Assembly (NCBI GenBank): GCA_025058515.1
Contig: JANXDW010000020.1
Location: forward strand, 1 to 38,996
Source of the DNA: Aigarchaeota archaeon
GTDB lineage: Archaea > Thermoproteota > Nitrososphaeria_A > Caldarchaeales > Wolframiiraptoraceae
Length of the DNA stretch: 38,996 nucleotides
Reading direction: 5' to 3'
Each line of letters begins with the position of its first letter. The stretch's first letter is position 1. Below the pieces are notes generated by a model. It was not told the DNA's origin. It searched no databases and saw only the letters and a list, made by a program, of their open reading frames with translations. The translations under genes and the position numbers were made by a program. Shown here in pieces: positions 1 through 38,996 of this stretch.

Positions 1-9
1 ATGATATGT

Positions 10-522
10 TTAAGCTGCTATACTCTTCTCAGAGATTTTAGATATTACGATCGTATAGTTCTTTGGTAATTTCTTAGAAGCTAGTTCTAATGCTTCTTTA
101 GCTACTTGAACCCAGTTCTCATATGTTAGCACTCTTAATACTGGCTCACCTGTAGAGACCTGTGCTGCTCTACCTACAGGTTTACCGAATGCTCTCCTCA
201 TCCCTTCTTGAAGCCTATCTGCATGTGCTCCAAAGATCATCTTATTCTCTCTTAATACATGATGAGGGTGAGCTTTAATCTCTAAGTAGTAGTTTCCTTC
301 ACCAGCTTTTCTAGCTAGATACTTATCCGCAGCTATCCTCGCAGACTCTATCGATACATCTCTAATCTGCATATCTTCTTTTGACACTAATAATAATTCA
401 TGTGTATAATCTTCTTTATATGTTCCCATAGAGTATTTGCTAATCCTTGGATGTGGAGGACCATGTATATAATCGCTTCTAGTATAAGGTCTCTCTAAAG
501 CTCTCCAGTTCTTTGCCTTCAT
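10..522 (-). CDS. rpl10e: Large ribosomal subunit protein L10e (uL16 family)
   Basis: Component of the 50S subunit near the peptidyl-transferase centre and tRNA-binding region, homologous to bacterial L16. The product is recognised by the N-terminal RALERPYTR segment, by HPHHVLRENKM and by the segment GAHADRLQEGMRRAFGKPVG, all typical of archaeal/eukaryotic L10e. The reading frame could open at 549, but I chose the ATG at 522 (MKAKNW...). The TATA-like CTTTAAAT on the minus strand centres about 30 bases before 522, which fits a short or absent leader, while the upstream ATGs overlap it. No Shine-Dalgarno is visible. The length, about 170 residues, is usual for the family. It is transcribed alone, towards the window edge. 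Confidence 0.95.
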   Translation of the reverse strand: MKAKNWRALERPYTRSDYIHGPPHPRISKYSMGTYKEDYTHELLLVSKEDMQIRDVSIESARIAADKYLARKAGEGNYYLEIKAHPHHVLRENKMIFGAHADRLQEGMRRAFGKPVGRAAQVSTGEPVLRVLTYENWVQVAKEALELASKKLPKNYTIVISKISEKSIAA

Positions 523-547
523 GCTAAAACTACTAATAAATGCCATC

Positions 548-555
548 ATTTAAAG
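548..555 (-). promoter_or_regulatory. TATA-like element for L10e
   Basis: Minus-strand CTTTAAAT about 30 bases before the ATG at 522. Archaeal TATA boxes lie about 26 bases before the transcription start, so the transcript would have almost no leader. Inferred from position only. Confidence 0.45.
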
Positions 556-728
556 ATGTCGATTAAAGATAGTAGAAAAGAAGAGAACTATCTAATCAGC
601 TCTTAAAGAATATAGGATATTTGTGTATTCAGTGCTTTCTCCGTGGTGAAAGTATTATATTGAGCCAGATTATCCTCCTTTCATTCTAATTATTATTACT
701 CGATATCATTTATCATAATTATTTCTTT

Positions 729-1484
729 TCAATATTTTAAAAGAATATTTACAATATTATGTAGCTCTTCTGGGGTTAGACAATACACTCTCTTAGATAA
801 TACTTCATCAGAAATGTAGCCTTCTATTTCTTTAAGATCTATACCAATCTTCCTCGATACTGATCTGAGTACAGTCTTTAGCTTCTTCATCTTCTGGGTA
901 AACAGTATCTTTATGAACTTTAACTCTTCTTCTCTACACGATATCGAGTCCTCTCTTCTCTTCATAGATAATATTACTGAGTTAACCTTTGGCATAGGTT
1001 TGAATGCATTTCGAGGAATCTCTTCAAGGATCTCAGAGGTATAGAATAGGTTTGCTAAGAATGAGGTATACACGTAATTTTTTGTACATGGTTTAGAGAT
1101 AAGTTTCTGAGCGAATTCTTTCTGTAATGTTAGTACGATCTTTTTAGGACGTCTCATTATAAGCCAGTGTAAAAGTTTTGTAGAGATATTGTAGGGAGGA
1201 TTTGATACAACTTTATTGAACTCGGATAAATTCAACTTCAAGATGTCTTCGATGATTAATTCAACATTGCTGTATTTTGCAAGTTTATGAGATGCCTCTA
1301 AAGCTAGCTTCTCATCTATCTCTACTGCTATAACTTTCTTTGCTCTCTCTGCGAGCCTCCAAGTCAACTCCCCTGTTCCAGCTCCTACTTCAAGCACGAC
1401 ATCGCTTTCTGAGATTTCACCATATTCTACAATTCTATCCAAAATAGAATTATCTACTAAGAAGTGTTGCCCAAGCTTTCTCAT
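729..1484 (-). CDS. ksgA: rRNA adenine dimethyltransferase KsgA/Dim1
   Basis: Dimethylates two adjacent adenines in the 3'-terminal helix of 16S rRNA, using S-adenosylmethionine, late in 30S assembly. Visible motifs are GQHFL (residues 5-9), the SAM-binding motif LEVGAGTGEL (31-40) and the catalytic NPPY (95-98). The 251-residue length is usual for archaeal KsgA. Its ATG overlaps the stop of the DUF655 gene by four bases (ATGA), so the two are translationally coupled. It is the last gene of the L21e-rpoF-DUF655-ksgA group, a conserved archaeal arrangement. Confidence 0.95.
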   Translation of the reverse strand: MRKLGQHFLVDNSILDRIVEYGEISESDVVLEVGAGTGELTWRLAERAKKVIAVEIDEKLALEASHKLAKYSNVELIIEDILKLNLSEFNKVVSNPPYNISTKLLHWLIMRRPKKIVLTLQKEFAQKLISKPCTKNYVYTSFLANLFYTSEILEEIPRNAFKPMPKVNSVILSMKRREDSISCREEELKFIKILFTQKMKKLKTVLRSVSRKIGIDLKEIEGYISDEVLSKRVYCLTPEELHNIVNILLKY

Positions 1485-2074
1485 ATCTCTCTTATCTGGC
1501 TTGCAGGCTCTCTAACGAAGATTCTATGCTTTTCATCTACATTCATCAACTCATACAATATTCTATTTGTTAATGCTTTAACAGGATCTTGAAATCCGAC
1601 ACGTTTCTTTAAGTCTTCATAACTTGAGAAGGGCTGGATCTCTCTTTCTTCCAATATCTTCATAGCGATCTTCTTCCCTATACCGGGAATTAATTCTAGA
1701 GCATGCATTCTAGGAGTTACTGGTGTAGATGTATTGAAAAACTCGATAAACCTCTTCTCATCACTCTCTACTATTTTTCTAACTACGTTAATCAACTCGT
1801 TCTTAGCATTCTGCGTTAAATCCTCATAACGTATCCTCCTAATTATTCTAAGTATACTTCTCGGGACATCTCTTCCAATATACATCCTTATACCGATTAA
1901 GGGTTTATGTTTAACGGAGATCGCTGCCTCTAATAGTGTGAAGAATTGTTCACCTAACATCTGGGCTATTAATTCATTTTTACCGATCATGATGTTATGC
2001 TGTAGAGGGCGATGTTCAGGTGAAAATATATCTAGTACGTAAGCAAAATCTTCATACTTCTTTGATCTATACAA
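1481..2074 (-). CDS. DUF655 family protein with helix-hairpin-helix
   Basis: Conserved archaeal protein of about 190 residues, probably nucleic-acid binding; its biochemical role is not established. The C-terminal third holds a clear helix-hairpin-helix (ALELIPGIGKKIAMKILEER, about residues 125-144) like those that bind the DNA or RNA backbone. The N-terminal part is probably a small beta-barrel. The family regularly lies between rpoF and ksgA, as here, which suggests a link to transcription or ribosome assembly. Start is TTG at 2074, since no in-frame ATG or GTG lies nearby. It overlaps ksgA by four bases and follows rpoF after 36 bases. Confidence 0.85.
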   Translation of the reverse strand: MYRSKKYEDFAYVLDIFSPEHRPLQHNIMIGKNELIAQMLGEQFFTLLEAAISVKHKPLIGIRMYIGRDVPRSILRIIRRIRYEDLTQNAKNELINVVRKIVESDEKRFIEFFNTSTPVTPRMHALELIPGIGKKIAMKILEEREIQPFSSYEDLKKRVGFQDPVKALTNRILYELMNVDEKHRIFVREPASQIREI

Positions 2075-2110
2075 ACATCTTCACGTCCTTTGATGTCTTT
2101 ATACTATAAA

Positions 2111-2470
2111 CTACTCTCGTACGTCTTCTTCTAGATATTTCTTAACAGTATCAACGATTGCGTGCAATTTATCTTCTGAGAATAGTAGGAATGATACTAA
2201 ACGTTTATAACCGCTTAAGATAGCGCGTAATTCTTCTACATGAGTTGGACAGATATCTACTATCTGCACAGCTTCTTCTCTTGTTAATTCAAATCTACTA
2301 ACAAGTTCTTCGATCAATTCATTAGCTTTCTCACTAGATAACTTAGAATATTTTCTAGTGTATTCTAGAACTCTAAGCTGTATCGAGTCTAGCTTTTCTC
2401 TCCTCTCTTCTAAGATCTCTTTTACCTCGGGGAGAGATAGAGGTTTCTGAGAGATAATCTTCTTAACCAT
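2111..2470 (-). CDS. rpoF: RNA polymerase subunit F (Rpb4 homologue)
   Basis: Forms the stalk of archaeal RNA polymerase with RpoE (Rpb7), helping open-complex formation and RNA handling. The 119-residue, mostly helical protein has the family's typical features: a short N-terminal SLPEVKEIL segment and a C-terminal HRDC-like helical domain (EEAVQIVDICPTHVEELRAI). The ATG directly follows the L21e stop with no gap, and GGTG near the end of L21e serves as ribosome-binding site. It is co-transcribed with L21e upstream and DUF655-ksgA downstream, the usual archaeal order. Confidence 0.9.
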   Translation of the reverse strand: MVKKIISQKPLSLPEVKEILEERREKLDSIQLRVLEYTRKYSKLSSEKANELIEELVSRFELTREEAVQIVDICPTHVEELRAILSGYKRLVSFLLFSEDKLHAIVDTVKKYLEEDVRE

Positions 2471-2764
2471 TTATTCACCCCATTTAACTAAGTGGTCTGG
2501 TAAGATCGTTAATTTCTTTAGCTTACTTCCTAGAGTTATGTTGACTAGGTATGCTTTACCTCGTCTTCCAACTATTTCACCTACCCTACCATGATATCTA
2601 CGGTGAGGAGCTCCCTCCTGTACTGAGGGATCTATTTTTATCACAACCTTATCTCCAGGTTGAAACTCTGTTAAGTATATTTCAGGTTTAGGTCCACTTC
2701 TAACTCCTCTAGGTAGGGTGAGTATGCTTCTCGACTTATATCTGAAACCTTTAGACTTCGGCAT
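2471..2764 (-). CDS. rpl21e: Large ribosomal subunit protein L21e
   Basis: Small basic SH3-like protein of the archaeal/eukaryotic 50S subunit. The N-terminus MPKSKGFRYKSR, the central GDKVVIKIDPSVQEGAPHRRYHGRVG and the overall 97-residue length are characteristic. First gene of the L21e-rpoF-DUF655-ksgA operon. There is no Shine-Dalgarno before the ATG, and a TATA-like TTTAAATA lies 32 bases upstream, so the mRNA probably starts within a few bases of the start codon. Confidence 0.95.
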   Translation of the reverse strand: MPKSKGFRYKSRSILTLPRGVRSGPKPEIYLTEFQPGDKVVIKIDPSVQEGAPHRRYHGRVGEIVGRRGKAYLVNITLGSKLKKLTILPDHLVKWGE

Positions 2765-2792
2765 TTTTCAATCAACTTTAATTTGTTCAACT

Positions 2793-2800
2793 TATTTAAA
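2793..2800 (-). promoter_or_regulatory. TATA-like element for the L21e operon
   Basis: Minus-strand TTTAAATA centred 32 bases before the L21e ATG, within an AT-rich stretch, matching archaeal TATA spacing for a near-leaderless transcript. Inferred from sequence and position. Confidence 0.5.
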
Positions 2801-2949
2801 AGGTTATACGTTTATGAGTTAAATCGTTCATTTTATATCTAAATAATCTATAAAAGCTAGATATAGTATGGACTTGTGTGGCCGTGGCCAAGAAAATCTC
2901 CAAAGTAATTTAAAGATTCTTGATCACTTTCTAGATAGTACAGTTATAT

Positions 2950-3567
2950 TTAGAGGGGTGGGAACTTCTTTCTCAGTTTCTTAAATACATCTGTAAGAGT
3001 GTCGGTAGATTTTTGTTTGTATTCTTCTTGAACTTCAGGAGGCTGTATATAGAATAAGTCTACAGTATCCATTCCTTTAATAGTGCTTTCAATAACCTTT
3101 GTTCTATGTATCCCTATACTAACTCTTAGAGGGACTATTCTCCCTTGTCTATCTATGTGGAAGATTTTGAACTTTAGGTCTGCCAACTTTCTAGTTTCAG
3201 CGTATTTCAATGGGTCGATGACCATTGCGACAGCTTTGGGAAACATCATTTGATACCTCTTCTGCGTCTCTATATCTATCGTAGAGAGGAATAAGTCGAA
3301 ACCTGGATGTGAATGATACCATCCAACAATGTTTAATCCAGGTCTCTCTTGTGAAAGCCACTCAAAGGTTATAGCCATGACTTCTTCATCTAATGCTACG
3401 AATGCAGAAGATGATTTCTGGTTTCCAGATATTGCATCCCATATCTCTAAAATATCTTGCTTTTTTTCATATCTCCCAATTAAGAGACCTGCAACTTCTC
3501 TCTCAAGATCCATCAAAGAGTATTTCACAGCCTTTCCTAATGCTAGTGGATAGATCCTCACTCTCAA
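2950..3567 (-). CDS. Rpn11-like JAMM (MPN+) ubiquitin protease
   Basis: Zinc isopeptidase of the JAMM family. In this setting it probably trims the ubiquitin precursor after Gly-Gly and removes ubiquitin from conjugates, as shown for the Caldiarchaeum homologue. The full JAMM signature is present: Glu24 in the EVAGLLIG segment, His85-Ser-His87-Pro, Ser95 and Asp98 (HSHPGFDLFLSTID). The flanking GWYHSHPGF and DIETQKRYQ closely resemble proteasomal Rpn11. The 205-residue protein is an MPN domain with a helical C-terminal tail. It is transcribed divergently from the ubiquitin-E2-E1-RING genes across 181 bases. The start is TTG at 3567 or GTG at 3561; no ribosome site decides between them. Confidence 0.92.
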   Translation of the reverse strand: MRVRIYPLALGKAVKYSLMDLEREVAGLLIGRYEKKQDILEIWDAISGNQKSSSAFVALDEEVMAITFEWLSQERPGLNIVGWYHSHPGFDLFLSTIDIETQKRYQMMFPKAVAMVIDPLKYAETRKLADLKFKIFHIDRQGRIVPLRVSIGIHRTKVIESTIKGMDTVDLFYIQPPEVQEEYKQKSTDTLTDVFKKLRKKFPPL

Positions 3568-3701
3568 TTCTTCTCTATTCTCTCAGATTTAATGTAGAAT
3601 ATATTCTTGTTTTACCTAAAAATCTCGTAGTCTTCTAGATAGTTCTTGAGTAAGTCTGATAATATTCTCCACGAATTTTTTAAGATGCTCGATGTATAAA
3701 T

Positions 3702-3713
3702 GTTTATATATAA
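3702..3713 (+). promoter_or_regulatory. TATA-like element for the ubiquitin operon
   Basis: TTTATATATAAA-type sequence in the divergent region between the JAMM gene and ubiquitin. It would place transcription start about 15 bases before the ubiquitin ATG (3749). A GAGGG at 3733-3737 lies 11 bases before that ATG, farther than a usual Shine-Dalgarno. Being nearly palindromic, the TATA could also contribute to the divergent JAMM gene, though that start is 140 bases away. Confidence 0.45.
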
Positions 3714-3748
3714 ACTAGAAGAATTAGCTCTAGAGGGCGATTGGTTTA

Positions 3749-4009
3749 ATGAAGATTAAGGTTGTTCCCGCAGTGGGTGGTGGGAGCCCCATAGAATTGG
3801 AGGTGATGCCTTCGACTACTGTAGGTGCTATAAGAGCTAAAGTATGTGCTATGAAGAAGCTTCCCCCAGATACGACAAGATTGACTTTCAGAGGTAGAGC
3901 ACTAAAAGATACTGAGACTTTACAAGATATTGGAGCACAAGATGGAGATAAGCTCGTCTTGATTACTAGAACCGTGGGGGGAGTGGATAGTGTATGCAGA
4001 GCTCCCTGA
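3749..4009 (+). CDS. Ubiquitin-like modifier, precursor form
   Basis: The small protein tag of the conjugation system. The 86 residues align end to end with ubiquitin: PSTTVGAIRAKVCAMKKLPPD matches the ubiquitin helix region, and RLTFRGRALKDTETLQDIG matches RLIFAGKQLEDGRTLSDYN. The C-terminus runs LVLITRTVGG followed by eight extra residues (VDSVCRAP), so processing must expose Gly77-Gly78, presumably by the divergent JAMM protease. Arg74 occupies the position of ubiquitin Arg72, which E1 reads. The hydrophobic-patch Ile44 is Thr46 here, and a short glycine-rich insertion lies in the first loop. Lysines are present at 2, 4, 31, 36, 37, 53 and 68. It overlaps the E2 gene by 20 bases. Confidence 0.93.
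   Translation: MKIKVVPAVGGGSPIELEVMPSTTVGAIRAKVCAMKKLPPDTTRLTFRGRALKDTETLQDIGAQDGDKLVLITRTVGGVDSVCRAP
3976..3989 (+). promoter_or_regulatory. Ribosome-binding site of E2 inside the Gly-Gly codons of ubiquitin
   Basis: The codons for ubiquitin Gly77-Gly78 and the next residue read GGGGGAGTG. GGAG at 3980-3983 lies six bases before the E2 start GTG at 3990, good Shine-Dalgarno spacing. It decides the E2 start and implies translational coupling of tag and E2. Confidence 0.55.
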
Positions 4010-4469
4010 ATTACTCTGGTATAAGAGGTTAGCATTAGAATACAAGCTTGTACATGAACATGAACCTCTTTTCGATATAGTTGATGGAGACTTAACACAT
4101 TACAAAGGGATAATAATAGGTGGAGGACTCTACGAGGGAGGTTATTTTAAAGTAGAGATCTTCATACCTCGTACATTTCCTTATACTCCACCAGAGGTTG
4201 TTTGGTGGACACGGATCTGGCATCCAAACTTTACAGATGAGATTCCTCCGAGAATATGTGAATCGGTATTTAAAGATGATTGGTCTCCATCCCTCCACAT
4301 AATCACATTAATAGAGACCCTTAGAAATCTCCTCAACAATCCCAACCCAGATGATCCTCTCAATACTATAGCTGCTATGGAGATGAAATTTAGACCTGAT
4401 ATATTCGAGGCTAGAGTTAGACAATATATTGAGTTATTTGCTAGACCTGAGCAAGCTTTAACCCGGTAA
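3990..4469 (+). CDS. E2 ubiquitin-conjugating enzyme (UBC fold)
   Basis: Carries ubiquitin as a thioester and passes it to target lysines with a RING partner. The 159-residue protein is a bare UBC core. IFIPRTFPYTPPEV (about 57-70) matches the eukaryotic FPxxYPFxPP strand, His78-Pro79-Asn80 is the HPN motif whose Asn stabilises the transition state, and Cys90 in RICESVFKDDWSPS is the catalytic cysteine. NPNPDDPLNTIAA (117-129) matches the PNPDDPL loop of eukaryotic E2s. All catalytic residues are intact. The start is GTG at 3990, backed by GGAG within the ubiquitin gene. E1 follows after 66 bases. Confidence 0.94.
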   Translation: MYAELPELLWYKRLALEYKLVHEHEPLFDIVDGDLTHYKGIIIGGGLYEGGYFKVEIFIPRTFPYTPPEVVWWTRIWHPNFTDEIPPRICESVFKDDWSPSLHIITLIETLRNLLNNPNPDDPLNTIAAMEMKFRPDIFEARVRQYIELFARPEQALTR

Positions 4470-4535
4470 CATATAAGCATAAAGCCTAGAATGAGAATAT
4501 ATTTTAGAAGTGATTAAGATAGGATAACTTTAGAT

Positions 4536-5708
4536 ATGCGGTACTTGGAGAGATATGAAAGACAGCTTAGAATAGAGGGATGGGATCAGGATAAGTTATC
4601 TAACTCAACTGTAATGATCGTTGGAGTTGGAGCGATAGGATGTGAAATTGCTAAAAACTTAACATTAATGGGTGTAGGGGAACTCATACTAGTAGATAAT
4701 GATGTTGTCGAGGTCTCCAATCTAAGTAGGCAGATGCTCTTTACAGATAAAGATATTGGTAGACCTAAGACAATGGTTGCTAGAGAAAGATTGGTAGAGA
4801 TGAACCAATTCATTAAGATTAGAGATTATTATAAAGATGTTAGAGAATTAGACAATAGCATCTTTGAGGAGGTTGATATTATCTGCTCATGTCTAGATAA
4901 CTGGCCTGTTAGAAGATGGGTTAACTCTATGGCAGTTGAACTAGATATCCCATTGATCGATGCAGCTATGGATGGATTATACGCTAATCTACAAGTAGTC
5001 TTACCTGGGAAGACAGCATGCTTAGAATGTCATGGGGAAACCTTGATCCCTAGAGAGGTACAATTAGCAGAATGTACATTGAGGAAGAGAAAACCAGAAG
5101 ATCTAAAGAGAGAATTAGAAGAACAGAATATTGTAGTAGATTTAGAGTTGGTTAAAAAGCTCTTTGAAGTAGGTATAAAGACCGTCTTCGATATAAAGTA
5201 TTCACAAGCTCAGATATTGGAGAGAGTAGATGAAGAAGTTAAAGATAAGATTAGGGAGATTCAAGAATTGTTGAAACCTAAGATGCCGGCTCTACAGAGC
5301 GTTGCAGCTGCGATCTCTGGTTTAGCGACCACTGAGCTCGTGAAGATATTACATGGAGAATCTCTTGGAAAGATCTTTAGCGGGCTGATAGTGTACGATG
5401 GATATTCGACTAGGTTTACGAGAGTAAAGCTGGATAAGAATAAAGTTTGCTTCGTCTGTGGAGACTATGTTAAGACTGAGGGGGCAGAGATAAAGGTTAA
5501 ACTTGATGAGAAGGTAATCGACTTAAAGAAGAAGGTTGCAGAAAGATTCAGTTTCCCAGATCCAGAGATCTTGTATAAGAAGTGGAGATTGGAAGATGAC
5601 CAAGTACTTAGAGAGATAGGGATAAGAAACAACGATATTGTATATGTAGAGACTAGTAGGAGGTTTAACCCTCTACCTCTTAAAATACTATTAGTAGATA
5701 CAGAATAG
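4536..5708 (+). CDS. E1 ubiquitin-activating enzyme with C-terminal ubiquitin-fold domain
   Basis: Adenylates the C-terminal glycine of ubiquitin and forms an E1 thioester before transfer to E2. A ThiF/MoeB-like adenylation domain comes first, with the nucleotide loop GVGAIG (30-35), then Asp54/Asp56, Asn62, Arg65, Lys78 and Asp121. Zinc pairs are Cys162/Cys165 and Cys305/Cys308. Cys180 in LAECTLRKR matches the catalytic cysteine of Uba2/SAE2 (CTIR), within a short helical cysteine domain (about 170-250). Residues about 316-374 look like a ubiquitin-fold domain (LKKKVAERF, LREIGIRNNDIVYVE), which recruits E2 in eukaryotic E1s. At 390 residues it is a compact single-chain E1. Start is ATG at 4536. 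Confidence 0.93.
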   Translation: MRYLERYERQLRIEGWDQDKLSNSTVMIVGVGAIGCEIAKNLTLMGVGELILVDNDVVEVSNLSRQMLFTDKDIGRPKTMVARERLVEMNQFIKIRDYYKDVRELDNSIFEEVDIICSCLDNWPVRRWVNSMAVELDIPLIDAAMDGLYANLQVVLPGKTACLECHGETLIPREVQLAECTLRKRKPEDLKRELEEQNIVVDLELVKKLFEVGIKTVFDIKYSQAQILERVDEEVKDKIREIQELLKPKMPALQSVAAAISGLATTELVKILHGESLGKIFSGLIVYDGYSTRFTRVKLDKNKVCFVCGDYVKTEGAEIKVKLDEKVIDLKKKVAERFSFPDPEILYKKWRLEDDQVLREIGIRNNDIVYVETSRRFNPLPLKILLVDTE

Positions 5709-5731
5709 AATAAAGGCTATAGATATTTTTA

Positions 5732-5739
5732 CTATATAA
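5732..5739 (+). promoter_or_regulatory. TATA-like element before the small RING gene
   Basis: CTATATAA about 40 bases before the RING ATG, in a 67-base gap after E1. It suggests the RING gene can also be transcribed separately from the operon promoter. Confidence 0.4.
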
Positions 5740-5775
5740 GATATATTAAGTAATCAATATTTTATCGATTATAAG

Positions 5776-6036
5776 ATGGTTAGGAGGATAAGGGTAACCC
5801 GCCCTGTTAATAGTGGTTTCTGGGATCCTTGGAGTGTTGAAGAAGTTAAGAAAACAACACCTATGCCTAAACTTGAAGCTAAGCGTGTATGTGTTATCTG
5901 CTTATCGGAGATTAGCGAGGGAGCGGCCATGATCGAGTGCCCATATTGTGGTGCATTAGGTCATGAAAACTGTTTTGAAGAATGGATTACCATGAAGGGT
6001 AAATGCCCACTCTGCCGAAGAACAATAACACTTTAA
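5776..6036 (+). CDS. Small RING-finger protein (E3-like, srfp type)
   Basis: Probable E3 that bridges E2 and target. The 86 residues are a basic N-terminal tail (about 1-35) and a zinc-binding RING with eight ligands: Cys39, Cys42, Cys55, Cys58, His63, Cys66, Cys77 and Cys80, an order of C4HC3. The segment CGALGHENCFEEW is nearly repeated in the membrane RING protein at 7505-8236. The published Caldiarchaeum cluster carries an equivalent small RING protein in the same place, and its E3 activity has been reconstituted in vitro. Here the activity is inferred from that homology. Last gene of the ubiquitin-E2-E1-RING group, 67 bases after E1. Confidence 0.88.
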   Translation: MVRRIRVTRPVNSGFWDPWSVEEVKKTTPMPKLEAKRVCVICLSEISEGAAMIECPYCGALGHENCFEEWITMKGKCPLCRRTITL

Positions 6037-6117
6037 TATAATGACCTTTGAGAAGACTTAAGATAAATTCTTAAACTAAAAATATGGTACGAAGCTTCTA
6101 TGCTTTTTAGAGATAAG

Positions 6118-6127
6118 GTTATAAAGT
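6118..6127 (+). promoter_or_regulatory. TATA-like element before the 140-residue coiled-coil gene
   Basis: GTTATAAAGT lies 22 bases before the TTG start at 6144, spacing expected for a leaderless transcript. Confidence 0.4.
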
Positions 6128-6143
6128 ATCGACATGATATATT

Positions 6144-6566
6144 TTGAATGAGATTATTAGGGTGGAGAAATTGGCCGATTCTTTAAAGAAAGAAGAGAGA
6201 AAAGAAGAGAAAAAGTTTGAGGTGGAGATCGTACCTGAATACTTAGAGACTCCGAGCGGTAAGAAGGTTGCGACATTTGATTTCACGATGGGAGTTGTAA
6301 GAGCTTTAGAAGCTATAGATGAAGCTGAATCAGAGTTGGAAGAAAGAATTGAAAGATTGGAGAAGGGGGAGAATCTCGTTAAGCTTCTTGAAAGATTTAG
6401 TGGACTTGAAGCTCGGATTGCTACGATCGAGAAGTCTTTGAGCAGTTTAGAGAAGAATATACAGAGTGATATTGAAGATATATCAGATAAACTCTCAGCA
6501 TTGATAGATGCTTTCCACGAGTTAGCTGAAAGAGTACAGAGAATGGAAGAAGCTCTTAAGGGTTAA
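6144..6566 (+). CDS. Predicted coiled-coil protein of unknown function
   Basis: I do not recognise the family. The 140-residue protein has a charged N-terminus rich in Lys and Glu (about 1-25), a short possible beta segment (VEIVPEYLETPSGKKVATFDF) and a long heptad-patterned helix from about residue 45 to the end (EAESELEERIERLEKGENLV, then LSSLEKNIQSDIEDISDKLS). There are no cysteines, signal peptide or membrane segment, so it is probably cytosolic. Start is TTG at 6144, supported by the TATA-like sequence 22 bases upstream. It follows the small RING gene after 107 bases on the same strand and overlaps the convergent coiled-coil gene by 11 bases. The position suggests a link to the ubiquitin genes, but nothing in the sequence proves one. 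Confidence 0.7.
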   Translation: MNEIIRVEKLADSLKKEERKEEKKFEVEIVPEYLETPSGKKVATFDFTMGVVRALEAIDEAESELEERIERLEKGENLVKLLERFSGLEARIATIEKSLSSLEKNIQSDIEDISDKLSALIDAFHELAERVQRMEEALKG

Positions 6567-7398
6567 GATAAGCTCTTCTCAATTCTGTTATAAGCCCTTC
6601 TAATCTAGATCTCTTATCTTCTAATTCTCTTATCTCACTTTCAAGTTTTCTCTTCTTCTCTGTTAAAGCATTAATCTCTCCCCTCAATTGAGCGATCTTC
6701 TTCTCTGCTTCAGCAACCGCCTCTTCCCTCTCTCTAAGTTTAGCTAAAGATTCTTTTAGCTCAGCCTCTCTTCTAACAAGCCTCTCAAGCCTAATCTCTC
6801 TAAGCTTAAACTCTCTCATGATTTCTTTAACGACTTCTTCAATCCTAGTCTTCGCTTCTTCTATACCCATCAAGTAGCGTTGAGATAATTCAGAAACCTT
6901 CTGCTCAAGTTCTCTCTTCTTCTCCTCAAGTATACTTATTTCTTCTTCTCTTAAATTCAATTGCCTCTCCTTCATCTCGAGGTCTTCTCTCCATTTCTTC
7001 ATCTCTTCTTTCATTGTCTCTACTTCAGCTTTCTCTTTAAGTAGACGTTGCACCTCTTGCTTGATGATCTCTCTTTCTTTAGTTAGTGCTTCAACTATGT
7101 CCTTTATTCCTTCTTGAACAGATAAGAGCATGTTCTCATAATATCTCACTATTGTAAGTTCTTCAGATACTTTTTCAAGTTTCTCTACGAATGGTTTAAT
7201 TTTATCTTCAAAAGCTGATGGGTAAGATGATAGATGTGATAAGAGTGTAGTCAATTTATCTATATCTTTTTCAATATTCTCTAAAGACCTCTCTAAGTTA
7301 GAGACAATATCAGATTTAGCATGTGATAATTCCATTGTAATTTTCTGCTCAAGTTCTTCAACCCACTTCTCTTTTTTAGATGAAGAAAATATACTCAT
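6556..7398 (-). CDS. Long coiled-coil protein of unknown function
   Basis: 280 residues, almost entirely charged heptad-type helix rich in Glu, Lys, Leu and Arg, in the style of structural or tethering coiled coils. The N-terminus MSIFSSSKKEKWVEELEQK is short and polar, with no signal peptide, membrane helix or nucleotide-binding motif. The helix breaks near residues 50-75 (HLSSYPSAFEDKIKPF) and continues to near the end. Similarity to SMC or myosin-like proteins would reflect composition only. The ATG at 7398 is 106 bases from the divergent membrane RING gene, and its 3' end overlaps the other coiled-coil gene. It sits between the two RING genes, so a scaffold or substrate role is a guess from context. 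Confidence 0.72.
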   Translation of the reverse strand: MSIFSSSKKEKWVEELEQKITMELSHAKSDIVSNLERSLENIEKDIDKLTTLLSHLSSYPSAFEDKIKPFVEKLEKVSEELTIVRYYENMLLSVQEGIKDIVEALTKEREIIKQEVQRLLKEKAEVETMKEEMKKWREDLEMKERQLNLREEEISILEEKKRELEQKVSELSQRYLMGIEEAKTRIEEVVKEIMREFKLREIRLERLVRREAELKESLAKLREREEAVAEAEKKIAQLRGEINALTEKKRKLESEIRELEDKRSRLEGLITELRRAYLNP

Positions 7399-7460
7399 CT
7401 CTTGTATAGAGAAGAGATTAGGAGTATAAAAAATTATTTCTTTAAAGAAGTATAAGAATG

Positions 7461-7497
7461 TTTATAAAAGAGGGGGTGGGGTAGTCTACAGAGGGAG
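7461..7497 (+). promoter_or_regulatory. TATA-like element and ribosome-binding site of the membrane RING gene
   Basis: TTTATAAAAG (7461-7470) is the TATA-like element. GAGGGAG at 7491-7497 is a good Shine-Dalgarno seven bases before the TTG at 7505 and fixes that start. An unusual G-rich run (AGGGGGTGGGG) lies between them. Confidence 0.5.
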
Positions 7498-7504
7498 TAA
7501 ATAC

Positions 7505-8236
7505 TTGATTGTAACTCAAGAAGAAGTAGTCTCCCGATTTTTTAAGATCGGTTCAAGTGGAGCTGTTGTAGGAGCATTACATATTCTCACATTATTACTT
7601 GGATGGTATATTGAGACAGATGGAGAAGGTGTCATCGCACTTACCGGATACAACTTTATGGAGTCTTTTATACTATCTACAGTTGGTGGGCTAGTAGCTG
7701 GAATAAGTCTATTGATCGCATACTTAGTTAAGAAGTTGAATATTATGAAAGCTGTAATCGGAGGATTATTAGTATCGGGAGGAGCACTTGCTCTCCTCTC
7801 CCCAATATACATATATCTATTCAAGATCTTAGCATTTAATCTTCGAGGCTACCCTGATCTCGGCTTCTTTGCAGCTGTATTCACTGCTATAATCCAGCTT
7901 GGAATTGGTGTATTAGTTCTCTTAACACCTTTAAAGAAAGAAATACTCATCGCAGAGGAGGCGGCGGCTGTAGAAAGATATCCCACACCTTCAATTATAG
8001 AAGAAGTTGAGTTGGGGGCTCCGATGCGTAGAGAGATTCGTAGATCTAGCGTGGCCAGCATAGTTGATGCAGAAGATGTTGAAGAAGGTATATGCATGAT
8101 ATGTTATTATCCATTAACTAGTGAGACTTCAGTTAAGTGTAGTGCATGTGGAGCTCTCTTCCATAGAGATTGTATAGATGCGTGGGTTAGCTTAAACCGC
8201 GTCTGCCCAAACTGTAAAACATTGATAAGTCATTAA
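7505..8236 (+). CDS. Membrane-anchored RING-finger protein, candidate E3 ligase
   Basis: 243 residues in two parts. Residues about 17-37, 55-76, 81-108 and 117-141 are four predicted membrane helices. After a polar linker (about 145-195) comes a zinc RING with Cys197, Cys200, Cys212, Cys215, His220, Cys223, Cys234 and Cys237. Its C4HC3 order, spacing and CGALFHRDCIDAW segment closely match the small RING protein at 5776-6036 (CGALGHENCFEEW). With an even number of helices and a short N-terminus, both ends would face the cytosol, where E2 is. Eukaryotic MARCH-type ligases pair a C4HC3 RING with membrane helices, but with the RING at the N-terminus. The start is TTG, fixed by GAGGGAG seven bases upstream. 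The E3 role is inferred from the domain and from proximity to E1, E2 and ubiquitin. Confidence 0.82.
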   Translation: MIVTQEEVVSRFFKIGSSGAVVGALHILTLLLGWYIETDGEGVIALTGYNFMESFILSTVGGLVAGISLLIAYLVKKLNIMKAVIGGLLVSGGALALLSPIYIYLFKILAFNLRGYPDLGFFAAVFTAIIQLGIGVLVLLTPLKKEILIAEEAAAVERYPTPSIIEEVELGAPMRREIRRSSVASIVDAEDVEEGICMICYYPLTSETSVKCSACGALFHRDCIDAWVSLNRVCPNCKTLISH

Positions 8237-8709
8237 GTGAATAACTGTCTGATGAAAGACCCTAGATAATATGCTGACACAATAACTATGATCGTTAATA
8301 CTAAATGTTCTAAAATGATCTTGCTACTCTTTTTATTCTGCTTCTTGGCCATATAGTAACTAAAGAAAGATATTAGTGCTAGTCCCCATCCAACACTTGC
8401 ATAAATCGTGTTAGGTGGATCGAGAAGTAGTACAGGTAATAGGAAACTAAGTGTAAAGACTGCTTTAGAGATTAGTGTAGATACTGTACTCTCAAGTATC
8501 TCTTCACTTGTATGCTCACCTTCAGCTTCTTCTGAAACATGGATCCCCATAGCATCAGATAGAGAGTCTGCGAGAGCTAGGACAAGGATTCCTGTCATAA
8601 CAGCTAGCTTAGATTGGGTACCAGATTCCAAGCCGATTATTATACCAAGAGTAGTTATAACTCCTGAGGTTAGCCCAAATCCTACACCTTTCGAGAACGT
8701 AATCTTCAT
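8233..8709 (-). CDS. VIT1/CCC1-like membrane protein (putative iron/manganese transporter)
   Basis: 158-residue membrane protein resembling the VIT1 (vacuolar iron transporter) family of divalent-metal/H+ antiporters. The first half shows GFGLTSGVITTLGIIIGLESG and LADSLSDAMGIHVSEEAE, like the DGLVTT and ADA(I/M)SMGxGEYLSxxSE region of VIT1. About four to five hydrophobic helices are visible (9-30, 33-52, 80-98, 104-122, 134-154). It is shorter than classical VIT1 (about 230 residues), like archaeal members of the family. Its 3' end overlaps that of the convergent membrane RING gene by four bases. Substrate is uncertain. Confidence 0.65.
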   Translation of the reverse strand: MKITFSKGVGFGLTSGVITTLGIIIGLESGTQSKLAVMTGILVLALADSLSDAMGIHVSEEAEGEHTSEEILESTVSTLISKAVFTLSFLLPVLLLDPPNTIYASVGWGLALISFFSYYMAKKQNKKSSKIILEHLVLTIIVIVSAYYLGSFIRQLFT

Positions 8710-8810
8710 AACCTATCACATTAAACTCTACAATCTTCATTATTAATATTTTGAGAACATGATAAAACATATATGATGCAAGACTGTTTCCCAGAATTAG
8801 GTAGAATACT

Positions 8811-10292
8811 TTGGATAAGATAGAACAATCAACTCAAAGATATGAAGCAGTTATTAGACTCGCATTAGAACGTGGATTCTTCAATCCAGCTTCAGAGATC
8901 TATGGTGATGCTCCTGCAGGATTCTGGGATTATGGTCCACTCGGAGCATCGTTAAAAAGAAAATTCATAGAGTTATGGAGAAGAGAACTTGTCAGAAGAG
9001 ATGGTATGTTAGAGATAGACGGTGCTCAAGTACTTTCTAAAAACGTCTTCACCGCTTCAGGTCATTTAAAGAGTTTCGTTGATCCTATTGCTAGGTGTTC
9101 TAGATGTAGAGCGGTTTACAGAGTTGATAAGTTGATAGAAGAGTCCGTCGGCATACATGTACCTGAACGTCTTGACTTGGATAAGATTGAGAAGCTTGTA
9201 CTAGAGAACAATATTAGATGTTCTAAGTGTGGTGGAGAGTTAACTGACTTCTCATACTTTAACATGATGTTCAAGCTGAATGTAGGAGCTACAGATGTAG
9301 ATGCATACCTTAGACCAGAGACATGCCAATCCATCTTTGTAGATTTTATAAGATTATTCAAGGTGATGAGATGTAAGCTTCCCATAGGTTTTGCTCAAGT
9401 AGGGAAGAGTTTTAGAAATGAGATCTCGCCAAGACAGGGTTTGATAAGGATGAGAGAGTTTTATCAAGCTGAGATAGAAGTATTCTTTAATCCTAGGAAA
9501 GCTGATGAGTTACCTAAGGCTGAACCCTTAATGGATTATACTCTAAGACTTAAACCATTAAACTCTGAGGAGATCATAGAGATAGCTTGTAGAGAAGCAT
9601 TAGGTGAGAAGTTATTATCAAGTAAGCTTGTTGCATATTATCTTGCACTTATCCAGCAATTTTACGAGAAGGCTGGAATACCTAGAGAGAAGATTAGGCT
9701 TAGACAGTTGGGGGAGGATGAGAGAGCATTTTACGCTGTAGAAGCTTGGGATCTAGAAGTTGAGACTAGTCTAGGTTGGATCGAGTTGGTCGCATGCAAT
9801 AATAGGGGAGACTATGATCTAAGTGGGCATCAAGAGGTTAGCGGCCATGAGATGACGGTTCAAGATGATGGAGAGAAGGTTCTACCCCATGTCTTCGAGC
9901 TTTCTATGGGGATTGATAGAAGTATATACTGTATAATAGAGTCTGCTCTATCAAATATTGGTGGAAGAAAAGTATTGAGGTTGAATCCTGAACTTGCTCC
10001 AGTACATGTTGCAGTACTTCCATTAATCTCTAGAGAGCCATTCATAACTAGAGCTAAGCAGATATACGATCTATTGAGATTAGATTATGATGTCGTTTAT
10101 GATGATTCTGGAAGCATAGGTAGAAGATATGCTAGGCAAGATGAGATCGGTACTCCATACTGTATAACCGTAGACCATCAAACATTTGAAGATGATACGG
10201 TAACCATTAGATATAGAGATACAACACATCAGATAAGGATAGAAACTTCAAAACTCTTAGAATTCCTATCTAAAAACTTTAGAATCTCTTAG
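8811..10292 (+). CDS. glyS: Glycyl-tRNA synthetase (class II)
   Basis: Charges tRNA-Gly with glycine. The 493-residue chain matches the archaeal/eukaryotic dimeric enzyme. The N-terminal RGFFNPASEIYGDAPAGFWDYGPLG is class II motif 1, with a zinc-like insertion carrying Cys96, Cys99, Cys137 and Cys140. Motif 2 contains FRNE (201-204) and RQGLIRMREF, and SMGIDRSIY is motif 3. The anticodon-binding domain starts near residue 395 (VHVAVLPLI). The start is TTG at 8811, with AGGT eight bases upstream. It stands alone, divergent from the VIT-like gene. Confidence 0.95.
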   Translation: MDKIEQSTQRYEAVIRLALERGFFNPASEIYGDAPAGFWDYGPLGASLKRKFIELWRRELVRRDGMLEIDGAQVLSKNVFTASGHLKSFVDPIARCSRCRAVYRVDKLIEESVGIHVPERLDLDKIEKLVLENNIRCSKCGGELTDFSYFNMMFKLNVGATDVDAYLRPETCQSIFVDFIRLFKVMRCKLPIGFAQVGKSFRNEISPRQGLIRMREFYQAEIEVFFNPRKADELPKAEPLMDYTLRLKPLNSEEIIEIACREALGEKLLSSKLVAYYLALIQQFYEKAGIPREKIRLRQLGEDERAFYAVEAWDLEVETSLGWIELVACNNRGDYDLSGHQEVSGHEMTVQDDGEKVLPHVFELSMGIDRSIYCIIESALSNIGGRKVLRLNPELAPVHVAVLPLISREPFITRAKQIYDLLRLDYDVVYDDSGSIGRRYARQDEIGTPYCITVDHQTFEDDTVTIRYRDTTHQIRIETSKLLEFLSKNFRIS

Positions 10293-10467
10293 GAATTCAT
10301 AGAGTGGAGGTAGCCCATGCCTTCACGATCCCGCCTTCTCTATTTATACAAGACCCTATGGTAGACTGTAAATCTGTGATATCCAACATACTGTGGTTAA
10401 GAAAAGACTTAATAGACAATTAAACATATTATAAAATCGGAGTAAAATATGTCGATGGTGGAAAGTT
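10293..10467. other. Intergenic region between glyS and the DUF47 gene
   Basis: 175 bases. TATTATAAAA near 10430 is a plausible TATA box for the DUF47 gene. A GC-richer patch at 10305-10345 stands out from the AT-rich surroundings, but I could not fold it into a convincing tRNA, C/D-box or H/ACA RNA. Confidence 0.4.
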
Positions 10468-11133
10468 ATGGTTCTTCCTAGAGATAGAGAAGAAGAATTC
10501 CAATTAAGAATATTTACTTTTATTCAAGATCAGATTAGGAAGATAATCGATATGTACAAGATTGTATTAGAGATGCTGGGGAGCTACGTTCACGACCTAA
10601 ACATCTCTAAGTTAGAAGAGTATTATCAGAGAATCTTGAGAGCAGATGAATCTGCAAAAGAAACTGGTAGGATGATCGAGATGGAGATGAATAATGTTGG
10701 TGCACTTCTAACGAATAGGGAAGACTTCATCAGACTTGTAACAGAGATCGATGAGATCGCAGATACAGTTGAAGGAGTTGCTTATAGATTGGTTAACTTA
10801 GCAAAGATGAAGACTAGACTCAATAAAGAATTGAATAATAAGTTGCTGGAGCTGGGGGACATGGTTCTCTCAACATTGAACAGGCTTCGAGAAGCTCTAT
10901 TAGCAATTACTTTAAATGTGAATACTTTCCAGCAGAAGATTAGAGAAACAGAAGAACATGAAAAGAAGGTTGATGATATCTACCGAGCGCTCGACTTAGC
11001 AATACTTACAAGTGATCTTAAGATCGCTCCCCTACTACTTACGAGAGAGATAGTCTGGATGCTTGAAGAGATAGCAGATACAGCAGAACGTATAGTAGAT
11101 ACTCTTAGAGCTCTTTCTCTAACAGTCTTTTAA
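10468..11133 (+). CDS. DUF47 (PhoU-like) helical protein
   Basis: All-helical 221-residue protein of the DUF47/PhoU-like family, whose members usually act with phosphate transporters of the PiT type or bind metal clusters. Repeated Glu/Asp-rich helices such as IDEIADTVEGVAYRLVNLAK and LEEIADTAERIVDTLRALS are the PhoU-like repeats (E/DxxxD). No transporter gene lies nearby, so the partner is unknown. The ATG at 10468 is preceded by GGTGG with six-base spacing. EndA begins two bases after the stop, so the two genes form an operon. Confidence 0.75.
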   Translation: MVLPRDREEEFQLRIFTFIQDQIRKIIDMYKIVLEMLGSYVHDLNISKLEEYYQRILRADESAKETGRMIEMEMNNVGALLTNREDFIRLVTEIDEIADTVEGVAYRLVNLAKMKTRLNKELNNKLLELGDMVLSTLNRLREALLAITLNVNTFQQKIRETEEHEKKVDDIYRALDLAILTSDLKIAPLLLTREIVWMLEEIADTAERIVDTLRALSLTVF

Positions 11134-11135
11134 TC

Positions 11136-11690
11136 TTGGTGGATAGTTTGATTAAGGCTGAGCTAGTAGAAGATTCTGTAATAATCTGGGATATAGAAGA
11201 TGGTAGAAAGCTATATAGAAAAGGATTCTATGGAAAACCATTAGGGATACCGAAGCCTAAGACTCCTGACTTTAATGTACCTCTGATCCTAGATATAATC
11301 GAGGCGGTCTATCTAGTTGAGAAAGGCGAGATAGAGGTATATTCTTCTGGAAAGAAGATGTCTATAGAAGAATTAAGAGAGCATGCTTCAAAAACTTATG
11401 AGAAGTTTTATGAGAAGTACGTCGTTTATAAAGATTTGAGAGAAAGAGGGTTCATAGTAACTCCTGGGATAAAGTTTGGAAGTGATTTCGCTGTATATAG
11501 AATTGGTCCAGGGCTTGAGCATGCTCCATTTATCGTTCAAGTTAAGATGAGAGAAGAAGATATCTCAGCATTGGAAGTCATTAGATCTGGTAGACTTGCT
11601 ACTACGGTTAAGAAGTACTTTACAATTGCTGTACCAAATGTTAAGACTGGGAAGAATGTTTACATACTTTTCGAGTGGTGGAAGCCTTAA
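11136..11690 (+). CDS. endA: tRNA-splicing endonuclease EndA
   Basis: Cuts bulge-helix-bulge introns out of archaeal tRNA and rRNA precursors. The C-terminal catalytic domain has YVVYKDLRERGFIVTPGIKFGSDF, then the catalytic triad Tyr121 (DFAVY), His129 (EHAPF) and Lys160 or Lys159 (TTVKKY). At 184 residues it is the single-domain form that works as a homotetramer or with a second subunit. The start is ambiguous: TTG at 11136 or GTG at 11139. A T-run right after the stop (11695-11700) is a likely terminator. Confidence 0.93.
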   Translation: MVDSLIKAELVEDSVIIWDIEDGRKLYRKGFYGKPLGIPKPKTPDFNVPLILDIIEAVYLVEKGEIEVYSSGKKMSIEELREHASKTYEKFYEKYVVYKDLRERGFIVTPGIKFGSDFAVYRIGPGLEHAPFIVQVKMREEDISALEVIRSGRLATTVKKYFTIAVPNVKTGKNVYILFEWWKP

Positions 11691-11694
11691 TCTA

Positions 11695-11700
11695 TTTTTT
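11695..11700 (+). terminator. Poly-T terminator after endA
   Basis: Six consecutive T residues five bases after the endA stop. Short U-runs terminate archaeal transcription without needing a hairpin. Confidence 0.45.
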
Positions 11701-11727
11701 AAGAAAATTTCTTTAGTAGAGATTATT

Positions 11728-12633
11728 CTATATGTCGGAGTCTTTTATTACCTTTCCTAAACCTTTATAGAACTTTAGATAAACATCTACTAGCTTAAAG
11801 ATTGATGTATGAACTGCTCCAGAATAGAATCTTAGATCATTAATGTTCTTCTCTCTCAGTAAATTATCTACTTCTTCTGATTGTAGGTCTGAAGGTAGAA
11901 CGGATTTTGAACCTACTACGAACCCCCACAGTGAGAGGAAGGATTTTATAAAACATCCGTAGTAGCATGTTCGGGGGAATATCTGAGAGATCGTCCTATA
12001 TATTGATATGAAGGTGCTAGGCGTATGAGAGATCGAGGAAGCTTGTGTAACGATAATCCCATTCTCTCTCAATTTCCTATAAACTACTTGATAGAACTCT
12101 AAAGTGTAGAGTTTTATTGCAGGACCTCCTTCAACTGGGTCTGTAACATCTACTATTACGACATCATATCTATTATCTGATTGTTCTTCTAAGAATCTTC
12201 TTCCTTCACTGATGATTAGCTTAAGCCTCTCATCTTCAAATGCTTTAAGAGACCATGGAATATGCTTCTTAACTATATCTATCAACTCTCCATCTAAGTC
12301 TACCATCGTTATCTCTTCTACTTCACTGTGTTTTTCTACTTCTCTAATTGTTGATCCTTCTCCACCTCCGATCACTAAAACTTTCTTAGGGTTTGGATGT
12401 GCAATTAAGCTTGGATGCACTAAGCATTCGTGATATATGTTTTCATCGATCTCAGAAGATTGCATTAAACCATCTAATAGTAGTGATAATCCGTAGTCTT
12501 CAGTCTCCACTATATCTACTTTCTGATGCTTTGTCTTCCCTGAATATACTATGCGCTTGATACCGTAGATTACTCTTAAGCTTGGTGATAACTTCTCCAT
12601 AACATATATTGATGGTTCAACAGTATTCGTCAC
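11728..12633 (-). CDS. speE: Polyamine aminopropyltransferase (spermidine synthase family)
   Basis: Transfers the aminopropyl group of decarboxylated SAM to a polyamine such as putrescine or agmatine. The fold is SAM-methyltransferase-like. LVIGGGEGSTIREV (about 85-98) is the nucleotide-binding loop, VDVTDPVEGGPAIKLYTLEFY follows the catalytic Asp, and YHECLVHPSL is the N-terminal family motif. The 301-residue length is typical. Thermophilic archaeal members often accept longer or different amines, so the precise product is open. The start is GTG at 12633, with GAGGTG at the end of speD as ribosome site. It lies six bases after speD and forms a speD-speE operon. Confidence 0.9.
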   Translation of the reverse strand: MTNTVEPSIYVMEKLSPSLRVIYGIKRIVYSGKTKHQKVDIVETEDYGLSLLLDGLMQSSEIDENIYHECLVHPSLIAHPNPKKVLVIGGGEGSTIREVEKHSEVEEITMVDLDGELIDIVKKHIPWSLKAFEDERLKLIISEGRRFLEEQSDNRYDVVIVDVTDPVEGGPAIKLYTLEFYQVVYRKLRENGIIVTQASSISHTPSTFISIYRTISQIFPRTCYYGCFIKSFLSLWGFVVGSKSVLPSDLQSEEVDNLLREKNINDLRFYSGAVHTSIFKLVDVYLKFYKGLGKVIKDSDI

Positions 12634-12639
12634 TTAAAT

Positions 12640-12999
12640 CTACACCTCAACTACCCCTCTCCTGATCTCCATCACATTTACCCTAGATGGAGAATAATTC
12701 TTAACAAATACTTCGTAGGCTTTCCATGGATCGATGTGTTCACCGCAAGTAAATATATCTATAGCGATGTACCCGTGCTCAGGCCACGTATGTATAGATA
12801 TATGGGATTCAGCTATTATGATTACTCCGCTTACACCTCCTCCAGGGAACATTGTATAGTGTTCTCCCATGAAAGTAGCTTTACATGCTTCTACAGCTTC
12901 GTTTAAACTTTTTCTAGCGAGGGATAAGTCTCCGAGTAAGTCTGACCGACAGCCGTACATCTCTACAACGAGATGCCGACCCAGAGTCTTCATCCCCAA
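12640..12999 (-). CDS. speD: S-adenosylmethionine decarboxylase proenzyme
   Basis: Pyruvoyl-dependent decarboxylase that supplies decarboxylated SAM to the downstream aminopropyltransferase. The proenzyme cleaves itself between Glu64 and Ser65 in AESHISIHTWPEHG, turning the serine into the pyruvoyl cofactor. Cys85 (DIFTCGEHIDP) is the conserved catalytic cysteine. The 119-residue length is normal for the small prokaryotic form. Crenarchaeal paralogues of this fold can be arginine decarboxylases; the linkage to speE favours SAM. The start is TTG at 12999 or ATG at 12993. Confidence 0.88.
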   Translation of the reverse strand: MGMKTLGRHLVVEMYGCRSDLLGDLSLARKSLNEAVEACKATFMGEHYTMFPGGGVSGVIIIAESHISIHTWPEHGYIAIDIFTCGEHIDPWKAYEVFVKNYSPSRVNVMEIRRGVVEV

Positions 13000-13068
13000 T
13001 CAGATTCTCCCCTCCCTAAACACATTTCCGAGATTCTAACTAAAAAATATTCTTAACTAGCTGAAGTT

Positions 13069-14172
13069 CTATAGTAGTTCTGTCTCTTTTAAGAGCCATA
13101 TTGCTTCTTCTCGAGTTGGTCTACGTTTATGTAAGATGGTATATCTCTCTGGTCTAATCTCAGGAGAATGAATTAATGCTTTAACAGCTAGTTCTACTGG
13201 GATCTCTAATCTTTTAAGACTTAAAGGTATACCAGCTTTCTCCATGTATTCTTTAAGCTTCTTCCAATTATATTCTAAGTTCTTCCACCAGTTTCGATTG
13301 TGAAGTTCATGATATAGAGAGGTTGGTAGAGTACCTAAAGCACATTGAATTCCGTGAGGAGCTCTAATAGATGAGTGGATCTCTAGATAGTGGCTGAATA
13401 GGTGCTCGCTACCTGATGCAGGTCTAGAAGAGCCAGCGACCATCATCGATACTCCTGAGTATATTAGTGCTTCGGCGAGAATTTCGTAATCTCTACTCCG
13501 ACCAATCTTCAGAACATCTATCACTAACTCAATAGCTTTCAAGGTATATCTTTCCGCTGTATAACAATATTCTTCTCCAACTTCATCTCTCCCTAATTGC
13601 CAATCTTTTATCGAGACAACTTTTGCTAGTATATCTCCAAAACCTGATGAAGAGAGTGTTCTCGGTGCATTTGATACTATGTCTATGTCTATTAGAGAGA
13701 GTATGGGTGGACGAGCTATTATAGATCTTCTACCATTTTCGTAGAATAGAGATACTACTGGAGATACTATTCCATCATGTGATAAGGCGGTAGGTATAGA
13801 GATGAACGGTATCTGGTATTTGTAGGCAACGTACTTACCGATATCTATTACTGTTCCTCCACCTGTAGCTATAACTGTTTGAACACCTTTAGCTGTAGAG
13901 GTTTTTCTCTCTGCTTCTTTAAAAGTTGGTTCAGAAACCTCGAAGCCTACGCCATTAACCATCTCGAGAATCTTTTCTCCAGCAATCTTTAGAGTAGTCT
14001 TATCGTAGAAGACTCCGAAAGGTTTCTTTAAATTGAGTTCTTCTAAGATCTGTGGAAGCTCTTTCAAGACTTCTCTTCCTATAATAACCTCTCTCAAAGT
14101 ATTGTCATGGATTAGATTACATCCACATTCTTCTCTACTTGGGATAAGGTCATTTACCTTTATAGTCTTCAA
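13069..14172 (-). CDS. egsA: sn-Glycerol-1-phosphate dehydrogenase
   Basis: Reduces dihydroxyacetone phosphate to sn-glycerol 1-phosphate, the backbone of archaeal ether lipids and a hallmark enzyme of archaea. Visible are the cofactor-binding ATGGGTVIDIGKYVAYK (102-118) and the conserved PTALSHDGIVSP (127-138). The zinc ligands are Asp180 (GFGD), His257 (SEHLF) and His273 (PHGIQ). The 367-residue length is normal. The start is TTG at 14172, with an AT-rich TATA-like stretch (ATTAAATA) just upstream and no Shine-Dalgarno. Confidence 0.93.
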   Translation of the reverse strand: MKTIKVNDLIPSREECGCNLIHDNTLREVIIGREVLKELPQILEELNLKKPFGVFYDKTTLKIAGEKILEMVNGVGFEVSEPTFKEAERKTSTAKGVQTVIATGGGTVIDIGKYVAYKYQIPFISIPTALSHDGIVSPVVSLFYENGRRSIIARPPILSLIDIDIVSNAPRTLSSSGFGDILAKVVSIKDWQLGRDEVGEEYCYTAERYTLKAIELVIDVLKIGRSRDYEILAEALIYSGVSMMVAGSSRPASGSEHLFSHYLEIHSSIRAPHGIQCALGTLPTSLYHELHNRNWWKNLEYNWKKLKEYMEKAGIPLSLKRLEIPVELAVKALIHSPEIRPERYTILHKRRPTREEAIWLLKETELL

Positions 14173-14226
14173 TTTTTTCTATTTAATATCTATCTAGTAG
14201 GATTTTAAGTTGCTGTAGCTGACTAT

Positions 14227-15594
14227 CTACTTTAACATCAATTCTTCATATCTTCTTAATTCTTCTACGCTCCTCCTAATATCTGAGAAGAGAGTCTTAG
14301 CGATATTGATATCTTCAACCATTATTTCTTCTCTACCATTTCCTTTAGCTATCTCCATGCTAGGTCTTAAAAGCTGTACAGCATATCTAAGCGTAGAGCT
14401 TACCCCTATATCTGTTAGAGCCTCCAAAGCTTCTCTCGATATCTTAACCTTCTCTTCTGCAGCTCTTATCTCAAGGATTTTTCTAACCTCATCCCGTGTG
14501 TAAGGTCTCGTGCTTATGATCAACAATCTATCTAACAGGTCTAGCGGTATACCATGTGGAGACTCTATATCTGTACCTCTGACTTTTGTTATACCTCTAT
14601 TACTTGCAAAGATAAGTATTGGCGCAAGCTCGTTCTCCATGGCCGCATTCAAGAAGGAGAAGGCTTCTATATCTAGTAAGTGTACTTCATCTATGAAGAG
14701 TACTCCTGGGATTATCTCTGCAGTACCTTCTTCAAGACGTTTCTTAACCATATCATCAACATCTCTTCTAATCTCTGAGTCTATCTCTCTTGAAGTAGAT
14801 CCTCCGAAGAATAAGCTGAACAGCCCTCCTCCTCTTTGCTGAGCAGATATCTGGTCTAGGTCATGTAGTGTTAAAACGTATACGAACTCCTTATTCTTCT
14901 CTACTGGTCCACTTGGTCTAGGTATAGGTTTCTCTTCCCACGTAGTTATCTCATATTTCTCTGCAGCTTCTTCAGACCTACCTAACTTAGTAACCTTTCC
15001 AGTCTCTGCATCTATCATTATTATGTCTCCTAATGTTATCCCTTGCTGGATTAAGTGGATAGCTATACTCTGACCAGCTCTAAAAACTCTTTTATCATCT
15101 TTTGTAGCCAACCCGATTACAACGTGGTCTGGGATCTCTTGATATGGATTGTATGGATGTTTCCTCGTCCTTATATCTAGCTGTGTTACTTCGCCTTCAT
15201 AAACTCGTCTCTGCTCTCTTAATCTTACACCTATCGCTCTTCTCATAGCTTGAGTAAGAACCTCAGTCTTCTTCATCTCAGATGAATATATCTCTGAACC
15301 ACTTAGAGCGACGAAGGGAACATCTCTACCTAGTTCTTTAGCGATAGCATAGGCTATCGCGGTTTTCCCTGTTCCAGGTGGACCAGCGAAGAGTACTGCT
15401 CTACCAGCCATTCTACCTTCTTTTATCATCTTTACAACTATCCCAGCTGCTTCTCTTGCTTCTATCTGCCCGACTAAACCAGCTTCGATAGGCTTGGCCT
15501 TTAAACCATCAAGCCCTAAGCCTTTGATATGAGAGTGGGCTCCAACTCTAGTAATTCTTCTACTTGTATAATCTGTTATATCTGTTAGAGCCAT
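14227..15594 (-). CDS. TIP49/RuvB-like AAA+ ATPase (RuvBL family)
   Basis: Archaeal relative of eukaryotic pontin/reptin (RuvBL1/2), hexameric ATPases that help assemble large nucleoprotein and chaperone complexes. Domain order is an N-terminal AAA+ half with Walker A GPPGTGKT (71-78), a large OB-type insertion (about 125-285) characteristic of TIP49, Walker B IDEVH (301-305), sensor 1 SNRG (331-334) and a C-terminal lid domain. The 455-residue length matches the family. The start is ATG at 15594. Homologues occur in several archaea, so it is not unique. It stands alone between egsA and the UPF0173 gene. Confidence 0.92.
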   Translation of the reverse strand: MALTDITDYTSRRITRVGAHSHIKGLGLDGLKAKPIEAGLVGQIEAREAAGIVVKMIKEGRMAGRAVLFAGPPGTGKTAIAYAIAKELGRDVPFVALSGSEIYSSEMKKTEVLTQAMRRAIGVRLREQRRVYEGEVTQLDIRTRKHPYNPYQEIPDHVVIGLATKDDKRVFRAGQSIAIHLIQQGITLGDIIMIDAETGKVTKLGRSEEAAEKYEITTWEEKPIPRPSGPVEKNKEFVYVLTLHDLDQISAQQRGGGLFSLFFGGSTSREIDSEIRRDVDDMVKKRLEEGTAEIIPGVLFIDEVHLLDIEAFSFLNAAMENELAPILIFASNRGITKVRGTDIESPHGIPLDLLDRLLIISTRPYTRDEVRKILEIRAAEEKVKISREALEALTDIGVSSTLRYAVQLLRPSMEIAKGNGREEIMVEDINIAKTLFSDIRRSVEELRRYEELMLK

Positions 15595-15698
15595 CTCAAC
15601 CCTAGTCTAATGAAAGTTAAACCAAAATAAATCCATAACTTTTTTAATAGATAGATTGATTGGAAAAATTTTTTAAAATCTTGGAGAATTTTCTATAC

Positions 15699-16370
15699 AT
15701 GGTTACGGTGAAGTGGCTTGGTCACTCAGCCTTCGAGATAGAGATCGCAGATAAACTTGTAATGATCGATCCATTTCTACAAGGTAATCCATTATCTCCT
15801 ATTAGACTTGAAGACTTAAGACATATAGATGTAATAGTAATCACTCATGACCATGGAGATCATTTTGGAGATTCTGTAGAGATAGCTAAGAAACATGGAT
15901 CAAAGATTGTATCCGTATATGAGACAGCGAATAAAGCTCTCAGTGAAGGTGTGTTAGAATGTATTGGAATGAATATTGGTGGAACGGTAAAGATAGATAA
16001 TTTATCAATAACGTTAACTCCAGCTGTACACTCTATGTCTTCTAATCCATGTGGAGTAGTACTCTCCGATGGAAAGACCAGCATATATCATGCAGGAGAT
16101 ACAACAGTATTTGGAGATATGAAGATAATCGGTCAACTGTATAAGCCGACTATAGCCTTGCTTCCAATCGGTGGATTCTATACATCTGGACCGAGAGAAG
16201 CGGCCATGGCTACAGCTTTGATAAAACCGAAGATCGTTATTCCTATGCATTACAATACCTTTGATGTAATTAGAAGAGATCCAGAAGAGTTTAAGAAAGA
16301 AGTTAAGAGGATGAAGATAAAGAATGTTAAGATCGTTGTTTTAAAGCCTGGTGAGAGCTTTAAACTCTAA
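15699..16370 (+). CDS. UPF0173 metal-dependent hydrolase (MBL fold)
   Basis: Small metallo-beta-lactamase-fold hydrolase of the UPF0173 family; substrate unknown. The zinc signature THDHGDHFGD, the later AVHS, the HAGDTT segment and the C-terminal IPMHYNTF give the metal ligands. The N-terminus VTVKWLGHSAFEIE is the family's conserved opening, so I chose the ATG at 15699 (223 residues) over the in-frame TTG at 15660, which would add 13 residues the family lacks. It is divergent from the TIP49 gene. Confidence 0.88.
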   Translation: MVTVKWLGHSAFEIEIADKLVMIDPFLQGNPLSPIRLEDLRHIDVIVITHDHGDHFGDSVEIAKKHGSKIVSVYETANKALSEGVLECIGMNIGGTVKIDNLSITLTPAVHSMSSNPCGVVLSDGKTSIYHAGDTTVFGDMKIIGQLYKPTIALLPIGGFYTSGPREAAMATALIKPKIVIPMHYNTFDVIRRDPEEFKKEVKRMKIKNVKIVVLKPGESFKL

Positions 16371-16465
16371 GATTATCGATAGAAGGATTATTTTAATCTC
16401 TCTAATCCTAGAACTTGAAGCATGAGGACATAGGAGTTGATAGATGGATGCAGATACTTTTGTAT
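16371..16465. other. Convergent intergenic region
   Basis: 95 bases between the UPF0173 gene and the NikR gene, which converge. GATACTTTTGTATC (16453-16466) forms a five-base-pair stem with a TTTT loop at the NikR stop codon. It may help termination, though no T-run follows on either strand. Confidence 0.35.
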
Positions 16466-16891
16466 CTATCTAAGTGTGATTAATACTGGTAATAATTGTT
16501 TTAATCTTCTAATACTTCTTATCTTATCAACTAGTTCTTTTATTATTGTTGCATTTCCACGTACAGTTATTATTTGAAGACAGTCTTCCTTACTAAGGTG
16601 TAGGTGGAGAGTGGAAGGTATGATCCCAACATAGTCATGCTGTATATCCGTTAACTCTTCTTCAAGACCCTTAACATCATGCGAGTAGTGTATCAAGATT
16701 ACTCCTGCTACACTTTCTTCTCCTTTAATCTTCCAGATATTTACAGAGATGAATGTCCGTACAGCTTCTTGTATTCCTTGAGATCTCGAACCTATACCTA
16801 TCTCTTTCAAGATCTTATCAAAGCTCTTTAAGAGATCTGAAGGGAAAGAAACTCCAGTCTTTACAATCTTCTTAGAGCACTTCTTCACCAT
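16466..16891 (-). CDS. nikR: NikR-type nickel-responsive regulator
   Basis: Ribbon-helix-helix transcription factor that senses nickel. Residues about 8-50 form the DNA-binding RHH (TGVSFPSDLLKSFDKILKEI, with SRSQGIQEAVR). Residues about 60-142 are the ACT-like NikR C-terminal domain. The four nickel ligands of the E. coli protein are all matched: His86 (IQHD), His97, His99 (LHLHL) and Cys105 (EDCLQI), numbering from GTG 16894. I prefer the ATG at 16891, because the GTG lies in AGGTG. Its place beside a [NiFe]-hydrogenase locus fits control of nickel uptake or hydrogenase genes. It lies 105 bases downstream of a small membrane protein gene on the same strand. Confidence 0.9.
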   Translation of the reverse strand: MVKKCSKKIVKTGVSFPSDLLKSFDKILKEIGIGSRSQGIQEAVRTFISVNIWKIKGEESVAGVILIHYSHDVKGLEEELTDIQHDYVGIIPSTLHLHLSKEDCLQIITVRGNATIIKELVDKIRSIRRLKQLLPVLITLR

Positions 16892-16996
16892 CACCTAAAA
16901 TAATGAGTTAATGTTAATGATATAGTTTTAGAGATCTCGTATTTTTAGGATAGGTCTAACTCGATTAAGAGGAGACCAGATAATACGTGATAGATT

Positions 16997-17296
16997 TCAA
17001 GTTTTAATACTTCTTCTATGTATTACTTTCTTCGGGTCTTTTACAAGTAGAGCTATCTCCCAGATTATTAGAGCTGAGATTACGAGAACTATACCTAGTA
17101 CAGTTGATTCTATCGAGATCTCTATAAAGTAACCTCCTTCTAGTAGATACCCGATGAGGTGATCTATGAAGACCATTATAGATGCGCCCCACAAGATTAG
17201 AGATAAAAATTTTAGCATGTATTTATCTTCTTCAGCTTTTACATACCATAAAGCAGTACTAATTACTGCAGAGAATAATAGTATTAAGAGCCACAT
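16997..17296 (-). CDS. Small membrane protein (three helices), unknown function
   Basis: 99 residues with three hydrophobic helices (about 2-18, 28-50, 60-86) and a positively charged C-terminus (KDPKKVIHRRS), suggesting the tail lies in the cytosol. I do not recognise the family. The middle helix SLILWGASIMVFIDHLIG resembles NTLLWGGVSLLAVEHIWHG in the divergent neighbour at 17355-17699, so the two may be distant paralogues. Upstream of nikR on the same strand and next to the hydrogenase maturation protease; a role in nickel or hydrogenase biology is guessed from context. Confidence 0.65.
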   Translation of the reverse strand: MWLLILLFSAVISTALWYVKAEEDKYMLKFLSLILWGASIMVFIDHLIGYLLEGGYFIEISIESTVLGIVLVISALIIWEIALLVKDPKKVIHRRSIKT

Positions 17297-17318
17297 TATT
17301 TCTCGATAATCTTTATTA

Positions 17319-17347
17319 GTAACAACTATTTAAATATTCGGTGTTAC
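17319..17347. promoter_or_regulatory. Inverted repeat GTAACA-N17-TGTTAC around a TATA box, possible operator
   Basis: Between the two divergent membrane-protein genes, GTAACA (17319-17324) and TGTTAC (17342-17347) flank ACTATTTAAATATTCGG, whose near-palindromic ATTTAAATAT can serve as TATA box. The right arm extends to GTGTTAC, a half-site I recall for some NikR proteins; a weak partner GTAATGG follows 13 bases on. NikR is encoded about 450 bases away. The assignment to NikR is an inference. Confidence 0.4.
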
Positions 17348-17354
17348 TGAAAAG

Positions 17355-17699
17355 GTGAATGTAATGGCGTGTTTTCTAATACCTTTGATCATCGCAATAA
17401 TTACTACATTTCTCCAGAAGAGGTTAGTAAAGAAGATCGATGGTATTAGACTCGATATCTTAAATACTCTGCTATGGGGAGGTGTCTCACTTCTCGCTGT
17501 TGAACATATTTGGCATGGAGAGATTACTCCGTGGCCACCGTTTCTTACAGCTATGGCTAATCCAGTAGAGATACCTGTAATGATAACTGAGATGGTCATG
17601 ATAGGTGTACCTATGAGTATATCGGTCTTCACAGTATGGGGAGCGATAATAACTCTTCCGAGAATAATCACAATCTTAACTATACATAGGCGGAGTTAA
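17355..17699 (+). CDS. Small membrane protein with conserved EHIWHGE-type motif, unknown function
   Basis: 114 residues with three or four hydrophobic segments (about 4-19, 37-52, 70-88, 89-108) and a central polar stretch VEHIWHGEITPWPPF rich in His, Glu and Trp that could bind a metal. I do not recognise the family. The start is GTG at 17355 or ATG at 17364; the TATA-like element centred near 17333 favours a transcript starting close to either. It is divergent from the related small membrane protein and convergent with the hydrogenase maturation protease. Confidence 0.65.
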   Translation: MNVMACFLIPLIIAIITTFLQKRLVKKIDGIRLDILNTLLWGGVSLLAVEHIWHGEITPWPPFLTAMANPVEIPVMITEMVMIGVPMSISVFTVWGAIITLPRIITILTIHRRS

Positions 17700-17729
17700 A
17701 GAATAGATTACAATAGGTAGAAGGCTAGG

Positions 17730-18206
17730 TCAATCTTCTCTCAAGAACCTTCCTATCTTATAGTATACCTCCATCGTTATCGTATCTAGCTTTTCTTCTA
17801 GCTCCTTTGAGATCTCGTTAGAGATCGTGTAAATATCTGAGACTTCTATACCGATAATCATGAGCTTCTTCGGAGGATCTAAACTTAACATCTCCATAAG
17901 CTTGATCGTCTCAAGTACCCCGATGTAATGTGGACTCCAAACAGTCTCTGATTCTATACCTTTTATATCGATCTCTAAAACTTCTCCTATACGATGTCTA
18001 GACGTCATAATGCTATCTACTATCACTACTTTTTCTCTAGCTTCAAGATAATCGATCAGGTTCAAGCCGGTCTTCTCAACTATCTCAACATCGCATCCAT
18101 CTCTCATCAAGTTATCTCTAAGCTTCTCTCCAACAATTAGACCTATTCTATCATCTCTGAAGATCGAGTTACCAATAAAAACTATGAGAGGTCTTGATTT
18201 CTCCAA
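17730..18206 (-). CDS. [NiFe]-hydrogenase maturation protease
   Basis: Endopeptidase of the HyaD/HybD/HycI family that removes the C-terminal extension of the hydrogenase large subunit once nickel is in place. The expected nickel-sensing residues are visible: the acidic pair Asp18-Asp19 in GNSIFRDDRIG, Asp64 (IVDSI) and His93 (SPHYIG). The 158-residue length is normal. The start is TTG at 18206, one base after the MvhA stop, making it the last gene of the mvhD-mvhG-mvhA group and presumably specific for the subunit encoded beside it. Confidence 0.9.
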   Translation of the reverse strand: MEKSRPLIVFIGNSIFRDDRIGLIVGEKLRDNLMRDGCDVEIVEKTGLNLIDYLEAREKVVIVDSIMTSRHRIGEVLEIDIKGIESETVWSPHYIGVLETIKLMEMLSLDPPKKLMIIGIEVSDIYTISNEISKELEEKLDTITMEVYYKIGRFLRED

Positions 18207-18207
18207 G

Positions 18208-19671
18208 TCAAGATATCCTATCTATGATTTTTAGAAGATTGCCATCGGTATTGTATAGATATATTTTGAGTGGTATTGATCCAGGTAGTGAGTGGGTTCC
18301 ACATGCATGACATGGATCGTAAGCTCTGAAAGCCATCTCAACCATATTGAGTAAGCCTTCATCTATGACCCCGTTTCTTATCAAGCTTCTTGCAGCTTTA
18401 TCTACTGATAAAGCTATACGAGCAGCATTATGCTGTGTAGCTACTAGTAGGTTTGCTTTCTTCACTACTCCTCTCTCATCTGTCTCGTAGTGGTGGATTA
18501 ACGTCCCTCTAGGTGCTTCTACTACACCGATCCCTACATCTGGGATAGCGGTAGGTATATTTCTAACATCTCTACTAGCTATATCTGGATCGTTTGCAAG
18601 CTCTCTAAATCTCTCTGCAGCATATATTATCTCGATTATTCTGGCCCAATGATTTGCTAGAGTATGATGGACAGGTTTACCTCCTAGAGTCTCATACATT
18701 TCTTCATAAGCTTCCTGTGCTCTCGGAGTGGCCATACCGTCTGAAGCATTTAGTCTAGCTAGTGGGGCCACACTCATGATCCCACTATCTTCTCCATCTA
18801 CAAATCCTATCCATCCAATCTTCTTCAGATATGGGAACTTGATATATGTCCATGGTTCAACATGTTCAGCTATGTAGTCTGAGTATTGATGGATATCGAA
18901 CTTAGCGTGCTCTACTCCTCGAGGTGAGACTACTCTTATCTTCCCATCATAGAAGTTTACCTTATTCTTATCATCTACGAGCCCCATATAGTATGTTCTA
19001 TGAGTATATGCTTCACTAGTTATGAGGTTGACGTACTCTTTATTGTTCAAGACGATGTCTTTGAAGACTTTATATGTAAATTCTGCGAAACCGATAGCTT
19101 CATCCGCTATCTTCTTTGCATTCTCCACAATCTCTCCACTTAACGGTCTAGATATTCCTCCAGGTAGACCAAATACTGGATGAATGACCTTTCCACCAAT
19201 CATCTCTATAAGCTTTCTAAGCTTCCTCCTCATCTCAATAATCTTTAACCCAACTTCTTTTCCAACCTTCCCTATTACTCCAATGATGTTCCTCTCTTCT
19301 TTAGGTGCTCTCGGTCCAACTATAAAATCTGGTCCAGCAAGTATGTAAAAGTGGAGTGCATGATCTTCAAGCATGAAGATATTGTAAACCATCTCTCTAA
19401 TCTTCTTCGCTGGTAAGGGTGGATCTACTTTGTATAGGTCGTCAAGAGCTTTAGTGGAGGCCATGTGGTGGGCTGTTGGACAGACACCACAGATCCTTGA
19501 AGTTATCTGAGGCATATCTTCAACATGTCTACCTACTGCGAACATCTCGAAACCTCTCAGCTCAGGTACTTGCAGGTATGCTTTAACACAGTTTCCAGCA
19601 TCATCTAAAACTATAACTATCTTTCCATGTCCTTCAAGCCTTGTTATCGGGTTTATCACTACCTCTTTCAC
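18208..19671 (-). CDS. mvhA: [NiFe]-hydrogenase large subunit, MvhA type (group 3c)
   Basis: Carries the Ni-Fe active site that splits hydrogen. Both cysteine pairs are intact: RICGVC (Cys64/Cys67) near the N-terminus and DPCHACGTH (Cys457/Cys460) near the C-terminus, numbered from GTG 19680. His463 is followed by 27 residues (SLPGSIP...) that the maturation protease should remove. I chose the GTG at 19671 because GAGGTG (19683-19678) lies exactly six bases before it. The GTG at 19680 is part of that ribosome site. With MvhG, MvhD and HdrABC it forms the electron-bifurcating complex known from methanogens. No mcr genes are seen here. Confidence 0.94.
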   Translation of the reverse strand: MKEVVINPITRLEGHGKIVIVLDDAGNCVKAYLQVPELRGFEMFAVGRHVEDMPQITSRICGVCPTAHHMASTKALDDLYKVDPPLPAKKIREMVYNIFMLEDHALHFYILAGPDFIVGPRAPKEERNIIGVIGKVGKEVGLKIIEMRRKLRKLIEMIGGKVIHPVFGLPGGISRPLSGEIVENAKKIADEAIGFAEFTYKVFKDIVLNNKEYVNLITSEAYTHRTYYMGLVDDKNKVNFYDGKIRVVSPRGVEHAKFDIHQYSDYIAEHVEPWTYIKFPYLKKIGWIGFVDGEDSGIMSVAPLARLNASDGMATPRAQEAYEEMYETLGGKPVHHTLANHWARIIEIIYAAERFRELANDPDIASRDVRNIPTAIPDVGIGVVEAPRGTLIHHYETDERGVVKKANLLVATQHNAARIALSVDKAARSLIRNGVIDEGLLNMVEMAFRAYDPCHACGTHSLPGSIPLKIYLYNTDGNLLKIIDRIS

Positions 19672-19676
19672 ATTCT

Positions 19677-20657
19677 TCACCTCTCCATAATCTTTATCTT
19701 TCCACGCAACCTAGAAGCAGGTAGCGAATATCTATAGAATGTTCCCATCGGATCTGGTAGACGACTTAAAGCTTTCTCAACTTCTTCTTCATTATAGTAG
19801 TCTAGGATGCTTGCAAAGTAGGATATTGCTTTACCTCCATAGTCTATAACTTCATCAAGCTGGCCGAAGCACCCTGTACAAGGCATGGCCGCTTTAACAC
19901 ATAATGCTCCACATCCTCCACGGGTTACTGGACCTAGACATACTAACCCTTGTGTTAGAAGACACTTCTCAGGGTCAGCGATTACTTCATGAGGTCTCTT
20001 TATCTCTTTTATCAATACTTTCTCTGGCTTGGTCTCATTTAGATGACATTCATAACATAGAGATCTATCGGATGCTCCTATAACTGAACCTTTAGGTGGA
20101 AGATTTCCAGATAGGAGGATCTCGATAGCTTTCCAAGTTACCTCAGGTGTAGGAGGGCATCCGGGAACATAATAGTCTACATCTACTATTAGGTCTATTG
20201 GTAGAAGTCTCGGTAAAAATTCAGGTAGTTCTAGAGTTACTATATCTTCAATATTTAGCTTTGTCTTAGGTCTAGTATTATTCAGATTATCAACTGTTGG
20301 GGTCTCTTGGTATACGCATCTCAGAATTTCTTCTCTGCTGAATAGGTTCGCTAACCCTGGAACTCCTCCCCAAGAAGAGCAAGCACCATAAGCTACAAGT
20401 AGTTGAGACTTCTTTCTCAATAGCTTTACTACATATTCATGTTCTTCTAACCTTATTCCACCGTTTATGAAGCTAACAGTGACCGATTTATCAGGCATTG
20501 TCTCAACATCCTTGATCTTGAAATCTAATGCTACTGGCCAGAATACTATATCCACTAGGTTTACTACATCCAATATCTTCTCTGCTAGATCTACTATAGA
20601 TTCTTCACATCCACCACAGCTAGCACACCAGTAGAAAGCTATCTTAGGCTTCTCCAA
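19677..20657 (-). CDS. mvhG: [NiFe]-hydrogenase small subunit, MvhG type
   Basis: Iron-sulfur subunit that passes electrons from the Ni-Fe site to MvhD and HdrA. YWCASCGGCEES near the N-terminus starts the proximal cluster, followed by AYGACSSWGGVPG and VPGCPPTPE. The C-terminal half has LCYECH, CLLTQGLVCLGPVTRGGCGALC and PCTGCFG, which bind further [4Fe-4S] clusters. No twin-arginine signal is present, so it is cytosolic, as expected for group 3. The start is TTG at 20657, seven bases after GAGGTG; another TTG at 20675 lies before that site. It overlaps the end of mvhD by 14 bases. Confidence 0.92.
   Translation of the reverse strand: MEKPKIAFYWCASCGGCEESIVDLAEKILDVVNLVDIVFWPVALDFKIKDVETMPDKSVTVSFINGGIRLEEHEYVVKLLRKKSQLLVAYGACSSWGGVPGLANLFSREEILRCVYQETPTVDNLNNTRPKTKLNIEDIVTLELPEFLPRLLPIDLIVDVDYYVPGCPPTPEVTWKAIEILLSGNLPPKGSVIGASDRSLCYECHLNETKPEKVLIKEIKRPHEVIADPEKCLLTQGLVCLGPVTRGGCGALCVKAAMPCTGCFGQLDEVIDYGGKAISYFASILDYYNEEEVEKALSRLPDPMGTFYRYSLPASRLRGKIKIMER
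19678..19683 (-). promoter_or_regulatory. Shine-Dalgarno GAGGTG of mvhA
   Basis: GAGGTG with exactly six bases to the GTG start at 19671. The same geometry is seen before mvhD (21087-21082 to ATG 21075) and hdrA (26007-26002 to ATG 25995). TAGGTG does the same before hdrC and the MBL-fold gene. Confidence 0.6.
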
Positions 20658-21075
20658 TCTTAGACACCTCTTCAATTCTTAAAGGTCCTAGAGCTTTAAT
20701 CTCTCTATACATCTCATGAGCTATACTAACAAATTTCTCAGCTTCTGAAGCAGATATCCACTCAAGTCTAAATCTCTCTTTCTCAATTCCAAAACTTTCA
20801 AGTAATTTTCTTAGTAGAGTCATCCTCCTCAGAGCCTTATAGTTACCTTCTATGTAGTGGCAGTCTCCTGGATGACAACCTGCTACCAATACTCCATCAG
20901 CTCCTCTCCTGAAAGCTTCAAAGATAAACTGAGGGTCGATTCTACCAGAACACATTACTTTTATTACTAGAAAGTTTGGAGGATACTTCATCCTACTTGT
21001 TCCAGCTAGATCGAGTGCAGCATATGAACACCAATTACATGCAAATACTATTATCCTCGGTTCAAAATCCTCCAT
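20644..21075 (-). CDS. mvhD: MvhD iron-sulfur subunit
   Basis: Small [2Fe-2S] protein that connects the hydrogenase MvhAG to heterodisulfide reductase HdrA. Conserved cysteines lie in FACNWCSYAALDLAG, VMCSGRID and AGCHPGDCHYIEGN, the family signature. The protein is about 143 residues from ATG 21075, which has GAGGTG exactly six bases upstream; the GTG at 21084 is inside that site. First gene of the mvhD-mvhG-mvhA-protease group. Confidence 0.93.
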   Translation of the reverse strand: MEDFEPRIIVFACNWCSYAALDLAGTSRMKYPPNFLVIKVMCSGRIDPQFIFEAFRRGADGVLVAGCHPGDCHYIEGNYKALRRMTLLRKLLESFGIEKERFRLEWISASEAEKFVSIAHEMYREIKALGPLRIEEVSKIGEA

Positions 21076-21370
21076 ATAGGACACCTCTCTAAACTACTTG
21101 AAGTAGAGTGATAGCTCTAGAATTAGATGTCACTTTATCTTGAACTTCTGTACTTGGAGATTTCTTAACATCCAGCTCTTTTAAGTCTGTAATTATTGAA
21201 GGCTCAAAGCTTAAATATTGTAACTTAACGACACGCTTCATCGATTTATTATATTTATCTGAAATTATTAAAGGTTTACGTAGAATTGATATTATCTTTA
21301 CAATATATATCATAGTAATAAAGATGGTTATAATAAAAATATACCAGTTATAGATGAAGACATATATGGG
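21076..21370. other. Leader/promoter region of the mvhDGA group
   Basis: About 290 bases between the hypE stop and the mvhD start, long for this tightly packed strand. On the minus strand it holds several TATA-like stretches (AATATTTAAG near 21208-21217 and ATATATATTG near 21303). It also holds a small palindrome CTACTT-G-AAGTAG (21094-21106) just before the ribosome site. A 74-codon open frame (21313 to 21089) runs through it, but its sequence is not convincing. A separate promoter for the hydrogenase genes is likely. Confidence 0.45.
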
Positions 21371-22402
21371 TTAGCAGATCCTTGGAACGATCTCTCCTAC
21401 AGGCTGTTCGAGAATTCTATAACCACCTATACTCGTCTTGACTATTACTAGACCCATATCTTCCTTAGCCCTCACTTCACCTATTATCTCTGCTTCGCTA
21501 TATCCAGCTGAATGCATCTGTTGAAGTATTTCTTCAGATACTTCATCTGCTACGCCCAATACAGCTACTCCTTCAGAAGCAAGTGTAAATGGGTCTAGAC
21601 CAAGCATTTCACAGAAATTCTTCACAGCTTCTCTCATCGGGATCTTCTCTTCATCGATCACTATAGTTGTATTAGAAGATAAAGCCCAATTGTTTAAAGT
21701 CATAGCTAAACCTCCTCTAGTAGGGTCGCTTGCTGCGTGAATATCTCTACCATACTTTTTAACGATGGGGATCATAAGGTCTGTAAGAGGTTTAACATCA
21801 CTTCTAAGTTGAGAGTCTTCAAGCATTAGTTCTTCTCTTGAAGCATATATTGCTACACCATGCTCAGCAATAGGTCCTGAGACTATTATCTTATCTCCAA
21901 CCTCCAGGTTTTTATCTATTATCAAGTGTTCTGCGATTCCTAGACCGACCATCGATATAATTATCTTGTCTAGCTGTCCTTTAGGCATAACTTTAAAGTC
22001 TCCACCAATCAATTTAACATCTACACTCTCAAATACCGTGAGAATAGATTCTAAGATCTTCTCTAGTACTTCTTCTTCAAATCCTTCTTCAACTACAATA
22101 GAATCGAGGGCAGCTATAGGCACTCCTCCAAGCATTAGTACATCGTTTATCGTTCCAGAGGCAGCTAGTCTCCCAATATCTCCTCCTGGAAAGAATATTG
22201 GGCTAACAGTATACGAGTCGGTTGTTACGACAATGTATCTTTCTTTATCTATAGGTATCGCTGCGGCATCATCTGGGAAGTCTATCCCTAATCCTCCTTC
22301 TACGAACTTCATCCAAGAAGGGATCTTTCTAAAGATCAGTTCTTCAAGTAGTTGATTCATCTCTCTTCCACCTGATCCATGTGCAAGAGTTATTCTTCCC
22401 AT
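21371..22402 (-). CDS. hypE: Hydrogenase maturation protein HypE
   Basis: Dehydrates its own C-terminal thiocarboxamide to thiocyanate, the source of the cyanide ligands on the active-site iron. The PurM-like fold opens with LAHGSGGREMNQLL and carries VTTDSYTVSPIFFPGGDIG. The protein ends PRIC, the conserved C-terminal cysteine that HypF carbamoylates. 343 residues is the normal length. The ATG is preceded by AGGTG at seven bases. Last gene of the hypD-hypC-hypE string. Confidence 0.95.
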   Translation of the reverse strand: MGRITLAHGSGGREMNQLLEELIFRKIPSWMKFVEGGLGIDFPDDAAAIPIDKERYIVVTTDSYTVSPIFFPGGDIGRLAASGTINDVLMLGGVPIAALDSIVVEEGFEEEVLEKILESILTVFESVDVKLIGGDFKVMPKGQLDKIIISMVGLGIAEHLIIDKNLEVGDKIIVSGPIAEHGVAIYASREELMLEDSQLRSDVKPLTDLMIPIVKKYGRDIHAASDPTRGGLAMTLNNWALSSNTTIVIDEEKIPMREAVKNFCEMLGLDPFTLASEGVAVLGVADEVSEEILQQMHSAGYSEAEIIGEVRAKEDMGLVIVKTSIGGYRILEQPVGEIVPRIC

Positions 22403-22412
22403 AACACGACAC

Positions 22413-22706
22413 CTACTTTTCAGAACTTGTCAAACGTTTAACAAGCTTATCTATTTCTCTTAATTCTTCAATGGAGAATTCACCTTCTTCAACGAGCTTC
22501 TCAGCGATCTCCTTAACATACTTAAAGCTATCTAGGAAATCTTCTTCACTGAGCTTTGAGATTACTATACCTGCATGAACGATAACGAAATCTCCAGGAG
22601 ATAACTCATCAACTGCTGAGAATACTTCTTTTACAACTCCTCCAAAATCTACTTTAACATTCTCTCCAACTACTTCTACAACTTTACCATATACTCCCCA
22701 ACACAT
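22413..22706 (-). CDS. hypC: Hydrogenase maturation chaperone HypC
   Basis: Small chaperone that works with HypD to assemble the Fe(CN)2CO unit and deliver it to the large subunit. The essential Cys2 is present in the opening MCWGVYGKV, a variant of the usual MCLGIPGKV. A short beta-barrel (VDFGGVVKEVFSAV, GDFVIVHAGIVISKL) and an acidic helical tail follow. The tail makes it longer (97 residues) than many HypC. Its ATG overlaps the hypD stop by one base (TAATG), with GGAGG upstream. Confidence 0.92.
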   Translation of the reverse strand: MCWGVYGKVVEVVGENVKVDFGGVVKEVFSAVDELSPGDFVIVHAGIVISKLSEEDFLDSFKYVKEIAEKLVEEGEFSIEELREIDKLVKRLTSSEK

Positions 22707-23866
22707 TACTTAACCCTCCATCCTGTACGAGATCTAGCCCATATAGAACATGTTCCTTCAGAAGATACCATGCATGGACCATATGGTACGTTTGGAGTAC
22801 ATTTATTTAAGAAGAGAGGACAATCCACTGGCTTTATCTTACCTAGAATTATCTCTCCACATCGGCAACCTATAGATAGATCATAGCTCCACTCTCTCTC
22901 ACTAAGTTCTTTGAAACCATATAAGTGGAGTCCATCTAGTTTAAGATACTCTCTTCTTAATCTATATCCACTATTTGGTATAAAGCCTATTCCTCTCCAA
23001 GCTGCATCACATACCTCGAAGACTTCTTCGATCATCTTCTTTGCTAAAACATTACCATGCCAACTAACAGCTCTAGTATACTCTATTACAACATCTGATC
23101 TACCTTCGTATATCTGTTTTAGTATCTCGGCAATCGAGATGAGTACATCTATTGGCTCAAATCCAGAGATCACTGTTGGGATACCATAATCTTCAGATAA
23201 CATCTTCCAAGCTTCACCTCCAATTACTGTGGATACGTGCCCTGGAGCTATTATGCCATCTACTCTACCGACTTTTTCTACAGCATATCTTGCTGCAGGT
23301 GGAGTTAATCTTCCTACTACAATGAAGCTGAAATTTCTCGGTACAATATTTCTTAGAATTATCGAGGCGTATATTGGATATGTTGTCTCGAAACCTATAG
23401 CGAGGAAAACTGATTCTCTCTCATCTTTCTTAGCATCTTTAACTGCATCTAGTAAACTATAGACTATAGAGACTTCTCCACCGATTGATCTAGCTTCTGC
23501 AAGGTTTTTGACTTCTTTTACACTCTTTACAGCTGGAAGTTTGTAGGCATCGCCGTAAGTATAGACTCTTATTCCTTCAAGTGATAGTTTAACAGCTACT
23601 TCGATATAATATGATGGAGTGATACAGACGGGGCATCCTGGTCCTGCTACCAGTTCTATATTTTCTGGAAGGATGCTTCTTAACCCATAGTGGGTTGTCG
23701 TCCACTCATGCGTTCCACAGAAGTTCATTATCTTTACTCTATCTACTCCTTTACGATTAAGGTTCTTCGATAAGGTTTCAATGATCTTGACTATCTTTAA
23801 TGCTAGTTCACGATTGTTTCTAAAGAATCTATTGTTCGCAATTCGTAGGTCAGATCGGTTCAACAT
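22706..23866 (-). CDS. hypD: Hydrogenase maturation protein HypD
   Basis: Iron-sulfur scaffold on which the Fe(CN)2CO group is built with HypC and HypE. Signatures are MNFCGTHEWTT, the redox-active GPGCPVC and the C-terminal cysteine-rich region (GCRCGEIILGKIKPVDCPLF, then CTPNVPYGPCMVSSEGTC) that holds a [4Fe-4S] cluster. The 386-residue length is normal. First gene of hypD-hypC-hypE; AT-rich sequence (TATTAAAC) just upstream may be its promoter. Confidence 0.95.
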   Translation of the reverse strand: MLNRSDLRIANNRFFRNNRELALKIVKIIETLSKNLNRKGVDRVKIMNFCGTHEWTTTHYGLRSILPENIELVAGPGCPVCITPSYYIEVAVKLSLEGIRVYTYGDAYKLPAVKSVKEVKNLAEARSIGGEVSIVYSLLDAVKDAKKDERESVFLAIGFETTYPIYASIILRNIVPRNFSFIVVGRLTPPAARYAVEKVGRVDGIIAPGHVSTVIGGEAWKMLSEDYGIPTVISGFEPIDVLISIAEILKQIYEGRSDVVIEYTRAVSWHGNVLAKKMIEEVFEVCDAAWRGIGFIPNSGYRLRREYLKLDGLHLYGFKELSEREWSYDLSIGCRCGEIILGKIKPVDCPLFLNKCTPNVPYGPCMVSSEGTCSIWARSRTGWRVK

Positions 23867-24012
23867 TATTAAACTATCTATCCAACCTTAAAAACCTAGC
23901 ACATCATCACAAAGTTTCATGACATATTCAAGATCTCATTTGATTGATGAATCTCTCACAAATATTAGAATTATAGAGTGAGGGATTTCAGCGATATTGT
24001 TTTGAGCTATAT

Positions 24013-25995
24013 TTAAGCTACTGCCTTCATCTTTATCTTGGGTTTTGGAAGTATCATCTCTAGTTCTCCAAGTATCTGCTCATCTGTGAATCCTCTCTGT
24101 TTAAGCGTTCTAGCTCCCGAAGGGCATGAAGCTACGCAAGTTCCACATCCTTGACATAAAACTTCTTGGATCGTGGCCGTTTTACTCTCTGCATCATAGA
24201 CCGCTGCTCCATATGGACATGTTGATATACATATTCTACAACCTGAGCATAGATTCTTATTGACTTCTGCTATTATGGGTTCTACTTCAATTACTCCTGA
24301 ACTGAGTAATGCTAATGCTTCAGATGCAGCAGCAGCACCTTGAGCTACAGAGTCAGGAATATCTTTAGGTCCTTGACATGCCCCTGCTACAAATACTCCT
24401 TTGCTCACCGTTGAGACTGGAGCTAGCTTTGGATGCTTCTCTAAGAAGAATCCATCTTTATCTAAGGGGACTCTGAAGAGTCTTGCAAGTTCTTTCGCAT
24501 CTTTTCTAGGTTCTGCTGCTGTTGCAAGTATTACCATGTCAGCCTCGATGCTCTGGACTCTTCCTAGTAATGTATCTTCAAAGATTACTGAGAGCCTCCC
24601 ATTACCTACTTCAGCTACTTCAGCTGCTTTACCTCTAATGAAGATCACACCTTCTTCTTGAACTTTCCTATAAAATTCTTCATACCCTTTCCCATGGGCT
24701 CTAATATCTATATAGAGTTCGTATACCGTCGAGTTCGGAAGCCTCTCCTTGATTAAGTGAGCAAGCTTCATAGCATACATGCAACATATCTTTGAACAAT
24801 ACGTGTGATAGTTCTCATCTCTAGAACCTACACAGTGTATAATCACAATAGTCGAGGGGGTTCTCCCATCTCTTAGAATTATCTTTCCATTCGTTGGACC
24901 TGATGCACTTACAAGTCTCTCTACCTCAAGACCTGTGTAGACGTTCATGTATCTACCATATCCATAACGTTTTATCACAGATGGATCGAAGAGATCGTAT
25001 CCGATAGCTAGTATTATTCCTCCCACTTCTAGAACTATCTCTTCAGGTTTCTGGTCAAAGTTTACTGCTTTCGTTGGACAGAATTTTTCACATACTCTAC
25101 AAACTCCTTTAGTGAAGAATAGACAATGTTCACTATCAATTGTGTATTTTCTTGGTACGGCTTGCGGGAACATCATGTATATTGCTCTCCTATTGTTTAA
25201 GCCCATATTGAATTTATCTGGAACTTTTGATGGACACCTAATAGCACATAGTCCACATCCTATACATTTACTTTCATCAACATATCTAGGTTTCTTGATT
25301 ACCTTAACTCTATAGTTTCCAATATATCCAGATACTTCTTTAACTTCAGCATAGGTTATTAACGTGATATTTGGATTAGATGCAACTTCAACCATCTTCG
25401 GGGTGAGGATGCATGCTGCACAATCTAATGTTGGGAAAGTCTTCTCTAGTTGAGCCATTCTACCACCTATCGATGGCTCCTTCTCTACTATGTAGACTTT
25501 CTTACCAGAGTTAGCTATTTTGAGGGCGGCCTCTATCCCCGCTATCCCTCCTCCAACAATTAGTATAGACTGCTTTACTGGGACAAGGATCTTTTCTAAT
25601 GGTTGATGGAACCTTACTCTATTTACAGCTGCAGAGACTAAGAGTTTAGCTTTCTCGGTAGCTTTCTCTATATCATCTGTAACCCATGATACTTGTTCAC
25701 GGATATTCACCATCTGGAACATGTATGGGTTTAACCCAGCTTCTTCACATGCTTTTTGAAATGTCGGTCCATGCATAGTTGGAGAACAAGCAGCTACAAC
25801 TACATTTGTTAAATTGTACTCTTTGATGTCTTTCTTTATTATTTCTTGACCTGGGTCAGAGCACATGTATGGATAGTTCCTCGCAATTACCACGTCTTCC
25901 AATTCTTTTACATATTCTGTCAACTTCTCAACATTTACTACTGAAGCTATATTTAGTCCACAGTGGCATATGTATACTCCTATCCTTCTATTCAT
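24013..25995 (-). CDS. hdrA: Heterodisulfide reductase subunit A, flavoprotein
   Basis: FAD-containing electron-bifurcating subunit that takes electrons from MvhD and splits them between ferredoxin and HdrB. Order: N-terminal HdrA domain with GVYICHCG and CSPTMHGPTFQKACEEAG; FAD-binding GGGIAGIEAALKIANSGKKV (about 151-170); and LDCAACILTPKM, whose first Cys is Sec in some methanogens but Cys here. Ferredoxin-like motifs CIGCGLCAIRCP and CRVCEKFCP lie in the middle. CSGCRICISTCP and CQGCGTCVASCP lie near the C-terminus. About 660 residues is usual. ATG 25995 has GAGGTG exactly six bases upstream, so I reject the GTG at 26004. It overlaps hdrB by eight bases. Confidence 0.95.
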   Translation of the reverse strand: MNRRIGVYICHCGLNIASVVNVEKLTEYVKELEDVVIARNYPYMCSDPGQEIIKKDIKEYNLTNVVVAACSPTMHGPTFQKACEEAGLNPYMFQMVNIREQVSWVTDDIEKATEKAKLLVSAAVNRVRFHQPLEKILVPVKQSILIVGGGIAGIEAALKIANSGKKVYIVEKEPSIGGRMAQLEKTFPTLDCAACILTPKMVEVASNPNITLITYAEVKEVSGYIGNYRVKVIKKPRYVDESKCIGCGLCAIRCPSKVPDKFNMGLNNRRAIYMMFPQAVPRKYTIDSEHCLFFTKGVCRVCEKFCPTKAVNFDQKPEEIVLEVGGIILAIGYDLFDPSVIKRYGYGRYMNVYTGLEVERLVSASGPTNGKIILRDGRTPSTIVIIHCVGSRDENYHTYCSKICCMYAMKLAHLIKERLPNSTVYELYIDIRAHGKGYEEFYRKVQEEGVIFIRGKAAEVAEVGNGRLSVIFEDTLLGRVQSIEADMVILATAAEPRKDAKELARLFRVPLDKDGFFLEKHPKLAPVSTVSKGVFVAGACQGPKDIPDSVAQGAAAASEALALLSSGVIEVEPIIAEVNKNLCSGCRICISTCPYGAAVYDAESKTATIQEVLCQGCGTCVASCPSGARTLKQRGFTDEQILGELEMILPKPKIKMKAVA

Positions 25996-26914
25996 TCTTT
26001 CCACCTCTCAATGAGGCAGTAACGATGATCTTCTTATTGAGATGTTCAACTATTTCTTTTGTGATTCCTAATTCATTAAATGGTAGATTGAAAGATAACC
26101 CGATCAATTGAGTAAAGTACATTATAGGTATATTTGAGATCTCTTTAACCGTTCTTTTTATCTTCATCTTAGCTATCTCTAGGTTTAAGTGGCATAGTGG
26201 ACATGCTGTAACAATACATTCTGCACCAAGCCGAATGTAAGATTCAAGTATCTTCTTGATCATAGGTAATACTTCTCCTTCATTGGTTATCGTCAACATC
26301 CCGCCACAACATTTAGTCTTTAATGGAGAATCTATAGGATTAGCTCCGATCCATGAGAATATTCTCTCCATCGATGTAGGAAACTCTGGGTCATCGAAGA
26401 GACCGTATGGTCGAGTAATCTGGCATCCATAGTATGGAGCTACCTTTAATCCATCCAACTTCTTCTCAACATTCTTCTTAAAGACATCTTCTCCTATATC
26501 GTTTACCAGAAAATCTATGATGTGACGTACGTTAGGTATTGAGGATGTTCGGTTACCGAAGACGCTGTACTTCTTTTTAACTTCAATTAAAAGTGTTGAA
26601 TTCGTAAAGACTTCTGTTAAGGTTCTTTTAAGTGATAAGAAACATGCTGGGCAGAGGATTAGGATTTCGGGGAGACCCATCTCTAAAGCTTTAGCTAAAT
26701 TTCTAGCTCCAAGTAGGTAAGCTTTATTCTCATCTATTGTTCTATAAAGATTTGAACCACAGCAGTTCCAGTCTTCTATCTCTGAGACATTTACCCCTAT
26801 CTTTTTTAATACAGCAAGACTGGAGCTACCATAATATCTCGCTAATCCACTCTTAGAACATGAACAACCTGGATAATAACTTACATTTTTCTTAAACATA
26901 TAATTCACATCCAC
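25988..26914 (-). CDS. hdrB: Heterodisulfide reductase subunit B
   Basis: Catalytic subunit with two cysteine-rich CCG domains that bind noncubane [4Fe-4S] clusters and reduce a disulfide. The N-terminus has YYPGCSCSKSG; the first CCG motif is DWNCCGSNL with CPACFLSL; the second is KTKCCGGML with CPLCHLNLE. 308 residues is normal. The ribosome site GGAGGTG leaves the start open among GTG 26914, GTG 26908 and ATG 26899 (MFKKNVSYYPGC). The physiological disulfide is unknown here: non-methanogens use other partners than CoM-S-S-CoB. Confidence 0.93.
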   Translation of the reverse strand: MDVNYMFKKNVSYYPGCSCSKSGLARYYGSSSLAVLKKIGVNVSEIEDWNCCGSNLYRTIDENKAYLLGARNLAKALEMGLPEILILCPACFLSLKRTLTEVFTNSTLLIEVKKKYSVFGNRTSSIPNVRHIIDFLVNDIGEDVFKKNVEKKLDGLKVAPYYGCQITRPYGLFDDPEFPTSMERIFSWIGANPIDSPLKTKCCGGMLTITNEGEVLPMIKKILESYIRLGAECIVTACPLCHLNLEIAKMKIKRTVKEISNIPIMYFTQLIGLSFNLPFNELGITKEIVEHLNKKIIVTASLRGGKNE

Positions 26915-26919
26915 CTCCC

Positions 26920-27432
26920 CTAAGTTCTAATCTCTTGAATGTTCTTTACTTTTTCAAGAGATAGGGAGAGGATGCCTTCTCGTAATAATTTTGCTGAGAG
27001 AGGTAGCATCTTCAATAGCTTGAGAGGATTTGTTTTTAATGAAAATGTTATTATAAGTTTAGTTTCAGATATTCTACCATATTTGTTTACGAGATCTACA
27101 TAAGTTTTAGTAAGTTTTGAGTAGGGAAGGTTATCTGAGTAACCGTTTTTGATTGCATATCTCTTCAAGGATGTCATGAAGTCTCCAATATTTATCTTAA
27201 CTGGACAACGTACAGCGCAGAGATAGCATGTTGAGCACAACCACGATGTTCTACTCTTTAAGGCTTCATCGATCATCCCTTCTCTAACTAATGCGATCAA
27301 TTGTCTAGGAGTATAGTCCATGTACTGGTTTAGTGGGCATGATGCAGAACATGTTCCGCATTGAATGCATTTCTCAACTACAGCATGGATTTTCTTATCA
27401 CTATTTATTAGATGAGTAATCTGAACATTCAA
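26920..27432 (-). CDS. hdrC: Heterodisulfide reductase subunit C
   Basis: Two-[4Fe-4S] ferredoxin-like subunit that relays electrons between HdrA and HdrB. The cluster motifs are CIQCGTCSASCP and CSTCYLCAVRCP, in the usual spacing, followed by a helical C-terminus. Rather than the GTG at 27441 I take TTG at 27432, which lies exactly six bases after TAGGTG (the same geometry as hdrA and mvhD). The product is then about 170 residues. The hdrB gene follows within a few bases. Confidence 0.92.
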   Translation of the reverse strand: MNVQITHLINSDKKIHAVVEKCIQCGTCSASCPLNQYMDYTPRQLIALVREGMIDEALKSRTSWLCSTCYLCAVRCPVKINIGDFMTSLKRYAIKNGYSDNLPYSKLTKTYVDLVNKYGRISETKLIITFSLKTNPLKLLKMLPLSAKLLREGILSLSLEKVKNIQEIRT

Positions 27433-27441
27433 GATTTTCAC

Positions 27442-27792
27442 CTACTGTTTATTATCTAATTTTTGTATTCTTCCACCTAACTTCGTAGTCCATTCTAAAG
27501 CATAATCTTCTCCAAGCTTGTTTGCAGCGATAATTATCAGACTACTCTCTATATCCATTACATCTTTAGACAATTGCGATAAAATTTTGTAGTACTCAAC
27601 GGAGTTAGCCTTATCATCTAAATGATACTTACAATGGTTTATAAGGGATTTACAGCATGTGAAAGCTGTCAAGATCCTCTCAGGAATTGATATATCTCTT
27701 TTCTTTAAATCAAGAATAAGCTCTGCTAACTCTCTCCACTTAGTCTCTATTTCAGAAAGAGTCTTTCTTCCAGTACTGTCTTTACTTATCAT
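27442..27792 (-). CDS. Unknown small helical protein heading the hdr operon
   Basis: I do not recognise the family. The 116-residue protein is predicted to be helical and soluble. Its one striking feature is a Cys/His cluster, Cys46, Cys47, His53, Cys54 and His57 (FTCCKSLINHCKYH), which could bind a metal or an iron-sulfur cluster. It ends directly before hdrC, so it is the first gene of the hdrC-hdrB-hdrA operon and probably serves the same complex, perhaps in assembly or regulation. The ATG at 27792 lies about 25 bases after TTAATATAAT, suggesting a leaderless start. Confidence 0.65.
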   Translation of the reverse strand: MISKDSTGRKTLSEIETKWRELAELILDLKKRDISIPERILTAFTCCKSLINHCKYHLDDKANSVEYYKILSQLSKDVMDIESSLIIIAANKLGEDYALEWTTKLGGRIQKLDNKQ

Positions 27793-27960
27793 ACATTACT
27801 CATTATATTAAGTTTATCTAGTATTATATAAGTTTAGTATTGCTTGATCCTAAAATATATATTAAAGCAAATGTGATAGTATATACCATTTCTATTTCGC
27901 ATTTATATACATAGTTTACTGTTATTCGACAATATTCTTAAATATTAACTAGTATATACA
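27793..27960. promoter_or_regulatory. Divergent promoter region with repeated TAGTATATAC
   Basis: 168 very AT-rich bases between the hdr operon and the AbrB/PhoU regulator. TAGTATATAC occurs at 27877-27886 and again at 27950-27959, 73 bases apart (close to seven helical turns). The core GTATATAC is palindromic. A third partial copy, TATATACATAG, starts near 27904. These could be operator sites for the adjacent regulator. Confidence 0.4.
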
Positions 27961-29061
27961 TTGATCGTGATTGTAAGGAAGTTACAGAAGGTAGGTCATA
28001 ATACTCTCTCGATTACTCTTCCAAATCAATGGATAAAAGAGATGAGGTTAAAGAAGGGGGATGCAGTAGTTTTTATTTTTGAGAACGATGGTTCTATAAG
28101 GCTTAAGCCGAGCTCGCTTACCGATAGAGAGAAGCAGAAGAGAGAAGCAATTATATACTCAGATCAATGTAACGACCCTTCTTTACTAGAAAGATTGATC
28201 GTTAGTAATTATGTCCTAGGACATGATATTATAAGGATAGTCTCTTCAACTTCTATCAAGGCAAGTCATCTCGAGATAGTTAAGAAGACTATCAGCAAGT
28301 TGATCGGGGTTGCGATAATAGAGGAGACCCCTCTTCAAGTCTTACTACAGTGCGTCATCGATCCCTCCTCATTCCCACTACAAGTCCTCATCAGAAGACT
28401 TTACATCATCGTATCAACGATGCATAAAGAGTTATCGGATGCTTTGAAAGAGCTCAATTCAGACCTAGCTAGACAGATATTCTTAAGAGAGCCTGAAGCA
28501 GATAAGATACATCTACTCATCTCACGTCTTCTTACGTTAGCCCAAGAGAATAAAGAATTATCCTCTCTTATAGGAATAGAAGACATTAAAGACATAATAC
28601 TGTATAGAATTGTGTCGATAAATCTAGAGAGGATTGCTGATTGGATTGAGAGCATGTCTAAGTACATAGAGTTACTTGAACCTAATAGAAACTTCATAGG
28701 AGAAGAAGTATTGAATTATCTAGTTGAGATGAGCCATCTCTCGCATACATTATGTTTTAATGCTGTTAGCTCACTATTCACATGCGATATAGAAGAAGCT
28801 AATAAGATAATTCAGAATTATAAAGAGACTTTTCAAGATAGAGATTCAAAGATAATGCACAAGTTAACTGAGTATATTCAATGTAGGCCGTGTGGACCTT
28901 TGATAGGTGTCATAGTTTTCGGATTGGTGAGGATAGCTGAGCTAGGTTCAGAGATTGCAGAGCTTGCAATAAATAGAGGAATGAGAAAGCCTTCCAAGTT
29001 TTCAGAAAGCTTAGAGAGAGATGAGATTCTAAAGAAACTCTATACAACTGAACTCTACTAA
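27961..29061 (+). CDS. AbrB/PhoU-type transcriptional regulator
   Basis: 366 residues. The N-terminal ~50 form a SpoVT/AbrB-like DNA-binding domain ([40 protein letters not shown]). The rest is a two-repeat helical PhoU domain (about 135-350), with acidic helices such as [16 protein letters not shown] and [17 protein letters not shown]. Archaeal proteins of this layout are usually called phosphate-uptake regulators. No phosphate transporter is seen here; it is divergent from the hdr operon instead, so it may control hydrogen metabolism. The start is TTG at 27961 or GTG at 27967. Confidence 0.85.
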
Positions 29062-29081
29062 ATATGGATAAGAAAAGCGAT

Positions 29082-31391
29082 TTACATTTCCTGCTTTGAT
29101 AGATGTCCTGCAATAATTAGTTGACCTAATGCAATTCCCCCATCGTTCGCTGGATAGCTTCTCGGTACCAACACTTTTAACCCTGAGTCTTTGATAGCTT
29201 CCTCTATCCCCGCTACGATGTACTCATTCACTGCAGCTCCACCAGATAATACCAAGTACCTATGTTCTCTCTTCGCTACTTTAGAAGCTATTATACCCAA
29301 CCCATATCCAAGAGACTTTTGAATTATGTAGCCTATCTTACTCTTATTTACACCATCTTCTAATAATTCTATGGCCTCTAGTATGATGGATGTAGTATCT
29401 AGAATGTACTCTCCTAAGTTGCGTATCTTTACATCAAGTAGTTCATTACATTCATTAGAGAAAGCTTCAAGTTTTATTGCAGGTTCACCTTCATAAGTTC
29501 TTTCGAAACATACTCCGAGTAGTGCGGAAGCGGCATCGAGAACTCTTCCAAGACTAGATGTTTTAGGAGAACTATTGACTTGTCTTAATGTCATCTTCAA
29601 TTCTTCCTCACCTTTTTTGAATCCTCTCCATGTGATGCCAAGTCTTCTGAATAACTTTAATATCTCATTCTCACTAAACACTTTACTCAGTATTCCTGCA
29701 AGCATTCTTGATGGATACCTTACTGCATATTCTCCTCCAGGCATAGGTTGTAATTCTAGATGACCTACTCTTTCAAACTCATAGTATTTTGTCCTCATTA
29801 TCTCTCCACCCCATAGTGTTCCATCCAATCCATAGCCTAAACCATCGATAGCTACTCCAACTACTTCTTCATCTAGACAATACTCAGCCATTACTGAAGC
29901 TATGTGAGCCCAGTGGTGCTGGATCTTGAAAAGCTTTATACTTCTCTTCTTGGCCCATTCTTCAGCTAGTAGTGTTGAAGGATATCTTGGATGAGCGTCT
30001 GCAGCAATAATAGAAGATTTTAGGTCTATTCTATAATTCTTTATTAGAAGATTGAGATAATATTCTAGATCTCTAAAACAGTGATACTCGTCTACGTCTC
30101 CTATATATTGAGTTAATACAGCTTTGTCATCAAATCCTACAGCTCCAGCACTTTGAAGCATTGCTCCAAAAGCTATAACTGGCTTCTCAAGTTTTATAGG
30201 TAGTTTAACCCAATTCGGTGCATATCCCCGACCTCTCCTCAAGATCATTACTCTTCCACGAGTAAATCTTACAACACTATCATCTACCCTATTTATTATC
30301 TTTCTATTGTGTACTAGAAAATAATCTACGAATTCTGAAAGCTTCTTTCTCGCACATTCTTCATCAGTACACATCGGCTCATCTTTCGGATTACCACTAG
30401 TCATTATAGCGAATTTATCTGAGATATTGTTTAAAAGTAGGTAATGAAGTGAAGTATACGGTAGGAAGATCCCTAGATGCTTAAGGCTTGGAGCAACTAA
30501 ACTAGATACTCTTGAGTCCTCACGGATCTCTAGTAAGACTATCGGTCTCTCTTTTGATTGAAGAAGTTCTATTGCAGAGTTATTTAATTGAACTATCTTG
30601 GATGCAGTCTCTAAGTCTAGAACCATTACTGCAAAAGGTTTACTAGGTCTCTTCTTCCTACTTCTAAGACGTATTATTACATCGTCCAAAGTCGCTGATG
30701 TAGCTATATGATATCCCCCAATTCCTTTCACCGCTATGATATATCCTTCATCTATCAATTTTCCTGAATATTTTAATGCATTATATCCTTCATCAACATA
30801 TTCATAGTCTCTAGTGTAGAGCGTAACCTTTGGACCACATTCTGGACAGCTTATCCCTTGAGCATGAAATCTACGGATGTTCTCTGGATCTTTATACTCA
30901 GATATACATTTAGAGCATAAGGGAAAATCCTTCATGCTTGTATTATTTCTATCATACGGTATATTTTCTATCATAGAGTATCTTGGACCACAGTATGCGC
31001 AAGAATGAAATGGATATAGATAGAATCTACTAGAAGGATCTAGAACTTCTCTTAGACAATCTTCACATATAGAGATGTCTGGAGGGATTATTGAGCTTCT
31101 ATGAGTTTGTAGATCGCTCTCAAGGATTTCAAAACCTCTATATCCTTGGGGTGGTACCTCAACGATCTGAAAACTTTCTACATAAGCCGCAGAAGGTTTC
31201 TCTTCATTAAATGCTCGTAGAAAATTTTCAATATCTTCATCTCCACCTTCAACATGTATCTCCACCGCACTACCACTAACATTCTTTACATATCCATTAA
31301 CTCTAGATCTTGAAGCTATCCGATAGATAAATGGTCTGAAACCTACTCCTTGAACTATCCCTACAACCACGATCTTTACTGCTCTCAACAT
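29082..31391 (-). CDS. hypF: Hydrogenase maturation carbamoyltransferase HypF
   Basis: Makes the carbamoyl group for the cyanide ligands from carbamoyl phosphate and ATP and loads it on HypE. Domains in order: acylphosphatase (about 1-90, VGIVQGVGFRPFIYR); two zinc fingers (about 105-190, CEDCLRE, CAYCGPR, CSKCISEY and CPECG); a YrdC/Sua5-like domain (about 200-380); and a Kae1-like C-terminal domain with HHWAHIAS, VAIDGLGYGLDGTLWGGEI and VLSGGAAVNEY. The 769-residue length is normal. It is convergent with the AbrB/PhoU gene and divergent from hypA. Confidence 0.96.
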   Translation of the reverse strand: MLRAVKIVVVGIVQGVGFRPFIYRIASRSRVNGYVKNVSGSAVEIHVEGGDEDIENFLRAFNEEKPSAAYVESFQIVEVPPQGYRGFEILESDLQTHRSSIIPPDISICEDCLREVLDPSSRFYLYPFHSCAYCGPRYSMIENIPYDRNNTSMKDFPLCSKCISEYKDPENIRRFHAQGISCPECGPKVTLYTRDYEYVDEGYNALKYSGKLIDEGYIIAVKGIGGYHIATSATLDDVIIRLRSRKKRPSKPFAVMVLDLETASKIVQLNNSAIELLQSKERPIVLLEIREDSRVSSLVAPSLKHLGIFLPYTSLHYLLLNNISDKFAIMTSGNPKDEPMCTDEECARKKLSEFVDYFLVHNRKIINRVDDSVVRFTRGRVMILRRGRGYAPNWVKLPIKLEKPVIAFGAMLQSAGAVGFDDKAVLTQYIGDVDEYHCFRDLEYYLNLLIKNYRIDLKSSIIAADAHPRYPSTLLAEEWAKKRSIKLFKIQHHWAHIASVMAEYCLDEEVVGVAIDGLGYGLDGTLWGGEIMRTKYYEFERVGHLELQPMPGGEYAVRYPSRMLAGILSKVFSENEILKLFRRLGITWRGFKKGEEELKMTLRQVNSSPKTSSLGRVLDAASALLGVCFERTYEGEPAIKLEAFSNECNELLDVKIRNLGEYILDTTSIILEAIELLEDGVNKSKIGYIIQKSLGYGLGIIASKVAKREHRYLVLSGGAAVNEYIVAGIEEAIKDSGLKVLVPRSYPANDGGIALGQLIIAGHLSKQEM

Positions 31392-31442
31392 AAGATAGCA
31401 TCTATTCCGAAAACATTAATCTATCTTATCAACTAGATATAA

Positions 31443-31457
31443 TGTAAACTTTTTACA
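31443..31457. promoter_or_regulatory. Palindrome TGTAAA-CTT-TTTACA between hypF and hypA
   Basis: Perfect six-base inverted repeat with a three-base centre in the divergent region between hypF (start 31391) and hypA (start 31534). Position and symmetry fit a shared operator; the binding protein is unknown. Confidence 0.4.
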
Positions 31458-31533
31458 GAAATCTATCATATATAGGTTATTAAATTGGGATGTAGATGAA
31501 TCGATATATTCTAGATGTTTGTATTATCTTAAG

Positions 31534-31968
31534 ATGCATGAGTGGAGTATTGCTGAAAGTATAATCGAGGCAGTGATCCAGTCGGTTAAATATCAGAAGA
31601 TTCTAGAGGTTGAGATAAAAATCGGTGAATTAAGAGATCTCGATATAGAGATTCTTAGAGAATCTTTAAAGATATTGTCTAGTGAGACTATACTAAGAGA
31701 TACGAAGTTTGATATTATAGTCTCTAAAGCAGTGTTTAAGTGTTTTGATTGTGGTGAAGAATGGGGTATGCGTGAAGCTTTAAAGATTATGGAGAATATG
31801 CTCACTGTAGACAAGTATGTTCTTGAAGAGAATGAATTAGAGCCTCCAATACATTTTATCCCTAGCTTAGTTATCGGTTTACAGAGATGTCCTAAATGTG
31901 GTGGGATGGATATAAATATAGAGTCTGGAAGAGAGCTTGAGATCTCTAAAGTTAAGGTGGAAGAATGA
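31534..31968 (+). CDS. hypA: Hydrogenase nickel-insertion protein HypA
   Basis: Nickel metallochaperone. The N-terminus must be MHE, because the amino group and His2 bind nickel, so the start is ATG 31534 (MHEWSIAESI) and not an upstream alternative at 31519. A zinc site is formed by Cys70/Cys73 (CFDCGEEW) and Cys119/Cys122 (CPKCGG). A long insertion between the pairs, as in Thermococcus HypA, brings the length to about 144 residues. It overlaps the following MinD-type ATPase gene by four bases (ATGA), tying the two together in translation. Confidence 0.94.
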   Translation: MHEWSIAESIIEAVIQSVKYQKILEVEIKIGELRDLDIEILRESLKILSSETILRDTKFDIIVSKAVFKCFDCGEEWGMREALKIMENMLTVDKYVLEENELEPPIHFIPSLVIGLQRCPKCGGMDINIESGRELEISKVKVEE

Positions 31969-32711
31969 TTGATCCAAGATTAAAGTTGATAGATAAGAAA
32001 CTCGAGAAGGTGGAGAGTATTATACTATTTGGGAGTGGGAAGGGAGGTGTAGGGAAGAGTATAATCTCATCAGCTATCTCATACATTCTCTCAAGTAGAG
32101 GAGAGAGTGTAGCATACATCGATCTAGATTTTTACGGTTCTGCAGGTTCAAACCTTTTCACAATAAATTCTCAGATAAGAGGTTGTAGAGGAGGGATAGA
32201 ACTACCAGTATCAGATGGTGTTAAAGTAATATCTACAGGATACTTTTTATCTGATAATCCATTCCCATTGATGGGTAAGGATAAGCTCGACCTACTCTTA
32301 GATCTCTTCTCAGCAATAGACTTTGGTTCACTTGATTTCATGATAATTGATCTTCCACCTGGGATGGGTGATGAGATAACCTTTACTCAGAGAATGTTTA
32401 AAGATAAGGTTAGTGTTGCTCTCGTAACCGTGAGTTCAGAGATGAGTCTAACAGTCGTTGAGAGGCTTATCAAGTACATCAGCGCTGAGAGGATAAATCT
32501 TCTAGGAGTCATAGTGAACATGGTCAACCTATTTAGAAATTATAGACTTGAAGAATTGAAGGATAGACTTCAAACGAGAATCCTTGGAATGGTATCATAT
32601 CATCCAGAGATTGAGCTATTTAGAACTATTAAGGAAAAATTAGAGAATACTCCTAGTTTCAAGAATGAGTTAGAAGAAGTTGTAGAGAATATCTTGGAAT
32701 GTTTTAGGTAA
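31965..32711 (+). CDS. MinD/Mrp-type ATPase, probable archaeal HypB equivalent
   Basis: 248-residue P-loop ATPase of the MinD/Mrp class. It has the deviant Walker A GKGGVGKS (about 25-32), switch region IDLDFYGSAGSN and the Walker B-like IIDLPPGMGDE. It overlaps hypA by four bases and no classical HypB GTPase (CxxC plus His-rich stretch) exists in this window. In Thermococcus a Mrp/MinD-family ATPase partners HypA for nickel insertion in place of HypB. The same job is therefore likely here. A generic Mrp/Nbp35 iron-sulfur carrier is the alternative, but I see no CPxC motif near the C-terminus. Confidence 0.85.
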   Translation: MIDPRLKLIDKKLEKVESIILFGSGKGGVGKSIISSAISYILSSRGESVAYIDLDFYGSAGSNLFTINSQIRGCRGGIELPVSDGVKVISTGYFLSDNPFPLMGKDKLDLLLDLFSAIDFGSLDFMIIDLPPGMGDEITFTQRMFKDKVSVALVTVSSEMSLTVVERLIKYISAERINLLGVIVNMVNLFRNYRLEELKDRLQTRILGMVSYHPEIELFRTIKEKLENTPSFKNELEEVVENILECFR

Positions 32712-32894
32712 GAGCTCGGTATTCAGAGTTCGGCAAACCTTATCTAAAAATTTTACCCATCTTCTTTAACATAGCTAATTTTTCTTGAACAACTATAATA
32801 TTCATGGTATATATCTAAAAATATTACCGTATTTATTTTGAGTAATCGATAACATTAGAGGTTTTAATATAGTTTTTAATCTAGATGTTGGTCT

Positions 32895-34001
32895 ATGAGA
32901 GAGTTAGAGAGGTTGGCTGCAGAACGTGCACGTGAAGCTGTAAAATATGATAAGCTCGGTATGAAGGAGGATGCATTGACAAATTATAAAGAGGCTATCA
33001 AACTATTGTTAAAGTTGATGAAGTTTGTAGATGACCCTGTAATGAAGAAGGTATATGAAGAGAAGGTTAAACAGTATAAAGAGAGGTTAGAAGCTTTACT
33101 CGAGAAGAGCGTTGAATCATCTACCTCTTCTTCTAAGAGTAGGGAACGTGAAAGTTACCTAATAGTAGATCCTCCACCTATTAAGTGGGAAGATATCATA
33201 GGGTTGGAGGAAGCGAAGAAAGCTATTAGAGAGAGTATAGTATATCCATCTCTAAGACCTGAGTTCTTCCCTCTTGGATGGCCTCGTGGAATACTATTCT
33301 TCGGTCCTCCAGGATGTGGAAAAACGATGTTGGCCGCTGCAGCAGCAAATGAAATAGATGCAGTCTTTATGCAAGTTGATGCATCTATGATTATGTCTAA
33401 GTGGCTTGGAGAATCTGAGAAGAATATTGCTGCAATATTCGAGGATGCTAGAAGATATGAGAGGGAGGGTAGACCCGTAATAATCTTAATTGATGAAGTT
33501 GATTCACTAACAGCTTATAGAGAGAATGAGGTAGGTGGAGAGGCTAGAGCTAGAAATCAGCTTCTAAAAGAGATGGATGGTCTCCAGGATAAGGGGAGGA
33601 TCCCCAGAATCTACGTTATAGCTGCAACGAATAAGCCTTGGATACTTGATGATCCTTTCATCCGGAGATTCCAGAAAAGGATCTACATCCCTCTCCCAGA
33701 TTATGAAGCTAGGCTTAACATGTTTAAACATTATACCAAGAGGCTCGACCTAGAAGATGATGTAGATTTTAGAGAACTAGCCCGGATGACGGAAGGATAT
33801 AGTGGAGCAGATATATACAATATCTCTATGGAAGCACAGTTGAGAGTTGTGAGTGAGTTTTTTGAGAAGGGTGGGAGAGATAGACCGAGGAAGATCGGGA
33901 TGAGAGATTTTTACGAGATTATAAAAAAGACAAATCCAAGTATTGAGACGGATTCATTAAAGAAGATCTTAGAGTGGGCTAGAAAATTTTCATCAGCATA
34001 G
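32895..34001 (+). CDS. cdvC: Vps4/CdvC-type AAA ATPase with MIT domain
   Basis: Disassembles ESCRT-III-type (CdvB) polymers during cell division or membrane remodelling. The N-terminal MIT three-helix bundle (about 1-72) is followed by a Ser-rich linker (73-90) and an AAA domain. The AAA domain has Walker A GPPGCGKT (137-144), pore loop KWLG (169-172), Walker B ILIDEVD (197-203) and arginine fingers near 257-258 (FIRRFQKR). The 368-residue length is normal. No cdvA or cdvB gene lies in this window. The start ATG 32895 follows a TATA-like TTTTTAAT by about 20 bases. It is separate from the hyp genes upstream (183-base gap). Confidence 0.92.
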   Translation: MRELERLAAERAREAVKYDKLGMKEDALTNYKEAIKLLLKLMKFVDDPVMKKVYEEKVKQYKERLEALLEKSVESSTSSSKSRERESYLIVDPPPIKWEDIIGLEEAKKAIRESIVYPSLRPEFFPLGWPRGILFFGPPGCGKTMLAAAAANEIDAVFMQVDASMIMSKWLGESEKNIAAIFEDARRYEREGRPVIILIDEVDSLTAYRENEVGGEARARNQLLKEMDGLQDKGRIPRIYVIAATNKPWILDDPFIRRFQKRIYIPLPDYEARLNMFKHYTKRLDLEDDVDFRELARMTEGYSGADIYNISMEAQLRVVSEFFEKGGRDRPRKIGMRDFYEIIKKTNPSIETDSLKKILEWARKFSSA

Positions 34002-34340
34002 AAACATCTTCATCATCTCTCTACAAGACTTAAAATATATGATTATGAGAAAGGGAGAATTGATTCTCCATAAATTATTCTTACATCAATATACTAGGAG
34101 GTCAGCATCTCATATAAGAATAATGTAATAATACCTGCTATAGCTATTGTTATGTAGTCAAATACGGAGCTCCAACCAATAGATAATCCTAATATAATTA
34201 TTATTAGTCCTAAGTATGTTTTAATGAATCTCAGAAGTTTCCCCACGTATTTTTCTATTCTTTCACTGAGATATAAACCTGCTACATTAAAGATATTTGG
34301 ATATAACTATCTAAAACCTAGAGATTATTGAGGATGGTAT
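34002..34340. other. 339-base intergenic region
   Basis: Between the convergent Vps4-type gene and MBL-fold gene. The middle holds a possible 50-codon membrane ORF on the minus strand (34094-34246, listed separately). The rest is AT-rich, with no tRNA-like or strongly folded sequence that I can see. Confidence 0.5.
34094..34246 (-). CDS. Possible small membrane protein, 50 residues
   Basis: From GTG 34246 to TAG the frame encodes MGKLLRFIKTYLGLIIIILG followed by a second hydrophobic helix (YITIAIAGIITLFLY) and a polar end (EMLTS), so two membrane helices. The open frame continues about 20 codons further upstream (GLYLSERIEKYVGK), which looks amphipathic and protein-like, but no ATG, GTG or TTG starts it there. 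No Shine-Dalgarno is visible. Coding status is uncertain. Confidence 0.35.
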   Translation of the reverse strand: MGKLLRFIKTYLGLIIIILGLSIGWSSVFDYITIAIAGIITLFLYEMLTS

Positions 34341-34994
34341 TCACTTATCTCTTCTATACAGTCCTCTTACTCCTATGAAGGGGTTATGAAACTTCTCTAC
34401 ACCTATAGTCGTAGATGGGCCATGACCTGGATAGACACTGTAATTTTCAGGAAGTATGAGAATTTTTTCATTAAGAGATTTAAGAAGGAGTTCTAAGCTT
34501 CCTCCAGGTAAATCATATCTACCTATTGCTCCAGCGAATAATGTATCTCCAGTAAATACTGAACCATCTAAGACGTAGGATACGCTTCCAGCAGTATGTC
34601 CAGGAGTATGCAAGACTTCAATCTTACTACTTCCAATGATTATCTTATCTCCATCTTCCACATAATCATCTGGTTTAGGAGGTTCAGGACATTCTCCTCC
34701 AACGATCTCCTTATAGTTTGTTACAGCGTTTCCAAGTATTTCTAAATCATCTTTATGGATATAAAACTTACATCCTAAGTATTCTTTAAGGTCTCCAACG
34801 GCTAGTATATGGTCAAAGTGACCATGAGTAGCATATATTGCTTTAACCTCTACATTGTTCCTCTCTATATTCTTTAATATCTTTTCAGATTCATCTCCAG
34901 CATCTATTAATATGCCTTCTTTAAGAACTGGATCAAAAACTAAGTATGAGTTACTCATCAAAGGTCCAACCACTATTCTCTCAACGATTAACAT
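34341..34994 (-). CDS. MBL-fold hydrolase (glyoxalase II-like)
   Basis: Metallo-beta-lactamase-fold hydrolase resembling glyoxalase II and persulfide dioxygenase relatives. The metal site is complete: His60-x-His62-x-Asp64-His65 (THGHFDH), His136 (TPGHTAGS), Asp153 (TGDTLF) and His194 (YPGHGP), numbered from 35003. I chose ATG 34994 (MLIVERIVVG) because TAGGTG ends exactly six bases before it; the GTG at 35003 is part of that site. The substrate is unknown. It lies beside the hemerythrin gene, divergently. Confidence 0.88.
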   Translation of the reverse strand: MLIVERIVVGPLMSNSYLVFDPVLKEGILIDAGDESEKILKNIERNNVEVKAIYATHGHFDHILAVGDLKEYLGCKFYIHKDDLEILGNAVTNYKEIVGGECPEPPKPDDYVEDGDKIIIGSSKIEVLHTPGHTAGSVSYVLDGSVFTGDTLFAGAIGRYDLPGGSLELLLKSLNEKILILPENYSVYPGHGPSTTIGVEKFHNPFIGVRGLYRRDK

Positions 34995-35141
34995 CATTGA
35001 CACCTATGAAGACTTAGTGACGACTATATATTAATTCTATCGAACTTCTTATTATATTGTAGTAAATAATTTACGATATCTGTAAATGATCTGAGTATTT
35101 TGACGACGCTTAAATTTTAGAATGCCTTCGCTTATCTAGAC

Positions 35142-35702
35142 ATGTTTTTGAAACCTACAGATATTTTGAAGGATGAACATGTTGAGATCAAAAGGATGTT
35201 AACTATCTTGAATATCATCATAGAAAAGATCAACTATGGAGAGAAGATCTCTCCAGAAGTCCTTGAGAAGATCATTAACTTCTTTAGGATATTTACTGAT
35301 AGATGCCATCATTGGAAGGAAGAAAAGATTCTTTTTCCAAGTTTAGAAGAAGTGGGGATTCCGAGATATGGTGGTCCAATAGGTGTTATGTTGATGGAGC
35401 ATGAAGAAGGGAGGAGGTATGTTAAGAATATGGTGGAGGCTGTGGAAAAGTATAGGAGAGGGTTAGAAGATGCTTTAGGAGAGTTTAAAGAGAATGCTGT
35501 GAACTATGTAGCTTTACTAGATCAACACATCTATAAAGAAGACAACATACTTTTTAATTTAGCCGACCAGCATATTCCTCTAAGCAGACAAGAAGAAATC
35601 ATGCATAGCTTTAAAGAATTTGAAGAAAGAGAGAGCAAGGGAGAACATGAGAAACAGCTCCAAATACTCAAGAGGTTAGAAGTAGAGTATCTGAGAGAGT
35701 AG
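35142..35702 (+). CDS. Hemerythrin HHE-domain protein
   Basis: Four-helix-bundle protein with a probable di-iron site that can bind oxygen or nitric oxide or sense redox state. The ligands fit the family: His13 (KDEHVEIKR), His56 or His57 with Glu61 (CHHWKEEKILFP), His87 (MEHEEGRRY), and His129 with Glu133 (QHIYKEDNILF). The 186-residue length and CHHWKEEKILFPSLE are typical of HHE proteins of anaerobes. Divergent from the MBL-fold hydrolase, which could form an oxygen or sulfur defence pair, though only position suggests so. Confidence 0.9.
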   Translation: MFLKPTDILKDEHVEIKRMLTILNIIIEKINYGEKISPEVLEKIINFFRIFTDRCHHWKEEKILFPSLEEVGIPRYGGPIGVMLMEHEEGRRYVKNMVEAVEKYRRGLEDALGEFKENAVNYVALLDQHIYKEDNILFNLADQHIPLSRQEEIMHSFKEFEERESKGEHEKQLQILKRLEVEYLRE

Positions 35703-35859
35703 TCATCTAGATCTATTCACGACCTCGATAACTATAATTTTTCAAAACTCTACTTATCTATAGTAGCGTTTACATATTTTTCAAGGAAGAAATTATAAAA
35801 CTTTTATTAAGTTAAAGATGGAGAAATTTAATAATCAGCGTATATAGGATACTCTGAGC

Positions 35860-36138
35860 ATGAAGGTTCCTGAGACTATCAATACTTATTGTCCGAGATG
35901 TCGGAAGTATAGTGAGCATAAAGTAGTGCTTTATAAGAAGGGTAAAGAAAGGTCTCTAGCTGCAGGTGCTAGAAGACATGAGAGAGAATTGCATGGTTAT
36001 GGTGGTCAGAAATATCCTCTACAACGTAAAAAGTCAAAGACATCCCAGAAGCAGACTTTGAAGTTAATATGTAAAGAATGTAATTATACTATTCATAGAG
36101 AAGGAATTAGATTGAAGAAGTTGGAGATAAGCCGATAA
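35860..36138 (+). CDS. rpl44e: Large ribosomal subunit protein L44e
   Basis: Zinc-ribbon protein of the archaeal/eukaryotic 50S subunit near the E site. The zinc ligands are Cys11/Cys14 (CPRC) and Cys71/Cys74 (CKEC). The middle carries the conserved basic stretch GYGGQKYPLQRKKSK. 92 residues is normal. The ATG lies about 30 bases after the TATA-like AAATTTAATA. In many archaea L44e is followed by S27e; here an Alba-like gene on the opposite strand follows instead. Confidence 0.95.
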   Translation: MKVPETINTYCPRCRKYSEHKVVLYKKGKERSLAAGARRHERELHGYGGQKYPLQRKKSKTSQKQTLKLICKECNYTIHREGIRLKKLEISR

Positions 36139-36223
36139 CCTATTTCATAAACTCTATAGAGTATTCTTTTCAAGAGACCGGTGACGATAGTTTAGAAGAG
36201 ATAATGTTATTGTGAAGAATAGG

Positions 36224-36496
36224 TTAGTTAAGTGAGATAAGGATCTCTATAAAGCTTACATATCTCTTCTTATCTCCATCTAGCTCTGCTTCATCGCATC
36301 CTAAAGATATATTCTTTATCCTAAGAGTAGAGTAGAAGCTTTTCTTAAGTAGTAAAGCGACATCTATACAATTGCTGATACTACGTCCACGAGCTCTTAG
36401 TAAGACCTCTTTCTCACCTCTATTAAATAATGTTATACATGCTGTTACATATCTCATCTTAGGCTTCTTTCCAACAATTACGATAGCTCTCCTCAA
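36224..36496 (-). CDS. Alba-family DNA/RNA-binding protein
   Basis: Small dimeric nucleic-acid-binding protein of archaeal chromatin. VIVGKKPKMRYVTACITLFN matches the Alba N-terminal strand and helix, including the Lys10-Lys11 pair at the DNA-contact and acetylation position of Alba. ARGRSISNCIDVALLLKK matches the ARGRAISKAVD segment. The 90-residue length is right. The C-terminal half (AELDGDKKRYVSFIEILISL) is less conserved, so it may be a divergent paralogue. It is convergent with L44e and downstream of the DUF2070 gene's strand neighbour region. Confidence 0.8.
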   Translation of the reverse strand: MRRAIVIVGKKPKMRYVTACITLFNRGEKEVLLRARGRSISNCIDVALLLKKSFYSTLRIKNISLGCDEAELDGDKKRYVSFIEILISLN

Positions 36497-36545
36497 ATCT
36501 CTTCTCTCTCATCAAGATATATCTCGAGGGATAAATTTATTGTTT

Positions 36546-38306
36546 CTAGAATATTAGAAATAGAAGTGCAAAGGTAAGTAAAGCCGATGTTACCATAGTT
36601 ATGAGGGTCGTTAGAGCAAGTAGTTTTAGAGATTTATGAGTTTTATTTGCAGCTTCTTCTAGAAAATCATTAGACATAACTTTTATGTCTTTGAAGGTGA
36701 ATGAGATCTTTGATACCTCCATCTTCTTAATATTCTCTATTGCTTGTTTTACTGCTCTTAATACTGATTTGACAATATCTTCTAATGGAATTACTTCTCC
36801 AAGAGGATGATATCCTCGACCTCCAAGTTTTATTCCATTAACTATATGGGTATCGGTTGTTAAAACCTCGCAGTAATCTACTTTAATCTTCTTAACCTCT
36901 GCTAAGATCTTCTCTCTAACCTCTGGAACCGCGTTATTGCTATCTATGACTACCAGTGATGAGAGCTGTCCGTTATTCTTTAATACAATAGTCCTAATCC
37001 CTAGAGGTCCTATTCCTTCTTCTAATCCGTATCCATCAATATTACTCTCTCCATAACCTAGAAGTATCTCAGAATTCCTCTCAACGTGAATGTTAGATAT
37101 ATTCTTTAAGGCTTCTCTAACATCGTTTAGTCTATCATTCAGCTCTTTAACATCTTCTGAGAAGCTATTATGAGTATCTATTACTATTAGTTCATCATTA
37201 TTTATCTTATCCATTACCTCATACGGTATGTCTTCCATACCTTCAGGATGTAGAGTTATTAATGTTAGAGTTGAGCTTCCAATAGGTACTAGAGAAGTGG
37301 TTACAGGACCATTCTTAAAGATCTTGACATATCCAACTGACCTAGAGTAATTAGAGTTATGGTTTACTATACTTTTCACGATCTCATCAGCTATAAACTC
37401 ACAATCTCTTCTAGATATTATGTTCTTTGAATGATCTGAAAGTCCTTTAACTATAACTGATTTTATTCCATATCTAGAAAGTTTCTCTTCAATTAGATAT
37501 GGCAGGATACTGCTTCCAAAATCTCTAAATGGTCCAGGATGGAAGCTTGGCACTATTAAAGCGATGCTAATCTTATTTGATGTGGTTTCTCTAAAGACTA
37601 GAGACTCTACTTTAATATCCGACTTAGTTTCAAGTTTTCCAGCTAGTTTCTCTAAAGGTTCCTTTACACCATTCAAGAATATAGCTAACATAGCTGAGAG
37701 TAGTTCTATCGGCTTCAATCCTTTCACCTTTAAGAAGATATCAAGGATAGATGAATAGATTATGTATGTGGCGTTCCCTATAAGTTGACCAGCTATCATA
37801 GAGGTTTTAATGTTTTCTAGGTTAATGAAAGAGAATGAGAAAACTTGGATAGTAGTTATCGTTAATGAGTACTTGATTGAGTATGCTAGATTATCTCCAC
37901 TGAGTACTCTAACTATTAATCCTCTAATCATGGTTGCTAATGCTGTAAGAGAAGAGAAGATGATCGAGGCTATGATAACCCAGACTCCACCCAAGTATGT
38001 TAGATAAGCACTCATTAACCCTAAGCTAGTTAAGACGCTCTCGACTACCGTAACTCCATTAAGCCTCCTGAAATTGATCAACTCTCTCCGAGACCTAGAG
38101 AATAAGTAGTTTACTAAGATGATCGAGTAATAGCTTAATGCAAAGAAAAGTAGAATTTGATGTATGAGGAGTGAGGCTAGTAATACCGTTAAGGTGATAA
38201 AAGCTATAGTTAAAGGAAGCTGATTACCTCTACCAGGCAGTCCTTTAATGTATGGGTAGAGGGAGGCTAATCTCGTTGTATGATTTCTCATCTTCAAATC
38301 TTTCAA
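36546..38306 (-). CDS. DUF2070 family membrane protein
   Basis: Archaea-specific membrane protein of unknown function. Roughly six or seven hydrophobic helices occupy about 30-205. A soluble domain follows (about 230-545) containing the family's HPGPFRDFGSS motif (near 262) and HPEGMEDIP, then one membrane helix at the C-terminus (about 562-586). The 586-residue length matches the family. DUF2070 is widespread in archaea. The start is ATG 38306. Upstream lies a decayed radical-SAM gene fragment. Confidence 0.85.
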   Translation of the reverse strand: MKDLKMRNHTTRLASLYPYIKGLPGRGNQLPLTIAFITLTVLLASLLIHQILLFFALSYYSIILVNYLFSRSRRELINFRRLNGVTVVESVLTSLGLMSAYLTYLGGVWVIIASIIFSSLTALATMIRGLIVRVLSGDNLAYSIKYSLTITTIQVFSFSFINLENIKTSMIAGQLIGNATYIIYSSILDIFLKVKGLKPIELLSAMLAIFLNGVKEPLEKLAGKLETKSDIKVESLVFRETTSNKISIALIVPSFHPGPFRDFGSSILPYLIEEKLSRYGIKSVIVKGLSDHSKNIISRRDCEFIADEIVKSIVNHNSNYSRSVGYVKIFKNGPVTTSLVPIGSSTLTLITLHPEGMEDIPYEVMDKINNDELIVIDTHNSFSEDVKELNDRLNDVREALKNISNIHVERNSEILLGYGESNIDGYGLEEGIGPLGIRTIVLKNNGQLSSLVVIDSNNAVPEVREKILAEVKKIKVDYCEVLTTDTHIVNGIKLGGRGYHPLGEVIPLEDIVKSVLRAVKQAIENIKKMEVSKISFTFKDIKVMSNDFLEEAANKTHKSLKLLALTTLITMVTSALLTFALLFLIF

Positions 38307-38341
38307 AAAGATTTCCTACTACGAATTATATTAACCAATCG

Positions 38342-38504
38342 TTAAAGTACTACATAAACATATTTTATGTAGTTCCTAATATCACAGACTTTTATCTGCT
38401 GCAGGCTTCAGCCTACAGTAACTTACACATGCTCTACAGAGTATCTTTCCATCACTTAGATATGAGTATAGTCTAGTAGGCTTCCCAGCAACTTCTTCCA
38501 GCAT
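38342..38504 (-). pseudogene. Frameshifted N-terminal remnant of an AmmeMemoRadiSam-type radical SAM gene
   Basis: From ATG 38504 the frame reads MLEEVAGKPTRLYSYLSDGK, then ILCRACVSYCRLKPAADKSL and a stop at 38382. One frame over, from about 38388, it continues VCDIRNYIKYVYVVL to a stop at 38342. Joined, this matches the start of COG1180-type (AmmeMemoRadiSam, PflA-like) radical SAM enzymes, which open with xLxDGxVxCxLCxxxCxIxxGxxGxCxVR. The radical-SAM CxxxCxxC core that should follow is absent, so this is a decayed fragment of about 55 codons. It lies 36 bases upstream of the DUF2070 gene. Confidence 0.6.
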
Positions 38505-38800
38505 CCTAAATAGATAATTTTCATCTTTACTTTTAAGGATTTTACTGCTACATCTATTATCTCTCCATTACATGTTTTTAACAATTTCTGCTCAGCTCTA
38601 GAAAAGTTTCAACAGAATCACATAGAGGATCATATGTTGCTAGAATAAATGGATTATAAACAGTGAGAAGATATATGTAAGATATATTATAGAAAACTAG
38701 ACAAATTAGTCTTATACACTCCTAATAACAATTATACTACTATAATTCTGAAAAGTTCTAGGTTCTAACCTTATATGTAACTCTCCATCAATAACCCAAA
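38505..38800. other. AT-rich region without a recognised gene
   Basis: About 300 bases. On the minus strand, 38683-38578 is open and protein-like (YNPFILATYDPLCDSVETFL). One frame over, KLLKTCNGEIIDVAVKSLK continues after a stop, as in a decayed gene, but I cannot name the family. CTTATATGT near 38770-38777 is a possible TATA box for the structured element that follows. Confidence 0.35.
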
Positions 38801-38806
38801 AAATAA
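38797..38806 (-). terminator. T-rich stretch, possible terminator if the structured element is read on the minus strand
   Basis: Reads TTTATTTTTT on the minus strand just outside the base-paired element. It would suit as its 3' end if the RNA comes from that strand. Confidence 0.3.
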
Positions 38807-38961
38807 AGGAGGGGGAAAGGCTTACCAGTCACGGTAACTACGGCTCCGGCTGGTGAAAGCTGAAAGTGTTAAGGATCCTAATGATAATCATTAGGATCTT
38901 CTCTACATAAGGGCCTACCAGCCTTCATCGCCTTTATAGCTCGTGACTGGTAGACTCCCTT
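38806..38961. ncRNA. GC-rich structured element, probable non-coding RNA
   Basis: A GC-rich island in AT-rich DNA that folds back on itself. An 11-base-pair perfect stem joins 38823-38833 (TACCAGTCACG) to 38942-38952. A 7-pair stem joins 38848-38854 (GGCTGGT) to 38917-38923. A 13-pair hairpin with a three-base loop and one bulge spans 38871-38900. AAGGAG (38806-38811) can pair with CTCCCTT (38955-38961). No open frame is visible. I could not match it to RNase P, SRP, 5S or tRNA. A TATA-like site near 38774 favours the plus strand; a T-run at 38797-38806 would suit the minus strand. A miniature transposon with 11-base inverted ends is the alternative. Confidence 0.6.
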
Positions 38962-38996
38962 GGATTGGTTGTAGTTATCTTGATATTTGTTGAAGA

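Follow-up and report, generated by a model that had tools for sequence, protein, structure and literature searches.

Ubiquitylation in archaea has so far been reconstituted with one soluble RING only. The studies of the cascade that we consulted use only this small RING protein, srfp, and in C. subterraneum normal conjugation depends on its residues I30 and W58 and on its linchpin R69 (PMC5654768). According to Fuchs et al. (2018), who cite Nunoura (2011), 'a second E3 protein' lies next to the C. subterraneum operon; their text is silent on its sequence, membrane topology, conservation and fold (PMC6043591). Because it is the only other RING that we saw next to that operon, this second E3 is probably the C. 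subterraneum orthologue (locus L032, 8380-9132) of the protein described here. The first-pass annotation of the present locus took the published cascade to have one soluble RING and overlooked this protein, which is not called a membrane protein in that paper.

In this work we describe a membrane-RING protein, hereafter mRING, encoded in a window (the whole stretch of 38,996 nt that was analysed) from the Caldarchaeales/Aigarchaeota. mRING shares with the srfp of C. subterraneum (PMC5654768) the zinc-ligand spacing, the E2-contact I/W/P, the linchpin positions, the gene neighbourhood and the class. It differs from srfp, which is soluble, about 75-90 amino acids long and marked by an invariant N-terminal G-x-W motif, by its four-helix membrane domain, its linker, its own predicted promoter and a less conserved linchpin; with four TM helices and without the G-x-W motif, mRING falls outside the srfp family. 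Our search of the open literature yielded no description of the protein as a membrane protein, nor of its conservation across the class, its fold or the pattern of its E2-contact residues. We rate mRING as a putative RING E3 with a lineage-specific membrane domain, the gene of which had been noticed before and the properties of which are new to that literature.

Results

The features of the locus are listed in Table 1.

Table 1. Genes and domains around mRING (positions in the window; aa, residues of mRING)
Feature	Position	Strand	Remarks
Rpn11/JAMM deubiquitinase	2950..3567	-	JAB, 3.4e-18
Pro-ubiquitin	3749..4009	+	GG followed by a VDSVCRAP tail
E2	3990..4469	+	Catalytic Cys90 invariant among relatives
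E1	4536..5708	+	C-terminal ubiquitin-like domain
srfp, soluble small RING protein	5776..6036	+	Experimentally studied E3 type (PMC5654768); profile match
Coiled-coil protein CC1	6144..6566	+	Often conserved between srfp and mRING
Coiled-coil protein CC2	6556..7398	-	Divergent from mRING; conserved across the class
Archaeal TATA-box-like TTTATAAAAG	7461..7470	+	Upstream of mRING; repeated in same-genus relatives and near genera
mRING (membrane-RING protein)	7505..8236	+	TTG start, 243 aa
mRING membrane domain, aa 5-140	7517..7924	+	Four TM helices; extracytosolic strands 33-39, 42-47, 114-117; predicted claudin/TARP-like fold
mRING linker, aa 141-195	7925..8089	+	About 30 residues predicted disordered; pLDDT <50 at 147-149, 151-153, 158-180
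mRING RING domain, C197 to C237, C4HC3	8093..8215	+	I199, W227, P235, K238 at E2-contact and linchpin positions

In the alignment of orthologues, their start position coincides with the TTG start of mRING. The frame is kept in 41 genomes, which rules out a spurious ORF at 7505-8236, and because the whole architecture is kept in these genomes a chance origin of helices plus RING is excluded. The four membrane helices noted at first reading are borne out both by a hydropathy scan, in which TM helices start at residues 15, 56, 80 and 122, and by AlphaFold, which predicts helices at 5-31, 52-75, 78-109 and 119-140 with high confidence. At a looser cut-off, four hydrophobic segments are found in 41/41 orthologues, three of which have one extra. 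Over the 41 orthologues the density of K/R on the inner side is 0.20 at the N-terminus, 0.32 in the middle loop and 0.13 after TM4, compared with 0.03 and 0.11 in the outer loops. This charge bias supports an N-in/C-in topology with the RING on the cytosolic side, in agreement with the orientation initially proposed. Between TM4 and the C-terminal RING lies a flexible linker of about 45 residues.

The RING of mRING matches the Pfam profile zf-RING_2 above its curated cut-off (E=4.5e-10), as do all 24 orthologues scanned, and the small RING upstream matches it with E=1.8e-11; the closest solved structures by sequence are the RINGs of Arkadia and RNF38. The profile is of the RING-H2 type, although the ligand order of mRING, C-x2-C-x11-C-x2-C-x4-H-x2-C-x10-C-x2-C, is C4HC3. 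The eight zinc ligands, in cross-brace order, are invariant (41/41 orthologues), and with the profile match they confirm the C4HC3 RING of the first-pass annotation. The spacing that it had likened to that of the small RING 1.5 kb upstream is identical in the two proteins save for one residue in the first loop (x11/12), over a distance of 1.47 kb. A likeness to MARCH ligases, which it had named as a eukaryotic parallel, is found neither in the profile nor in the ligand spacing: a MARCH/RING-CH kinship was rejected, as RINGv gives E=0.56, below cut-off, and ligands 3-4 are C-x2-C, not C-x-C.

The residues I, W, P and K of the window's mRING stand at places matching the E2-contact and linchpin positions of srfp. 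The hydrophobic E2-contact residues, on which the first-pass annotation had staked its proposal, are present across the family: the I199 position is I in 40 orthologues and L in one, the W227 position is W in 38 and Y in three, and the E2-contact proline after C7 is invariant (41/41), so that I, W and P are conserved in mRING at least as well as in srfp. The basic linchpin after the last ligand is more variable, with K/R in 22/41 orthologues (two in f2 and each of the 20 in f1, the family of the window) and G/N/Q in the remaining 19 (all Calditenuaceae, f4 and part of f2). A linchpin is found in many RING E3s, not in all; as roughly every second orthologue lacks it, equal E3 strength of all mRINGs cannot be assumed.

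AlphaFold models of mRING were built with 15 orthologues. The full-length model has a pLDDT of 84, with a disordered linker, and the membrane domain alone a pLDDT of 91 and a pTM of 0.83, with the predicted elements H5-31, E33-39, E42-47, H52-75, H78-109, E114-117 and H119-140. When either model was compared with the PDB by Foldseek, all top 50 matches were claudins, TARPs and Cav gamma1, either as single proteins or within receptor complexes, with a best E-value of 1.6e-3, a probability of 0.99-1.00 and TM-scores that reach 0.67 (query) and 0.58 (target). The membrane domain as modelled resembles the claudin/TARP fold, a resemblance of the predicted model for which common descent is not claimed. 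Shared with claudins, TARPs and Cav-gamma proteins are the four helices, the extracytosolic strands predicted between TM1 and TM2 and between TM3 and TM4, and an invariant W at the end of TM1. In contrast with claudins, mRING shows no detectable sequence similarity to them, no W-GLW-C-C signature and no outer-loop (disulphide) cysteines, and its outer loops are shorter. No Pfam family was found for residues 1-182. Claudin, TARP and Cav-gamma proteins exert their function by touching other proteins of the membrane laterally, and a claudin-like fold outside eukaryotes would, if confirmed, be of interest in itself.

The class of the window is represented by 44 genomes in our collection (searches by order and by class give the same set), the named relatives being Candidatus Geocrenenecus, Terraquivivens, Wolframiiraptor, Caldarchaeum, Pelearchaeum and Calditenuis. 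Full-length mRING is present in 41 of the 44 genomes and in all 14 genera; of the three misses, two (G036, G040) have a contig end beside or inside the neighbour gene CC2 and the third (G001) is an 81%-complete assembly of about 350 contigs. The E2 of the clade is full-length in 43/44 genomes and partial in G012 (57% complete), and the same holds for ubiquitin. The lack of co-occurrence across relatives that the first-pass annotation had named as fatal to its proposal is not what is seen. As E2, ubiquitin and mRING are present throughout the class, this co-occurrence is one clade-level fact and does not count as many independent ones. Full-length mRING was found in none of 354 other Thermoproteota genomes, which gave weak RING-region matches only, and in none of 20 Asgard genomes; a distant E2-like gene is present in seven Thermoproteota from outside the class, none of which has mRING. 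Used as sole query, the membrane domain retrieves one copy per Caldarchaeal genome, always fused to the mRING RING, and no other protein in 250 genomes of the phylum. A viral or mobile origin of mRING was also considered, and no match was found in phage records or viral contigs.

The complete archaeal ubiquitin cluster reported beside mRING is indeed there, with Rpn11/JAB, ubiquitin, E2, E1 and the small RING, and the frequent gene order is Rpn11(-) Ub E2 E1 srfp CC1 CC2(-) mRING glyS phoU-like. mRING and srfp are neighbours in 29/41 genomes, and contig breaks account for seven more. The most stable neighbour of mRING is glyS, not the ubiquitin genes; it lies directly 3' of mRING in all loci read except in the window, where a gene for a VIT-like small membrane protein (8233-8709, - strand) shares a few bases with the end of mRING and separates it from glyS. 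The TATA box TTTATAAAAG, or a close variant, stands some 40 bp before the mRING start in the window's genus and near genera. Because CC2 intervenes on the opposite strand and because of this TATA box, mRING is, by gene layout and its own predicted promoter, not a component of the Ub-E2-E1-srfp operon. The tie to the cluster that was first proposed stands as adjacency in the window; operon membership does not, and glyS is the steadier neighbour. In the genus g11, mRING is accompanied by glyS only and srfp and CC2 are located apart. In Calditenuaceae (f3), srfp, CC2, mRING and glyS remain together, and Ub-E2-E1, usually with Rpn11, lies elsewhere in the genome without a RING; the idea, prompted by the split locus, that E1 and E2 were entirely absent from this family proved wrong. 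The gene orders of Calditenuaceae and g11 indicate that the proximity of mRING to E1/E2 is old and frequent, not obligatory.

Other features of the neighbourhood vary. In some close relatives (Ca. Geocrenenecus: G028, contigs C16 and C20, G026 and G029), Rpn11-Ub-E2, with other genes behind E2, is on another contig than srfp-CC1-CC2-mRING; in G028 and G029, E1 sits with the latter part. The two coiled-coil genes are kept between the RING genes across the class, and CC2 remains with srfp even where mRING has moved off.

Discussion

We consider it on balance likely that mRING is a membrane-anchored RING-type E3 that works with the E2 of the clade, a reading in which the ligase activity is deduced from sequence. 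It starts from what is observed of the protein, that is its architecture, its topology signals, its zinc ligands and E2-contact residues, and its class-wide conservation beside a complete ubiquitin system. The claudin-like four-helix domain would hold the protein in the cell membrane and would probably contact client membrane proteins laterally, with a presumed role in substrate choice, while the linker would give the cytosolic RING reach. The RING would dock E2~ubiquitin, charged by the E1 and E2 of the clade, and would promote ubiquitin transfer to cytosolic-face lysines of putative membrane protein substrates, from which Rpn11 could remove the tag. Several observations count against mRING as an E3: the linchpin is absent from 19/41 orthologues, the gene order is not tied to E1/E2 everywhere, the co-occurrence is a single clade-level one, and mRING is lacking from the seven Thermoproteota outside the class in which a distant E2-like gene was seen. 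More tentatively, mRING could be a ubiquitin ligase based on a prokaryotic tetraspan of claudin fold and form a dedicated membrane branch of ubiquitin signalling in Caldarchaeales, with its own membrane domain, independent of Asgard and eukaryotic membrane RINGs and, in Calditenuaceae, perhaps the main or only E2-binding RING; we find this larger proposal conceivable and, taken as a whole, somewhat doubtful.

The two RING proteins were also compared across lineages. In the Calditenuaceae loci compared for srfp (L036-L041, L053, L054, L060, L104), the I position is occupied by A (by V in G020) and the W position by L, zinc ligands and linchpin being kept, whereas the mRING of this family keeps I and W and has G at the linchpin. 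Since I is changed to A/V and W to L, it seems that srfp cannot engage the usual E2 face in this family, and it may no longer act as a normal E3; mRING, which has both of the residues that srfp lost, appears to be the better E2 partner. E2 loop 7 changes as well, from DWSPS to DWYPN or DWHPN, so that the interface has been remodelled in Calditenuaceae, perhaps along with a swap of partner. In the genus Caldarchaeum, srfp has I/W/R and mRING I/Y/G. These complementary changes of the E2 face, in srfp in the one lineage and in mRING (W to Y, K to G) in the other, would fit a reading in which mRING bound E2 but needed srfp, as the membrane half of a RING-RING pair of the BRCA1/BARD1 type in which one partner holds E2 and the other supports the closed E2~ubiquitin, and the frequent adjacency of the two genes, even more so when contig breaks are allowed for, fits such a pair. 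However, with two lineage-level events only the complementarity may be due to chance, the two genes are far apart in g11, and srfp is active alone in vitro (PMC5654768), so that we regard a pair of this kind as unlikely.

Gene layout raises a different possibility, namely that the RING-like domain serves as a zinc-binding interaction module and takes no part in ubiquitin transfer, mRING being a membrane sensor or scaffold and its proximity to the cluster a remnant of an old gene order. The steadiness of glyS rather than E1/E2 as a neighbour and the separate predicted promoter would agree with this, as would the C-x2-C-x4-H-x2-C spacing, which is also PHD-like (PHD/C1 matches are weak), and the linchpin missing from 19/41 mRINGs. 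Yet a structural zinc knuckle does not need the E2-contact I, W and P, which are kept at least as well as in srfp, and full-length mRING was found only in the clade that has E1, E2 and Rpn11; we judge a module of this type likewise unlikely. It is highly improbable that mRING, instead of being a ligase, is an adaptor platform that gathers E2 or ubiquitinated cargo at the membrane for use by srfp, as the intact E2-docking residues, variable linchpin and long disordered linker might suggest, since the window's mRING and all 20 f1 orthologues keep a K/R linchpin that an adaptor does not need.

As a candidate ligase, mRING can be compared with other membrane RINGs, a type of ligase that the first-pass annotation regarded as otherwise known from eukaryotes. 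Actually, Asgard archaea have RING proteins in which one, two or more TM helices are predicted, encoded outside E1/E2 clusters: in a crude two-strand scan, 12 of the 29 Asgard RING ORFs sampled have two or more strongly hydrophobic segments, and only soluble RINGs were seen adjoining Asgard E2 genes. Like mRING, these proteins have one or more membrane helices followed by a C-terminal RING of related spacing; unlike it, they have other membrane parts (signal peptide, ectodomain and one TM; two TM; others), vary at the sixth ligand (H for C) and are unlinked to an E1/E2 cluster. The eukaryotic RING-H2 ligases (RNF13/RNF24/ZNRF, ATL) and the ERAD ligases Hrd1/gp78 also join a membrane domain to a cytosolic zf-RING_2-type RING, and several of these proteins turn up when the PDB is searched with the RING sequence of mRING. 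Sequence similarity to them is nevertheless confined to the RING, and the membrane domains of eukaryotic RING-H2 and ERAD ligases are of other kinds than that of mRING. The uniqueness claimed at first thus fails in part, given the second E3 mentioned in 2018 and the Asgard proteins. These comparisons suggest that in archaea RINGs were joined to membrane domains at least twice, and that the membrane parts involved are unrelated.

One of the Asgard families, from Heimdallarchaea (L259-L265, e.g. L264:1483-2802 and L262:1486-2697, both on the - strand), consists of an apparent signal peptide, an ectodomain of ~280 residues, one TM and a C-terminal RING. Its genes adjoin an Orc1/Cdc6-like ATPase gene, and its layout resembles that of eukaryotic RNF13/ZNRF3-type ligases.

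The presence of a membrane RING in nearly every genome of a class is a lead towards membrane proteins as ubiquitin substrates, and suggests, at the level of sequence, that Caldarchaeal archaea may tag membrane proteins with ubiquitin. Because it is small and soluble, the RING of mRING could be tested directly in the existing E1/E2/ubiquitin assay.

Two minor observations concern the ubiquitin genes of the class. Past GG, the ubiquitin precursor carries a tail of up to about 18 residues, and no tail at all in several genera, where a stop comes right behind GG; processing by Rpn11 may therefore be unneeded in some species. In addition, locus L105 (G010:C2, about 193 kb) and g11 relatives have a frame of ~270-290 aa with weak matches to both ubiquitin and E2 profiles; in g11 this frame adjoins a second Rpn11-like gene, and it might represent a Ub-E2 fusion system.
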